Shown one piece after another: positions 1-64,000 of a stretch of 64,000 nucleotides of DNA. Location: NCBI GenBank assembly GCA_013076295.1, contig RQOL01000699.1, positions 6,386,104 to 6,450,103 of the forward strand, in the 5' to 3' direction. The notes under the pieces were generated by a model, which saw only the letters and a program-made list of their open reading frames with translations, searched no databases and had not been told where the DNA came from. The number at the start of each line of letters is the position of its first letter. Positions within the stretch are counted from its first letter, which is position 1. Both the position numbers and the translations under genes were made by a program. The stretch comes from Sanderia malayensis (lineage: Eukaryota; Cnidaria; Scyphozoa; Semaeostomeae; Pelagiidae).

Positions 1-779
1 AACCCCAAGGACTTGGTTTGACTATTGACAATTTAAAATGACTATTGAATATTGACAATTATTGACATTTATGGAAAGAAAGTGACCAAAACTGGAATCA
101 TCCTTGCACAAACAACAATTTTGGTGCACAAATACAAACAATTTCGCGCTTGGTGTACAAGTATTCATTGTAGTTGTGCCAAATTCATTGTCATATTACC
201 TTACCGCACAAGCATGTGGAGACGGAATAAAAGATATATATTTTATGACCAGGCATGACTCGTTTATTTGTTAAAAGATGAATTATTTGGAAGGATTATT
301 CTTTCTGGCCATTGTCCGCCTTGCCAGTCAAATCCGCCGCTGGTACTAATATCATTTGGTATTGTTATTAAGCTATACATGTCTTTGCAATATCTTGTTC
401 AGGTTTATCGCCATTGTCTGCAAACAGTCTATTGGAGTTTCTCACAGATTGGGCTACAAAACCCGCTCTTGGGGTACATTATGGCATAACCATTGAATTT
501 CTCCACGGCTGCCAACCATCTCAAAGCGGCACCATGTTAGCACATGTGGCATATCAGTTACTTTGCCAGTGCACAAAGCTGACGAAGAATGTATGATGGG
601 AGCATTTTGTTCGGCAGTTCAATGCGAAACTGGATTTGGACGCTGCTGAAAGAATACAGGTAAAGTGAAAAAAGTTAAAAAAGTATAGTTAAAAGGTATA
701 TAAAAAGTATAAAAAAGTATATTTTATATTGTTAACGAAATTTGTAAAGTTCGCCACATTTTATGTTTGATAATGTACC
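1..779. other. No supported gene
   Basis: AT-rich sequence with only short open frames on both strands. I found no recognisable domain, splice-bounded exon or terminal repeat in it. Confidence 0.5.
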
Positions 780-1150
780 TTAGCATGCTGAAACCTCGAT
801 TATTTTCTCCAACACAATCTTCGCTTCTTCCCAGTTGCGTGGAGGGTGGAAAAAGCGTTCGTTATCAATCACATATCTAAAATACTGTATTAAATTGGGG
901 TCACACCGCTCTAGTAACACAGCAGCCTCATCATGTCCTTTCTTGCAAAACGGTGCTAATTTGATTTTGTGTCACGGCATAACCACAATCGGAACAACCA
1001 TGGGACTGAGGAAGGGAGAAAATTTCGTTTGGCATTCCATCAGCAGCATTGTGTTATGACTTTCGAATATAATGATGATTCCATTCTTCTTTGAGTATAT
1101 CCATTTCAGTTTGCAGAAATTCAGCAAAAACAAACCAGGCACACTCCATA
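780..1150 (-). pseudogene. C-terminal fragment of integrase-core (rve-like) DDE transposase
   Basis: The minus strand translates to the last roughly 120 residues of the family seen in full at 60098-61159 and 38076-39402 of this window. It starts with ECAWFVFAEF, passes EEWNHHYIRKS and a GMPNEIFSLPQ block, and ends with a YFRYVIDNERF...WEEAK block. These align in order with the matching blocks of the other two copies. The catalytic core is absent and the frame is broken by stops and at least one frameshift, so it is dead. The 5' end runs into an unrelated short ORF, which suggests a rearrangement or chimeric join. Similarity is judged by eye against the in-window copies. Confidence 0.65.
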
Positions 1151-1375
1151 TGAAAATATTATTATCCGCTGGTAAACTTCTGTAAACCGATGTTTTTCAT
1201 CGTGAAAAGGAATATTTATTTCCGACCATTCTTTTGAAACTGCTTCAAAACTTTCAAATGAATTTCCTCCTATATTTTTCGTTTTCTGGCCTTTCGTAAT
1301 TGCCTTGCAACATATCAAACATGACGCACTATCTTCATTCGTACATGCACTCAGAAACGCTTTACTTTGAGACAT
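1121..1375 (-). CDS. Short ORF with paired cysteines, unknown
   Basis: An 84-residue open frame with a CLICC pair near residue 20 and a W-S-E-I-N-I-P segment near residue 50. It resembles N-terminal exons of cnidarian transposon proteins that begin with a cysteine pair, but I cannot name the family. Its C-terminal 15 codons overlap the integrase fragment in another frame, so the end is probably not native. It could be a leading exon whose partner was lost at the junction near 1150. Confidence 0.3.
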   Translation of the reverse strand: MSQSKAFLSACTNEDSASCLICCKAITKGQKTKNIGGNSFESFEAVSKEWSEINIPFHDEKHRFTEVYQRIIIFSYGVCLVCFC

Positions 1376-1994
1376 AATTTGTACATAAATCGAGTTATCC
1401 GAAATCGAACATCCTCAGAACAGCCATTTTTGTGCGATATCAGCAAAGATTAAATTCAAAATTGTAGAAATTGTTTTCACCAAATGTAAAAAGTTTCACA
1501 AAGAATGCACTAACTTACCGTATAGGTTTCATTAACAATAGCATTTATGCAAAATATTGTTCTGATAGACAGATCAAATTTCATTCACTCTTATATCCCT
1601 GTCATGATATTTAAATAGCTCCTCCTTGGACCTTTCACATTTGTGAAATGTGAAAAACCACTATTACCAATCAGTAAATAATGGCACATTCTTATGATGC
1701 CATGCTTTTATTCTGGCCATGTGCTCGGGTCCTGGGCTCGACCAACCCCACAAGCTTTGTTTAGAGTGAGTTACTTTGCAATTCAGCTTTTTAAACTACT
1801 CACAAGAACCGAATCTACTTTGTATTCACAGAAATAATCGACAACCTCGCAAAGAAACTGGACCCAAATGACCCCCTGTTTAGATGAAATTGAGGCTAAT
1901 TTCAAGTTTATATCTCACCTCATGTTTTTCTGCATATTGACTTGCCCCAGGAAGCCATTTTCATGCTAAAAGACCACCACCATTTCAGGCAATG
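1376..1994. other. No supported gene
   Basis: Non-coding by inspection. It includes a short direct and inverted TTTCACATTTGTGAAA-type motif around 1635-1650, but no element boundary can be assigned. Confidence 0.4.
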
Positions 1995-3911
1995 GTGGTG
2001 GTATTGAGTACCCAATCAGACCTTCAGGCTGAGCTTTCTCATCCTCCGACCAATGAGCCGTTATTAAGCAGCCTGTCTTTTCAAAGCATCTGTACCGTGA
2101 TAAGGCATAGCTCTCACTGGAAAGCCTATTCTATGCCTCACCAACCCAGTGTGTAATTAGAATTCTTCGCTTCTTGACATCCAGTTTTTCAACACTGTTC
2201 CCAAGCCAAAGATCTATAATTTGGTCACTTTGCAGCCACTCATCTTGGAGGGTTCGAACTTGGAGAATTCAGCATGTTACCAAAAGCCACAATCTACAGG
2301 TTGCCAGATGTCTGTCACACCGCCAAGCCGAACCAAACAACACCATTTAACTTTCTGACCTCACTCAGAAACAGATCGTTAGTTTGCGCACTTAATTTGT
2401 CACAGAAAATAATGAGTTCTTTAATTTCACCTGTTTCGGAAGAATTTTGGACAGCTGGTTTCGGAGTTCTCTTCATGCAGTCGATGCTAAAATTGATGTC
2501 TGCCTAGGCGTTTGTCTGCCAGTAAACATCCACGTTTTTGTGGTATGCCTGTATTTCAACCTGGCTGATTCTTTTCGCTGTTCCACGGAAAATAATTACA
2601 ATTTTGACTGGCGGTCCTTCAGCTGCAAAGCAGATTTGTAAAGTGCACTGCCACTTATCAAGTCCCGGTCCCAGTGTGCTGAAAAGGAATTAAAGATAGC
2701 AATTTTAGAAGGAGTTGGCAAATGAGCAGCCCCCAATTTTTATAATATTTCTAAAATAATGTTTTAAAAGGCCCAGTCTGGAAAGAGTTTAAACAAAAAG
2801 CAGAAAGCGCTTTACTTGACCCAGGTTGGATGGTTTCTTTGTTCTCCACGTGGAAAGTGTTTTTCGTATGTTATTTAAAATTGATCCCAAACGGCATAGG
2901 AACTTGATCAACGTTGAAGCGTTTAGAAGGTCGGAATCTCCCCATTTGCTGTCATAAGAAGGCTTTTTTGTTTCCTGTCTTGATTAAGCCCTCACGCAAA
3001 GTTGTGTGCCAACCAATCATGCCTGAAAAGAAGCTTGGTTTCTCAGCTCTTTTTTTACGCAGAATTCTCTTAAACTTGATTTTGTACTTCTTGATAAAGT
3101 TGAAGACTGCAGATTTCTGGATAGCTTTAATATCTGATTGGGCACTTTGGTCGAATTACGCGTTAATCTTCCTAGCATTTGCAAACAGCCATGCGAAAGA
3201 TATTCGCATCCCCTTCGATCTTGCTTCTAGGAATTTTTCGTGAAGCTTCACAAAGACTTGCTTATGCCTTTTGCTTGGCGTTATTTTTTTCATCATTTCC
3301 CTGCTGCTATTGGCGGCTGCATCAGTAATTTTCTGTTCATTCTGTACCCAGCTCGATACCATCCATTTTGAGATGTGGTATTTGAATACAACGTCATTCT
3401 TTTGGTTTCTCTTTGCTTCCTGGATAACTTTCAGCTTAAATTCGGTGTCATAAGATAGTTTGTTGTTCTTCTCTCGATGGTGCCGATTGCTTTCTCCTGT
3501 TTCTGACCCTCTGGCACTTGTCTCTATCTCTTGACATTCCTCTACAGTTTCTTCGATGTTCTCATCCACATCAATAATAGTTGATTCTCTTTGTGGCTCA
3601 ACAGCCTCGGCGCTACTTTCCAAGGTCAATGGATTTTCATTGATTTTTTTAGTTGGTAGTTCTTTTTCTCTCTCACTGACCTTTTGCGAAGTGCACCAAC
3701 ACATGTGCATCGTAAGGCCAGACTTAGTTTTGAAATGCTTGTTGCATGTGTCACAATGATATAAACTTACATCATCATCCTTAACAAACGAACGAACATG
3801 GACGTCTTGTAACTCATTTCGATGAGGTATCTTTTCAGAAAAACCAAACTTGAGGAACGTTAACTGCTTTTTCTTATCTCCCATATTGTAACTACTGTAA
3901 TACTCAGCCAC
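1995..3911 (-). pseudogene. pogo/Tigger-type (CENP-B/Jerky-like) transposase, decayed
   Basis: The 5' 251 codons (3911-3156) are open. A zinc-finger-like segment near residues 52-75 (CDTCNKHF then H and C instead of the usual second His) is followed by an acidic linker. From about residue 150 comes a CENP-B-type helix-turn-helix region (YDTEFKLKVIQEAK, SSWVQNEQKI). After a stop at 3156 the same strand still shows DDE-domain landmarks: FNFIKKY, NVDQVPMPFG near 2885-2915, and a D-I-W-Q-P-V-D-C-G-F segment near 2290. Many stops and frameshifts follow. The family normally cuts and pastes at TA. No terminal repeats were found, so only the coding relic is claimed. Confidence 0.7.
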
Positions 3912-4719
3912 ACACAGAATAAGAATTCTATTTTGTTATGACTAACCTATTTGACTAAAACTAAAACACCTAAAGTGTGAATTAAAAACAAACCACAGCT
4001 GCATGTGAGGTGAGTTGAAACAAAAATTTCTCATGTTGATTCTTGGCCCCATGAGCATGGCCGGCTTGACTGAAAATCAATGGAACTGATTTCCCAATTG
4101 TAAATTGTGCGGAAATATGAATATACTCAAAATTAAAAAGTTCCTTAGGGATTTGGCCTTTAGTAGTAAAAGTTCCTCAAGTTTTTTGATCTTCTACATG
4201 TAGGATCCTTATAAACGGTTCCTTATAAAAAAAGCATGTAGTATGTATAGTATGTTTCTATAGTAGGTATAGTGAGTATAGTATGTTTCTATAGTAGGTA
4301 TAGTATGTAGAGTATGTTAGGCCTTCAACCTGAGTGTGACAGTGATCTTCAACAAAAGTGGGGTGGGTTTTCTATTGTTATTGCCACCGATCTGAGTGGA
4401 ACAGCGATGTTCAACAAAAGTAGGATGAACAGACGTAATATACTTTCAGTTGAAATTATGCAAGTTTTAATAGTTCCTTCCATTCCCAGAACACATGGTC
4501 CATAAAACCCCAGAGCCTCAACTTCTATTCCAGGTTGTTCCAGGTCCATGTTTTCTCCGATGCGAGAATTCCAGAACTTTATTCAGCATGGCAGAAATGC
4601 CTTAAGTGAAACACCACACAGAGAATAAGCTCTGTGAACAATAGATCAGATTTGCGAGTAATATCAGAAAAGAATTGCGAATGAGTTGATCCACTCAGTC
4701 ACCAAAAGGAAAAATTATT
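3912..4719. other. Non-coding with a TAGTATG-rich simple repeat
   Basis: Between about 4230 and 4320 the sequence cycles through TATAGTAGGTATAG and TAGTATGTTTC variants, a degenerate simple repeat. A further direct repeat of about 30 bp (GTGACAGTGATCTTCAACAA and GTGGAACAGCGATGTTCAAC) lies at about 4336-4415. No gene is supported. Confidence 0.5.
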
Positions 4720-5440
4720 TTTGTATGTACTTTCCTCTCACTGTTACTGATACAATGAGATTATCCATTACCATTATATTTACCAAGCATATGTAAAATT
4801 TACTACTTACCATATAAATCACAATTATCTTCACTTGGCAGTTGGCCCTTTATCCTTTGATTTGTTACATATTTTGGTATGTACTTTTCTTTCAGTCTCT
4901 CTAACATCATGACATTCTCCATTATTTTTTATGTTCACCAAGCATATGTATAACCTACTACTTACCATTTAAATCACAAACATCTTATTCTTTTCCAATA
5001 TTTCCAGTTTGGCAGTTGCCAGTTGATTTTTGTTATTCTGTTCAGATTTTGGTATATACTTTTCTTTCAATGTTTCTTACATAATGATATTCTTCATTAC
5101 TATTATGTTCAGTAAGTATCTCCATTACAATTATGTTCACCAACCATATGTATAACTTAGTACTTACCATTTAAATCACAATTATCATATTCTTTTTCCA
5201 GTATTTGCAGTTCGGCAGTTTGCCTTCTATCTTTTCCATTTTTTACATTCTTGAGACTTTTGGTATGTAGTTTTCTTTCAATGTTACTTAGATAATGAAA
5301 TTATCCATTACTATTATGTTCACGAAGCATATGTATAACTTACGACTTGCCAATTAAATCACTATTATGTAATTGCTTTTTCAGTATTTGCAGTTGAGCA
5401 GTTGTCCTTTGATTTGTATCATATTATGTTATCTTGTATC
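4720..5440 (-). repeat. Tandem array of a small exon-like unit, 4-5 copies
   Basis: Four clear units and one eroded unit, spaced about 155-210 bp, share ACCAAGCATATGTATAACTT, a TACTTACCAT box and a CAATTATC...CAGTATTTGCAG block. On the minus strand every TACTTACC box reads as a consensus 5' splice site (GTAAGTA). Upstream of it each unit keeps an open stretch with related peptides: LKEKYIPK at one end and a TAxLQILEKE...DNCDL segment at the other. This looks like a tandemly duplicated exon rather than a plain satellite. The host gene is not identified. Acceptor sites (TTAG or AAG) are weak in some units. Confidence 0.5.
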
Positions 5441-5520
5441 AGCGCCACTTCATGTAAATAGGTTATGTTTTTCACACACCAATTATCCTTACTAAGAAAA
5501 ACAGCTTTAAGGTTCACTAT

Positions 5521-5594
5521 TATGGCTACAAGTGGGACAAAAAAGCCTGAGCCAGAAAAAAATATTGTCATCAGACTTGGTGATCAAGCAAAGT
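5521..5594 (+). CDS. Possible short first exon, unknown
   Basis: ATG followed by 23 lysine- and glutamate-rich codons (MATSGTKKPEPEK...) and a stop just before the mariner MITE at 5611. A GT within the stretch could serve as a donor. It is offered only as a possible first exon for the exons at 7012-7345, because both are short, open and on the same strand. Confidence 0.2.
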
Positions 5595-5610
5595 AATTAT
5601 AGCAACTATA

Positions 5611-6786
5611 CAGGGTGGCCCACAAAAAAGTAACCCCCCCAAACAAAATAATTCATAAAATTTTTTCTCACAAAAGAATTCAATCAAATTTATACCAGAT
5701 GATATTCAATTCAAGTGTATTAACGTGTAGAAGTATCTTCACGTTTAGAGCTTCCATCTAGGCATAATGAGGCATTAAATTCGTGAAATACAAAAACCCG
5801 CTGTGTCGGTGGGAAATTGAAATTTCATCACTTCAGCGAGCAAACAAAACAAAAATGAGCGTAAAGAAAAATGCCTGTAATATCAGTAGAAGATAAGCAT
5901 CTTGTAGAGAATTTCAGAATAGGAAAAGGATGGGGAAGAAAAAGAATCTTATCAGACTGACAGTTTGAACATCTTATGTGATAGGATAAGTTGTTCAAGT
6001 TTTTTGTGTTTTGTTGCGTCAATATAAAGTTACATGTTTCCAAACAGTGTGTTTTTGGATTCTTAAGTTTGAGAGTACATTTACTCAGAGATACAGTAAA
6101 ACCCCGCAAACAAGAACCTACTTTTCTAAAAAACAGACTGAATAGGTTCTTATAAATGTAGTACTTATGATATTTTCAGGGTGTGGTTCTTATTGCAAGG
6201 GTACTTGAAACTATGATGCACGAACAACCAACTCCCATCCTCAGAAAAGTAGATGTTTTCCATAAAACAAGTATAAATATTTGCTTTGCTTTGTGATTAA
6301 TATTTCCTTTGTCAATAAAAGCATTACCAAAATCATGCCTGCTGCACTTAAAAAGAGTGCCAAGAAATGGGTTCGTTTGAATGCCTAATGTTACCAATTT
6401 CAATGTTCAATGTTTCGTCTGCCTCCTTTAAAGAAATCATTTGAGAGAACTGGATGCTTAATAACCGCTGATGGATCTGGTGATCCATTAATAAGACAGC
6501 AAGGACTTGAAAACTATGTTTGCTGATTTTGTGTGAATCTCATTACGATCTCATAAGAACATAAAAATAAAGCAGTCTGTTTCTGGTTCTTATCTTTGGG
6601 TGTCTTTTACCCTCAATTGAGTCTGTAGGTTCTTATATTTCTATGTTCTTGTTTGCGGGTTTTACTGTAATAAACTCTACCAGCACGATTTTTACGCAAA
6701 ATATCGCACTTAAGTGGAGTAACTTGAGTATGAATTTCATGAAATTGCTACTTCAAAAATATTTTCTACGAATTAGTTTGTTAAAG
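5611..6786 (+). mobile_element. mariner-type MITE, copy 1 (interrupted)
   Basis: Starts with CAGGGTGGCCCA directly after a TA and matches, in opposite orientation, the full MITE at 11451-12080. The match breaks exactly at 6092-6093, where another element has inserted, and resumes at 6670. The last 25 bp or so, including the right terminal repeat, are missing. From 5871 it keeps 29 codons of a mariner-like transposase start (ISVEDKHLVENFRI, then KGWGRKRI, a typical helix-turn-helix region) ending in TGA. It is therefore a deletion derivative of an autonomous mariner. Confidence 0.85.
6094..6667. mobile_element. 574-bp TIR element inserted in the MITE
   Basis: Terminal inverted repeats begin CAGTAAAACCCCGCAAACAA at the left and the reverse complement (one C fewer) at the right. 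A TA duplication sits at 6092-6093 and 6668-6669. Copy 2 of the host MITE has a single TA here and serves as an empty site. A shared AGAACCTA block near each end extends the arm similarity. TA target and CAGT ends fit a Tc1/mariner/pogo-type non-autonomous element. No transposase is encoded. Confidence 0.85.
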
Positions 6787-7011
6787 GGAATGTGCAAGGT
6801 TAAAAGGCTTGCCTGTGCAGATGCTAAAAATAGATTTGGTTTATTAACCAATCAGAGAAGCGCAAAGGGAATATTAGGCCTGTTGTTGTTGCCATTTTGC
6901 ATTCTCTTCCGGTATATATGTAGTTTTTTGCACAAATTACAATAATTAATACATATTTCATGGTTATGGTTTTTGTGGAAAATTCTGTCATGGTTTCTTT
7001 TTGTATCCTAG

Positions 7012-7345
7012 GAAATAACATACAAAGACATTTTCAGTCTTAAGAGGGAATGTACTGCCAAATTCAAAGAATTGGGCAGCACAGAAAATGTCTCCTTCCA
7101 TGACAAGGAAGGAAAGAGACTCCCCACAAAAGAAATAGTGTAAGCATACCTTCTGTATTTCAAGCTCAGTTGTTCAATTGATATCTTCCAAATATTGCAT
7201 AATATCCTTTCACAAAAGAAACAACCTATAACATAATTGTGTATTCACAGATCACAGAAGGAGGCATTTGTCAGGATTCGCAAAGGCCAAAGAAAACAAA
7301 ACATGGAAAAAAGGGTGGGAAGGCCACCAAAGAATTCTTGCGAAC
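7012..7345 (+). CDS. Two putative exons, lysine-rich, unknown protein
   Basis: An open stretch follows an acceptor-like TATCCTAG at 7011 and reads EITYKDIFSLKRECTAKF and onward to about 7140. A second follows ATTCACAG at about 7249 and contains KRVGRPPKNS, which resembles an AT-hook (GRPPK). Both lie on the plus strand with plausible splice signals, but I recognise no full domain. They could be early exons of the gene continued at 10668-12458, or of a transposon gene. Assignment is tentative. Confidence 0.3.
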
Positions 7346-7841
7346 ATTAATGGTGGCCATGCCCACCCAGGGGGCTGCAAAAATCATGCAGGCCATGTGT
7401 AAATTGGTTAATGAATAGTTTCTTAACTAATTTACACATGTCCTGTTTTTCACCATGCATGATACAATCAACTTTCCTAAAGTTAACACAAGCAACTAAA
7501 CTATTCTAATTTTGGCAGCACAAATTTAAAATAATTCTATCATGCATCGTCAAAGTCATCGTTTTTAAATATTGTTTATTGTTCCAATTATATGTTCCAA
7601 AAATGTTCCTAATTTGTATGTTCACAAAGTTCAAGATTATATGTTCCCATATATTTCTATAGTTGCAATCATTTTTCATTTTTTGATAATGTTTTAAAAG
7701 GTAGAAATGTCTGCATGATTTCATTGAAAAACCTTCACTGATAAACTTACCTTCCACATGGATTTCGCATTCATGAATATAATGTTGGCACAGTAATAGT
7801 GGTAACAGTGACCATTTATTCCCAGTATGATTTTTTTTTAA
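7346..7841. other. No supported gene
   Basis: AT-rich non-coding sequence. A short inverted motif, CATGTGTAAATTGGTTAATG with TTAACTAATTTACACATG, at about 7397-7440 forms a possible hairpin. Confidence 0.4.
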
Positions 7842-10368
7842 AGGAGACCTACAAAGGTTTGGCAAATTGAGCCTTATTAACTAAGTTCGACCCGCTGAAT
7901 TCCGTGGTGGTATTTATTTCTGCAGACTCAACATATTTTTTTAGATATCCGCTCCCAAACTTTCGAGCGGCAGCCATTTTGTTTCAAAGACGGGAACGAG
8001 TTTCTTACGTCAGAGACGAACAATCATTTTAGGTGGCGAATAAGTCAGTTTCAGTTACACTGGACCAAATGAATAACAACATTTTCGAATTTACTTTTGG
8101 GAAGGTTTGTGTTCCCAAAAGTTTGTGTCTTCAAGAACCAAGGCCTCTGCACAAAGCGTGACATTTCTACAAGATATTAAAGTGTATTTTCCAAAAGTAG
8201 TTAGGACGCAGGCAGAAAAAAATACATTTTTTATTTTGTTGAATCATGAAAATTACATATTTCATGAATAGTTGCAATAATTTAACATGGAAATATGAAA
8301 GCAAATTTCAAAAGTGTCTGTGTCAGTGTTCTGTGTTTCTGTTTACTTTGCACATATAAGGTATGTGCCTCAGATTCAAACGTTCACTTTTGATTTGAAG
8401 TGAGGCTACCAAGTATGATATCACTTTGCAAGTTTTTCATTGGATAAAATGTAAACTTGTTGAAACAACAAACAACATGACGTACCATACTAGATGGTGG
8501 GCACCCTGTGGCAGGGCGGAACCACCAGCACGATCACGCACAGCGACTGAGTATTTTTGACTCGTTGGAAGCATCAGCTGAAAAGAAGAAAGTTTTCTAG
8601 CTGTAATGCTTATGCAACTAATACAACAATTATAGTATTTTACTTTTGTTTTGGGAAATGAAAGTTTTTTAACTTTGATGAAACAAGATCGAAAATTGTC
8701 AAAGGGTTAAGTCAAAATGATTGCTTGAGTGCTCTCAAAACAAATGTTTTTTGAATTTGCTGTGTTCAATCCTGAAAATTAAATCCTGGGTATTTTATGT
8801 CCAGGAGTTAAAAACGTGAATTTTCAATAAAATTAGTTATTCAGCTTTGCTCAAGCTCAACTTTTAGCTTCGCAACGTTTGTCTTTAATTTGATATTATT
8901 TTCTTCACTTTCTTCACTTCATCACATTTCAATACATTGATTGTTCCATTGTTTGACATTAATGCGTGCGCACGTATTAATGTCAAATTCCAAAAATTTA
9001 GAATAAAAATCATAATGAAGCTTCTGGTTGTGTTATTTGTTGTACATATATGTAAACTTGGGCCCAGAAGCCTTGAAGATATGGAACTGAAGTTGTAAAT
9101 ATTTGATTTTCGATCTAAATATGGGCGATTCAAATTTAAATGGTCCCAAAGGAGAATTTAAAAAGTAGCTACAATCATTGACAAAAGGTCTTGAGACATT
9201 GAAAAATTTGCGTGACTTTTCAATGAGAAACATAATATTTTTGAAAAATAAAGAGCCATCCGCCTCCCCCCAAATCAATGTTTTTATTTTTGATGGACAG
9301 GTTTATCAGGGAGTGCTAAAAACACTTTCTAAACATCCTCAACACTGAATAGGGGGAGGGGGGTCTGTTTTTTTTGGGACAAATGAGAAAATTTTTAACT
9401 GTCTCACACCTTATGGCGAGGATTGTAGGCCTAGCTAGCTTAATTAAGTCTCAAAGTTAAAAGTAAATATTTTTCAAAATCTAAATTTTTAAATGCTGAA
9501 ACCATGGTCAATATTTTTGTAGATGTCAATGCAATCAATGCTCTACAATGCCAACTGGAAGAGAGAGTATTTGCTCTGCTGAAATACAAGAAGTACATGA
9601 TAGGACATTGGAGGAAGGGGCAGCCTGCATTACAAAATTGGAAGGTTTCTCAGCAGTTTGCCTTAACCCTGAATGTTCCAACCCTTGAATGTGCCTTAAC
9701 CATGTCACTGAATGTTCCATCATCCAAGAGACTGTCATTGAATTCATCTGTTTCTTCAATGGGAATGAATTCATACTGAGTGGTCTGATCCTTCATTTTG
9801 TTCACGCTTATTTCAGGTTTTAATCGAACTGTTGTGATCAAATAGTATGTGAACGAACTTTATATATAGTTGTTCTTCCAAAGTAGAAAGAAAAATGTTT
9901 TCTTTGGGGAAAACGTGCGGAAACACACCAACATGTTAATGGCATTCTCTTAGCTGTGACTAGTTATTTGACGCAGGTAACACTTCATCGGGAACAATGA
10001 TGAAAATATTTATTCCTAAAGTAATGAATGGTTAATGACATCTCAATAAGACTTGACTTGTTTTAAAGTATCAATAGGTTTCCAATTTGTCATCAATTAC
10101 GCACTTAAAACTGCCCCAATCACACACTTTGTGCTTGTGACACTCTGTTTACGAGGTAGGCCCAAAAAAGATTGTTCATCTCTGACGTCATGAGGCGGGA
10201 ATCTAAATCAAGGCTATTTTTTTAAAGTCTCCCACGTGACAAAATTTCAACTTTCGAGAGCCGATATCTAGAAAACTACTTTGAGTCTGCAAAAACGATT
10301 ACCACCACTGAATTCAGCGGGTCAAACTTAGATAATAGTTCACCTTGCCAAACATTTGGAGGTCTCCT
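7842..10368. mobile_element. Kolobok/T2-like DNA transposon, TTAA target
   Basis: Ends are AGGAGACCT at the left and AGGTCTCCT at the right, flanked by TTAA at 7838-7841 and 10369-10372. Inverted arms extend roughly 250 bp with moderate divergence: the CCGCTGAATTC, GCAGACTCAA and GATATC blocks occur in mirror order. The junction TTAA-AGGAG fits the TTAAAGGRR signature known for T2/Kolobok elements. The 2.5-kb body has no recognisable transposase. A minus-strand open frame (9650-9841, rich in D and E) and its neighbour at 9535-9774 may be remnants of one exon. Probably non-autonomous or decayed. piggyBac also uses TTAA but usually has CCC ends. Confidence 0.75.
8952..8987. repeat. 36-bp near-perfect palindrome
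   Basis: TTTGACATTAATGCGTGCGC is followed directly by its reverse complement with a single mismatched pair, so the strand can fold into a hairpin with no loop. It lies inside the Kolobok-like element, away from its ends. Confidence 0.8.
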
Positions 10369-10667
10369 TTAAGCCATATTTGCATTCTAAACTCAGAAAA
10401 AGAGACTGGAGTCAACACATTTTGAAAAGTGACTCAAAATACTTTATACATACTTTTGAGATGGAAATGATTAAAGAAAATGCAGTTGGACTCTCACCAT
10501 GCCTTTCCTCAAATTACTACTTGGCATGCCATGTCATCATCATCTAATTTCTTTCTGCGGGCCTATCCACATTGAGACCCTCTCCACAGTGTCGCCACCG
10601 CGGATTTTTTCCCCATAGACAGTCAGGCGCCTTATCTTTTTTGCCGTGCTTGAAGAAAACGCCAAAA
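10369..10667. other. Flank between element and exon
   Basis: Non-coding by inspection. It includes the TTAA duplicate at 10369-10372. Confidence 0.4.
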
Positions 10668-12458
10668 ATGGTCAAAACAGTTTTGAAGATGGATGACGAA
10701 CAGAAGCAAGCACAAGTTCTCCAGGAACTAGGATCACTGGCTATTCAGGTGAGATTGTGATTTATTATTGAATTTGAAATATTTAAGTGAATAAATGCAA
10801 ATGGTTGCACGAAAGGCATAACTTGGTAGTAAAGTAGCCTGTAACAGCTGGCCACCCTAACGTAGGCCTGCATTAAAATAACTACACATACAAGTGCAGT
10901 TTTGGTGTGGGGGTTATGACTGCATGACATCCTAAGATGTCTACTTTACCCTCTGCTTTCAAAATTGCCTGAAAGTAATAGATATCTGAATGAAATTTCT
11001 TATCTTCATTTAAAATTTGAGGCTGGGGATTTTCTTAGTTTTTTCTTAGCACTATGGCATATTTCAGGTTAATTTTCGTATGAAATGTTTTCTTACAAAA
11101 AGAGCATATAGTCTATATAGCCTAGTCTAGGTTTTTGAAACAATATTTGTCAAAGTATTAAATTTATAGTTTAAAAAATTCATGTAAAGCCAAAATATCA
11201 CCACGAAGGACACGAGAATGGCAATAATAAGCACAAAGGTAAATTTTCACATACTCCAAATTTCATCTGGCTCACAAAACTAATTTTAAATTTGCTGGAT
11301 GCTTTTTTGTTTTTCTTTCTATAAGTGTGTTTTGTGGAATGGCTGTAAAGTTTTTATAAAAAAGGTGTTTAACGTATCATCAACCTCTTAATATATCTAG
11401 CTATACCTAACAATGACCAGGCCCAAAGGTTTTGTTTGTTTTGATAGCTACAGGGTGGCCCAGAAAAAAGTAACACCCGTAACAAAATAATTCGTAGAAT
11501 ATATTTCTAAAGTAGCAATTTCATGAAATTCATACTTCAAGTTATTCCACTTAAATGCGATATTTTGTGTAAATATTGTGCTGGTAGAGTTTATTATCTC
11601 TGAGTAAATGTACTCTCAAACTTAAGCATTCAAAAACACACTGTTTGGAAACATGTAACTTTGTATTGACACAACAAAACACGAAAAACTTCAACAACTC
11701 ATTCTAGCAGTCACATATGATGTTCAAAATGTCAGTCTGATCAGATTCTTTTCTTCCCCATCCTTTTTCTATTCTTAAATTCTTTATAAGATGTTTATCT
11801 TCTACTGATATTGCAGGCATTTTCCTTCACGTTAATTTTTGTTTTGCTTGCTCGCTGACGTGATCAAATTTAAATTTCCCGCCAAAACAAGGGGTTTTGT
11901 ATGTCACGAATTTAACGCCTCGTTGTGCCTAGACGAAAGCTCTAAACGTCAAGATATTTCTACACGTTAATACACTTGAATTGAATATCATCTGGTCTAA
12001 ATTTGACTGGATTGATTTTTGAGAAAAAATATATATAAATTATTTTGTTTGGGGGGGGCCACTTTTTCTGGGCCACCCTGTATATACAATTCAAAATGTT
12101 TGGATTTCTGGAATTTTTCTTTTTTCAGAAACACTCTAAAATGGAAGAAGTTCTTCAGCAAGCACTGTGTGTAGTAAGAAATCTATTTCCTGGACCAGAA
12201 AATACTTCAGAGCTCACTAATAGAATGAAACAGATCATACCAATTGCAGAGAGTTCTTATAAGATAATAAATATGAAAGGGACTTCATCAAATTTTAAAG
12301 CAAAGCTTCAGACAAATTTGAAAAATGAAGAAGATGTTCATGATTTTGTTAAGCAGTATGGAATAAAAACAAATGAAACTTTACGAATTTCGAGAACAAG
12401 GAGCATGGATAACGGAAAAAGTAACTCAAAGATTATGAAATTTAGAATACAGTCATAA
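10668..12458 (+). CDS. Two-exon gene fragment, unknown protein
   Basis: Exon A (10668-10748) opens with MVKTVLKMDDEQKQAQ and ends exactly before GTGAGA. Exon B starts at 12129 after a polypyrimidine tract and CAG and continues in the same phase as KHSKMEEVLQQALCVV, then a helical, charged stretch to a stop at 12456-12458. A donor-like GTAACT near 12420 could end exon B earlier. The intron holds the intact mariner MITE. Phase agreement supports real splicing. I do not recognise the domain. Because these exons lie on the same strand as the KDZ gene at 29098, they may be its N-terminal exons, separated later by insertions; that is inference. Confidence 0.4.
11451..12080 (-). mobile_element. mariner-type MITE, copy 2 (complete)
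   Basis: A 630-bp element with terminal inverted repeats CAGGGTGGCCCAGAAAAA... at both ends, flanked by TA at 11449-11450 and 12081-12082. In the minus orientation it matches the copy at 5611-6786. The transposase start is at 11820 on the minus strand (MPAISVEDKHLI, then KGWGRK), after which the frame diverges. It gives the empty-site reference for the insertion in copy 1. It lies inside the intron between exons 10668-10748 and 12129-12458. Confidence 0.9.
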
Positions 12459-12474
12459 CCATTCCACAAAACGT

Positions 12475-13480
12475 TGCATGTGCTATTGGTTCCCCGTTCA
12501 TTTTCCCATGCTGAAGCAACAAATCTGACATCGATTTTCCCTCACACGATAGGCTCGATATTTGTTTTTTGACTTTGATGATAAGAAACAGGTTGGCGCA
12601 TTATGGCATTGAAATTTGAAAGGCTTGTGATGAGTTTGCAGCTGTGTGGAGGAATTACAAAATTCCCATGTAGTGGCCCCTCGTTGTGCTCAGTGGCGGC
12701 GGGCATAGGCCATGCAATGTTAAAACAGTACAGGAACGGGGAGCATCAAACAGATGATTAAAGATTTACATGTGAAACTGGCAAAATATGCAATATCAAT
12801 GTGTTTTGCTAGCCCATGGAAAAACAGCTGATAAATCAAAACTCGTTGGGCTTCGCAAAATTCTGCTTTATCAGGATGATCGTCCTAAGACTGTAAGGAG
12901 AAGGAGATGGATAGATTTCACCAATTCGCAACGAGAGGGAAGAAATTCTATGGACACATCATCATGAATGAAATAAATCAAACAACAAAGTGCAATAATT
13001 TCGGTACAATAACGAAATTTATGTGTAGTAATAAGGAATTGTGTTACATATATCCTACACTTGCTGTTTCAAGCTTCTTCAACCACAAAGGTTTAGACTG
13101 ACACGGATATGATGGCCTAAAATATATTGCGTATATTGAATTTTGATACACTTTTACTTCATCAGATACACAACAAAAGGATAATAATTGAAATCCAGTG
13201 AAATGCCCAGAAAGTTTTCTTTCAACATTTCTGTTCTTGCTCACATCTCTTTCATGGCTTTCAGTGAAAGAGTTCTCAGCCAAATAGGATCAAATCCATC
13301 AGGTTCTCTTTCATCGGTATCACTATCATCAGCCTGGTCTGGTTTACTCTACGAGACGATTAATCCTATCCTCGCCATCTTCGCAATCCTCAACCCTGCA
13401 GTCATTACTGTCAGTCTTAGAACCACTATTCGACTAAAAGAACTATCACTATCAAAGATCTGGCGATTCGAACTTGGCTG
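12475..13480. mobile_element. Truncated copy of the TTAA element at 32578-34055
   Basis: About 1 kb aligns in the same direction with 32775-33740. Shared blocks include GCTGAAGCAACAAATC, TTGGCGCATTATG, CCCATGTAGTGGC, GGTTTAGACTGACACGGATA and TGCCCAGAAAG. The terminal TTAA-AGTGCCCC arms present in the other copy are absent at both sides. The scattered open frames inside are shared by both copies but are not recognisable proteins. Confidence 0.7.
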
Positions 13481-13514
13481 TTAACGATTCTGTTTAATTA
13501 GATTCATCATCTCA

Positions 13515-15451
13515 TTGAAAAGGCTGCCGATGGGCGGTGAAATATTTAAGCAAAAATTAGTTTTATATATATATTTGTTTAAAATAGAGCTGCCTGTGTC
13601 TTTGAAAGATGGTTATAAGAACGGAATTACCGCACTGCAATTTAATATTAATGATACCTTGCAAGTAATGTCGCAGCTGTTGCTTAAAATAACATCAGAC
13701 CAAACTGATTTGACGACCCAGCAGATGATCAACGATCAATTTCCCATTGGCCCACTGAGCATCCTGATATGCCTTACAGGCATTCCGAAACCCCTACCAG
13801 GCAGTCTGATATGTCCACCGGACAAAATATTAGCCAGGCTAACAGCCACGTGTTTGATAATCAGGAAATTCCTGAAACATGCACCGGATTTTCGTATGGA
13901 AGGCAACGCTTAGGACCTCATTGAGCTCAACATTCAAGGAGCCCATTAGTAATAATGCAGATGATGCTCTTAGCATTCATGCAAGTGATTCTGAGGGAGA
14001 AGAAGTTTCTTCGGAAGTTCCCCTTGATGCTGCAGGAGCCGATTTGCTATCGGAGAAGAATTCCAAGGAGATTAATGACATACAGGGCTCCCTGGATACA
14101 TTAGCCCAAGCTCTAGAATCCCCGTCCGACGTCTCAGACGAGGTTAGCCTGAAAAACAATAAAATCTTTGTCTAGTTAACTTACAACAGACACTTTAAAA
14201 GATAGCCATCTTGTTGGGGAGATGAACATGGCCATCCTTTGTTTCAGTCCTTTGTTTTAACGGTTTTGTTTTACCAATCAAAACATTCCCATATCTGCGC
14301 AATTGCGCATCTTTCAGTAATGACGTAATGCAAGTTTTGAAATTAGCCAATCAAAACTGCCAACCAAGATTAATCTCAGTTCACAGGTGATCACGGAAGT
14401 TCCATTTCACTTCCGTGATCGTGCTCAAATTTGCAGAAAATGAAGAAACACAGCAGCAAACACCATTCTGTGTTATCTGTTTCGTACAATCAAATAGCGA
14501 TACTCTCTGCTCTGAAGAGTTGTTGATTCTCAAAAGAAAAGAAAATTTGATACTCCTCACTGAATTACTTTCATTAGCCTTTTTATACACTACATATAAT
14601 GTACATAGATCTTGTTCTGCTCAGGAAATGATATGTTTGGAATTGTTTTGTTCAAAGATTGTTATGTTTCATTTGGTTCAGCTGAATTCCAGTTTTGCTT
14701 TTACCGTGTAGTCTGGTTTGTGCACAGAATCTGTTTTAAGATAATGTGTAATATATTTGTTCTGCACTAATAATTCCAGTTATATTTAAACTTTTGTTAG
14801 AGTGCTCCTTGATGTTCAAATTTGTTCGCAACTTAGGCCTGGCCTGCCTGCGCTCCGTCATGCGACCCTAGCTTGAGGCCTTAGCTAAAGTTTGTGGCCC
14901 AAGCATCTGTCCAGGCGTACTTTGACAAAGGTACTCACTGCTCCGGAGATATTCTTAATATGAAATTGAAATTTGAATGAAATTTTCCAGTTGAAAATTT
15001 CAGCGCAAAGATGCCACCAAAAAGTTTGACTCCGTAGCTTAGCTTCAAGGATTTCCTCCATTGCGGTGAAATCTTAATGATTTCCAGAAAGCGTTAGTGT
15101 GCTTGCGCAGATATGGGAATTTCTGAACAACGTGAAAACGGACGATGTTCATCTCCCCAACAAATCATTTCGCTTAATACGACAGATTTTCCGCTTACCA
15201 AGGCAAACTTGAATAATGATGCTATCAACAAACACGTATCTGCAAATTTTGACCCTTTAGATCTCCTCGGTCACGTAACTGCGAGCCTCTCCTCACTTCG
15301 CAGAGCTTCTCTCATGTCCAACCTTAAACTTGAATACCAGTCATTATGCTCAAATACTTCAGTACTTCAAAACCTTACTTCAGTCGCCGACCCCCTCCTC
15401 AGCAGAAAAGACAAAATCCGCAACAGAAGCAATTTTCAGAGAAATGGATAG
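13515..15451 (+). pseudogene. DIRS-type Gag region, interrupted
   Basis: Broken plus-strand frames of Gag character: a helical segment (13600-13910), an acidic serine-rich stretch near 13940-14160 (SIHASDSEGEEVSSE), then, after a MITE insertion, DPLDLLGHVTASLSSLRRAS and following residues at 15240-15320, which resemble the Gag C-terminal region of DIRS/Ngaro-type elements. The RT follows directly. In this class Gag packages the RNA. Several frameshifts and the MITE at 14211 disable it. Confidence 0.55.
14211..15163. mobile_element. 953-bp MITE with 19-bp TIRs, ATC duplication
   Basis: Left end TTGTTGGGGAGATGAACAT and its exact reverse complement at the right end, flanked by ATC at 14208-14210 and 15164-15166. 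A second shared block, CCCATATCTGCGCAA, lies further in on each arm. The body has no transposase. A hairpin (GATCACGGAAGT with its complement) lies near 14388-14420. A 3-bp target duplication suggests a PIF/Harbinger-, Zator- or Academ-type parent, but the ends do not decide between them. Confidence 0.75.
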
Positions 15452-15483
15452 TGTTTATTCTGACTTTTTCAGTTCCAGTGTGA

Positions 15484-15938
15484 TAATTTTAATGCCGGGA
15501 GAGTTGCAACATTTGTCTCAGCTTGCAACCGCCTTACCAACGACCCAGAAATACTTTCTGTGATTGCTGGAGCTAAAATTGAGCTTGACATCCCCCCTAG
15601 CACACTGGAAAAGAAGAAGCGAAATTTTGCCCAAAAAGAAAGCCAAATTATAAATGCTGAAATTATAACTTTGTTAAAAAAAGGGTGTCTTAGAAGTCAC
15701 GACCCCGGAACCTGGGCAAGTTATCTCCCCTATATTTATTGTCCCCAAACCTGACGGAACTTTTCGCATGATATTAAATTTGAAAGAATTTAATCACCAC
15801 GTTGTCTATCACCATTTTAAAATTGCTTTATGGCGTCTCTAGACTTGAAAGATGCTTATTATAGCAATCCAGTGGATCCCCAAAACAGAAAATACCTTTT
15901 CAATGAAATCTTGTATCGATACACATGTATTCCTAATT
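15484..15938 (+). pseudogene. DIRS reverse transcriptase, 5' half
   Basis: The frame covers AGRVATFVSACNRLTNDPEIL, the E-x-x-I-x-x-E-I-x-x-L-L-x-K-G segment, ISPIFIVPKPDGTFR, a NLKEFNHHV block and MASLDLKDAYYS, which are RT motifs 1-3 of the DIRS order. A one-base shift near 15740 and another near 15830 break it. It stops at residues TCIPN, where the 11-kb TIR element begins. The RT resumes at 26937 with GLSCCP, the expected continuation. Confidence 0.75.
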
Positions 15939-16451
15939 CAGCTAGGGATACTAAACTTGATCGGGTTTCAGAAACCCGAACGAGTTTCATGCAGCTCGAT
16001 CGGGTTGCAAATTCTATTTTAGGCCCTCTCAATTAAACCCGATTTGGTTGCAAGTGCAAAAATCACCAACAAGACGGTCCCAGGGGATAAAACTGATAAT
16101 TCATTCGGAATCTACATGTGAAAATACATATATTTACGTGAAAAAAATTGGGGGTTGTCCCCGCCGTTTTTTCACAAAATTCAAGTTTAGTTTTGATGAT
16201 GTCATATCATTGTCATCTATTGTTTTATTGTTCTATTGTATACGATACTCAAACCAGCGCGTGTCTTCAACAACAATGAAAGCAAAGCATTCCTTTCTGA
16301 GAATTCTTATAATTTCTGAATCAAACACAAATCTAATCATTAATTCTAATCAAAATAAAAACAGAAGTAATATGATGTGTTCGGCATAAACAAACTAAAA
16401 CAAAACTTTGTCCATTTCATGTTTGGAAAGATGTTCTTCCATAATTTGCTT
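15939..16451 (+). repeat. Left long terminal inverted repeat of the 11-kb element
   Basis: Pairs with 26422-26932. It contains internal short inverted motifs (GATCGGGTTTC then GAAACCCGA) right at the tip, which may form secondary structure or transposase sites. Confidence 0.85.
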
Positions 16452-16538
16452 CACTCTTGCAAGTTTAGTCTCCTTTACTCGGAGAAGATACAAGGAAGAG
16501 ATTTCTGTTCCACCACCTGGGACATCTTGGCCAAAATT

Positions 16539-16913
16539 TTAGCGAGATCTTTTGAATTTCTGGTGGACATAGATATCTGCTGCATGTCTGGCATTCCTTC
16601 CAAAACATTTTATTGGCTCAATCAGTGTATCTTCCAATAAAATTTTTCTGAAAACTTTGCATAAATTTGCAGGAACTCTTCCAATCTGCCTGCCCAGGAT
16701 TCCTTCTGCTTCTTTTGACGTGTATTTGTCTTCTAACTTCATGGGTACCATCACCTTCATAGCATTTGGGTCATAGGAGTTATTATCTTCACACATCACG
16801 TTTAATGGAATGTTTTGAGGTGGCTTGATTTTGAACACGTGATACCCTTTAATGAACCATTTTATGCAAACTTCATTCTTAATGGTATTTTGAACTGAGC
16901 AACAAGAAGCCAT
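16539..16913 (-). CDS. HIRAN-like domain protein
   Basis: An ATG at 16913 opens a protein of about 124 residues. From residue 20 it reads IKGYHVFKIKPPQ, then MCEDNNSYDPNAMKV, then ILGRQIGRVPANLC. This follows the HIRAN pattern: aromatic G-Y-H start, an E/D-x-N-x-x-D-P-N-A core and a G-x-x-I-G-x-x-P end. HIRAN domains bind DNA ends or damaged DNA in helicases such as HLTF, and related stand-alone proteins occur in cnidarian repeats. The gene is divergent from the large gene at 17194, with about 280 bp between the starts. The frame is intact, unlike its neighbour. Role in transposition is inference. Confidence 0.55.
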   Translation of the reverse strand: MASCCSVQNTIKNEVCIKWFIKGYHVFKIKPPQNIPLNVMCEDNNSYDPNAMKVMVPMKLEDKYTSKEAEGILGRQIGRVPANLCKVFRKILLEDTLIEPIKCFGRNARHAADIYVHQKFKRSR

Positions 16914-17193
16914 GTTATGAAAATTTAGAAAATATACTGTTCGTGATTCACCGTCTCCAGCTAATGAAAAATAAGAGAATGACACCGGGTCACTCTGTGC
17001 AAGTTATCATTGCAAAATTTTAGATCAGGAATTTGCTCAGTCGAAACCTCACTTGATTGTATCAATACACATGTAAGGCAATGTCATAATAAACAATCAA
17101 GTCGAATGTCCATTCATTTTATGTAGCAATTTCTCGTATAAAACAAAGCTAAGTTCAAAACCAAAGAAATTTCTCCAGGGTGAGTGAAAAAGA

Positions 17194-20100
17194 ATGAGTA
17201 ATACCAGCAAATCTGAATTTTCTCGCAAGTGTGGTGCTAGAACACATAACAATTATCGGCCAACTGGCAGACTGTTGAAAATAAGAGAGCCAAAGGGGAA
17301 AAAAGAAGGTAAAATTAAAATCAGTAAAGAGCAAGCAATACAGCTTGTTAGTGACAATGTTATAACGAATAAAACAAATTTCATATGTAAAACCTGCTTT
17401 GAAGCTGCAATAAAGGATTGCGCCGTTGGTTCCTCGACAAGTGCCGAAAGCAGCAAGCAAAAGTATTTAGATTTTGAAAAGTATTTAGAATCAATTGTAG
17501 AGCTTGCGAAAAATGATGTCAAGATTTTGTTTATGGAACCAACAAGTTGTTCCATTGAAAACTTGCTATCATATAATTCAAAAGAATGGCTTTCACAGAG
17601 ACCAGAACTACTAGTAAAGCTTCTGGCACATTTGTGTCAGGTCACAAATAGTCAGCTGATGTACGAAAATCGCTGCACATTGTTTCTTTCTAGAATAATC
17701 GAGATTATTTACTCTGCTGTAAATTCTAGAATCGTACTGCCGATATCATTTTCTGAAAATATACATGCATTCTCAGTTTGGCATAGCAAGCAACTTGTTG
17801 AATAAAATAATGCTGTCGGCCCAGCCGGGTCACATTCATTTCTTCAGAAGTGGATATTTTCCAAGCTGTTGCTCCGTCTGATTTTCCTGAAGGATTGGTG
17901 AAATGCGTATTTGATAATGAGCAAGTTATCGGAAAGACCAGGTCCATCAAAACGGAAAAAAAGGTTCCCCTTAGCGTCATTACAAGTTTGGCGAATATCG
18001 TTATCGACGAAAAGTGCTCTCTGCAAAAAGAGGTTTCTTTGTGTCCCCGCATGTGATTTTTTGAGAAATTGACAACAGAAAAAAAAGAAAAGAAAATTAA
18101 ATCCAATATTTGCCTGTCGAAGATACGTACTTCCAGAGATGCTTTCATTAGCAGCAGATTAGAAGTCATGAGGAAAGAACAACGTTTTGAATGGGAACAA
18201 ATCATTGACTATATAGACAATCATGTACAATCTCTATGCGAGGCAGAAGAAGAAAAACTTTGCATTTATTGTGCAGGAGCAAATGATATCGCGTATAATA
18301 CGTGCAGAAATTGTAATGGGGCTCTGGCAAAGTCCAAAGTAACCATAAGTGACTTCATTGACCGCAACAAAGAGATCCATATTTCAAAAGTATTTGCAGA
18401 TTTTGTAGGTGGCGAAAAAATTGTGTGCAAAATTAGAACCGGAGAGCTGGACTTGGTGAACCCTAATGACTATGAAAACATTGCACAAATTTTAAGAAAT
18501 CTCGGTAAGCGTGCTGGAATCAAACAATATGTTGCTGGAGGAACAGGGAGGCAATGGTTGATAATAGAAGTAGATGGCCTTATATATTGTATAGTCGAAC
18601 AACTAATATTTCATACACTGCATTGCCCAGTGTGTAAAACATCATATTTTGGGGCAGATTCTTTTAATACGCACGAATGCACATTTTCAAAAAACGTTCT
18701 TCCTGAACATGAATTTGATTGGCTTTTTTTGCAACCAGGCATGTTGCATTTTGAAATGAATGCTTGCAAGTCCATTATGAGATTCAACTGGGAAATTTTT
18801 GGCGAAGAGGTTGTATGGTCTTCAGGCTTTACAACCACAAAAGGACTTGTACGTATCCATTGCCAATGAATTGCTAGTGCCATTTGTTCGCAACTGCATG
18901 AAGTTGGACTTAGAGATATCTGTTGACAGATATTGGGCATGGTATCAAGAGTCAGCTATAAATCCAAATTACACGTACATATTCACATATTTACATAATC
19001 TGATGCTGTTTCGCGAAGGAGTTAAAATGGGTGCCTATAGTCTAGCTGAAGCTGCATGAGAGCAATTGCAGATTGTTTTTTTCGCACGGTCTCATCCTAA
19101 GTATCGCAGGATTGTGGCCTTGGATAAAATGTGGAAAGAGTTACTTCCGGAGAAGTTGGTTGAAGTGTTGAAGTGTTCGTTTGCTGCCAGTCAAGTGAAT
19201 AATCACGGACACTATCAGGGAGGCGATGCCTCATTGGAAGAAATCAACAAAAACGCGAAAGCCTGGGTAACATCTGGTGTACCAACAGATGACAACTGGC
19301 TTAAAATATTTAGAAACCTGGATGAGCTGTGTAGGGTAAGACAAATGTAACTGTACTGAAAATCAATGTGCACAGAAAAAATCTTTACAAAATATGTTCT
19401 GGACAAAAAAAGTGTCATTTAGTCTATCGTTTGTTTTGGACATAAAGTTTGGACAGATTTCAGCTTATCGTATGCAATGCAGTGTACCCTTTTGACTGAC
19501 TACACTTTTTTTAAAAGAATGTTCTGAGCCTCAATATTCTTAATTTAATAACATATTTATTAATTCTTAGCATGGCAGAAAATAAAATCTGTGCTGCAGA
19601 AAAGTATTTCCTGTAGGACAAATTTTTTCCACACTTTCATTGAAATTTGGATGAGTAATATTTAAAACCATTTCCTGTGAAAAGCACACCAATTCAAAAA
19701 TAAAAAACGCCTACTAAAGATACTAATAGTTTCACAAGATTGTGAGCCTGCCAATATTCTTAAAATTTCCTTAAATTTCACGAATTTCGACCCTCATTAT
19801 TCTTATAAAGTGTATTCTTATAAAAAAGGGTGTATGCCGATACGCGTTAATTTTGTGAAATGAAAAGGGTATGCATATGGTCATGGTCATCCCACTTCTG
19901 CAGCAGCCTACATTTGCATAACGGGGCAAAAAAGGCAGGGGTGCAAAATTTAAGTTAAATTATTATAATCTAATCATTCCTATTTGTATATATGCGCTTT
20001 AATAGTTACCCGATTTTGCAACAAGCATGTCTCCATTCGCTTGATAGTTGACGCGAGAATACATGACCTAGGCCCGCAAAATTTCAGTCTTCGAGCGCGG

Positions 20101-20819
20101 CGTATTCCCGTTGTATGCTTCCGAAATTATCTTTAACTGGTCAATAATGGTTTAGTAATAATCTTCCACGTCTTCGGCCAATAATTTTTCAAATTGATCA
20201 ATTTTTAATTAAATAATTGAAGAAACTATACAGCGGGTAGTGGGAGGTACCACTGCGACACTACCTAGCACTACAGCGTTAGCCTCGTTTTGGAATTGAC
20301 GTCTCGTTTTCAAAAACGAATGTGAAAGTGGTCTATTGGCAGCATGTGTCTTACAATTGTTTTTTCTGTTGCAATTGCTTGAATTGATGGCTTCTATCTT
20401 ATTTTCAGTTCTATTTCCACACCTCCAATTTGCTGCAAGTGATCTACCTGTATGGAAATATAAACTTTACACAGTAATTCTTTTGTAGATAAGAGATAAT
20501 CTGTTAGAAAAGACTGGTTGTAATCGTTCTGATGCTTTAAATAGAAAAGTTCCGGGGATCATGACGGCAGTTGCAAAAATCCGTTCAACCTTCCGAAAGG
20601 TATCGTATCTCAACACTCCAATGGAAGCAGCTATGCAGCAGAGTACAACGGGTGCAGAATTAAATCCTGCCCTACGGAATTTTACAACTCTTGCAGTAGG
20701 CATAACAGATAAGTACATGGAGGGATTTGTTTCTTGTCCAGAAGTAGCCTGTTCTAAAGCAACAGCTTGCATTGCAATTACAAAAAAAGAGTTGGAAAAA
20801 CAGAAAAAAGAGGAAGAAT
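17194..20819 (+). pseudogene. Very large transposon protein, unrecognised family, putative transposase
   Basis: A protein of more than 1000 residues is readable across several frames. It starts at 17194 with a Cys-rich head (FICKTCFEA). It continues through SRIVLPISFSENIHAFSVWHSK, a VFDNEQVIGKT motif near 17909, a zinc-like CIYCAG...CRNC cluster near 18260, a C2HC-like CPVCKTSY...THEC finger near 18620, and LQPGMLHFEMNACK. A C-terminal block GGDASLEEINKNAKAW near 19220 precedes the last exon. The donor after 19335 and acceptor before 20476 join in phase; the last exon ends with a K/E-rich tail at 20819. Breaks: a stop and shift near 17805-17850, TGA at 18054, a shift near 18850, TGA at 19057. 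The order matches proteins common in cnidarian genomes, but no catalytic family is established. Confidence 0.55.
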
Positions 20820-21228
20820 GACCTTCTCACCTTCTTTATCACTGTATTTATACGGCGGCAAATAGACATTTGTCGATTGCACTTGAAAACAGGATTTGCC
20901 GATTGCACTTGAAAACAGGTTTCATAGGTCCCGTGTGGTGTTGAAATACTTCTTTACTTATTACTTCAAACGACGTCCCTTGTTCAGTCCGACCCAGACT
21001 TGGGTCGTTTAGCTCGTCGAGCTGAGCAAAATCAATTGTTGTTAAGTCTTTCTGGCTTGTCATTTCGCTTCTCAGTTCAAGCACAGTCACAAGAATAATC
21101 TATAGTCCGGAGGCGCGAACAAAAGGCTTTGTCTTTGCTTTGTTTCCCTGCGTGATGTTGAAAAAACAACAACAACAACCTTCGGGTGCATATATTTTGC
21201 TTCGAGTGCGCAACAATTAGCGAACACA

Positions 21229-22539
21229 ATGGCTGCCTCTGCAAATGTCGTGGAAGAAGACTTTATTTTTGGGGATGATATTGATATGTTGGTAGATTTT
21301 TTGGAAGACGATTTGTTCGATCCAAACAGCGAGCTTTTGGAGCCTTTTTTGGCGGTCGATGAAGAGGTATGTATGATTTGAAATAATTTCCTTTGGGTGA
21401 TCGCCGTAAAGCGGCCTAGGCCGTGAGCCTGTCAGCCTACTCCTCTTTCTTCTCTTCATTCATGAGCTTCAGCAATGCAAAATAAAATAGATGAATACAA
21501 TTTCCCCTTTTTTAAATAATTATTATATTTATTTTATAGTTGAAGACCGGAGAAGCTTGCAAAGAATGCGGAAAGATGTACAAAACTCGAGGCGGGCTGA
21601 CACGTCATGTGAATTCCAAACATAAAAAGCATGCGGAGAACGCTATGAAAATCCATCCTTTGGAACTAAAAGCAATTTTGGCAGAAGCTGCTCTGAAACC
21701 ATCGAATGATCAATGTTTTCCAGAGGAACTACGTTCACATTTTAAGGGATTTAATGTGTCGCTAGCAGATAGTATTGAAATCAGGGAAAAATTTGCTGCT
21801 GTGTTCGACAAATTTTCGGGAAATGGTGAAAAATTTTACTCTAACTTTTACGAGGTCATTGCCTTGGGAGAGGTGACTCAAGTTGGAACATTATGCCAAC
21901 AAGACACATCATTGCTCTTAACCGAAGTTGCAAATATTTGTTTAGGAAAGTTAGCAGGATGTCCCTCGGAAACAACTACTTCACAAATTAAGAAGAAGTT
22001 TACAGAGAAGGAACTGAACTCTTTAGAGTACCTATCAGGTTACTGCTTCCATAAAGTATACATGAGCACCAGAAACAGCAAAAAGTGGAATAGTATCGTA
22101 AGTCAAAAGACTCTGAGCTTACTGAAGGCTGCTAAAACAGACGTTGCCCAAAAGTTGGTCGATCTCAAGAACAGAGGAGGTCTTTGGAAAGTGAACAGGA
22201 ATGCGGTTGCAATTTTTAAGGCCGTAGTAGGTAGAAACAAAATTTATGGCAGTATCAGCACAATCATTGAAAAACATTGATGCTAGTAGCGTAGTTATAA
22301 GTGCCTTGAAAGACCCATACGTAAAGTCACATATTTCATCCATTGTTTCAGCTGCAACATTAGATATCGAGAATGAAATCGCAATAAATGTTTTTGAGAC
22401 ATTGATTCATTTGTATGTGCGTGTTCGATCACATTCACATGCAAAAGACATAAAAGAGAAACACAAAGCCATGAAAAAATTGAGCAAGAAAAACTCACTT
22501 CGAACAGAAATAAAGAGAGCAGTGTATCAACAGACTTAG
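21229..22539 (+). pseudogene. C2H2-finger accessory gene of the P-type element
   Basis: Exon 1 (21229-21366, 46 codons) is acidic (EEDFIFGDDIDMLVDFLEDD) and ends before GTATGT. Exon 2 starts at 21540 after TTATAG in the same phase. A C2H2 finger follows at once (CKECGKMYKTRGGLTRHVNSKH). A helical region contains LNSLEYLSGYCFHK and LVDLKNRGGLWKVN. A one-base shift near 22245 moves the frame to the C-terminal part (VFETLIHLYVRVRSHSHAKD...LRTEIKR) ending at 22539. I have the impression this family is abundant in cnidarian genomes, with function unknown. Its place between P-type ends suggests a passenger or regulatory gene, perhaps binding the ends. Confidence 0.65.
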
Positions 22540-22852
22540 GTCATTAAGTCGAACCCATGTCACCTTGGTATACTAAAAATTTTAAAATTTGGTTGGAAAT
22601 AATATAAATTGGTCGTAATAATTTGAATAAGCTCATTCGAATTAAAAACTATATGCTTCAAAGGGGGCTTATTCAGGATAGGGGCTTATTCAAAGAAGAG
22701 AAAAGTTGACATTTTTTTAATCCTAAAAAGAAGTCAACTAAGCTACTTCAACATCTTAAGTTTTGTCGTCATGAATCTGTAGCTCAACTGCATCCACTTT
22801 TACATGTTCTTCTTGAATACTTGATGCTAAAGGATCCAATAGTATTGAGTAT

Positions 22853-25800
22853 CTACCTTTTCTTTTGTCGCTTTTCAAGTGGCTCTTCGGAAATGTTGCT
22901 CCACTTTGAACTTTTTGCCTGGCAATTCCCCGCTATAGGTGCAACAGTGAATTGGGATTTTATAATATTGTCATTGATTCCAACACTGCGAATATTAGGA
23001 TTGTCTCTACGGTGACCAATTGCTCGTTGCCGGCCAAAATAATTTTCCAGGTCATCCTGGCAAAAACGCTCTGAAAGAATATACTGCACCCCATTTTCAA
23101 GTAAGAACTTACATGCTTCAATGAAGGAGTATATCGTTATCTGAAGTCCCTTGTACGTCTGTGGTGAGATGAACATTGCTTGCTTTTCTGATTTTGAAAA
23201 CTTTCCTGGTTTTGACTCAATTGATTTCTGCCAGTCTTGGAAGTATTTCAAAAATTCACCCTCAAGCCAAGCGAATCTTGAATCGTCTGGAGACACATAT
23301 GGCATTAAAAATGGTTTTCGCTTCAATAGATGTTCCTTTGTATCTCGTACATTAAGGCAGTCAAAGAACATGTCCATTTTCTCACAAAACTCTGCTGTTG
23401 CACTTGCTTCTTTTGGACCATATTCTCTCAACACTGCTGCCACACTACTACTCAGGACTTGAACTGCAAGGTGAACTCTCATTGCAGAGTATGGTGTAAT
23501 ATTCACATGATCACTGGTTAGTTTTGGCAGTAGTTTGAGTCCACAATCTAGGTCTTCCTCATAAATGTGCTTTATGTGATTCCAGATTATGTGCTGTCCA
23601 CTGTTCCACAGCAAACGAGAAGATTTTCCAGAACCGGAGTTAGAAAGGTTGTTACCTGCTGTTTTCATAAGGTGGGGAGCATCAGAAAAGAAGAATATGT
23701 ATCGGTCAGGTGCAAAAAGATTGACTGCTCTGTACACAACCTCCTTGCCAGCTTTCCCATCCATCCCTTTGTGCATTGAAAAAAAGGTTCTATTTGATGA
23801 GGTTCCATCACAAACAGCACCCATAACTTTCAATTGGCATGTTTTCTCTAATATGGCCACTGCTCTCCAAAATAGAGGAAACAGTTGTAACGATGTTACT
23901 CCTTGAGTGGCAAAGGTGGCAAAACTGTATGACAGGGGGTTCACCACACTTTTTACCAGGAACACAGGAACATGACTTGTAATATCCTGAGCTTTGACAA
24001 GCGTTGCATAGTTGATGTTTGTGTCACCCAAATCCATAAACCCGATCAATTCCCCTGTATTTTTATCCCATACCAGATCTTCCTGGATCTTCATTTCATC
24101 GAAACAAATTATTATGTATCTCTCTGGTGGTGTAAATGATGCAGTTTTGTTTTGCAAATCAGCAGTAGTAGCTTTGTTGAAGCCCCTCTTTGGCTTTATA
24201 ACATTGCGGTAATCTCTCAATGTACGGAGACTGGGTAAAAAAACAGCACCAGTTCCTTCTTTTTTGTTGAAACGTAGCTCATTGTAAGTTGAGGTTGATT
24301 TTGCAGCCAAAGCAAGGCAAAATTTTATTATCATAGGATGGTATCTTATTTGAGATGGAGATTGCCTGAGATAATTTTGTTGCTCTTGCCAAAAGAGCTT
24401 CATGAAAGGTGGGATTTCCCTCTGATCACAGCTGCTAAAAATTTGCTTGAACTCATCACCAACCTCCACACTGACTGCTTTGGAAGTAAGATTCATTTCT
24501 TGCTTCATTTCTTCTATCTGCTTTTCAAGTTGCTTGCACTTTATTCTATTTTCCTGAAGAGCAAGCTTCACTCTCTCGGGCTTTGTTTTGAAAGCGGTGC
24601 CTTCAACTTAGCTGGGGTGTTAATCGCTGACTCTTTTTGCTTGATCAGCTTGCATTCCTTTTTTTCTGCTTCTTTGCATTCAGAGCATGAACCCTCACAC
24701 TTGATCAATAAATGGCAGTCATTGGAACGCAGGTATTCATCTTGCATGACTGTTTCTTTCTCGAAAAGATTGAAGTGTTTCGGGATACAATGTATCCTTG
24801 TTTTTCCATCAGATTTCCGGACAACTGAATGCAAATTTATGCCGTTGCACAAAACATGGGTATCAAGTTCTTTCAAGAGGTAGGATAATGTCACATTTTG
24901 AAAACTGCTGTCAAATTGTTTCATAGGATCAACATTTGGTGGCAGGAGCCAGCCATAAACTCGGATAAAAAAATTGAGTGTAAAGTCAACTGTGATAGCA
25001 TACTTTGGTGCCATAAAATGAGAGTTTTTCATTGTTATGCAGCATGCTTCTGGTGTTTCTGTGATTTCTATATCTATTTTCAAATCCTTGATTCGCTTTA
25101 TGGACTCCTCATAATTTTTGTAACAAGTTTGAGCAGAACAGTCTTGGGTTCCTGGCTGCGAATCTGCTCGTTTTTTTATGCTTACATCTGATCTTTCATT
25201 TATCTTTTTGACTTCCAACGTTTTCTTGGGAAGCTTTAAGTGTGGAATACTACCCTCTTTCAAAGTCTTCTTCAGTTCATCTAAAATAAATAAATAAATT
25301 AATTAATATACAAATATAATATATAATATATAGGGGTAAATATAAATAACAATATAATTAAATGCTAGTAGGGTAAACTGGATAAGTCAGGAGAGAGACA
25401 TTTGGGACACCCTGGGGTAATATGGGACAAGCAATAAAGATGGGGTGGTTGGTTATAGGTAATGTGCAATAAAAATAGATAGATAGAATGCTTCCCGAGG
25501 AAAGCTCAAATTCCGCGGAGATTTTTCTCTTTTGGCATTCTGCGCAGGCCGCAGGAAAACTTTAGGCCCAACTTTTTTACAATGGTCTGACCGTCTGACA
25601 ACGTTCATTCGATTTTGTCATCATTCATATTCGACCTAAATCTTTGGTTTATAAAGGAAAATATAAAGTAAAGTAAGAGCACTTACAATGATACAGTTCT
25701 TCTGGTAGAAAATGTTGCTCACAAACATAAACTTGATCTTCCTCGATTTGCTTTTTTAAAGGCGGGTCCACAACACGGTCTCGTGTGATAACATTTAAGA

Positions 25801-25924
25801 TATCGCTTCTCCACTTCTTTGTAAAGTCGTCAACTGCAGATGGAACTTTTATGATGGATAAACCTTTATATTTTCTTGATCTACAGGCTCCGCAACCATA
25901 AATTGCACAATTTGCACCAGGCAT
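22853..25924 (-). pseudogene. P-element/THAP9-like transposase
   Basis: Exon 1 (25924-25687) encodes a THAP zinc finger: MPGANCAIYGCGAC near the start and VYVCEQHF near residue 70. A 406-bp intron (donor GTAAGT, acceptor TTTTAG at 25281) joins phase-1 to exon 2, which carries the THAP tail and a Cys-rich linker. After a one-base shift near 24575 comes a leucine-rich coiled coil and then the P-type catalytic domain. Acidic residues sit in IICFDEMKI, GAVCDGTSSNRTFF and FCQDDLENYFGRQR, in the positions expected for the D-D-E set. The protein excises DNA by binding element ends. Apart from the single frameshift it looks intact, so this copy may be fairly young. Confidence 0.85.
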
Positions 25925-26421
25925 GTTAACAACTTTGAGTCATCGACGATGACGGCCATAACAACTTCGCATCTTCGATTTTTGGAATGCACTCGGGGAA
26001 GTCTGGGCACAAGTGAAAGTCAGGACAAAAAGATAATACAATAGGCTATTGTTTGCCTCTGGACTATAGATTATTCTTGTGACTATGGTTCAAGTAAAAT
26101 GTGTCTCACCACCACAATATACTGGTTTTATAGCATTTGTACATAGTTTATATATAGTTCACAAATCTCGGCTCTTGGTATTAATCTTTTCCTGCACTTG
26201 ACCATAAGAAAAAGTTCTTATATATGTCAGATATATTTACTAACTTGTATGAAACTGCAATCCGAAATAGAACAGATGAAAGTAAGTTATAGCTAACAGT
26301 TGAGTTGCAGGCCACATGTTTTCATTACTTTGGATTAACCAGGATAACAGGCTTGCTCCTCATGCTTATCACGTGTTTTTCATAGTTCATTTTACATGAA
26401 CAAAATATGGAAGAACAAATT

Positions 26422-26932
26422 AAGCAAATTATGGAAGAACATCTTTCCAAACATGAAATGGACAAAGTTTTGTTTTAGTTTGTTTATGCCGAACACATCA
26501 TCTTTCTTTTGTTTTTATTTCGATTAGAATTAATGATTAGATTTGTGTTTGATTCGGAATTATAAGAGTTCTCAGAAAGGAATGCTTTGCTTTCATTGTT
26601 GTTGAAAACACACGCTGGTTTGAGTATCGTATACAATAGAACAATAAAACAATAGATAACAATGATATGATGAGATCAAAACTAAACTTGAATTTTGTGA
26701 AATACGGCGGGGACAACCCCCAATTTTTTTCAAGTAAATATATGTATTTTCACATGTAGATTCGGAATCAATTATGAGTTTTATCCCCTGGGACCGTCTT
26801 GTTGGTGATTTTTGCACTTGCAACCAAATCAGGTTTCATTGAGAGGGCCTAAAATAGAATTTGCAACCCGATCGAGCTGCATAAAACTCGTTCGGGTTTC
26901 TGAATCCCGATCGAGTTTAGTAACCCTAGCTG
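26422..26932 (-). repeat. Right long terminal inverted repeat of the 11-kb element
   Basis: Mirror of 15939-16451. The inner edge ends with a local duplication of the GTTCTTCCATAATTTG motif that the left arm has only once. Confidence 0.85.
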
Positions 26933-26936
26933 TAAA

Positions 26937-27690
26937 GGTCTGTCATGTTGCCCATGAATATTTACAAAGCTTCTTCAGCCGGCTTTAACCACATTGCACA
27001 AGAAAGGGCACATTGTTATTGCATATTTAGATGATATCTATATCCAACCAAATACTTTAGAAGCATGTAGCCGTGCAGTAATTGATACCATTGAATTATT
27101 CACATTCATAATTCACCCCTCCAAATCAGCGTTTACACCATCAAAAGAGCTAAAAATGTTGGGATTTATCCTTAACTCGGAGTTAATGACAGTACGCCCT
27201 CCTCAGGATAAGGTGGAGTCATTGATAGGCTTATGCGATGCTGTGCTCGCAAGCGATCTAATTACCATTCGAACAATCGCCAAACTCTTGGGAAAGTTTA
27301 TTTCCTTTTGCCCTGGTGTTCAATTTGGCCCCCTTTATTTTCGACGAATCAAAAGGGCCAAAACATTAGCCCTAAAAACAAATTAACACAATTTCGAAAG
27401 GAAACTGTTGATCGCCAAGGAAGAGCGTGAGGAGATTAATTGGTGGGTATAAAATGCCGCAAAATAAGTCGAGATCAAGCGGAAGGAAATTGGGTGTTTC
27501 CAGACTGGCCAACACAGCCCTGCTACCCAGTAGTAAAAACTTTGCTGAAATCAAAGCCCATTGTGCTCAAACCAAAGAAGGAATTCTGACCTTAAAAAAC
27601 CACCCCCAACAAAAAACATCCTCTCCATTCCAAACTACAGCTAATTGTATGTCGCTTATCAGCAAAAGTCTAGAATGAAGCAGCCTCTCT
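26937..27690 (+). pseudogene. DIRS reverse transcriptase 3' half and RNase H remnant
   Basis: Resumes at GLSCCP, then a TGA where an Arg codon is expected, then IFTKLLQPALTTLHKKGHIV and the catalytic AYLDDIYI. The thumb and connection region (KSAFTPSKELKMLGFIL) follow, with an RNase H-like region broken after 27385. Together with 15484-15938 it forms one RT gene split by the 11-kb element. Confidence 0.8.
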
Positions 27691-28647
27691 TCCTCAGCCC
27701 AAAATCTTATCATCTCTTCATGGCGTCCTGGTACCTTCAAACAATATCAATCTTATTTAAGTAGATGGGAACAGTTTTATTATGCACACAACCTTGAAGT
27801 GTACAGCCCTTCTGTTGAACAGGTTGTTGAATTTCTTACATCATTATTTGCTGAAGGCCTGGTCTTAATGCTGCCAGATCGTATACTGCCAGATCTTATT
27901 ACTGAGAGCCGATCTTAATACTGCCAGATCAGCTCTTTCATCTTTCATTTCAACGGGAGGCAACCATCCCATAGGTGAACACCCCCTTGTTTGTCGTTAT
28001 ATGAAAGGTGCTTTCCACCTTAAGCCATCTCTATCAAAATATTCTCATATTTGGGATGTTAGACAGTTCTGATCTTATTTAGAGGAACTCCCTGTCTTGA
28101 AATCTATTTCCCTCAAGGAGCCCTCTTACACTACAGCTGCCTTTCTGTGTCTGCTTACGGGGCAACGGTGTCAAACACTTCATGTTATGGATATTCAAAA
28201 TATTCACATTCTTCCTGACAGACTCCCTATTACCATACAAAAACCACTGAAAACTACCAAACCAGGTAAACATCAAGCTCCCCTTTTTAGTTTTAGAAAC
28301 CTTTTTAGAAATTTTAGCATACCCAGATGATGACTGCCTGTGTATTGTTAAGAAACTTGAGGAATATATTTCCAAGACTGCCCCTTTAAGAAAGGACAGC
28401 ACCCAGTTGTTTGTAAGTTTTCGATCACCATGCAAACCGGTTTCTAAAGACACCATTGCCAGATGGGTAAAGGAAAGTTTCCGCTCATAGTTGCCGAACC
28501 GCCTCAATGTCAGCTGCCAAACAAGCCAGTTTATCGGTGCCAAAAACAATGAAAACTGCTGGCTGGTCTAATGCAAAGACATTTGCTCAATTCTATTGCA
28601 AAACTGTAGAAAAAGACAATTTTGGACATGGTATTTTAACCGCATAA
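27690..28647 (+). pseudogene. DIRS-type tyrosine recombinase
   Basis: N-terminal SAM-like region RPGTFKQYQSYLSRWEQFYY, then a disturbed stretch with an imperfect tandem duplication of ATACTGCCAGATCTTA units at 27860-27930. The catalytic half has LLTGQRCQTL (first Arg), HSCRTAS (His-x-x-Arg), TAGWSNAKTF and FAQFY (nucleophile Tyr). It ends KDNFGHGILTA before TAA at about 28645. Such recombinases insert circular cDNA without a target duplication. Frameshifts near 27900, 28070, 28320 and 28480 make it inactive. Confidence 0.75.
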
Positions 28648-29097
28648 TTTGAATCACCTAGTTGAGTTTTCAGGCTGTTCTCATGCTCAAAATATATACT
28701 GTATATATTTGCAAATCCTTCAGAAATATGTGTTATGCATAAATGTGCTCTCACTTTTGTCGACTTTGCATCTGCGCACAACATGACAGATTTTAATAAT
28801 ATCGTAACCTGATTGAAATTCGTAATGGCGGGACCATTTTGAAAGCTGCAGTGGGAGAAACCAATATACTGTGTGTTTTTTCCCTACGGAATTGTTTCTT
28901 ATAATGGAAAAGACGCAAAAGGTAGAAACATAGCTAAAACAATGCTGTTGTGTATTTACAGTGTTCTTAAGATCCCAACTTAGTGTCACAAATAAACATA
29001 CTGTAAGCTTTATATTTTTTGTAAATTACCATGTACTGCATGGTATTATACAAATATACAATATATAATTTACAATATATTTACTTGATGTCCACAG

Positions 29098-32092
29098 AAA
29101 TTTAGAAAAAGAAGTCTAGCAAAGCAATCTTTTGCCGAATCTTTAGAAAGCTTGAATAATATTGATCTTCCTGGCTGTTCTAACCAAAAGGAGCCCACTG
29201 TGTCAATAATTGATGTACAGAGGGATTGTGAAACAAGATTGATACAGAGAAAGCCAGTAAGAAAACATTACCCAAGAAAGAAAAAGGAAAAACATTCAAA
29301 AGGAAAGGAAGGTGATATCGGTATATTATTTATTGATACCAGTATATTACAATACATGATTGAAGTCTTTTTGAAATCTTTGGCTTACATTATTACAAAA
29401 GTAGCTATACTTTTTTCATCATTAGGTAGTTATTGTTTATTTTTAATTTCCTCTGGAAATTAATATTAGCTGTGTATAATATTTATAATATGTGGCTCAG
29501 ATTGCAGCTGTCATTTAATTTCAAGTTGTAACTTCCCTCAAACCACCTATTAAAAACATTTCAATCCAATGAAAGTTATTTATGTATTTGAAAATACAAT
29601 TTTAATTTGTTGAATTTAGTTGTCTGATCATTGCAAACGCATGAAACTATGAGTAATGACAAATATCACAACCGTACTGTAATATTATATTTTATCATAT
29701 TGCTTTATATATTGTAGTTTTTAGAGTATATTATATTATATCATATTATATTATATTAGGTTATGTTATTGTATTGTGCCTTTTCGAATGATAGTCATCC
29801 TTTTATGCACGTACTTTTTGACAAAATATTTAAACATTTTGAATTGTTTCTTTTTATTTAGCTGAGCTCAATCAATCAAACAACCTTTGCCCAGTCTTTT
29901 CGTGAATGGAAATATGTTTCCAATGCTACGATTTTTCAAACTGGTGAAGATTACTTTTCGTGCCCTGTCTGTGCTAATGTCTGCCATTCAATCCATATTG
30001 ATGGTCATCGAAGGACGTATAGATTCAAGAAAGTTCCACGATATTTGAAATCATTCTATTTTATTATGAGATCTTTTAATCATTTAAGTTTTGATACAAT
30101 GCGTATTTTGATGTTGATGCTCGCTTTGGCACAGCTAGCAGATGTGACACAGATGAAGTATATACACCATCATTTGATGTTAATTTTCTTTTTAGAGGAA
30201 AAGAAGACCCATTGTATAAAGACCAATTTATTGCAGATGATTCTGAGGTTCAAATGCACATGAAAACACTTTACGAAAAGATGGGCAGCCAGGTAAGCGT
30301 GACCAGCTAATTTTGACCAAATTCTGTGTATTGGATGAATCAGTAGAATTGCCTCTGCCCCAGTGTTGCATTTGAAAAACAAGATGCACTTCAATTATTC
30401 ACAGGATTACAATGAAGACAAGATGTGCGGATCTTCATATTGGCAAGCAGCAAGGTCAAAATCGAAAAAAAGCTATGCATCTTTGGATGAAACAGGACTC
30501 GTTGTTGCCGGATGCCGCCATATGTTGGCCTTAAAAGCTGTTAACATGTTTGCTGGGGAGCAGTATGGATATGTGCTATTTTTGCAAACGTTTTTGCACC
30601 ATGCAGTTGGAATGAAATTTATTTGGCAAGATATTATGTGCAAATACTGGCCATGGTTAAAAAAAGTTGCATCCAAGATTCCATGTGTACAGAAGCTACT
30701 TGATACTTCAAGCGCACTACCTGTAATGCATGCAAAAGCTCAATCGCTAGATTGCCAGGTAAATATTTTCTGCTTTTTCCAGATACGTTATGCCACAATT
30801 TACTTCCATTGCATATCAAATTGACTATAAATTAAATAAAGTCTATTACCTTTTACTTCTTTTAGCTGGTTTGGAGTGGATTTTACCAATATCAAGCCAC
30901 TTTATCAACAGGAGAAAGTATGGAGCAATTTTTCTCCTATTTTGCTAAATGTGGGTTAAGGACAAAGAGTATGAATGCTGGTGGTAATGCTTGATCTTTG
31001 AACTTAATATTCCTCATTGAATTTTTTTATTTCTATTAAGCCACCCCAGACAGTGCAATTTGTAGCTCATTTAAAATATAGAACTATGTTTTAGTGCCTT
31101 GCTCATAGGACATATCCTCAGTATAGCGGACATTTTGACAATTTCCTGCAACTTCTTATGTGACGTTATTTCAAATACTTGCTTATGCGACTAACTCTAA
31201 TTTACAGCACAAATTGATTCATTAACGCAACATGCGTCATTTTGGAACCAAAGAAAAATCAAAAAGTTTGCCTCATCTCTCGCCAAACAGTATGCAAAGG
31301 TAAGGTGATTTCAAAGAACTTTCAAGTGTTCGTTTTTCTTTATAGACCATTGGTTATCTTTCATATTTAAATTGTTGCAAACCAGTTTATATCCTTCAAT
31401 TTTTGTGCAGACTAAAAAGAAATTAGCTGAGACTCTTAAAGAGAAGAATGCTCTGTTAAGCACAACAGAAGTTCCTCCCGATGCGACAACAAGCATGGGA
31501 AAAGGACTTCAGAACTAAAGCAATGGGTATCATTACCGTCACTTTATATTACTGATTATCTCCCCTTGATTTCATAAGCATTTTCTCAAAAGATTGCAAA
31601 TGCTTTCTGTTCTATATCATTTACAGTAATCTCTTTATGCTTGAGTGTTCAATGATTGTGTTTTAAATAATTCTTTCCTATCTGCAAATGACCATTTTAG
31701 CTTCTTTCGAACATCGATCTACTACCTCCGTGGTCAGCCAGCTTGCCGAGTATTATAAGTTGCACCAGGAGCTTCTATCAGCGCCAGCTGTACAAAATTA
31801 TATCGAAAATATTAACAAAGCATGCAGTATAATTTCAGGTGAACTTGAGCAACCATCTTGTTTTATCTGTTCTTCTTTTTGTATTTTCATGTCTGCTTCA
31901 GAAAATCTGTTACAATTGTACACATGTGGCTTGCGACAGTGTACATTCGAATTCAATGTGTTAATTACAGGTCAGGAAGAAATACACAGTATTCTATCCG
32001 CAAAACAGGGCACAATCTCTAGAAAGCGAAAGCGCCTTGCTGATCTTGAAAAAAATTACTGGTTGGTGATTACGATAAAAATTGTGCACTGA
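29098..32092 (+). CDS. KDZ (Zisupton/Dileera-type) transposase, multi-exon
   Basis: At least nine plus-strand exons with consistent phases: 29098-29256, 29862-30016, 30196-30292, 30405-30758, 30866-30983, 31208-31299, 31411-31518, 31701-31838 and 31971-32092. Exon 2 holds a CPVCANVCHSIHIDGHR cysteine cluster. Exon 4 has CGSSYW, DETGLVVAGCRHML and WQDIMCKYW. Exon 5 has STGESMEQFFSY. Together these give the D-D-E residues of the KDZ RNase H fold. Exon 6 (WNQRKIKKFASSLAKQYAK) and exon 9 (ISRKRKRLADLEKNYW) match the family's C-terminal pattern. A TAA ends exon 7, so exons 8-9 need an alternative join or the gene is recently damaged. The N-terminus is missing or lies further upstream. Confidence 0.75.
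29690..29770. repeat. TATAT-rich simple repeat
   Basis: A run of TATTATATTATATCATATTA units inside the first KDZ intron. Replication slippage sequence with no further signal. Confidence 0.7.
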
Positions 32093-32577
32093 AAGACGGG
32101 AAAGATTACAGTTACTAATTTATTTTCATTTTTCATTTAATTTTTTTTATTTGTTTAATTAATTGATTTATTAATTGATTTCAAATGAACTCCTTGTCAA
32201 TTGATTTTCATTTATTTTTATTTTATGTGAAAAAATTAGTTTTATCTTCTCTTCTTCTTGGATGATTTAATTTACTTCAATTCACTTGTGATATTTAGTT
32301 TGATTTTCTTTCACTTGATTTAAAATTACGAACAAATTCATTTCACTTCAAACAATTTTTTGGAAATATTTTGCTTTTTACCAAATATTGTCAGAAAAGT
32401 TGAACGGCAGCCATCGGACAGCATAGATAACCATTAGCATTGACTTTTGTTTTGGCAGTGCGATCTTTCGGAAATCGTTTCTTGCATTTGTTATTCTCCA
32501 TGCAAACACATCCGGGGTTGATATCACCGTATGGAGCAGGTGTCGTTTCGGTACATTAAGTCCATTGGGTACATTAA

Positions 32578-34055
32578 AGTGCCCCTACACCTTATTTTTT
32601 TATTCTTCATATCGATAAAACTTTCTTCGCTGATTTTAGATCCGAAAATAGTATTTAAATCTGACGTCTAGTTAACGAGTTATAACGTGGGGAAGTGTCG
32701 ATGTTTCGTCATTTTCGCCATTTTTTGTGATCAACTTTTAGGACTGGGATCTACCTACTATGACATCATAGTTGGTGCCATTGGTGCCCCCTTCATTTTC
32801 CCGTACTGAAGCAACAAATCCCACATCAATTTTCTCGCACACGATGAGCTTGATATTTCATTTTTTGACTTTGATGATTAGAAACAGGTCGGCGCATTAT
32901 GACATTGAAATTTGAAAGGCTTGCGATGAGTTTGCAGCTGTGGGGAGGAACTACAAAATTCCCATGTAGTGGCTGCTCGTTGTGCTCAGTGGAGGCGGGC
33001 GTGGGCCGTGCAATGTTAAAACTGTACGGGAACGGGGCATCAAAACATGATAAAACTGGGAAAATATGCCATATCGATGTGTTTTGCTAGCCCATGGAAA
33101 TACACCCGATAAATCAAAATTTGTATGGCTTCACAAAATTCTGCTTTATCAGGATGATCGAGGAGAAGGAGATGGATAGATTTCCTCAATTCGCAACAAC
33201 GGAAGAAATTCTATGGACATATCATCATGAATGAATTAAATCAAACAACAAAGCGCAATAATTTCGGTACAATAACGAAATTCATGTGTAGTAATAAGGA
33301 ATTGTGTTGCAGATTTTCTACACTTGCTGTTTCAAATGAAACTCGAATCGTTTCAAGCTTCTTCAAACCCCAAAGGTTTAGACTGACACGGATATGATGG
33401 CCTAAATTATATTATATTGAATTTTGATATACACTTTTGCTTCATCACATACACAGCAAAAAGATAATAATTCAGATCTAGTCAAATGCCCAGAAAGTAT
33501 TCTTTCAACATTTCTTTTCTTGCTCACATCTCTTTCATGGCTTTGACTGAAAGAGTTCTCAGCCAAATGGGATCAAATGCATCAGGTTTCTCCTTCATCA
33601 GTATCACTATCAACGGTCTGCTTTGCTCTACAATACGATCAATCCTATCCCCTCGCCATCTTCGCATTCCTCGGCACTGCAATCCCTACTGTCCGACTAA
33701 GAATGTTAATTTATGGAAACTTTCTATTCGATTCTGATCACCAAAATTGCACAAATACCCACGAATACACATAACGAGACACGACAAAAGCGCAACGCAA
33801 ACACTATTTATTATTCTGAATGTAGGCCTGCGCCCGCCGCCACCGAGCACAACGAGCAGCCACTACATTGGAATTTACCTACTATGATGTAATAGTAGGT
33901 AAATTACGATCCTAAAAGTTGACCACGAAAAAGTGGCACACGTTGCCTCGTATCTCAACAACTACTCATCAGATCAAAAAAATATAAACAGATTCAGAAT
34001 AAGCGCATTCGAATCTATAGTTTTAGCCAATAAAAAAATAAGGTGTAGGGGCACT
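32578..34055. mobile_element. 1.48-kb TIR element, TTAA target
   Basis: Ends are AGTGCCCCTACACCTTATTT and its reverse complement, flanked by TTAA at 32574-32577 and 34056-34059. Further in, mirrored blocks recur: CAACTTTTAGGAT, CCTACTATGA, and CATGTAGTGGCTGCTCGTTG against its complement near 33850. No transposase was found, so it is non-autonomous. The TTAA target with AG ends fits Kolobok better than typical piggyBac, but the TTAAAGGRR signature is only partly met. A related truncated copy lies at 12475-13480. Confidence 0.8.
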
Positions 34056-34187
34056 TTAAATACGAGCTCGTATTTAATAAACTGTTTTTTTGGTACTAAA
34101 TATCATATTTTAAAATATTTTACTAGGAAGGCCTACTTTGGGATCTTACTCTGTCATTTTAATGACCTACCCAATATATGAGTTCAC

Positions 34188-34273
34188 GAATGTCACAAAA
34201 AGAAAGCTGTGTTTAAGGACCTCACAAGGCACCTGAAAACAGTGCATAAGTTAACCAGAAAAGACTATGAAAG
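34188..34273 (+). CDS. C2H2-like finger exon fragment
   Basis: An open stretch ECHKKKAVFKDLTRHLKTVH ends at a strong donor GTATGT at 34274. It has the second half of a C2H2 finger (F-x5-L-x2-H-x4-H) with one Cys visible. The preceding acceptor is unclear. Possibly an exon of the same unknown gene as the exon at 42433. Confidence 0.3.
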
Positions 34274-35421
34274 GTATGTGATGCTTTGTTCAGTTTAACT
34301 ATCCAAGTTAGACTGAGTGCTGAGATTGCTGTACTATTTGTTTTCTTGTCTGATAGTGGTTATGTCATAGGACATTGCTTGACTAACGAGTAGTGCAGTT
34401 ATGTAAGCAATTACAGTATTAAGCAATTACAGACAAAGCATCTCTAAACCATGGAAGACCCATGAACAATTCAGGTCAAATTACCATGGAATCAGAAGGG
34501 AACATAAAAATCAATCTCACATGTTACCCTTGCTCTCCCCTGTTGCTTGGGAACAGAGCAAAACAAAAAATGAAGTGGGAGGGAAGCAAGTTGCATCCTT
34601 AAAAAAACCATGTATCCATGCCTTCCAAAAATCTTTTTCTACTAGGATTGATATCAACATTACAAGAATTCTTAAGAATTTTCAAGTACTCCTCGAATCA
34701 TGACAAGAATTCTTGAGTCATATAAAGGAAAAAATTCTTCTGACAAAATTTTGTAAGAAAGAATTCTTAAGAAACTAGACATTACTGTGTGTAATAATGT
34801 CTAATAATGAATAATAATTAATGTAATACACTCCTTTTTTCAATAAGCAACTGGAGCCTGGTCTCAGCCCTCAAAGCTGCTTAAATATTTTGGGTTTTCA
34901 GCCCTGAAAGTTACTTAACATTTGCTTAAGTTTTGAAAACCAAACAAAATATACCCATAACCCTGTATCTCAAACCGCTTCAATTTATGGCGCACATGTA
35001 AGAAAAATTTAAAAATGCCAAATATATCTCTTTTAACAAAAATCATACATAATCAAACAAGGATTGGCACTTTCAGCATAGTTGCTTAACTAATAAGTTG
35101 CTTTATTTATTTGATGAAGCCCCATAGTTGCTTATTGTTTTGTCGTTCAAGCCCTAGTTGCTTATTGACTTCTTGCTTATAGAAAAAAAGAAGTGTAATT
35201 ATTGTGAACTTCATTGTTCCATGAATTATGTACAATGAGATTCCAATAACTTTTGAACAAAAGAAAACAGGGTGTCAATATATTTAATGCCTATTCTGTT
35301 GAGATAGATGGCTAAAGTATGTCAACACTGTGTCTATGTTTCATATAATATTGTTTAGCATCACTTCATTGATGCAGTGTAGCATAACAAGGAATTCTCT
35401 GTCACAATCTTGTTTGTAAAT
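34274..35421. other. No supported gene
   Basis: AT-rich non-coding DNA. Around 34850-35170 several GTTGCTTA... variants recur loosely (GCAACTGG, AGTTGCTTA, AAGTTGCTTT), but no clear unit. The last 5 bp, TAAAT, are the Gypsy target duplication. Confidence 0.4.
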
Positions 35422-35659
35422 TGTAAATAAATCGTAAACAATTTTACAAACGCAACTCCCAAAATTTCATATTCAAGAGATCTCACTACGCCACACCTTA
35501 AACATCAACATCAACACTTATATACAACTTACAGTAATCCCTTAGGATAACACAGCAAATACTTTACAATCTGACAAGGACAACGAATCAAAACACACAA
35601 CAAATGACAAACTCACAAATGACAACAAAACAAAAGACCAACTCAGCATGCACATAACA
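35422..35659 (-). repeat. LTR (3') of Gypsy element 1
   Basis: 238 bp, paired with 41714-41951. TG...CA boundaries. Confidence 0.9.
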
Positions 35660-35742
35660 CGTCCCCCTGATCTTATGATCATAAATAAAACTAAATTTAA
35701 CAACAACAAAAGGGAAAAAAGCAAAGAAAATTGAAAGTCCGT

Positions 35743-36671
35743 TTAATAGTCCATAACATAATCAGTGGTCCACACTAGAGGTTGTCTATTACGTTGCGGC
35801 CTCAATGAAAATTGATCTTGTTCCACACTAGTATTTTCAATAGAGTGAGCAGAGTCTTCATTTGCTGGCCCAATTACGGGTCTGATTTCTAATATATGTC
35901 GTGGTGTGCCATCTACAGACACGTTGTTCCTTGAAGTTACTTCAGTTATATGACCCTTTCGCCACTCTGTAGTGCAACGAGCATTTAGAGGCTTTATCCA
36001 CACTTCATCACCAATCTCCACATTAGCTTGCTCTACTATACGACAACAGGTTCAACCAATTTTTTTTATGATACCATTACCACTAGCTCTATACACTGCT
36101 CTAAAATATGACTTTATCTTCCAGCTATCATACATTTCTTTTAGAAGAGAAGAATGAAAAGTAGCACTATTGTCGATTAATACATCGTCAACAGGTCCCT
36201 TCTCCAGAAATACCTCATTCAGTACACCTGAAATTTCACGAGCAGTTTCGCCGCCAATTTGTTTCCATATTGCAAAACTGATTGACCACAATCAATCATT
36301 GTCAAATATGGAATCTGTCTATAATGCGTGACATCAATTGCCAGTCGCTTCCAGTTTTTAGCAATTCCAATTTCACCTTTATTATGTGTCACAGGAGCAG
36401 GGTCAATTGACTGACACCTTTCACAACAATTAACTACGTCTTTTACTTCTGTTTTTGTCACTGATGGGTCTATTTTTCTGGCTAGATATAGTGTCTTATC
36501 TATACCCATATGGTGCCTGTTGTGTACCTCACATATATTTAGCCCGCTACAACATCTATTGGAACCATTCTGTGCATTCTTTTCAAGCTCCAGCCACTCC
36601 TTGCACACCCTCGTCAACTTATCACTTATTCTTCTGGGTTGGGACAAACGTAACATGAAGAGTAACATCAA
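35743..36671 (-). pseudogene. Integrase of Gypsy element 1
   Basis: HHMGIDKTLYLARK and CCERCQS form the zinc-binding head (H-H-C-C). LAIDVTHY and LIDNSATFHS carry the two core Asp residues. The expected catalytic Glu after GNGI is replaced by Lys (GNGIIKK), and a frameshift near 36285 separates head and core. The C-terminal part (GDEVWIKPLNARCTTEW, SVDGTPRHILEIRP) is readable at 36021-35743 after a stop. The enzyme is therefore inactive. Confidence 0.75.
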
Positions 36672-36702
36672 ACTCTTTGAGCAAATCTCTTAATATTCCC
36701 AA

Positions 36703-37671
36703 TCAACGTTTTATAACCATTTCCGACGCTCCTTTTGTTTTCTCTCTCTTGTCATTATTAATAACAGTCTCTATCCATCCTACAAGAGTAGCTGAATCAG
36801 TTTTAAATTCCACTTCAGTTAGACTCCATTTCAAAGCTAGATTAATTCCTTTCAATACTGCCTCTAACTCGGCCTCTAACTCTGCCACATTAATATGATT
36901 GAAATCATCTTTTTTCCTGAGCCAAGCAGCAACTTCAACGGTAACACCATTTATTTCTAGAAGTACACCAAAGGCTAATGAGCTTGCATCATACCAAATA
37001 CCACCATTATTATTCTTTCTCGCATGCCAGACTCCTGTCACAGGATCCTCTTTGTTTATTCGTTCTAGAATGTCTCGTAACATGTACTCAGTTTCTTTAC
37101 CAGCAAAATTTTCCCATTGAGTCCCTTGAGCCTGTTTCTTCACATAACTACATGCCACGCTCAGCCATCCCGCAACTGGGTAGTGTCCAGTCAATTTTCC
37201 ACATATTGAAAATAATTCCCTCCGGGTTAAAATGTCTGGCATCACTGGCAACTGATTACCTCTGTAGAACATCAAATCGCCGTTAACTAATTTCAACCGC
37301 AAACCAAGTGCAGCACCACCTCCCAGTGGTTCTGGTTCTTTAGTTATCAATCGAAACTTCTTTAAATGCTGAATTAACTTTCGTGCAGATACCATCTTCT
37401 CATCTACCAATATGTCATCAATATAGGAATTAGTGGCTCTATAAATCTGTTCATCTTTCTTCAGTACAGTCTTTAATATCTTTGACATAACTCGTGGAGC
37501 ACAATTTAATCCAAAAGCCAATCTTGTGAGGCAATAGATTTTCTTTTTATATTCTACGAGTTGGTAGGGCCACAGCTTCTTGTCAAAACGAATCTGCAAA
37601 TAAGCTGACTTCAAGTCAACCAAAGTTATTCCATTCATTTGTCCCCACGGTGGCCCATACAGGTCAAACAC
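36703..37671 (-). pseudogene. RT/RNase H of Gypsy element 1 (3' portion)
   Basis: An open stretch of 322 codons. RT motifs VDLKSAYLQIRFD, FGLNCAPRVM and the catalytic SYIDDILVDE are intact. RNase H follows with YDASSLAFGVLLE, NVAELEAEL and TDSATLVGW. The upstream part of the RT lies beyond the inserted transposon at 40092. Excluding the insert with one CG restores one continuous frame across the site. Confidence 0.8.
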
Positions 37672-38008
37672 ATTACAATTTCAGAAAACACAAATAAATT
37701 TCTGAAAACACATTACAATTACTGAAAACAAAATAAAATTTCAGAAAACACAATTCAAAATCTGAAAACACATTACAATTTCTGAAAACACATTACAATT
37801 TCTGAAAACACATTACAATTTCAGAAAACACAATACAATTTCCGAAAAGACATTGCAATTTCTGAAAACACATCACAATTTCCAAAAAAACAATTCAACT
37901 TCTGAAAACACAAATACATTTCTGAAAACACATTACAATTTCTGAAAACACATTAAAATTTCTGAAAGCACAAATAAATTTCTGAAAACACATTTCAAAA
38001 TCCAAAAA
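37668..38008 (+). repeat. Left subterminal array of 20-bp repeats
   Basis: About 17 units of ACACATTACAATTTCTGAAA with substitutions. The spacing is a constant 20 bp, close to two helical turns, as expected for stacked protein sites on one DNA face. Confidence 0.85.
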
Positions 38009-38075
38009 CAACTTCAGTTTAATTTTCTCAATTTGTTGGGTTCGATGACTTTAGGCCTGTCTCGTGGCATGATGC

Positions 38076-39402
38076 ATGATGGCGGAGCAGAGGAACAATA
38101 ATAATGGAGTTTTGTCCTTTTGTGCCAATTGTGGAAATGTGTTGCCAGAAACATGCAATTTTTGTACTGTCTGTGGATTTGCTGTTGCTGTGCAAATGAT
38201 AGAAGAACCTGCCCGCCTCGAGAATGTTTCAAGCAATGTCGACCCACGTCAGGAAGAGGAGGAAATAATACGGCTTTACTTCTACTGCGGGTATAAATAT
38301 GAACACATCTTAGCACTTTTGAGCAAATATCATCATATTGACATTTCAATGTCCACCTCGAAACGTCGCCTAAAAGGCTATGGGTTAGGAAGGGGCAGGA
38401 ATGACATGAGTCAAGGCAGATTAGAAGAGCTGATAAGAGGACAACTTGACGGTGCCGGGTGCTTGGTTGGTTATAGAAGTGTTTGGCATTCCTTATGATT
38501 GGTTCATGGCATATCAGTTTCTAGGAATAGAGTTGCCAACTTGATGAAGGAGATCGATCCAGTTGGTGTGGAATTGTGAAAAAGAAGAAGACTGCATAGA
38601 AGAGAGTACTCCTCACTTGGTCCTAATTATGCCTGGCATGCTGACGGTTATGACAAGCTTAAGGATTTTGGCTTTCCAATTCATGGCTGTGTCGATGGAT
38701 ACAGTCGTAAAATCTTATGGCTGGAGCTCACAAGGAGCAACAACAACCCCACTATAATAGCTGGCTTTTACCTTGATTGGGTGAAAGAAGCCGGTGGATG
38801 TCCCGTCATTCTCTCCACTGACCCAGGGAGTGAAAATTGTGTGATGGGTGCCATTCAAGTCAGTCGCAGATCCAAATGCGCTGATGAGTTTAGTGGCGAA
38901 AAGTCGCATCGCTTTGTAGAGTCAAAGAGAAATCAGCGCATCGAGGCTTGGTGGTCCTTTTTTAGACGAAATTATTCATCATGGTGGATTAACGTCTTCA
39001 ATGATCTTGCTCAAAGAGGCCTATTTCTCTCCGGCAATGAGCTGCACAGGGAGTGCTTGTGGTTTTGTTTTTCATGTTTCGTAAAACGATTTGGATTTTG
39101 CTCGAGTACATTGGAACACACATCACATACGCAAATCACAATTTGATACCATCCCCGGGAAACCAGATGCCCTCTACTACCTCCCAGAGCAACAAGGTCA
39201 CACAGAACAACTGGTAGAGATGTCTGTAGCAGAAATTGACGCCTTTGAAGAGCAGTGCATAAAAATTTCTGAAACAAATGATGACAACGAATATCATAAC
39301 TATTGCAAATATGTAATTGAACAAGAACGATTTTCAATGCCTGATTCATGGAAAGAAGCTCTAGAATTGTATATTAAACTTGTAAATGTAGCAGGACAGT
39401 GA
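38076..39402 (+). pseudogene. Integrase-core (rve-like) DDE transposase with zinc ribbon
   Basis: ATG at 38076. A zinc ribbon (CANCG...CTVCG) lies at residues 17-40, then a helical DNA-binding stretch with ISMSTSKRRLKGYGLGRG. The core follows: YAWHADGYDKLKDFGFPIHG (first D), LSTDPGSEN (second D), SKRNQRIEAWWSFF (E) and RVHWNTHHIRKSQ. The C-terminus is EYHNYCKYVIEQERF...WKEALELY. Two in-frame TGA codons (38496, 38577) sit where Arg is expected, and a one-base shift occurs near 39093. It is the only gene of the CG-flanked element, so it is the presumed transposase of this family; this copy is dead. Confidence 0.75.
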
Positions 39403-39459
39403 ACATGCCCAATGTGCATTTGTAATTATTCCGTATCGTAATTGTTAAGTATCTATTTA

Positions 39460-39592
39460 CAGTAAAATGACGATAACTCAAACCTCGATAACTCGACCTG
39501 TTTTCCACTCCCTTGAAGCTATTTACAATAGTTTCAAATTTTTATTGGTCACTTTGAGGTTCGAGTTATCGGAATTTTCCTGTTTGAGCAAA
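39460..39592. mobile_element. Small pogo-like foldback MITE
   Basis: CAGTAAAATGACGATAACTC... at the left pairs with GAGTTATCGGAATTTTCCTG at the right, giving inverted ends around a 133-bp unit. GATAACTCGA motifs resemble pogo/Tigger-type MITE ends. A clean TA duplication is not visible, only TA on the left. Confidence 0.5.
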
Positions 39593-39892
39593 CTGGAAGT
39601 TTCGTTCTGTAGGTCATATCAAGATACCTAATGCAAATACTGCAAAATAGATAACAAACGAAACTTCAAGCCATCTATAGATAGCTTGTGGTCGTGACTC
39701 GTCCACACAACGTGAGTTTAATCAACCAGGACAGCAAGATCCAAGTATGGTTGCGATACGTACACTCATCTCTAATTAGCAGTTTTTATAAGCTCTCTGT
39801 TCGGCACAGGGATTTGAATTAATTTATCAAGTCCGGAATGCGAGGTCTGGACCCTACACTTGTCACCTAAAAGTTAAAATTTGGAACAAATT

Positions 39893-40125
39893 GAATTGTG
39901 TTTTCTAAAATTTTATTGTGTTTTCAGAAATTTATTTGTGTTTTCTGAAATTTTAATGTGTTTTCTAAAATTGTAATGTGTTTTCAGAAATTTAAATGTG
40001 TTTTCAGATTTTGAATTATGTTTTCAGATTTTGAATTTTGTTTTCGGAAATTGTAATGTGTTTTCAGAAAGTGTAATGTGTTTTCAGAAACTTATTTGTG
40101 TTTTCTAAAATTGTAATGTGTTTGA
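39893..40125 (-). repeat. Right subterminal array of 20-bp repeats
   Basis: About 12 mirror-oriented units (TTGTAATGTGTTTTCAGAAA consensus), complementary to the left array. Confidence 0.85.
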
Positions 40126-41003
40126 CCTGTATGGGCCACCGTAGTCTCAGAGCACACATCAAGAACATCATCGCCAGTATGACACTCTACCGCTTTATTT
40201 AGCTCTGTGTAATCCAGTACAGGCCGAACTTTATTTTTTGTAGGTTGCTCAACTGCCATGAGAGGTAAAATACCGTTCTCCACTGCACCATTCCAGGGAA
40301 TCAAAATACCTTCCTCTATCCACTGATCTACAGCTTTTTCAAATTTATCGTTTTTCTCTCCTTCCAACCCTCTGTTGTACAATCCAATCTTATTTTCCAA
40401 CTTTGGTGGCTTCCGATTTTTCCAGAACCATTCAACAGTCCAATATTCTCCATCAAATTTACCAAGAAAATCAACGTCCTTAATAATGAAAGCATTTTTA
40501 GTGTCAGTTAACTTAGAGGCTTCAACTGGCTGTTCAGGTTCAGCCCGAGCAACAACTGCATGTTGAACATGACCAAATTTAATCCCACCTTTGTCTATAG
40601 TAATGCCTCCTAGTTGAGTAATTGCATAGAGTCCCAATACTATATCAATTCCCCTGACTATGGTATCTGTTATGATAGCATCAACTGTTATTACTGCATC
40701 TCCCACAGTTATTTCCAATCCACTTCTACTTTTACATTGAACAACACTTCCATCAAATGCAGCCACGTAACTTGGGATGTTTCTACATTCTTCTGCAACA
40801 GTCAGATGAACAATGGTGGTTGTGCACCCGGTATCTACCAAAGCTCGTTTGCAAAAACCACTAATCTTTACTCTAATGATGGGCATTTCTATTTTCTGGG
40901 CCTTCAGGTGTGAGAGGGGGTAACTGCTGGCGCAACAGACCCCCTGTTGTCGTTTCCCTGTTGTTGACATTGACTTGAAATGTGGCTTGGCTGGCGACAC
41001 CAA
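40092..41003 (-). pseudogene. Protease and RT start of Gypsy element 1
   Basis: An aspartic protease is seen at RALVDTGCTTTIVH, with the later hydrophobic flap IVLGLYAITQLGGI. A linker leads to the RT start (WNGAVENGILPLMAVEQP, VRPVLDYTELNKAV). The frame reaches the transposon junction at 40141 and then only reads insert. The retroelement frame itself is unbroken up to that point. Confidence 0.75.
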
Positions 41004-41684
41004 TAACAGATGATTCCTTTAACTTCATTACAATGCTTTGCCATATGAGGTCCTCCACAGCGAAAACGTAGACCTTTAAAATGTCCCATTCCTTCAGCGT
41101 TACTTTCCGACTGTAAATTGGGGCCAGCATCTCTTCTATTACTCTTAATCGACTGTTGACTATTTCTATGAGCATACGCAGTTGCTACTGTTGACAATTT
41201 CGATGTAAAAATTCTCGCTTTCTCTATTATCTCGCAAATCAGCATACTCTTAATATCAGGCAACTGTTGCATGGATACACTTATTGAATCTGGAAACCCA
41301 TTGATGAATGTTAGTCTGATAACATTTTCAAGTCCATCTTCTTCGAACCCAGCTAATCCTGCCAACCTCCGTATTTCATTCGCATTAAACATCCACGTTC
41401 TCACCAGACCATCTATATTTGACCAGTTTAGCATACGCCGTAAAAATATCATCTGAAAAAGCAACTTTCAACCGCTTCTCAATTTCTTCAACATCGCTTT
41501 GCTCCATTTGGCCCATCTCTAGATAGAGGGCAAGTGCCTCTCCTTCCAAATATAGCGAAAGAAATGTTGCCACATCAGTAATTTTCTGCAGCTTTGCTAC
41601 TAATTGAACCTTTTTCAGCCATGCTACCACATCGCTTTCTCTGTTAAATGGTCGAACTGTATTACTTGTCACTCTGACTGACAT
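40904..41684 (-). pseudogene. Gag of Gypsy element 1
   Basis: Starts MSVRVTSNTVRPFNRESDVV at 41684. A frameshift near 41430 moves to the second part with a nucleocapsid region near 41000: RCGGPHMAKHC (first Cys of this knuckle missing) and CYWCRQPSHISSQC (a full C-C-H-C knuckle). The RNA-binding role is inferred from these knuckles. Confidence 0.7.
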
Positions 41685-41713
41685 AACAACCGATAATCAA
41701 TGCCCAGTTAGCT

Positions 41714-41951
41714 TGTAAATAAATCGTAAACAATTTTACAAACGCAACTCCCAAAATTTCATATTCAAGAGATCTCACTACGCCACACCTTAAACATCAA
41801 CATCAACACTTATATACAACTTACAATAATCCCTTAGGAACACGCAGCAAATACTTTATAATCCGACAAGGACAGCGAATCAAAACACCCAACAAATGAC
41901 AAACTCACAAATGACAACAAAACAAAAGACCAACTCTACATGCACATAACA
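41714..41951 (-). repeat. LTR (5') of Gypsy element 1
   Basis: 238 bp, followed inward by a short gap and the Gag start. Confidence 0.9.
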
Positions 41952-41956
41952 TAAAT

Positions 41957-43046
41957 ATGCTGAAAGAAAAAATACATTTCATTTTCTCAATAAATATATA
42001 AAATTTAAGACTATTTGCACTGATTTTATGATGGAAAATTTTTCATTTCTAGCAAATATCCCAAGAGTACTGAGAAATTCATCAACGGAAGGTAGGATGC
42101 TGATCACCTGTCTGATGACATAACAAGAAATTCTCTGCTACAATCTTGTTTTGTAAATATGATGAGAAAACAAATTGATTTCTTTTTCTCAATATATATC
42201 TAAAAGCATATAAATTTGAGCAACATGCTCTCCTGTCTATCACCATAGTTGTTCTATGGCAACCTGTGCACTTGGGACATACAGTGTACAGTGAACCGTG
42301 TACGCTGATATTATGCTCGTTTTCCATTTGTTGATTTGAGCACTCTGCGCATGCTTGAACCAATTTCTCCTGTTATACATATAATTCAAGGCTATTTCCA
42401 TTGATTTTATGATGGTAAATTTTCATTCCTAGCGATTATACCAACATTAAAATTACTGGGACATTTATCAATGGGAGGCATGATGGTGATCACTTGTCTG
42501 TCACTCTACCTGGGGAGAAAGATGTATTTGACAAATTAGAAATAAATGGAGAATTCCCAGGTAATAATAATTCCCTGGATATAAAATTTTAGAATGATAT
42601 ATTTGTTACTATCTTATATTCAATAGTTTTTGCCTTAAGGGTGTATGAGGCTATATAGAACCATTTCAAAGTTTGCAACTCCTGTAGCTATAACCGATAC
42701 ATTCCATGACATCAAGTAGAACCAATAAATTAATCAAATTGCCCTATTTTTCTCTGAGTGTTAAGACAACTAGTGCGCGCTTGCTGCAAAGTTCATTGAT
42801 TACACTCCATAGCTTCCAGAATTCTTCCTTGAATGCTAACTCTTTTTGTTCTGGAAATGCCTGTTAGATGTCCCATCGGTGTAGAATATTTTGGTGACAT
42901 AACTGTGCAAGATGAGAGAAAAGGTAATTTAGAGATCAACTTCATAGTAGAGTCAATGAGACAAATGAATAATTTGTTATCAAATTATGAATTTGAGAGG
43001 GTAATTTAGAATTATTTCAAATATGCAATTCGTTAAGTTAGTGACA
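41957..43046. other. Flank with a tandemly duplicated segment and exon-like pieces
   Basis: CATAACAAGAAATTCTCTGC at 42118 repeats the sequence just left of Gypsy 1 (35383). GATTTTATGATGG... followed by an acceptor-like TTTCTAG or TTCCTAG occurs at both 42024-42055 and 42403-42432. This shows a tandem duplication that predates the Gypsy insertion. The second copy keeps an open exon (42433-42560, DYTNIKITGTFINGRHDGDH...) before GTAATA; the first is eroded. Another short exon-like piece lies at 42868-42923. Gene unknown. Confidence 0.4.
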
Positions 43047-46000
43047 TTACTGAAGACATAGGGCATGAATTATTTGGAAAGCAAGAAGCTGTTTTAACAA
43101 CAAAGCTTCCTGTGCGGCGGCAGACAAAGCCACATACTCAGCCTCTGCTGTAGACAGTGATACACAGGGCTGTTTTTTACTTCTCCAACTGATTGCTGTG
43201 CCACTTAGCTGGAAGGTATATCCTGAAGTTGACTTCCTGTCGCTTGCATCCCCAGCCCAGTCTGCATCACTAAATCCAGTACATGTAGAACTGCCATCAG
43301 CGGAAAACTGCAAACCATAGTCTGGGGTCCCCTTTAAGTATCGTAGAATTCGCTTCACAGCAGACCAGTGTTCTTTTGTGGGGTTTGCAGAAAACTTTGC
43401 AACATTACCAACTGCAAAAGCAATATCAGGGCGTGTATCAGAAGACAGATATAATAGACTGCCAACTGCTGACTGATACTCTGTTTGGTCATGTTGCTCA
43501 CTCTTCTCTGTAGCTTTAACAAGCTTGGAGTTACAATCCACTGGAGTTTCCACAGACTTGGCATTATTCATGCCAAACTTCTTGATCACATTCTCTGTAT
43601 ATGTGGTCTGTCCCATCCATATATTTCCTTCTTGCTGAATTACTTCCACTCCAAGGAAAAACTTCAACTCTCCCATATCCTTAACTTCAAAACGGTCTGC
43701 AATGCTCTGTTTCACTTGAGTGATCTTTGCATCTGTGGGGCCTGCAAGAATAATATCAGCCACATACACAGCAATGATGAGTGGCCCATCATCCTTTGAG
43801 ACATATATACAAGGATCGCTTGGGGTTTGCGCAAATCCAATAAACTGTAAATGTTCATCCAAAACGTGATTCCAGCATCTTTGTGATTGTTTCAATCCAT
43901 ACAGACTCTTGTTTAACTTGCAAACTAGATCCTCCTTCCCTTTAACTTCAAAACCCTTTGGCTGCCTCATATATACTTCCTCTTCCAGTTCTCCATCGAG
44001 AAATGCTGTGTTAACATCCATCTGATGGAGCTTGAGTCCTTCTTGACAGGACATAGCAATAACAGTCCTTACAGATTCAAACCGAACAACTGGACTGAAG
44101 GTTTCATCATAGTCCTCACCATACTTGAATCAATCTCTTTCGTCATGGCATCATGCCACTGTTCGGCATCAGAGCTACTAAGAGCTTCTTCTACTGTTGC
44201 TGGCACCCGAAAGCCCCCATCTGCCATTGTTACCCATTCCCCTAACCGATCAGGTTGACGCCTCTCGCGTGTTGACTGACGAGGTACAGATTTTTCTGCA
44301 CTTCCAGTCTCCTTGACATCATCATTATCATCACATAGCAGTTCTATGGTTACGAGCTTATCAGCTGCTTCATTGTGTGACTCCTTCTGAATGCCAAACT
44401 CAGATTCATTAAACTGAACATTACGGTGACAGATTACACGTTGTTTTTCTACATCGTACAAACGGTAGCCCTTAGTAACAGCTTCATAGCCCAGGAAAAT
44501 ACACTTCCTGGCCTTACAGTTCAGTTTCTTCCTCTCATCCTCAGGAATGTGCGCATAGGCTGTACAACCAAAGCTCCGTAAATGCTTCACATCAGGCTTA
44601 ACTCCAGTCCATGCTTCAAAGGGTGTAGCATCTTCTACGGCTTTAGTTGGACTCCTATTGTGAACATAAACAGCCGTGTTCAATGCTTCAACCCAGAACT
44701 TCAAGGGAAGTTGTGCTTGATTCAACATGGTTCTGACAGATTCAACAAGTGTTCTATTTAGGGGCTCTGCTACCCCATTTTGCTGAGGGGTTTTCCGTAC
44801 AGTTTTCTCATGTCTTACTCCTTCTGACTTCAAGAACCTCTCGAACTCATCAGAGATGAACTCACCACCATTACCTGAGTGCAGAGCTTTCAGTCTGTAG
44901 CCACTTGAGTTATCTACCATAGTCTTCCATTCACAGAATGTACTAAAGGCTTGATCTTTTGTCTTAAGGGCATAAACCCAAACATAGCGAGTTTTATCAT
45001 CAGTCAAAGTCATGAAATATTCTGCCCCAACAGCTGATTTAGGAGTTATCCGTCCACTTAGGTCAGTGTGAACCAAGCCGAGAGGCTCATCGGCCCTTGT
45101 TGCACCACTGGATGGTAAAGGGGATCTATGAATTTTTCCATTCACACAAGGCTCACAGAATTCCAAGCCATTGCTTGGATTAAAGTCAAATCCAGTCACT
45201 AGTCCATCCTTTGCTAGCCTTTTCATACCAGAAGAACTCAGATGTCCATATCTTTGGTGCCAGAGTCTCCTTCGATGCTTTTGCTGCATTTAATTTTTCT
45301 CCTCCAATTCCACTCTTGATATCCAGATAGTACAAGCATCCTACTTTATTTGCTATTGCAATTGTCACTTCATCCTTTCCTCAGGGAAATCTTGCACGAA
45401 ATATCTTCGAAGCTTACTATATAAACCGATTCAGTTGCCTTCGCAACACTGATCAAGTTGAAGCTCAGTTTTGGAACAAAGAGCACGTTTCGAAGATTGC
45501 ATTTCTTGTGTGTGCCGCCAGGCAAAGCCGTAAATACAGTCACAGTTCCGATGCCAGTTGCATTTAGGACCTTTCCATCCCCCAATTGAATATCTACAGG
45601 ATCAACGAGTTCCTCAAAATCATGGAACAGTTCTTTGTTGTTACTCATGTGGCATGTTGCTCCAGAGTCAACAATCCATAAATCACCTTTATGGCAATTC
45701 ATGTCTGCTGCCAAAGCTTGGGCAGCAAGTCCAAGGCTTTCACCACTATCACTGTCAGCACCATTACTACGCTTCACTGTATTAGCCTTGTGTTTACTTG
45801 TGTTCTAGCGCCGTTACTAGCATATCATAAGATTCAGGGAGACTAGCCAAGAGTGTAACGACCTTATCTTGCTCCTCGATCGCAGCGCCTAGCACGGCCA
45901 GTTCATTGAATATTTCTGTCATAGCTTTAACATGTTCCTTGACCGAACCGCCATCTTGGAGTCGTAGATTGTTCAATCTTCGTCTCAGGGCAAGCTTATT

Positions 46001-46290
46001 TGCCCAAGTTTTCTTTTGAAACTGATCAGACAGTGTTTTCCACACTTTTACTGGATCTTCTGGGTCCCCAAGTAAATACAGAAGCGACGGGTGAACCGCG
46101 AGAACCATAATCACAAGCGCCTTGTTCCAGAACCATATTTATCTGCCTCCGTTTCTGGGGGAGCGGTTTCAGCTTTACTGACAATCCCCCACAGATTTTC
46201 CTTCATCAATGCCATTCTACATTGAACTTTCCATGTATTGTAATTGGAACCATACAGCAGAACAACAGTCACTGATTTCGCATCCGCCAT
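43047..46290 (-). pseudogene. Copia element 1 Gag-Pol, truncated
   Basis: Minus strand. Gag starts at 46290 (MADAKSVTVVLLYGSNYNTW) and continues at 46114-45794 with a UBN2-type region. The CCHC knuckle expected between Gag and protease is missing, since the next frame (45777) goes straight to the protease (LWIVDSGATCHMSN). Integrase follows at 45289-44069: HTDLSG is intact, but the second Asp is Gly (HSGNGGEF); NGVAEPLNRTL keeps Glu. RT/RNase H (44054-43047) has YVADIILAG where YVDD is usual. It ends abruptly after AQEALLLKQLL, so the RNase H tail and 3' LTR are lost. Confidence 0.85.
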
Positions 46291-46421
46291 TTTATTTTCC
46301 CTCGACGATTTCTCTCCAAAAACCAATCGACGATTTCTCTCCAAAAACAATAAAATAATTTCCTCTTCCTCCATCTCCAGGCTTTTACAGAACTTCCAAT
46401 CGTGTGACTGGGCCCATAACC

Positions 46422-46631
46422 TGTTGGATTTTGTATTGATTTTAATAAAAGAATCAAAGAATCTGGACAAAACTTCTCAAGCTAAACCACGAGGAGAGTG
46501 AGAAGTCAGCACCAGAACGAGGCTGTGACGTCAATCACATTACATCAGCCTCTACAATTAACAAAACATAATAAACTGTTCAATACTTAAATGTCTAATG
46601 AAATACTGTTTACATGTGTCCATTTCCAACA
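46422..46631 (-). repeat. 5' LTR of Copia element 1
   Basis: 210 bp with TGTTGGA...TCCAACA ends. Read on the minus strand it is followed at once by GGTTATGGGCCCAG, a Copia-type primer-binding site. Its outer edge abuts Copia element 2 at 46632, with no spacer. No 3' LTR copy remains in the window. Confidence 0.75.
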
Positions 46632-48476
46632 GGAATAAAACTGAATCATGATGATGGATGCAGTGCTCCATGTGAAAGCTGCATGATGGGAAAACAACAC
46701 CGACAATCCTTCCCTAAAGGAAGTGAAAATAAGCCTGTCGAAGCATGTGGTAACATTGTACACAGCGATGTATGTGGTCCTATGCCTGTCAATTCTATCG
46801 GCGGATCGCGCTACTTTGTTACATTTGTGGATGACTTTTCGAAGTACACTCAAGTCTATTTCATCAAGCAAAAGAGTGATGTCTTGGAAAAGTTCAAAGC
46901 ATTTGTTACTCAGATAGCTAACATCACTGGCAAAACTGTCAAGATCTTGCGGACTGACAATGGTGGAGAATACACCTCAAAGCTGTTTGGTGCATATTTA
47001 GCTGACAGGGGAGTTATACACCAGACGACAGTACCTGATAACCCTGCGCAAAATGGAACAGCCGAGAGAATGAATCGCACCATGATGGAAACAACAAGAT
47101 CGATGATGTGTCATGCCAAGGTACCGCAGACGTTTTGGGCAGAAGCAGTCAATACAGCGGTGTATCTGCGCAATCAAAGTCCCACAGTTTCTCTCAAGAA
47201 CGCTACACCGTATGAACGCTGGATTGGTCAAAAACCTGACCTTGCAAATCTGAAAGTATTTGGCTGTGTGTCATATGTCCATATCGCTAAAGAGAAATGT
47301 AGCAAATTGAATGCAAAGTCTCGGAAAGGAATCTTTGTTGGGTATCCAGATGGAACCAAAGGATATAAATTATTCGATCTTACAAAGGGTGTGTTTATCC
47401 GCAGCAGAGATGTTGTATTCGCTGAAGAAGAATTTCATAGCTTCTCTAATAAAGAGTCCGATGATGGCGACTTAATCTACCCAGATGGTTGGCAATCTGA
47501 ACGTGCTGAAGAGGAGAATCAACCTCAACCTGAGCCACTGATTAACCAACCAGTGGGAGAAACGTTTGAAGATCGTTTCATGCATGACGTGCAGCAACTT
47601 GGACCACAGAGAGATCGCAGAGCTCCCAGAAGATTCTATGAAGAATGCAACACTGTTAGTATGACGATTGACATTGACGAGCCAAGTAAAATCAATGAAG
47701 CTTGGCATGGGGACTACAAAAAGCAGTGGAAAGAAGCATCTGATGCGGAGTTCCAATCTCTAATGAGCAATGAGACATGGGAACTTGTCCCTCCACCAAG
47801 CAACAAGAATATCGTTGGAAACAGATGGGTTTTCAAGGTGAAACGAAACACTGATGGATCAATCGATAGATTCAAGGCACGTTTGGTAGCCCAAGGCCAT
47901 TTGCAATCAGCAGGAACTCATTACCTGTAGCTCGTTACACATCCATGAGGTCTCTATTAGCACTGGCGAATGTCAAGGATTGGCATGTACATCAGATGGA
48001 TGTGAAGACTGCCTTTCTGCAAGGCAGCATAGATGCAGAAATGTTCATGCAACAACCAGTAGGCTATGTCAACAAGGACATGCCAGATCATGTCTGTAGA
48101 CTGCAGAAGAGCATATATGGTCTGAAGCAAGCAGCCAGATGCTGCAACAATGAAATTGATAGATTTCTCCAGTCAAATGGATACAAGCAATGTTCTTCTG
48201 ACGGCTGCATTTACACGAAAGTAGTAAAGCAAGAAGATGGTCAAATGGACTTTGTAATATTATCTCTTTGGGTAGATGATATCTTGTTGTTTTCAAACAA
48301 TATGAGCATGATGTCTGAAACTAAGAAACAGCTGCAAGAAAGATTTGTTGTTGTTGACCAAGGAGAAGTTTATTATGTCCTGGGAATGCTTGTAAAACGT
48401 GATCGTCATCAAAGAACAATGACAATCAACCAAGAGAACTTCTTGAAAGGGGTCTTGAAAGGGTATGGCATGGAAG
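46632..48476 (+). pseudogene. Copia element 2: integrase and RT first part
   Basis: Plus strand. It starts inside the integrase zinc region (CESCMMGKQHRQSFPKG). The integrase core is intact: VHSDVCGP, ILRTDNGGEY, QNGTAERMNRTM. A small deletion and shift near 47927 interrupt the RT start. RT continues with HQMDVKTAFLQGSIDAE, KSIYGLKQAAR and LWVDDILLFS, all normal. The frame is cut at GYGME, where the hAT-like MITE and Gypsy 2 lie, and resumes at 56547. The 5' end (LTR, Gag, protease) was replaced by Copia 1. Confidence 0.85.
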
Positions 48477-48694
48477 TGTGGCATATATCTCCCCAGATAT
48501 TTTCTGTTCAAAAAGCACGATCAATTTCCAGCCACATCATATTCGTATATTATAATCAAAAGCGAAAACTTTAGTTACAGAAAACTGTCTGTACTCTTCA
48601 ACACCAACAACTCTAACTTAACTTCTCTCACAACGATCATATCAAGTTACAAAATAAATTAAATTAATGGGGGGTAAACCCGGGAGCCCTCACA
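48477..48694 (-). repeat. LTR (3') of Gypsy element 2
   Basis: 218 bp; purine tract adjacent at 48695-48709. Confidence 0.92.
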
Positions 48695-48949
48695 CTCTCC
48701 CCCCTCTGAAATAAATGTCTCCTGACATTTTGGAAAGTCCGATTAATCTACATCGTTCATATAACTCATCTTCTCTTTAATTTCGAAACCCTGCTCCACT
48801 GACAATATCATCCATTGACCAGCGGTGGTAACGTAACAAGCTGCGCAGCATCATTCAAATTTCTAGTGTTCAAAGCATTCATCGATGTTTATCGGGTTAG
48901 TCTTGGATAAAAGTATCCGGTGGCGATATGGCATCAGTGGTGATTTTTG

Positions 48950-49020
48950 TCTTTATATATTTATTTATTTTTTTTATTTTATTTATTTATTTTTTTTTTT
49001 TAATAATAAAAAAAAAGTAT
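48950..49020. repeat. Poly(T)/poly(A) low-complexity tract
   Basis: TTTATTTATTTTTTTTATTT then TAATAATAAAAAAAAAG, between the 3' LTR and the end of integrase of Gypsy 2. Simple sequence. Confidence 0.8.
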
Positions 49021-49122
49021 ATGTCAAATGTGTCAACAACGAGCAACGTAAATTTCAGCGTATAATAGTTGTAGAATAATGCGTAAATCGTGGTCCATTC
49101 CGCTAAAATGTCAGTTGAGCGA

Positions 49123-50874
49123 CTAATATACAGGCGGTACATATCCGTGTGGCACAAACACGTTAAATTGTGGACTGAAGTACGGAGGAAAATTCATCGA
49201 AATGTGATACGCTGTATGGGGTGGAGTAATTTCCGGTATTATTGGTTGAATTCGTGCTCTTATATCTGCGGGCTGGCCTAATCCATAATACGAAAACATT
49301 ACAGGTGGGTTGCGTATTCTTTGAGGTCGTTGGTTAACATTCAGTTGAATCGGCTCGTTCGAAGGGGCCATTGGAGTATTAGTTGTTACATTGTGAGGCT
49401 CTTCATTACCTTGTGGTACCTCTATCTCATTGTCTGAAGGTAATCCTGATTCTCCATTCTCGGCCGCTTCTGTAGGTATGTGTTGCATATGTCGCGTGAC
49501 TTCGGAGAGCTGGTTTGGGTCAAATCCATATTCATCTGCTGGCCCCTCCTCGTCTGACTCAATAACATGATTTGGTTGACGCTGATTGCGAGAAGACGCT
49601 GGCCGACGGTGATGAGGTTCTGGAGGATTCTCTGGCGTCGCTTCATACGGTAGAAATGGGCAAGGCAGCATCAAATTGCGATGAAGCATTCGCTTCCTCC
49701 CCGTGCCTTGTGCAAGTGCAACTTCATAAACTGCGTTATGGGGATCTGGTCTCCGAAGAACAACATACACCTGGTCTTCCCAAAAGGATCGTAATTTTCC
49801 CGGTCCTCCTCTTTCTAATAGACGTTTTACTAACACACGATCACCCGGTTTCAGCTCGGTGACAAAAGCTCTTTCATTGTAGGGTTCTCTTCCCTTCTGC
49901 ATACTTTGTCCCGATTTCTCAGCTGCGATCTTGTGGGCCTCTTCCATGGCTTGCCTCCAATCCTTCAAGTATTGCGGGTATCTCTTACACACGGCGCTTT
50001 TTGTGCTGCCAAAGATAATATTAATTGGCAACCTTGGCTTTCTCCCGAATAGCAATTCGTAAGGCGAGAACCCGGTAGAGTCATTTCGAGTACAATTGTA
50101 CGCAAATATCAACTTATTGACATGATCTTTCCAACGAGACTTTTGTGAATCCGAGAGGCAACGTAGCATGGAGAGCAAAGTTTGATTAAACCGTTCACAC
50201 TGTGCGTTGCCCATAGGATGGTATGGTGTTGTCCGTGAACGTTTAATGTTGGTTAGTTGTTCTAATTTGTGGAACAAATCGTTCTCAAACTCCGTGCCCT
50301 GATCATGATGTATCCTTTGTGGGTATCCAAACCTCTGTATAAAATCGTTGAAAAGCTTCTCAGCGGCAGTCTTAGCTGATTTATTCGTAGTTGCATAACC
50401 TTGTGCAAAACGGGTAAAGTGGTCAACTATGACCAAGATATATTCATATCCCCCTGCGCTTTTCTCCAAGTGGACAAAATCAATGCTAACAAGCTCAAAC
50501 GGTGCACTTGTTTTTATACTTTGAGCTGGAGCACGTTGATTGATGGTGGGCTTTTTACGCTGTAAACATTTGCAGACTTTAGTAACATAGTGTTCTATGT
50601 CCCTGGCCATGTGGGGCCAATAAAATCTTTCCCTTGCTAACTCTATGACCCTGTTTGCTCCAACGTGACCCATTTCTTTGTGAAGGTGTCGCAGCACTAG
50701 TTGATGATATTTTTGTGGCAGTACTAACTGTTCTCTGTCACTGGTTTTTCTATAGAGAATACCGTCTTGCTCTATTTTAAACTTAGACCATTCATGCATC
50801 GCGGTACATACTGCTGCCGTTTCTAGATGCAATTGTTCTTGTGTAGACTTCCCATTTTCTTGGAAGTAAATCAA
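49123..50874 (-). pseudogene. Integrase of Gypsy element 2
   Basis: A long open frame of 583 residues. Zinc head HLHKEMGHVGANRV...CKCLQRKK. Core: VSIDFVHLEK (D), IHHDQGTEFENDLF (D) and HPMGNAQCERFNQTL (E) are intact. After the GPY/F-like region (LKPGDRVLVKRLLERGGPGKL, VYEVALAQGTGRKRMLHRN) comes a long proline-, Asn- and Glu-rich tail. It is joined upstream to RNase H in the same frame through a TGA at 50875-50877, probably a decayed CGA. Confidence 0.85.
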
Positions 50875-53797
50875 TCAGCTGATAACTGCATCCTCCATCT
50901 GCGCTTTCCTGATGAAATCTGTTTTCATTGGCCAATATTTCCTGGTCGTCGGATGTGCGAAAAATGCATCAATGGTTTCTTTATTTATTGTTAATGATGT
51001 AATCCATGCTGAACGGTGAGTGTTCTGTGCGAAGTTAGCATTGATTGAGGCTTTGATATCACCCGAAGAAATCTCTTCTGTACATTTAGACATAAAGGTG
51101 TTGATATCAGTAGGCATCCGAGACAAGAAATCTGCATCTTTGTTGGCTTTTCCAGGTCTGTACTTTATGGAAAAGTTGAAATCAGCAAGCGAAGCGACCC
51201 ATCTATGTCCTGTAGCTGTTAATTTTGCCGTTGACATGACATACGTTAGGGGGTTGTTGTCTGTATACACTGTGAAGCTTGGACCATAGGCCAGATAATC
51301 ACGAAATTGTTCTGTGATGGCCCACTTCAGAGCAAGGAATTCGAGTTTTCCGCTGTGGAGGTAGTAATTTCGCTCCGCTGGTATCAATGTTCTAGATGCG
51401 TAACCTATAACACGCATAATTCCATCTTGCCTCTGGTATAGGACAGCACCTAAACCTTCTTGAGACGCATCAGTGTGCAGAAGGAAAGGTTTCTCGAACT
51501 CAGGTATGCCATCACGGGTGGATTAATCAATGAATCAATCAATGTATTTAGCGATTGTTTATGAGATTCTGTCCACTTCACCGGCTCACGTGCTGGCAAT
51601 TGAGAGAATTTCGACTTTGTTGTGCACTTCTGATTTTGGGTATCAGTTGTAGTATGGTTTCCTTTCAATAAATCATAGATCGGCTTCGCTGTCCTTGAAA
51701 AATTTGCAATGTACCTGCGATAGTACCCTAAAAGTCCGATGAGGTGCCGAACATCGCCGACTGTCTTTGGGATCCATTGTTTTAGGTTTCTGACAGCTTC
51801 TGTGCCTTTAGGATCTGGTTTGTACCCTCTTGAGGAAACTATACGTCCCAGATAGTTCACTTCCTTCTGGAAAAAATGGCATTTCCGCGCCTTGAGCTTT
51901 ACTCCACTTTCTCTCAGTTGCCGCAGGACCCTTCCTACATGTTCTAAATGTTCATCAAATGTTTGAGAATAGACGATCACATCGTCCAAGTATGGTACAC
52001 AGAACTTGTCACGATAGTCAGTTAGCACAGTCTCCATGTACCTCTGAAACTCACTGGGGGCATTTTTCAACCCAAATGGAATCCTTTGCCATTCAAACAA
52101 GCCCCAAGGGGTTACAAATGCTGTCAGATGTCTACTATCTGGATGCATAAATCCCTGATGATAGGCTTTACCTTGATCTAAGGTGGAAAACCATTGTTGT
52201 CCAGCAAAGCCATCTAACGTGTCTTGTATCCGTGGGATGGGATGTCGATCTGTGATTGTCTTGCTGTTTAATTGTCGGTAGTCTACACAGAGCCTCATAG
52301 TTCCACCTTTCTTCCGCACCACTACACAAGGGCTGCTGTAGGAAGATCTTGATCTCTGAATAAATCCTTTGTTCAGTAAATCTTCAACGTACTCTTTCAG
52401 CTCGCCAATTAATGGACGTGGAACACCCAAGTACGTTTTAGCCACTGGCGTGTTATCAGTTAGCTCTATTTTCATCTGAAGGTTGTTCGCACAGCCAATG
52501 TCATTGTCGTCTTTGCAAAATGAACCACGTTCTTTCATGAGCATTTTATGAACTTTCTGTTTTTGTTCAGCTGTGAGATGGTCATTCAAAACCACTTCGG
52601 GCACAAAAACATTGCTGAGATGTAGTGGTTCAGCTTCCTGAGTAGCGGTATTCACTTTAACTTCGCTTTCGGGTTTGGAGTCAACTGTCGGTTCTTTGAG
52701 AGTCACATCAATAGGAGTTACTGATCTCACCAACTGTAACGTGCCAATGACAGTACGACCCTTCAAAACGATATTATGTGCACTAGCATTTGAGACGATG
52801 AGATTTACTCTCACATTATTTCCTCCTTTCAAGTAAATTAGGGTCTCGTCAATTTCAATACCATTTGGCAGCGACTGAAAGACGTCATTCTCAAACATAA
52901 CAGGAATGTCCTTGTCTACATGTCCCGAGTTAATGCGAAATGACAACTTCTTCGTTTCCTGGGCGGGAATGGTAATGTCTCTTTTCAATGTTTTTACAGC
53001 TGATAGATAAGGGTCATTTTGCATTTGAATACAGTTAATGATAGCATTTACATTTCCGGCAATCTTCCGAGGTAAACTGTTTTTTAATAACAAGGTTATC
53101 TCATCAGTCCCCAAGCTGCCGTCATATTTACCCACTAGTTCCTCCAGTACATTGTAGCCTATGATTGGGTTATCGATATTGGATTCAGTAACCAGCATAG
53201 GTAGGTCGATAACTCTTGTACCAGTTGAATTGTCCTTGAGTTCACACTTAACATTAATCCAGCCCAAGTAAGGCAGAGTTGTTCCATTTGCTGTTTTCAG
53301 TTCAAGGTTTGCACCAGGATCAAGAAGATCTTCAATCTTATTTACAGTTGTTCCTTTCAGCTGACTTTTCACCTGTTGCAAACTAATAATCGACACTTGA
53401 GCTCCGGTGTCCAATAATGCAGGGGTTTCTACCCCATTCAGTCTACAAAAGATGATACATTTATTTCCAATTAGTTTCGCAACTTTTGCCTTTTCCCTCG
53501 GTGTTATATATGTGGCGTAGACATCTGAGTTGTCAGCATCAACAAGACTTGGTCCAACATCAGACTCTATTCTCTTTGTAGAAACTTTCTGGATCGCTAT
53601 ACAAAGAGTTTTGTGCTGATTCCAGGCACTAACTTGACATATCTTGCCACAATAGCTCACACATTTGCAACCACCGCAATGGAAAAGCATTGTTTCTTCC
53701 CTCTCAGTTCCACAAAAACTACAGCACTGGGACTTGTATTCTCCTTGTTCGGCTACTGTCCGTCCCGTGACAGCAGCCGAGGGGGGTTTTCCGAATT
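50875..53797 (-). pseudogene. Pol of Gypsy element 2: MYND finger, protease, RT, RNase H
   Basis: The pol frame opens about 53797, just after a TAA, and overlaps the end of gag by about 45 bp. It starts with a MYND-type zinc finger (CCSFCG, then [18 protein letters not shown]-x2-H-x3-C). Protease follows ([16 protein letters not shown]). RT has [23 protein letters not shown] and [12 protein letters not shown] one-base loss near 51500 breaks the RNase H start. RNase H continues at 51417-50875 (EFLALKWAITE, TDNNPLTY). A MYND finger between nucleocapsid and protease is not part of the usual Gypsy layout. Confidence 0.85.
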
Positions 53798-55099
53798 CTT
53801 ACAATTGTACAAAAGGTGTCCATCATCCTCACACTTCCAGCAGTGACGACATGATTCTGCATTTCCTTCAGCCTGACACTTTTCACAACCTCTACGCCTC
53901 TTTCTCGAAGCTTCAAAGGGCCTCCTGCCCTGTGTTTCTCCTTGGTTCTGTCGCTTCTTTACATCTCCTCTAAGTGTAACCATTTCTCCTCTCAGTGCTC
54001 TGACCTCTGCAACAAGCTCTTTGATCGAAAATGCCTCATCATTCCTTTTGTCATTAATCTTAGTATCCGTGGTTGACTGGACTTGGGCCACTTTGGCCTT
54101 TCCCCTTTGGCCCACACCTAACTTTAAATTACGCTCCGATCCTTCAGTGACAGCGATATTAAGCTCATTAATAAGCTCAGCATCAGTAACGCCTGGCTTT
54201 TGAAGGTGAGGGCGCATTCTCGTCCTCAAGATGTTGCTTATTAATCCTGTTTCTACAGCATGCAGGAACATGGACTGACACTGCACAGGCTCATACCTGA
54301 CTTTTGCGTTACCTGCTTTCGAAGCGAAAATTACCTTCTCTCTCAGATTCATTGCACGCAGAAGAAAATTCTGTGGTTCTTCAGTTGAATTTTGTACCAA
54401 ATTGGTGAGGCTTGTATAAAGCTCGCTTGCGTTCTTTTCTTGAAAATGGGCACGCAGAATCTTCTTTATTGTTTCTAAGCCTGATTCCCTCATGGCCTCG
54501 ATATAATCTTTCAAAGGAAGGCTCGCTGAAACACACCTGATAATTCCATCTATCACTTCTTTCTCCTAGTAGCCTTTCTTTAATCCTTCCTCGATCTGCC
54601 TGTTTAAACTCATGAGCGACAAATTGTCTTTCTGCCCCTGTGGCCCTAAGCCTCCCACGATCCGAAATTCACGTCTGAACATCGACTTTAAACTTGCTAT
54701 GTTAGAGCCGTCCGAACTAATCCCCGTCTCATTTCTGGCGGCTCTGAGCCTCTCCTTGGCGGCTTCTAGCTCTCTCTGTTGCTTCTCTTTCAACACAGCA
54801 ATATTGGCCTCCAATTCTTTAATTTTCTCTTGTTCCGCACTATTTCCTTGTCCCATTTGCGAAACCACAGCGATACAATCATGTAGAAATGATTCCCCTT
54901 CCTCTTCTTTCAATTCCGAGATTAATTTCTCAAATTTTGAAATCAAGACCGTCGTCAATCCTAACCGTGTCTCATTTTCAAATTCGGCCTCAGGAATTTT
55001 AAAACGAACACAAAGTTCGCACAGTTTATCTTGTGTAAGGGGCACAATAAATCCAGCTAATTTGATCTGAAGCTCCTCTACTTCACTTGTCGCTGACAT
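53753..55099 (-). pseudogene. Gag of Gypsy element 2
   Basis: ATG at 55099 (MSATSEVEELQIKLAG). An N-terminal region with a coiled coil (QEKIKELEANIAVLKEKQ) runs to GLKKGY, then a TAG at 54566-54568, then the same frame continues (IDGIIRCVSASLPL) through the capsid-like part. Nucleocapsid: C-K-C-Q...CRHCWKCEDDGHLLYNC, with one C-x2-C-x4-H-x4-C knuckle. It ends at 53753. An AAACCCC/CCCCCCT run at 53781-53790 within the overlap is a candidate -1 frameshift site to Pol. Confidence 0.8.
53781..53791 (-). promoter_or_regulatory. Candidate -1 ribosomal frameshift site gag/pol
   Basis: On the minus strand the run A-AAC-CCC-CCT lies in the short overlap where gag is still open and pol has just opened (after TAA). 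Pol is in the -1 frame relative to gag, and this is the only homopolymeric run in the overlap. No downstream pseudoknot was evaluated. Confidence 0.5.
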
Positions 55100-55297
55100 T
55101 TTAATTCTAAAGTTCGTTCCGATAATAAACACCGAAGAAATTGTCAACCAGAACCAGAGTGCAAAATTGAATAGATTATAAACAAAATCAGGAAGTCAAT
55201 CGAACAACCGACTTCAGAATACTCAGGTATAATATACATTGACACAGAATAATTCACGAATGGAATCTCAAACCTGTCACGTCGTGGTCACCAAATT

Positions 55298-55515
55298 TGT
55301 GGCATATATCTCCCCAGATATTTTCTGTTCAAAAAGCACGATCAATTTCCAGCCACATCATATTCGTATATTATAATCAAAAGCGAAAACTTTAGTTACA
55401 GAAAACTGTCTGTACTCTTCAACACCAACAACTCTAACTTAACTTCTCTCACAACAATCATATCAAGTTACAAAATAAATTAAATTAACGGGGGGTAAAC
55501 CCGGGAGCCCTCACA
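55298..55515 (-). repeat. LTR (5') of Gypsy element 2
   Basis: 218 bp, with the primer-binding-like site directly inside at 55280-55297. Confidence 0.92.
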
Positions 55516-55519
55516 GAAG

Positions 55520-56538
55520 CAGTGGCGGCGGGGAGCACTATTAATGTTATTAGTCTAATAGTAGTTTTTCCCATAATTCTTTCTAATTATTTGCGGGAAA
55601 AACAATTTGAAAAGAGGTACCAATCGACAGCAAACAAAATGTCAAACGACAGGTCTTATTTGGTCCCATTCCCATTGCCTATGTTTATTTGATCTGGATT
55701 ATGTGACATGCAATTATTCATTAATCCCATAAATTGAGCCGCTGACATTCCTTTGCAATTCAATATGGCCCATCCGTGTCTCCGGCCATGCTATTAGTCT
55801 GGCAATCTCAATAGCATATGGAGGAAAACAATTGAACATTTTGTCATCTGCCCCATTGTTGGTGACGTCGAAACTATGGTGTCGTAGGATTGTAAAACGA
55901 CTTCACTATTCGTTTTGAGAATCCAATAGCAGCAATTTCAAGCCAGACCTCAGAGTGACAATTCGAGTGAAAAATTGTTCAAAGAGAAGGTCGCTTCAAA
56001 ATGAATGAAATGGTCTCCAATAGAGTTAAATGGAATCTTTCAAAAGTGTTGTTTTTGTCAGAGCAGGGCAAATTTATTGCAAAACTACAGGCATTTTTTT
56101 ATGTTTTTGAGTCACCGGAGCGGAAAGAAGCGGCCTTACTATTAGTTTTCAGAAATCAATAGTAGGGCTACTATTGATTTCTGAAAACCTTTGTAAAAAA
56201 AGGAAATGGCCGCACCGGCACCCATCAGACGCAAAACATCAGGAGAAAAACCTTTCTTGTAACCACATTTAGTCAATTTCGATTGGGTTTCGAGAGGTTA
56301 GAACGGGGCCAGGAAATTTTTTATAATTAAAAAAGGTAAAAAATTTTATCATTCAAGCATTTTTATTGTGGCAGCTGTTTAATTTGTCAAATGTTGTTGA
56401 AATACTTTAACCAAAAGTATGAGGGAAAGGCAGTTGAAGTTGAATCTCCTGGACTAACATTTTCCGCCCTCGTTGGGTTTTTGCGAGCGGAGCGAGCATA
56501 AACTAATAGTACTTTTATAGAGCTGCGTGCTGCCCCTG
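55520..56538. mobile_element. hAT-like MITE in Copia element 2
   Basis: Ends CAGTGGCGGCGGGGAGC and the complement of CAGGGGCAGCACGCAGC. An 8-bp duplication, CATGGAAG (48469-48476) and CATTGAAG (56539-56546), matches 7 of 8. The left copy is now separated from the element by Gypsy 2, which used the last four bases, GAAG, as its target. Inside are CTATTAGT/ACTAATAG inverted blocks. No transposase. CAG ends with 8-bp duplication are typical of hAT. Confidence 0.8.
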
Positions 56539-56546
56539 CATTGAAG

Positions 56547-57304
56547 ATTGCAAACCCGTATCTACTCCATTGGAACCTGGCAGAAAATTTGGACAGTTGT
56601 CAGAAGCAGAAACTCCATTTGAAGTGAAAGAGTATCAGCAGATTATTGGCTCACTGACATATGTTGCAACAGCTACACGTCCAGATATAGCAGCAGCCGT
56701 GAATACTTTGTCCAAGTTCATGGCAAAACCTGGCAAAGAACACATGGTAGGAGTGAAGAGAATCCTGAGATACATCAAAGGAACACTCAACTATGGCCTT
56801 TGCTATAATGCACAAGACAAAAGTTGTATTCTTGCTGGTTATTCCGATGTTGATTGGGCAGGAGATATTGCTACTAGGCATTCTACTTCTGGCTACATAT
56901 TTCAGATTACAAACAACACTATTAGTTGGTGCAGCAAGAAGCAGAATACAGTTTCCAAGTCAACAACTGAAGCTGAGTATGTGGCACTGAGCTTTGCCGC
57001 TCAAGAAGCTATTTGATTAAGACGACTCCTTGAAGATTTGGGATTGAAAGAAGACAGACCAACAACAATTTACGAAGACAACAATGGTGCAATTGAGTTG
57101 AGTCGAAATCCAAAATTCCACGATCGCACCAAACATATTGATGTGGCTCATCATTTTGTGAGAGAACAAGTTGCTCGGAACAACATATCAACACTTGTTC
57201 CAAGTATTGTTCTACAAAGACATGTTGGCAGATGGTATGACTAAAGGATTGTCAAAAATAACTTTTGAGAGACTCAGAGACTGTTTAGGAATTAAAGCAG
57301 CTTA
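56547..57304 (+). pseudogene. Copia element 2: RT end and RNase H
   Basis: Continues the RT cut at 48476 with CKPVSTPLEPG. Then KEYQQIIGSLTYVATATRPD, GYSDVDWAGD, STSGYIF and STTEAEYVAL (RNase H region), a TGA at 57014-57016 where Trp is usual, YEDNNGAIELSRNPKFHDRT, and a final LADGMTKGLS block after a one-base shift near 57205. It ends with TAA at about 57302-57304. Confidence 0.85.
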
Positions 57305-57349
57305 ATTAATTTTTCTATCTTTCTTAATAGTGATGTCATCAAGTGGGAG

Positions 57350-57567
57350 TGCTATGAATTGATTATATTATCATTATCATTATGTATGATGAGCATCACA
57401 ATGCATTACGCAATATAAGCACTGTTGACAGACACTGCGCATACACACATCATGTGATTAGCTTATACGTTTATCATACTCTGTAACCTGTGATTCTACC
57501 TTATTCTTTGTTCAATGATTTATACGTGACCAGAATATCTCTTGATTATCTCCTGTGACTTCTAACA
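57350..57567 (+). repeat. 3' LTR of Copia element 2 (inferred)
   Basis: Starts TGCTATGAATTG directly after the purine tract AAGTGGGAG and ends CTTCTAACA. The position relative to pol, TG/CA ends and length fit. There is no second copy to compare, because the 5' part of the element is missing. Confidence 0.6.
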
Positions 57568-58827
57568 GCAGATTGGTATATAAATAAGTAGCTTGATGGT
57601 GACGAAAAATTCACTGAGGACAACAATTGTGATACAAAGTTTGATTTCCTAAGACGCTGGATTTCTGGAAAGGAGAAGTTCATACCAGAATCTGAATATC
57701 CTAAAAAAGGATCTTTGATTTTGAGTTTGAACCAAGTATGATGATGTATGCTGGAAATAATTTTACCCAAATATATGAGAAAGAAAAAGGTCAAATTTGC
57801 TTAAAGAAAAGGTTTCGGATCATGAAGACCCTAGTTTCCGCTGAAGAAGAATTTTATTTCCAGGGAGCAATCAGTCTGTGTGAGGTTTTCTTTTGTAGAA
57901 CAAAGCTTGGCATCTTTAAATTTAACTGCAAGTTTTGTGATAAGTCTCATGAAGCACTGTTTTTGCACGAGTTTCTTTATGAAGATGATCAGTAGTGTGC
58001 CAGTTGAGTAAAAAAGAAGTCGAATGGCAAACTACTTGAAATTTATGAATTTGTTGCTTTCGTACAGTTTTGTATCAGGAAGATCTGTTTTTGGTCTTTC
58101 TCCAAATCTTAAAAATTGAGTTTTCTTTGTGATGCTAATGTTAATGCTATTTCGGGCACTAAGGGTGATATGAACCATATTTCCCAACCATTGAACTATC
58201 TTGACTGTAAAAATCACTGTGCGAAATACTTGACCATGATTCCTAAGTTGTTCCACAAAAGTGATGCCAAGCAGACAATTAAATTTTGGATTCTAATATG
58301 TGGATCTTATGTCTTTATCTTAAGTGTAACATTATTTTGGAGAATAACAGGACACCAAGATATATAGGTATTTAAAACAGAACACTAAAATAGATCTTCC
58401 AAAATCTGTTAAAACTCAAGCTGAAGGATTTAACAAAAAATTTATCATTGCTTCTTCTCTTTGTTAAGGTCTCGCCTCATGTGCGATGGAATGTTGTTGT
58501 GTGGCTCCCATGTTGGATCGTGATAGCACAATTAGTGGAATAATTAATGGAATAACTCAAAAATTCTTTTAAAATAGGCTTCCAAAAATAGATAACTTTT
58601 GTCTACTCTGGAAACGGGCCTTTTCATGCAAGTGCCAACCTTGTGCGCCCCCATTCAAAAAAGCCTTGTTGATTACACGGTTCGCTGTTTCGGCCCATTG
58701 CTTTTAGGCGTTCGACCTATTGTTTCGGGTCGAATGTATTGTTTTAGGTAGAGTTTCGCTACCGTCACGTGACATCGCAGAATAGTTCTCATTCATTGCC
58801 CTGCTTAAATATTTTTAAACAATATCA
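57568..58827. other. Unassigned region with a short ORF
   Basis: One plus-strand ORF at 57738-57995 (85 residues, MMMYAGNNFTQIYEKEKGQI..., C-x2-C near its end, FNCKFCDKSHEALF) is not recognised. Around 58690-58760 CGACCTATTGTTTCGGGTCG forms a small inverted motif. No element ends seen. Confidence 0.35.
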
Positions 58828-59060
58828 AGTGCTGTACTTTCCAGAGCATAAAGTGCTGCTATAGTACTTTCCAAACTATTTAAAGTGCTGCTATAGTACT
58901 TTTCAAACTATTTGAAGTGCTGCTATAGTGCTTTTCAAACTATTTGAAGTGCTGCTATAGTGCTTTTCAAACTATTTGAGAAACTATTTGAGGTGCTGTT
59001 ATAGTACTTTTCAAACCATTTAACCGTATTAAGTGCTGAGGTGCTGTTATAGTGTGTGCC
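58828..59060. repeat. Minisatellite, about 32-bp unit, 6-7 copies
   Basis: Units of AAGTGCTGCTATAGTACTTT followed by TCAAACTATTTG, with a partial inner duplication (GAGAAACTATTTG) at 58978. AGTGCTGCTATAGTACTT is partly self-complementary (AGTACTATAGCAGCACT on the other strand). Confidence 0.85.
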
Positions 59061-60094
59061 ATCTTGCGGTGGAAATTTAGCAAATAAAAATATGACTGGA
59101 AAGTTGTTTTTTTATTTCTTGCTGCCATGGTTTATACTCAATGTTTGGCAAATAACAAAGAATGAAAAATGCCTGTGTGTGCACTTTTCGATGCTGAGAA
59201 AAAGTAACATGTCAATATCAGCAACACAATGGATAAAAAAACATGCTTGTAAAAAGTACAGGCACGTCATGCTTAATCACAAGTAAAAAAATTGGTGCTA
59301 TTTGGATACTTTGAGGCTGGTATTACTGACATTGATTTCTTTGGCAGGTGATGTAGAGTCAAATCAAGGGCCTGTGCCTATACCAAATGAAAGAGTTGGT
59401 CAAGCTCAGTTCAAATTCTTTCCTTTATCATGATGCACAATTGAATATAAGCAAACTTTTAGGATTAAATCTAGTTACTGCATTTGCGAAGACCACTCCA
59501 AGAAATTTAAATAAGCCCACGCAAATATATAAAATTACCGGTGATGGAAATTGCTTGTTTCGAGCATCAGCATATTCGGTGTGTGGTGCACAAAAGTGTC
59601 ATAAAAAGGTTAGAAGCAAAGTAACATCATATATGCAAGATTGTGAATTGGAATTGCAGCCCCATATTGGCTGCTCTGTAAAGGAATATCTCAATAAAAG
59701 TAAAATGGACAATGATAAAGTTTGGGGTACTGACATTGAGTTGTTAGTAGCAGCATGGCTTTTCAAATGTGATATCTTTGTATATTCAAGATTTGGTTTT
59801 CAACTAAAATGGTCAAAATTTTCTTCAGTAAGAATTAGAAAATCTAATGAGAACAATGAATCTATATATTTGCAAAATGTGAATGGATATCATTATGATG
59901 CTGTCACAAATGTATCTAGTTATGTGAACACTCAAGAAGAAATGATAAATGATGATTTATCAATTATTCAAAGACATAAAATTGTGCCATCAGAGCATCA
60001 TGATGCTTTTACTTGTTTACGGGAAAGGTTAGCAAAATTTGATTTAGAGTCTGTTGGGATACAAGGTAATGGAAATTTTTTTTTTAGATCAGCC
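59056..60094 (+). pseudogene. 2A-like peptide and OTU-protease ORF of a non-LTR-type element
   Basis: A broken plus-strand polyprotein. The lead part (59056-59286) is cut by TAA, then the same frame gives a hydrophobic run and GDVESNQGP at 59347-59373, which differs from the 2A consensus (DVExNPGP) by Pro to Gln. After a frameshift, 59387-59960 encodes an OTU cysteine protease: ITGDGNCLFRASAYS (nucleophile Cys) and NVNGYHYDAV (His). A second OTU start follows (LRERLAKFDLESVGIQGNGN) with Phe in place of Cys, and the frame ends at the junction with the integrase fragment. Such 2A-OTU leaders occur in animal non-LTR retroelements. Confidence 0.6.
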
Positions 60095-60097
60095 TAG

Positions 60098-61159
60098 AGC
60101 AAAATCTCCATCTTACTGCGTAGACTAAACAAATACGGTCTTTCAAGGCGTGAGGATAAAAACCGAAATAGTTATGACGCATTGATTCATACAGCATGTT
60201 TGAAGATGTTGGAAATAATAAGTGGTCCAGGATCCTGGATGGGGTACAGATCCATGTGGCATCGTCTAGAGCTGGAAGGTATTCGAGTACCACGTTCAGT
60301 AGTTTCGATAATATTAAGAGAAGTTGATCCAGAGGGAAGCGACTTGAGAAAACGCCACAAACTGAAACGAAGAAAATGCAATAATCCTGGGCCCAACTTT
60401 GCGTGGCACATCGATGGTTATGACAAATTAAAACCCTGGGGATTCCCCATACACGGCGGCATTGACGGTTTCAGTCGTCGCATGCTGTGGTTAAATGTTA
60501 CCAGGTCCAACAGTTCGCCAGATAATATTGCTTTGATGTTTCTGAGGACAGTGGAAGAAAACAAAGGTTGCCCTGTCGAGCTCGTGACCGATTTGGGAAC
60601 TGAAAATGGTATCGCTGCTGCTATTCAAAGCTTTTTTCGAGATAACCCAGATGCGCACCGGTATGTGCCATCGCCTAGGAACCAGCGCATTGAAGGATGG
60701 TGGTCCTACTTCTCCAAACATTGTTCCAGATGGTGGATAAACTTTTTTAACGACCTTCAAAGCAGAGGAATCATTGACATATCATTAGAGCTATCGAAAG
60801 AGTGCTCATGGTTTTCTTTCTCAAACCTCATTCAAAGGCACTTAAACATGGTTGTGGAACATTGGAACACCCATACGATACAAAAATCAAGATTCAATGT
60901 CACACCTGGAAGGCCAGATAGTCTCTTCTACTTGCCCGAAAGATTTGGATGCCAAAACCAATTGGTGCCAGTGCCACAAAGAGAATTAATCCATGCGTCT
61001 CAGCATATTGTAGAACAGGATGGTTTAAACGAATATCAAGAATACTTTGACATGGTTAAAGGTACACTCGGCATCAATGATCCCTCCAATTGGCAAGAAG
61101 GATTGCATTTGTACAAAACTCTGATGGATGTAGCTAACAATGGGTACAATCGCCCGTAA
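60098..61159 (+). pseudogene. Integrase-core (rve-like) DDE transposase, N-terminally truncated
   Basis: Starts abruptly within the helical DNA-binding region (KISILLRRLNKYGLSRRED), right after the TAG that ends the OTU frame. From there it is open to TAA at 61159. Core: FAWHIDGYDKLKPWGFPIHG (D), LVTDLGTENGIAAA (D), SPRNQRIEGWWSYF (E), EHWNTHTIQKSRF and a SLFYLPERFG block. The zinc ribbon and first 60 or so residues are missing. It is the best preserved of three copies in the window. No CG-flanked ends were found around it. Confidence 0.75.
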
Positions 61160-61362
61160 GTTTAGGGCCTGTTTATATGAAAATTCTTGACCTGCTTTTT
61201 GCCCCCTTTGCAGGTATTGCAGGTATTCTTAATAGGTATGGATTATGTATTAGGTATATTCTTAATTCTTTATGAACTGGGGAATGACTCAACATAACGA
61301 AGCTAACAAAACAATACTAACTTTAAACTGAACAATGTCCTACATAATCAGATGTTAAGACT
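61160..61362. other. Spacer
   Basis: Contains GCAGGTATT direct repeats at 61212-61230 and a loosely repeated TTAGGTATATTCTTAATT. No gene. Confidence 0.4.
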
Positions 61363-62000
61363 CTAAACCAAACCGAATCCTGAGTCCAAACGCATATCTT
61401 CAAAAAAACTCTTGATAAAAGCTTCCGGAGACTCAAAGTACTTTTCTGAAACAGGAAAAGTTAACACAATATTGCACGTGTTGGCAATAACTGTGAAACT
61501 TTTTCTCGCATGGTCAAAGTGAATCTCACCTTTTCCCTCCAATGAGCTTGTCACATATTTTGATCCTGTTAGAAATCTTGTAACTTCTTCGACAGTAATT
61601 GAAGTGGTAGTTTCTCTTTCATTGCCACCTTCAAGGACAATAAGAGGCAGCTCCACTGAACCGTCATGCTCCAGGGACTCTATGCAATTCGTAAAATTAT
61701 AGAATATGTCCTCTTCCAAGTCTCGCTTTCTTCTTTGCTGTAGATCTCCATCCTGTACTTGTGTATACTCTATGTTTTTGAAAAGAGTTAAAATGCTTGA
61801 AGCTTTCTGGATGGATGGCAGATTGAATTCTTCCTTACTTTCATTATAATGATCCTCTAAAACCTTGAGAATGCCAAGAACTTCCATTTCCTTACGAACC
61901 TTCTGAATTTCCTCATTACAAGCAAAAATACAGAAATATTGTGCGATATTCTTACACTGTTCTTCCTTTTCCTCAAATGAAATCTTGAAGCGTGTCACGC
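61363..62000 (-). CDS. HECT-like C-terminal domain exon
   Basis: The exon begins at 62000 after a good acceptor (CTTCAACAG) and stays open for 212 codons to a stop. The C-terminal 90 residues (ITVEEVTRFLTGSKYVTSS, FTVIANTCNIVLTFPVSEKY) have the layout of the small lobe of HECT ubiquitin ligases: a FLTG-type turn, then a T-C before a hydrophobic L-x-F-P strand. The Cys in ANTCN would be the thioester residue. It may be a host gene's last exon or a transposon passenger. Intact frame. No upstream exon found in the next 1 kb. Confidence 0.5.
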
Positions 62001-62060
62001 CTGTTGAAGCAGAACTAAAGAAACATTATTATAATCCTAATTACCTATTGTTGTTTGAGA

Positions 62061-62084
62061 GGGCAAATCAAAGTTGATTTGCCC
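62061..62084. repeat. Hairpin GGGCAAATCAA/TTGATTTGCCC
   Basis: Two 11-bp arms with a 2-bp loop. A related arm pair (AGGGCAAATA...TATTTGCCCT) occurs at about 63074-63121, so both may mark the ends of a foldback unit enclosing the candidate LTR and gag. Confidence 0.5.
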
Positions 62085-62196
62085 CATGAGTGATTTACAG
62101 TAATTTTCAGGAATTTCAACGGTTACATTGTTTTAGTGTTTCAGGAATGTAGGAATTAATAACTTGTAAGAATCCCATAGATACTACCCTAGAGGT

Positions 62197-62640
62197 TGTT
62201 TTTTGGTCGCCTATGAGGCTTGACGGAATCTCTCGGAGATTTACCCATTGTTGTTCCGCGTAGTTATTTGAATTTCTATTAGACGTATTGTATCTCCCAT
62301 CGTTGGTATTTTCGTTGGCATTTACCCTTTGGGGATTAGATTGAGATATTTAAGTAGGTCGTTTTGATGGGATTATCAGAACAGATCTAGACGATCTAGA
62401 GAGCAGATAGCCTGTTGGCTGCCAGATGAGCGGGAAGACATTGTGCTAGTAAGTTTGGTTACTTCGTTACTCTATTGTAGATTGTCTGGCCTGTTTTTGT
62501 TTGATATCACGTTTTGTAGTTAGTTACTCTCGTTTGTTTGTACTGTACCGTTTGTTTACTTAGTTATATATTTAATGTTGTATACCTTGGAATTAAGCTC
62601 TTGGATTTATGAAGAAATATCCATTAGTCAGCCCGTGTGT
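62197..62640 (+). repeat. Possible LTR of a BEL/Gypsy-like element
   Basis: TGTTTTTTGGTCGCC at the left, a TATTTAAG box near 62347, and TCTGGCACCAACAAAGTAG near 62646 that could be a primer-binding site, then a gag-like ORF at 62697. No second LTR is in the window, so this rests only on layout. Confidence 0.3.
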
Positions 62641-62696
62641 TCTTTCTGGCACCAACAAAGTAGCACAATTTTCCACCAGAAGTCCGGTAGACGAGA

Positions 62697-63050
62697 ATGG
62701 AAAATAAAGACCCCACAGAAAGCCAAAATCCTGAGCGAAGTGTGGATAGTGAAGAAGATTCGAGACCGAAGCGAACCCGGAGACTGACTGCGAAGGGGCT
62801 GGAAAATCTTTTGCAACGGCTAATCAGACAGAGAAGATGCCAAGAGAAGAGATTGGAGAGGCTAGTCGTAGAAGTAGAGAGAATGCTTCAAACAGAGCCC
62901 ATCAAGAGTGCAGTTCAAGAACGAGTCGACCAAGTGGGTGATGTGCTTGAAATGATCAACGAGACACACGATGAGTTATGCCTGAATTTCAATTCAATTC
63001 AATTCAATTATAATGAATTCAAGCTTTTAATTACAGGGCTACGTGATTAA
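62697..63050 (+). CDS. Gag-like N-terminal ORF
   Basis: MENKDPTESQNPERSVDSEE, then RPKRTRRLTAKGLENLLQRL and a charged coiled-coil stretch. The R-x-L-T-x-K-G-L-E motif resembles the start of Gag in BEL/Pao-type elements. The frame becomes low-complexity at 62990 (AATTC repeats) and stops at 63050, so the rest is missing. Confidence 0.4.
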   Translation: MENKDPTESQNPERSVDSEEDSRPKRTRRLTAKGLENLLQRLIRQRRCQEKRLERLVVEVERMLQTEPIKSAVQERVDQVGDVLEMINETHDELCLNFNSIQFNYNEFKLLITGLRD

Positions 63051-63234
63051 ACTTAGTTACGATTAATAAAGCTTAGGGCAAATAAAAAGAACTCAGATGA
63101 GTTATTGAGTTATTTGCCCTATTACACTGCATGCACGAAATTACATTGAATTAGAAAAGTTTACAACATTAAGACAAATTTTTTTTTTGTTAAAGATTAA
63201 GGTTAACAAAAACAAAGTGATAAAAAAGTGAAGA

Positions 63235-63295
63235 ACTAATTAATAAAAAGCAAAAATAAAGAAAAAGAAAAAGAAAAAGGAAAAAAGAAAAGATG
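63235..63295. repeat. A/G-rich simple repeat
   Basis: AAAATAAAGAAAAAGAAAAA type purine tract. Confidence 0.75.
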
Positions 63296-63430
63296 CCAAA
63301 AACCAATATTAAACCTACTATGCTCATAAATTGAGAATTGTCAGTTTTCCCATTGTATTTAGATGACAAAATTAGTTCTGAATACATCTTTTTCAGGCTT
63401 TGCCAAAATTATATTTTGTTTTGGATTCTT

Positions 63431-64000
63431 TTATATCCGAAGGAATATTGTTCCAGAGTTCCAGAGAACTCCTTGATTTAATATAGACATGGCTTTAAGA
63501 TTTGTTCTTACTGCTGGCTGTGATAAATTGCCAGATGTTGCTTGTCTTGTGCGGATGTTATGCACAGATGCAACTGGTGTGAAAAGTTCTGAAAGAGTTG
63601 TGTTGGCTTTTTTCTGAATGATATCAAACATGAATTTTGCTGATTCTATTTTGTAGCATTCTTCTAGATTATGGAGATTTAGCTGACGAAACAAGGGATC
63701 ACTGTGAGCAGTCCTTTGTTTGAAAGCAATTAACCTCACTGCATGCTTAAGGCTTTTTTTAAGAGGGTCTAGGGTACTTTTAAATGTACGTCCCCAATTT
63801 ATGAGAGCATAATTAACATGCGGTTGTATAAAAGAATTATAGATATTAATGAGTATATTTCTAGGAACATAATGCCTAAGTCGAGCAATGATGCCAATAC
63901 CTTTAGAAATTTTCAAATTAATTTGTTGTACATGTGCTTTCCAGGAAAGTTTGTTGTCTATTAGCACGGCAAGATATTTCACATTTTGGGCCTCATCTAT
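63431..64000 (-). CDS. Non-LTR retrotransposon reverse transcriptase, C-terminal part
   Basis: Open from the window edge to a stop at 63431 (about 189 residues). KYLAVLIDNKLSWKAHV, ISKGIGIIARLRHYVP, LINIYNSFIQPHVNYALINWG and the LKHAVRLIAFKQ...HSDPLF segment are the thumb and after-thumb landmarks common to Jockey/CR1/RTE-type elements. The catalytic palm would lie beyond 64000. No stop or shift in the visible part. Confidence 0.8.
   Translation of the reverse strand: MDEAQNVKYLAVLIDNKLSWKAHVQQINLKISKGIGIIARLRHYVPRNILINIYNSFIQPHVNYALINWGRTFKSTLDPLKKSLKHAVRLIAFKQRTAHSDPLFRQLNLHNLEECYKIESAKFMFDIIQKKANTTLSELFTPVASVHNIRTRQATSGNLSQPAVRTNLKAMSILNQGVLWNSGTIFLRI

Follow-up and report, generated by a model that had tools for sequence, protein, structure and literature searches.

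The question raised by this locus is what kind of mobile element lies between two long inverted repeats in the stretch of Sanderia malayensis DNA analysed here (64,000 nucleotides, hereafter the window), and whether the genes found there belong to it. Our preferred answer, to which we assign a probability of about 0.8, is that the outer element derives from an autonomous cut-and-paste transposon of ~5.7 kb, of which it is a non-functional copy, and that this transposon encodes a DDE transposase along with HIRAN and PHD helper proteins. An earlier note, made from the sequence alone, had already read the locus as a DNA transposon, and that reading is supported by our results. The limits of the element are as follows:

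15934 to 15938, no strand: left target duplication, 5 bp, TAATT (TAATG in target relatives)
15939 to 16451, forward strand: left terminal inverted repeat, tip CAGCTAGGG
26422 to 26932, reverse strand: right terminal inverted repeat, ends CCCTAGCTG
26933 to 26937, no strand: right target duplication, 5 bp, TAAAG

The arms align as three ungapped blocks with a complementarity of 89-96%, and their identity of 95.3% over 508 aligned bases, together with the CAGCTAGGG tips, agrees with the earlier description of near-identical inverted arms of ~510 bp. A 14-bp motif occurs three times in the left arm, at 15958, 15997 and 16040, so that the copies are spaced by 39 and then 43 bp, and these repeats are possible candidates for transposase-binding sites. 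The host genome holds at least 30 matches to the left arm, the window's own two among them. Internal sequence was found in six of the 11 sister loci fetched and in none of the other five, which does not fit the concern, voiced in the earlier note, that the arms might occur mostly alone. The target duplication is exactly 5 bp in all four double-ended sisters, and TAATG is read straight through the site in three of four target relatives (L037, L038 and L040), while L039 gave no right-flank match. Because the sisters duplicate 5 bp and the relatives read TAATG, we take TAATT and TAAAG to be 5-bp copies with one change each; the 4-bp TAAT/TAAA duplication proposed previously is one base short, leaves one T over and is contradicted by all four double-ended sisters. 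The sister copies, in short, establish both the mobility of the family and its 5-bp duplication. The claim that the insertion splits a reverse transcriptase holds: the right-hand ORF resembles RVT_1 in Pfam (E=2.3e-6, 27.9 bits, slightly under the cut-off of 29.6) and the left-hand ORF tested beside the insertion has no Pfam match.

Between the arms, the window contains the following:

16539 to 16913, reverse strand: HIRAN gene, its C-terminal end shortened by a stop in the window copy
17194 to 19335, forward strand: transposase exon 1 (VFDNEQ ... EVDG ... LEEINK), with donor GTAAGA at 19336
About 19439 to 20334, no strand: arm of a further inverted-repeat family, outside the element proper
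20331 to 20474, reverse strand: PHD-finger ORF remnant, mostly lost from the window
20489 to 20821, forward strand: putative transposase exon 2, acceptor TTTTGTAG
21082 to 26087, no strand: nested P-superfamily transposon with THAP, TNP-like RNase H and GTP-binding domains, outside the element proper
In sister copy L009, 3924 to 4478, reverse strand: PHD ORF, open and within the transposase intron

What had been taken for one element enclosed by its arms is thus three mobile elements merged into one, and the simple two-gene structure gives way to one with a third gene, for PHD, which had been missed along with the nested transposon. The latter is flanked by a 7-bp duplication, GTTCAAG (21075-21081 and 26088-26094), has a second copy in the host genome, and its empty sites are seen in L009 and L010. 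The further repeat arm, with 68 matches (its own counted), has taken the place of ~360 bp of element sequence, along with the greater part of the PHD ORF. A single giant gene spanning 17-26 kb is ruled out by these two intruders; the protein of more than 1000 residues becomes, in a sister copy, one of ~847 aa encoded by two exons, the predicted intron measuring 627 bp in L009.

This large protein is likely a transposase, as had been suspected in spite of the overestimated size, even though Pfam gives it no transposase name. It is predicted to adopt the fold of known DDE transposases, and D241, D460 and E705 are candidate catalytic residues based on their conservation and on this fold. The two zinc clusters reported with the VFDNEQ motif are borne out by a 13-member alignment, where C356/C359/C370/C373 and C477/C480/H493 are invariant, C495 is present in 12 of 13 members, and a GxxH (G515, H518) is found in all 13. 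In the window, exon 1 is broken into three tblastn pieces in differing frames, and exon 2 is similar, by eye only, to the C-terminal part of relative P0005. The sole informative Pfam match is DUF6589 (PF20231), a domain of unknown function in Pfam, which is matched by 12 of the 13 members at E<=0.1 (best 6.7e-11). A 742-aa ORF of L009 scores above the gathering cut-off (29.9 vs 27 bits), the best matching stretch covering ~70 of 410 positions, and the scores of relatives P0013 and P0005 are under the cut-off; a literature search on DUF6589 found no paper. Searching PDB sequences with a single transposase returned four matches, none informative (E 0.19-0.64), and with the alignment 20 matches, the best being ribosomal and other zinc ribbons. 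No relatives turned up in viral contigs scanned with the two alignments, transposase and HIRAN.

Among the alternatives, the one that survives best, at somewhat worse than even odds, is that the element represents a further Academ lineage, with HIRAN and PHD genes standing where the known lineages have an XPG nuclease or a helicase. It draws on a distant profile similarity (hhalign E=3.4e-4, probability 38, score 45.1) to an abundant transposase-like family of the same genome, marked by DQALYAKA and tentatively assigned to AcademX. With two sequences added the score was 44.0 and the probability 31, compared to 24.7 for both the best of 30 column-shuffled controls and the reversed control. The match, however, is limited to the first D with its surroundings and the part of the protein that precedes it; Pfam found no XPG in five pieces of the DQALYAKA family and no XPG or helicase in the 6 of 13 listed L009 ORFs scanned. 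XPG_I has only four matches in the host, and therefore no multi-copy XPG-bearing family was seen by that route. The 5-bp duplication also differs from those of Academ, given as 3-4 bp for AcademX and 9-10 bp for AcademH in PMC10045372.

Rather unlikely, in our opinion, is that the element founds a separate DDE superfamily, recognizable by a 5-bp duplication, by tips in CAG, by a zinc ribbon that follows the first D and precedes the second, and by a C2HC cluster in the interval from the second D to E, and with relatives that include molluscan elements carrying RAG1-N-terminal sequence. In its favor, the element lacks the defining features of each superfamily tested, taken as a set; the earlier note had held that a match to a known superfamily would end the novelty, and this came true for the predicted fold but not for those features. 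The P superfamily (Drosophila P element, THAP9) has a target duplication of ~8 bp. Although the predicted transposase fold of our element agrees with that superfamily, its duplication is 5 bp and the scanned L009 ORFs have, by Pfam, neither a THAP nor a TNP-like RNase H nor a GTP-binding domain, and membership is rejected; the true P element here is the nested one. Kolobok is rejected since neither the TTAA duplication nor the RR..YY ends given for it in PMC9587614 are found (KolobokP solo repeats have duplications of 3-5 bp in that paper), and the C/DxxH placed between the second D and E in the Kolobok, hAT, P, MuDR and Dada group is replaced by GxxH. The Transib/RAG-like elements (ProtoRAG, TransibSU) come closer, as they share the 5-bp duplication, the CA..TG ends and a separate PHD protein beside the DDE enzyme, according to PMC8355894, PMC12730594 and PMC4411706. 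Ends and duplication also agree with the CMCT clade rule of CA..TG ends and 2-5 bp (PMC12730594). Membership is nonetheless rejected, because the stretch from the second D to the last E does not show the full C(2)C and H(3-4)H pattern: C477-C480 is present, and the columns in which nine or more of the 13 rows have histidine are 493, 518, 560, 561, 623 and 656. As for the molluscs, Mytilus edulis P0014 is a family member (E=3.6e-65) that scores 28.9 bits (E=1.1e-6) for RAG1_imp_bd, over the Pfam cut-off of 23.3, and N-RAG-TP of Aplysia is called RAG1-N-terminal-like in PMC8355894. P0014, however, is a lone 571-aa prediction, possibly a chimaeric gene model. The RAG1 N-terminal-like domain that characterizes N-RAG-TP is not found in any of the six ORFs scanned in L009. 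The fuller proposal, a new 5-bp-duplicating superfamily with its own HIRAN and PHD whose mollusc members carry the RAG1 N-terminal region, the lineage being a candidate donor of that region, seems to us slightly more doubtful still.

The HIRAN-like gene named in the earlier note is weak in Pfam, as PF08797 scores 19.1 bits (E=0.0012) for the window copy and 18.3 bits for the ~170-aa protein of L009, both under the 24.7 cut-off, yet fold comparison gives a clear match to HIRAN, the DNA-end-binding domain, of the human repair enzyme HLTF. Homologue P0018 passes with 36.2 bits, and the motif tyrosine is R in P0016 and P0017. In HLTF the HIRAN domain sits inside a large helicase-like protein; the one studied here differs from that of HLTF/Rad5 in being free-standing, within a transposon. 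PDB sequence searches with the HIRAN alignment and the PHD ORF gave no match, and the titles returned by a literature search on HIRAN and transposons look unrelated. The view that HIRAN and PHD were captured as passengers and play no part in transposition is improbable: five HIRAN homologues from other sources are possibly host genes, but HIRAN recurs in the window, L009, L010, L011 and L015, PHD recurs in L009, L010, L013 and L016 besides the window remnant, and both are under protein-level constraint.

Conservation and predicted fold suggest a cut-and-paste route in which the two-exon gene would yield a DDE transposase of RNase H fold, able to bind the repeated motifs of the long terminal repeats, cleave at the CAGCTAGGG tips and make staggered cuts of 5 bp on insertion. 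Judging from fold or domain only, the HIRAN protein would most likely engage the 3' ends of DNA, either where the cut is made or at stalled forks, in end protection or repair steering, and the PHD protein would most likely tether the complex to histone tails. The window copy was later struck by the P-superfamily transposon and the other repeat arm, and has lost its intact proteins.

The basic kind of element is already known, and the combination of transposase, HIRAN and PHD is unusual. Many cut-and-paste transposons encode a transposase only and depend on the host for dealing with breaks and choosing targets. A separate DNA-end binder and histone reader would parallel RAG1/RAG2, where a DDE enzyme, a PHD partner and a 5-bp duplication also occur, in an arrangement that has perhaps arisen independently. 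The idea can be put to the test, since all three frames are open in one young sister copy. The family also suggests a DDE transposase function for part of DUF6589, and offers a lead on the origin of the RAG1 N-terminal region.

The outer element is ordinary in kind, a cut-and-paste transposon present in the window as a dead copy with two other elements inside it. The earlier note had described one single element with near-identical inverted arms of about 510 bp; the arms were indeed found, with 95.3% identity over 508 aligned bases, but the single element was not borne out, as comparison with L009, our reference sister copy, identified 21082-26087 as an insertion, and about 19439-20334 as standing in place of roughly 360 bp of L009. 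The former has imperfect inverted ends (pair I4) and lies between two copies of GTTCAAG, a 7-bp duplication, L009 and L010 being empty at this site; it codes for matches to THAP (E=1.5e-5) and to the TNP-like RNase H (E=2.4e-22) and GTP-binding (E=3.1e-17) domains, which mark it as a transposon of the P superfamily. The host has another copy on contig C675, 97% identical across the first 618 bases. The nested element has a second ORF running in the opposite direction (21540-22280, plus strand), which weakly matches a C2H2 zinc finger. The latter stretch is an arm of another inverted-repeat family with 68 host matches, its own included, several of them paired in inverted orientation. Elsewhere in the window, an ORF for an OTU-like protease (E=1.7e-12) followed directly by an rva_4 integrase-core ORF (E=9.9e-27) at 59357-61159, plus strand, is probably another DNA transposon.

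Features of the outer element, with the gene plan taken from L009
Window 15939-16451: left inverted arm, about 510 bp, CAGCTAGGG tip
Window 26422-26932: right inverted arm, about 510 bp, CAGCTAGGG tip
L009 856-1464, minus strand: HIRAN gene ORF, last codons in the terminal repeat
L009 1655-3862: transposase exon 1, donor AAG/GTAAGA
L009 3863-4489: transposase intron
L009 3924-4478, minus strand: PHD ORF, inside the transposase intron
L009 4490-4825: transposase exon 2 (predicted), acceptor TTTTGTAG/ATA
5-bp duplications: L009, ACATG; L010, CATAT; L011, CACTA; L012, CAATG

Mobility is evident from the sister copies. A DNA search of the 184-Mb host genome (probably that of an animal or a near relative, to judge by its mobile elements) with the left arm gave at least 30 matches, the window's own two arms counted in, from which 11 loci (L009-L019) were sampled. 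Internal element sequence is present in six (L009, L010, L011, L013, L015, L016) and absent from five (L012, L014, L017, L018, L019), L012 being a 618-bp miniature with two arms. We regard L009 as young, on the strength of an arm-to-arm identity of 99.8%; L011 and L012 reach 84-85%, and the value for L010 is not comparable with other copies, given an internal deletion in its left arm. All four sisters with two readable ends are flanked by a repeat of exactly 5 bp, and a single such match would arise by chance about once in 1,000 if equal base frequencies are assumed. The interrupted target gave 17 matches, four of which were looked at: L037 and L038 read through it as TTCC-TAATG-GTCTG and L040 as TTTC-TAATG-ATCTG, and no right-flank match was found in L039. 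The window flanks TAATT and TAAAG, alike at three of five bases, are thus each one base off TAATG, and the 4-bp TAAT/TAAA duplication initially proposed gives way to one of 5 bp. The claim that a reverse transcriptase had been interrupted stands for the right-hand ORF (E=2.3e-6, slightly below the Pfam cut-off) and not for the left-hand ORF tested, which matched nothing.

Rather than a giant gene of more than 1000 residues, L009 encodes a transposase of about 847 residues in two exons joined in phase. Exon 2 is predicted because P0001, the host's own 740-aa gene model, ends within the intron; by eye, it resembles the C-terminal part of P0005, another family entry. The PHD ORF matches the PHD profile at E=1.3e-4 (22.3 bits, slightly below the cut-off of 24) and the PHD of RAG2 more weakly (E=0.0027). 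These three genes (transposase, HIRAN, PHD) move together in one genome, and all are under constraint. With L009 as reference, pN/pS is 0.23 (window), 0.33 (L010) and 0.27 (L016) for exon 1, L013 being too rearranged to include; 0.30 (window) and 0.39 (L010) for HIRAN, which is absent from the portions retrieved for L013 and L016; and 0.27 (window remnant, 46 codons), 0.30 (L010), 0.16 (L013) and 0.20 (L016) for PHD. Exon 2, with few changes, gives 0.71 (window), 0.62 (L010), 0.62 (L013) and 0.26 (L016). Its opposite strand gives 0.62, 1.01, 1.29 and 0.40 for these copies in the same order, which favours the plus strand in all of them except the window. L010 and L016 are themselves damaged by deletions, frame changes or stops. 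With its transposase in three pieces, its HIRAN gene shortened by an early stop and PHD mostly lost, the window copy cannot be autonomous.

Among known groups, the CMCT clade, which takes in Transib and RAG1, is characterized by CA..TG ends, duplications of 2-5 bp and the residue pairs C(2)C and H(3-4)H (PMC12730594); the outer element agrees in ends and duplications, but its transposase lacks the H(3-4)H pair. P0014, a 571-aa Mytilus edulis product of the transposase family (E=3.6e-65), begins with a match to the RAG1 importin-binding region (E=1.1e-6, above cut-off), and appears to be a relative of the L009 transposase fused to that N-terminal region. The origin of this part of RAG1 has been placed in the Aplysia mobile element N-RAG-TP (PMC8355894) or, alternatively, in the Chapaev 'Chapa' domain (PMC4411706). 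A further comparison used an abundant host family located with the motif 'DQALYAKA' (150 scored matches; open frames reaching 1,624 codons, e.g. L061 and L069). This family may be AcademX, but five pieces of it scanned with Pfam gave no XPG match. The similarity of its profile to the transposase is short, lying around the first D and ahead of it (score 45.1; in a run with two more sequences and controls, 44.0 versus 24.7 for the best of 30 shuffles and 24.7 reversed). Kolobok, with TTAA duplications and RR..YY ends (PMC9587614), and Academ, with duplications of 3-4 or 9-10 bp (PMC10045372), differ from the outer element in these very features.

As for how the element most likely works, the transposase would bind a 14-bp motif that occurs three times in the arm at spacings of 39 and 43 bp, then cut at the tips and insert with a 5-bp stagger. 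The HIRAN domain of HLTF holds DNA 3' ends, and by this likeness the HIRAN protein would grip such ends once the DNA has been cut, or at forks; RAG2 tethers RAG1 to chromatin, and the PHD protein would likewise tether the complex. Judged from paper titles, the literature gave no description of a HIRAN gene encoded by a transposon. What is unusual in the outer element is its equipment, a HIRAN gene together with an antisense PHD ORF nested in an intron.
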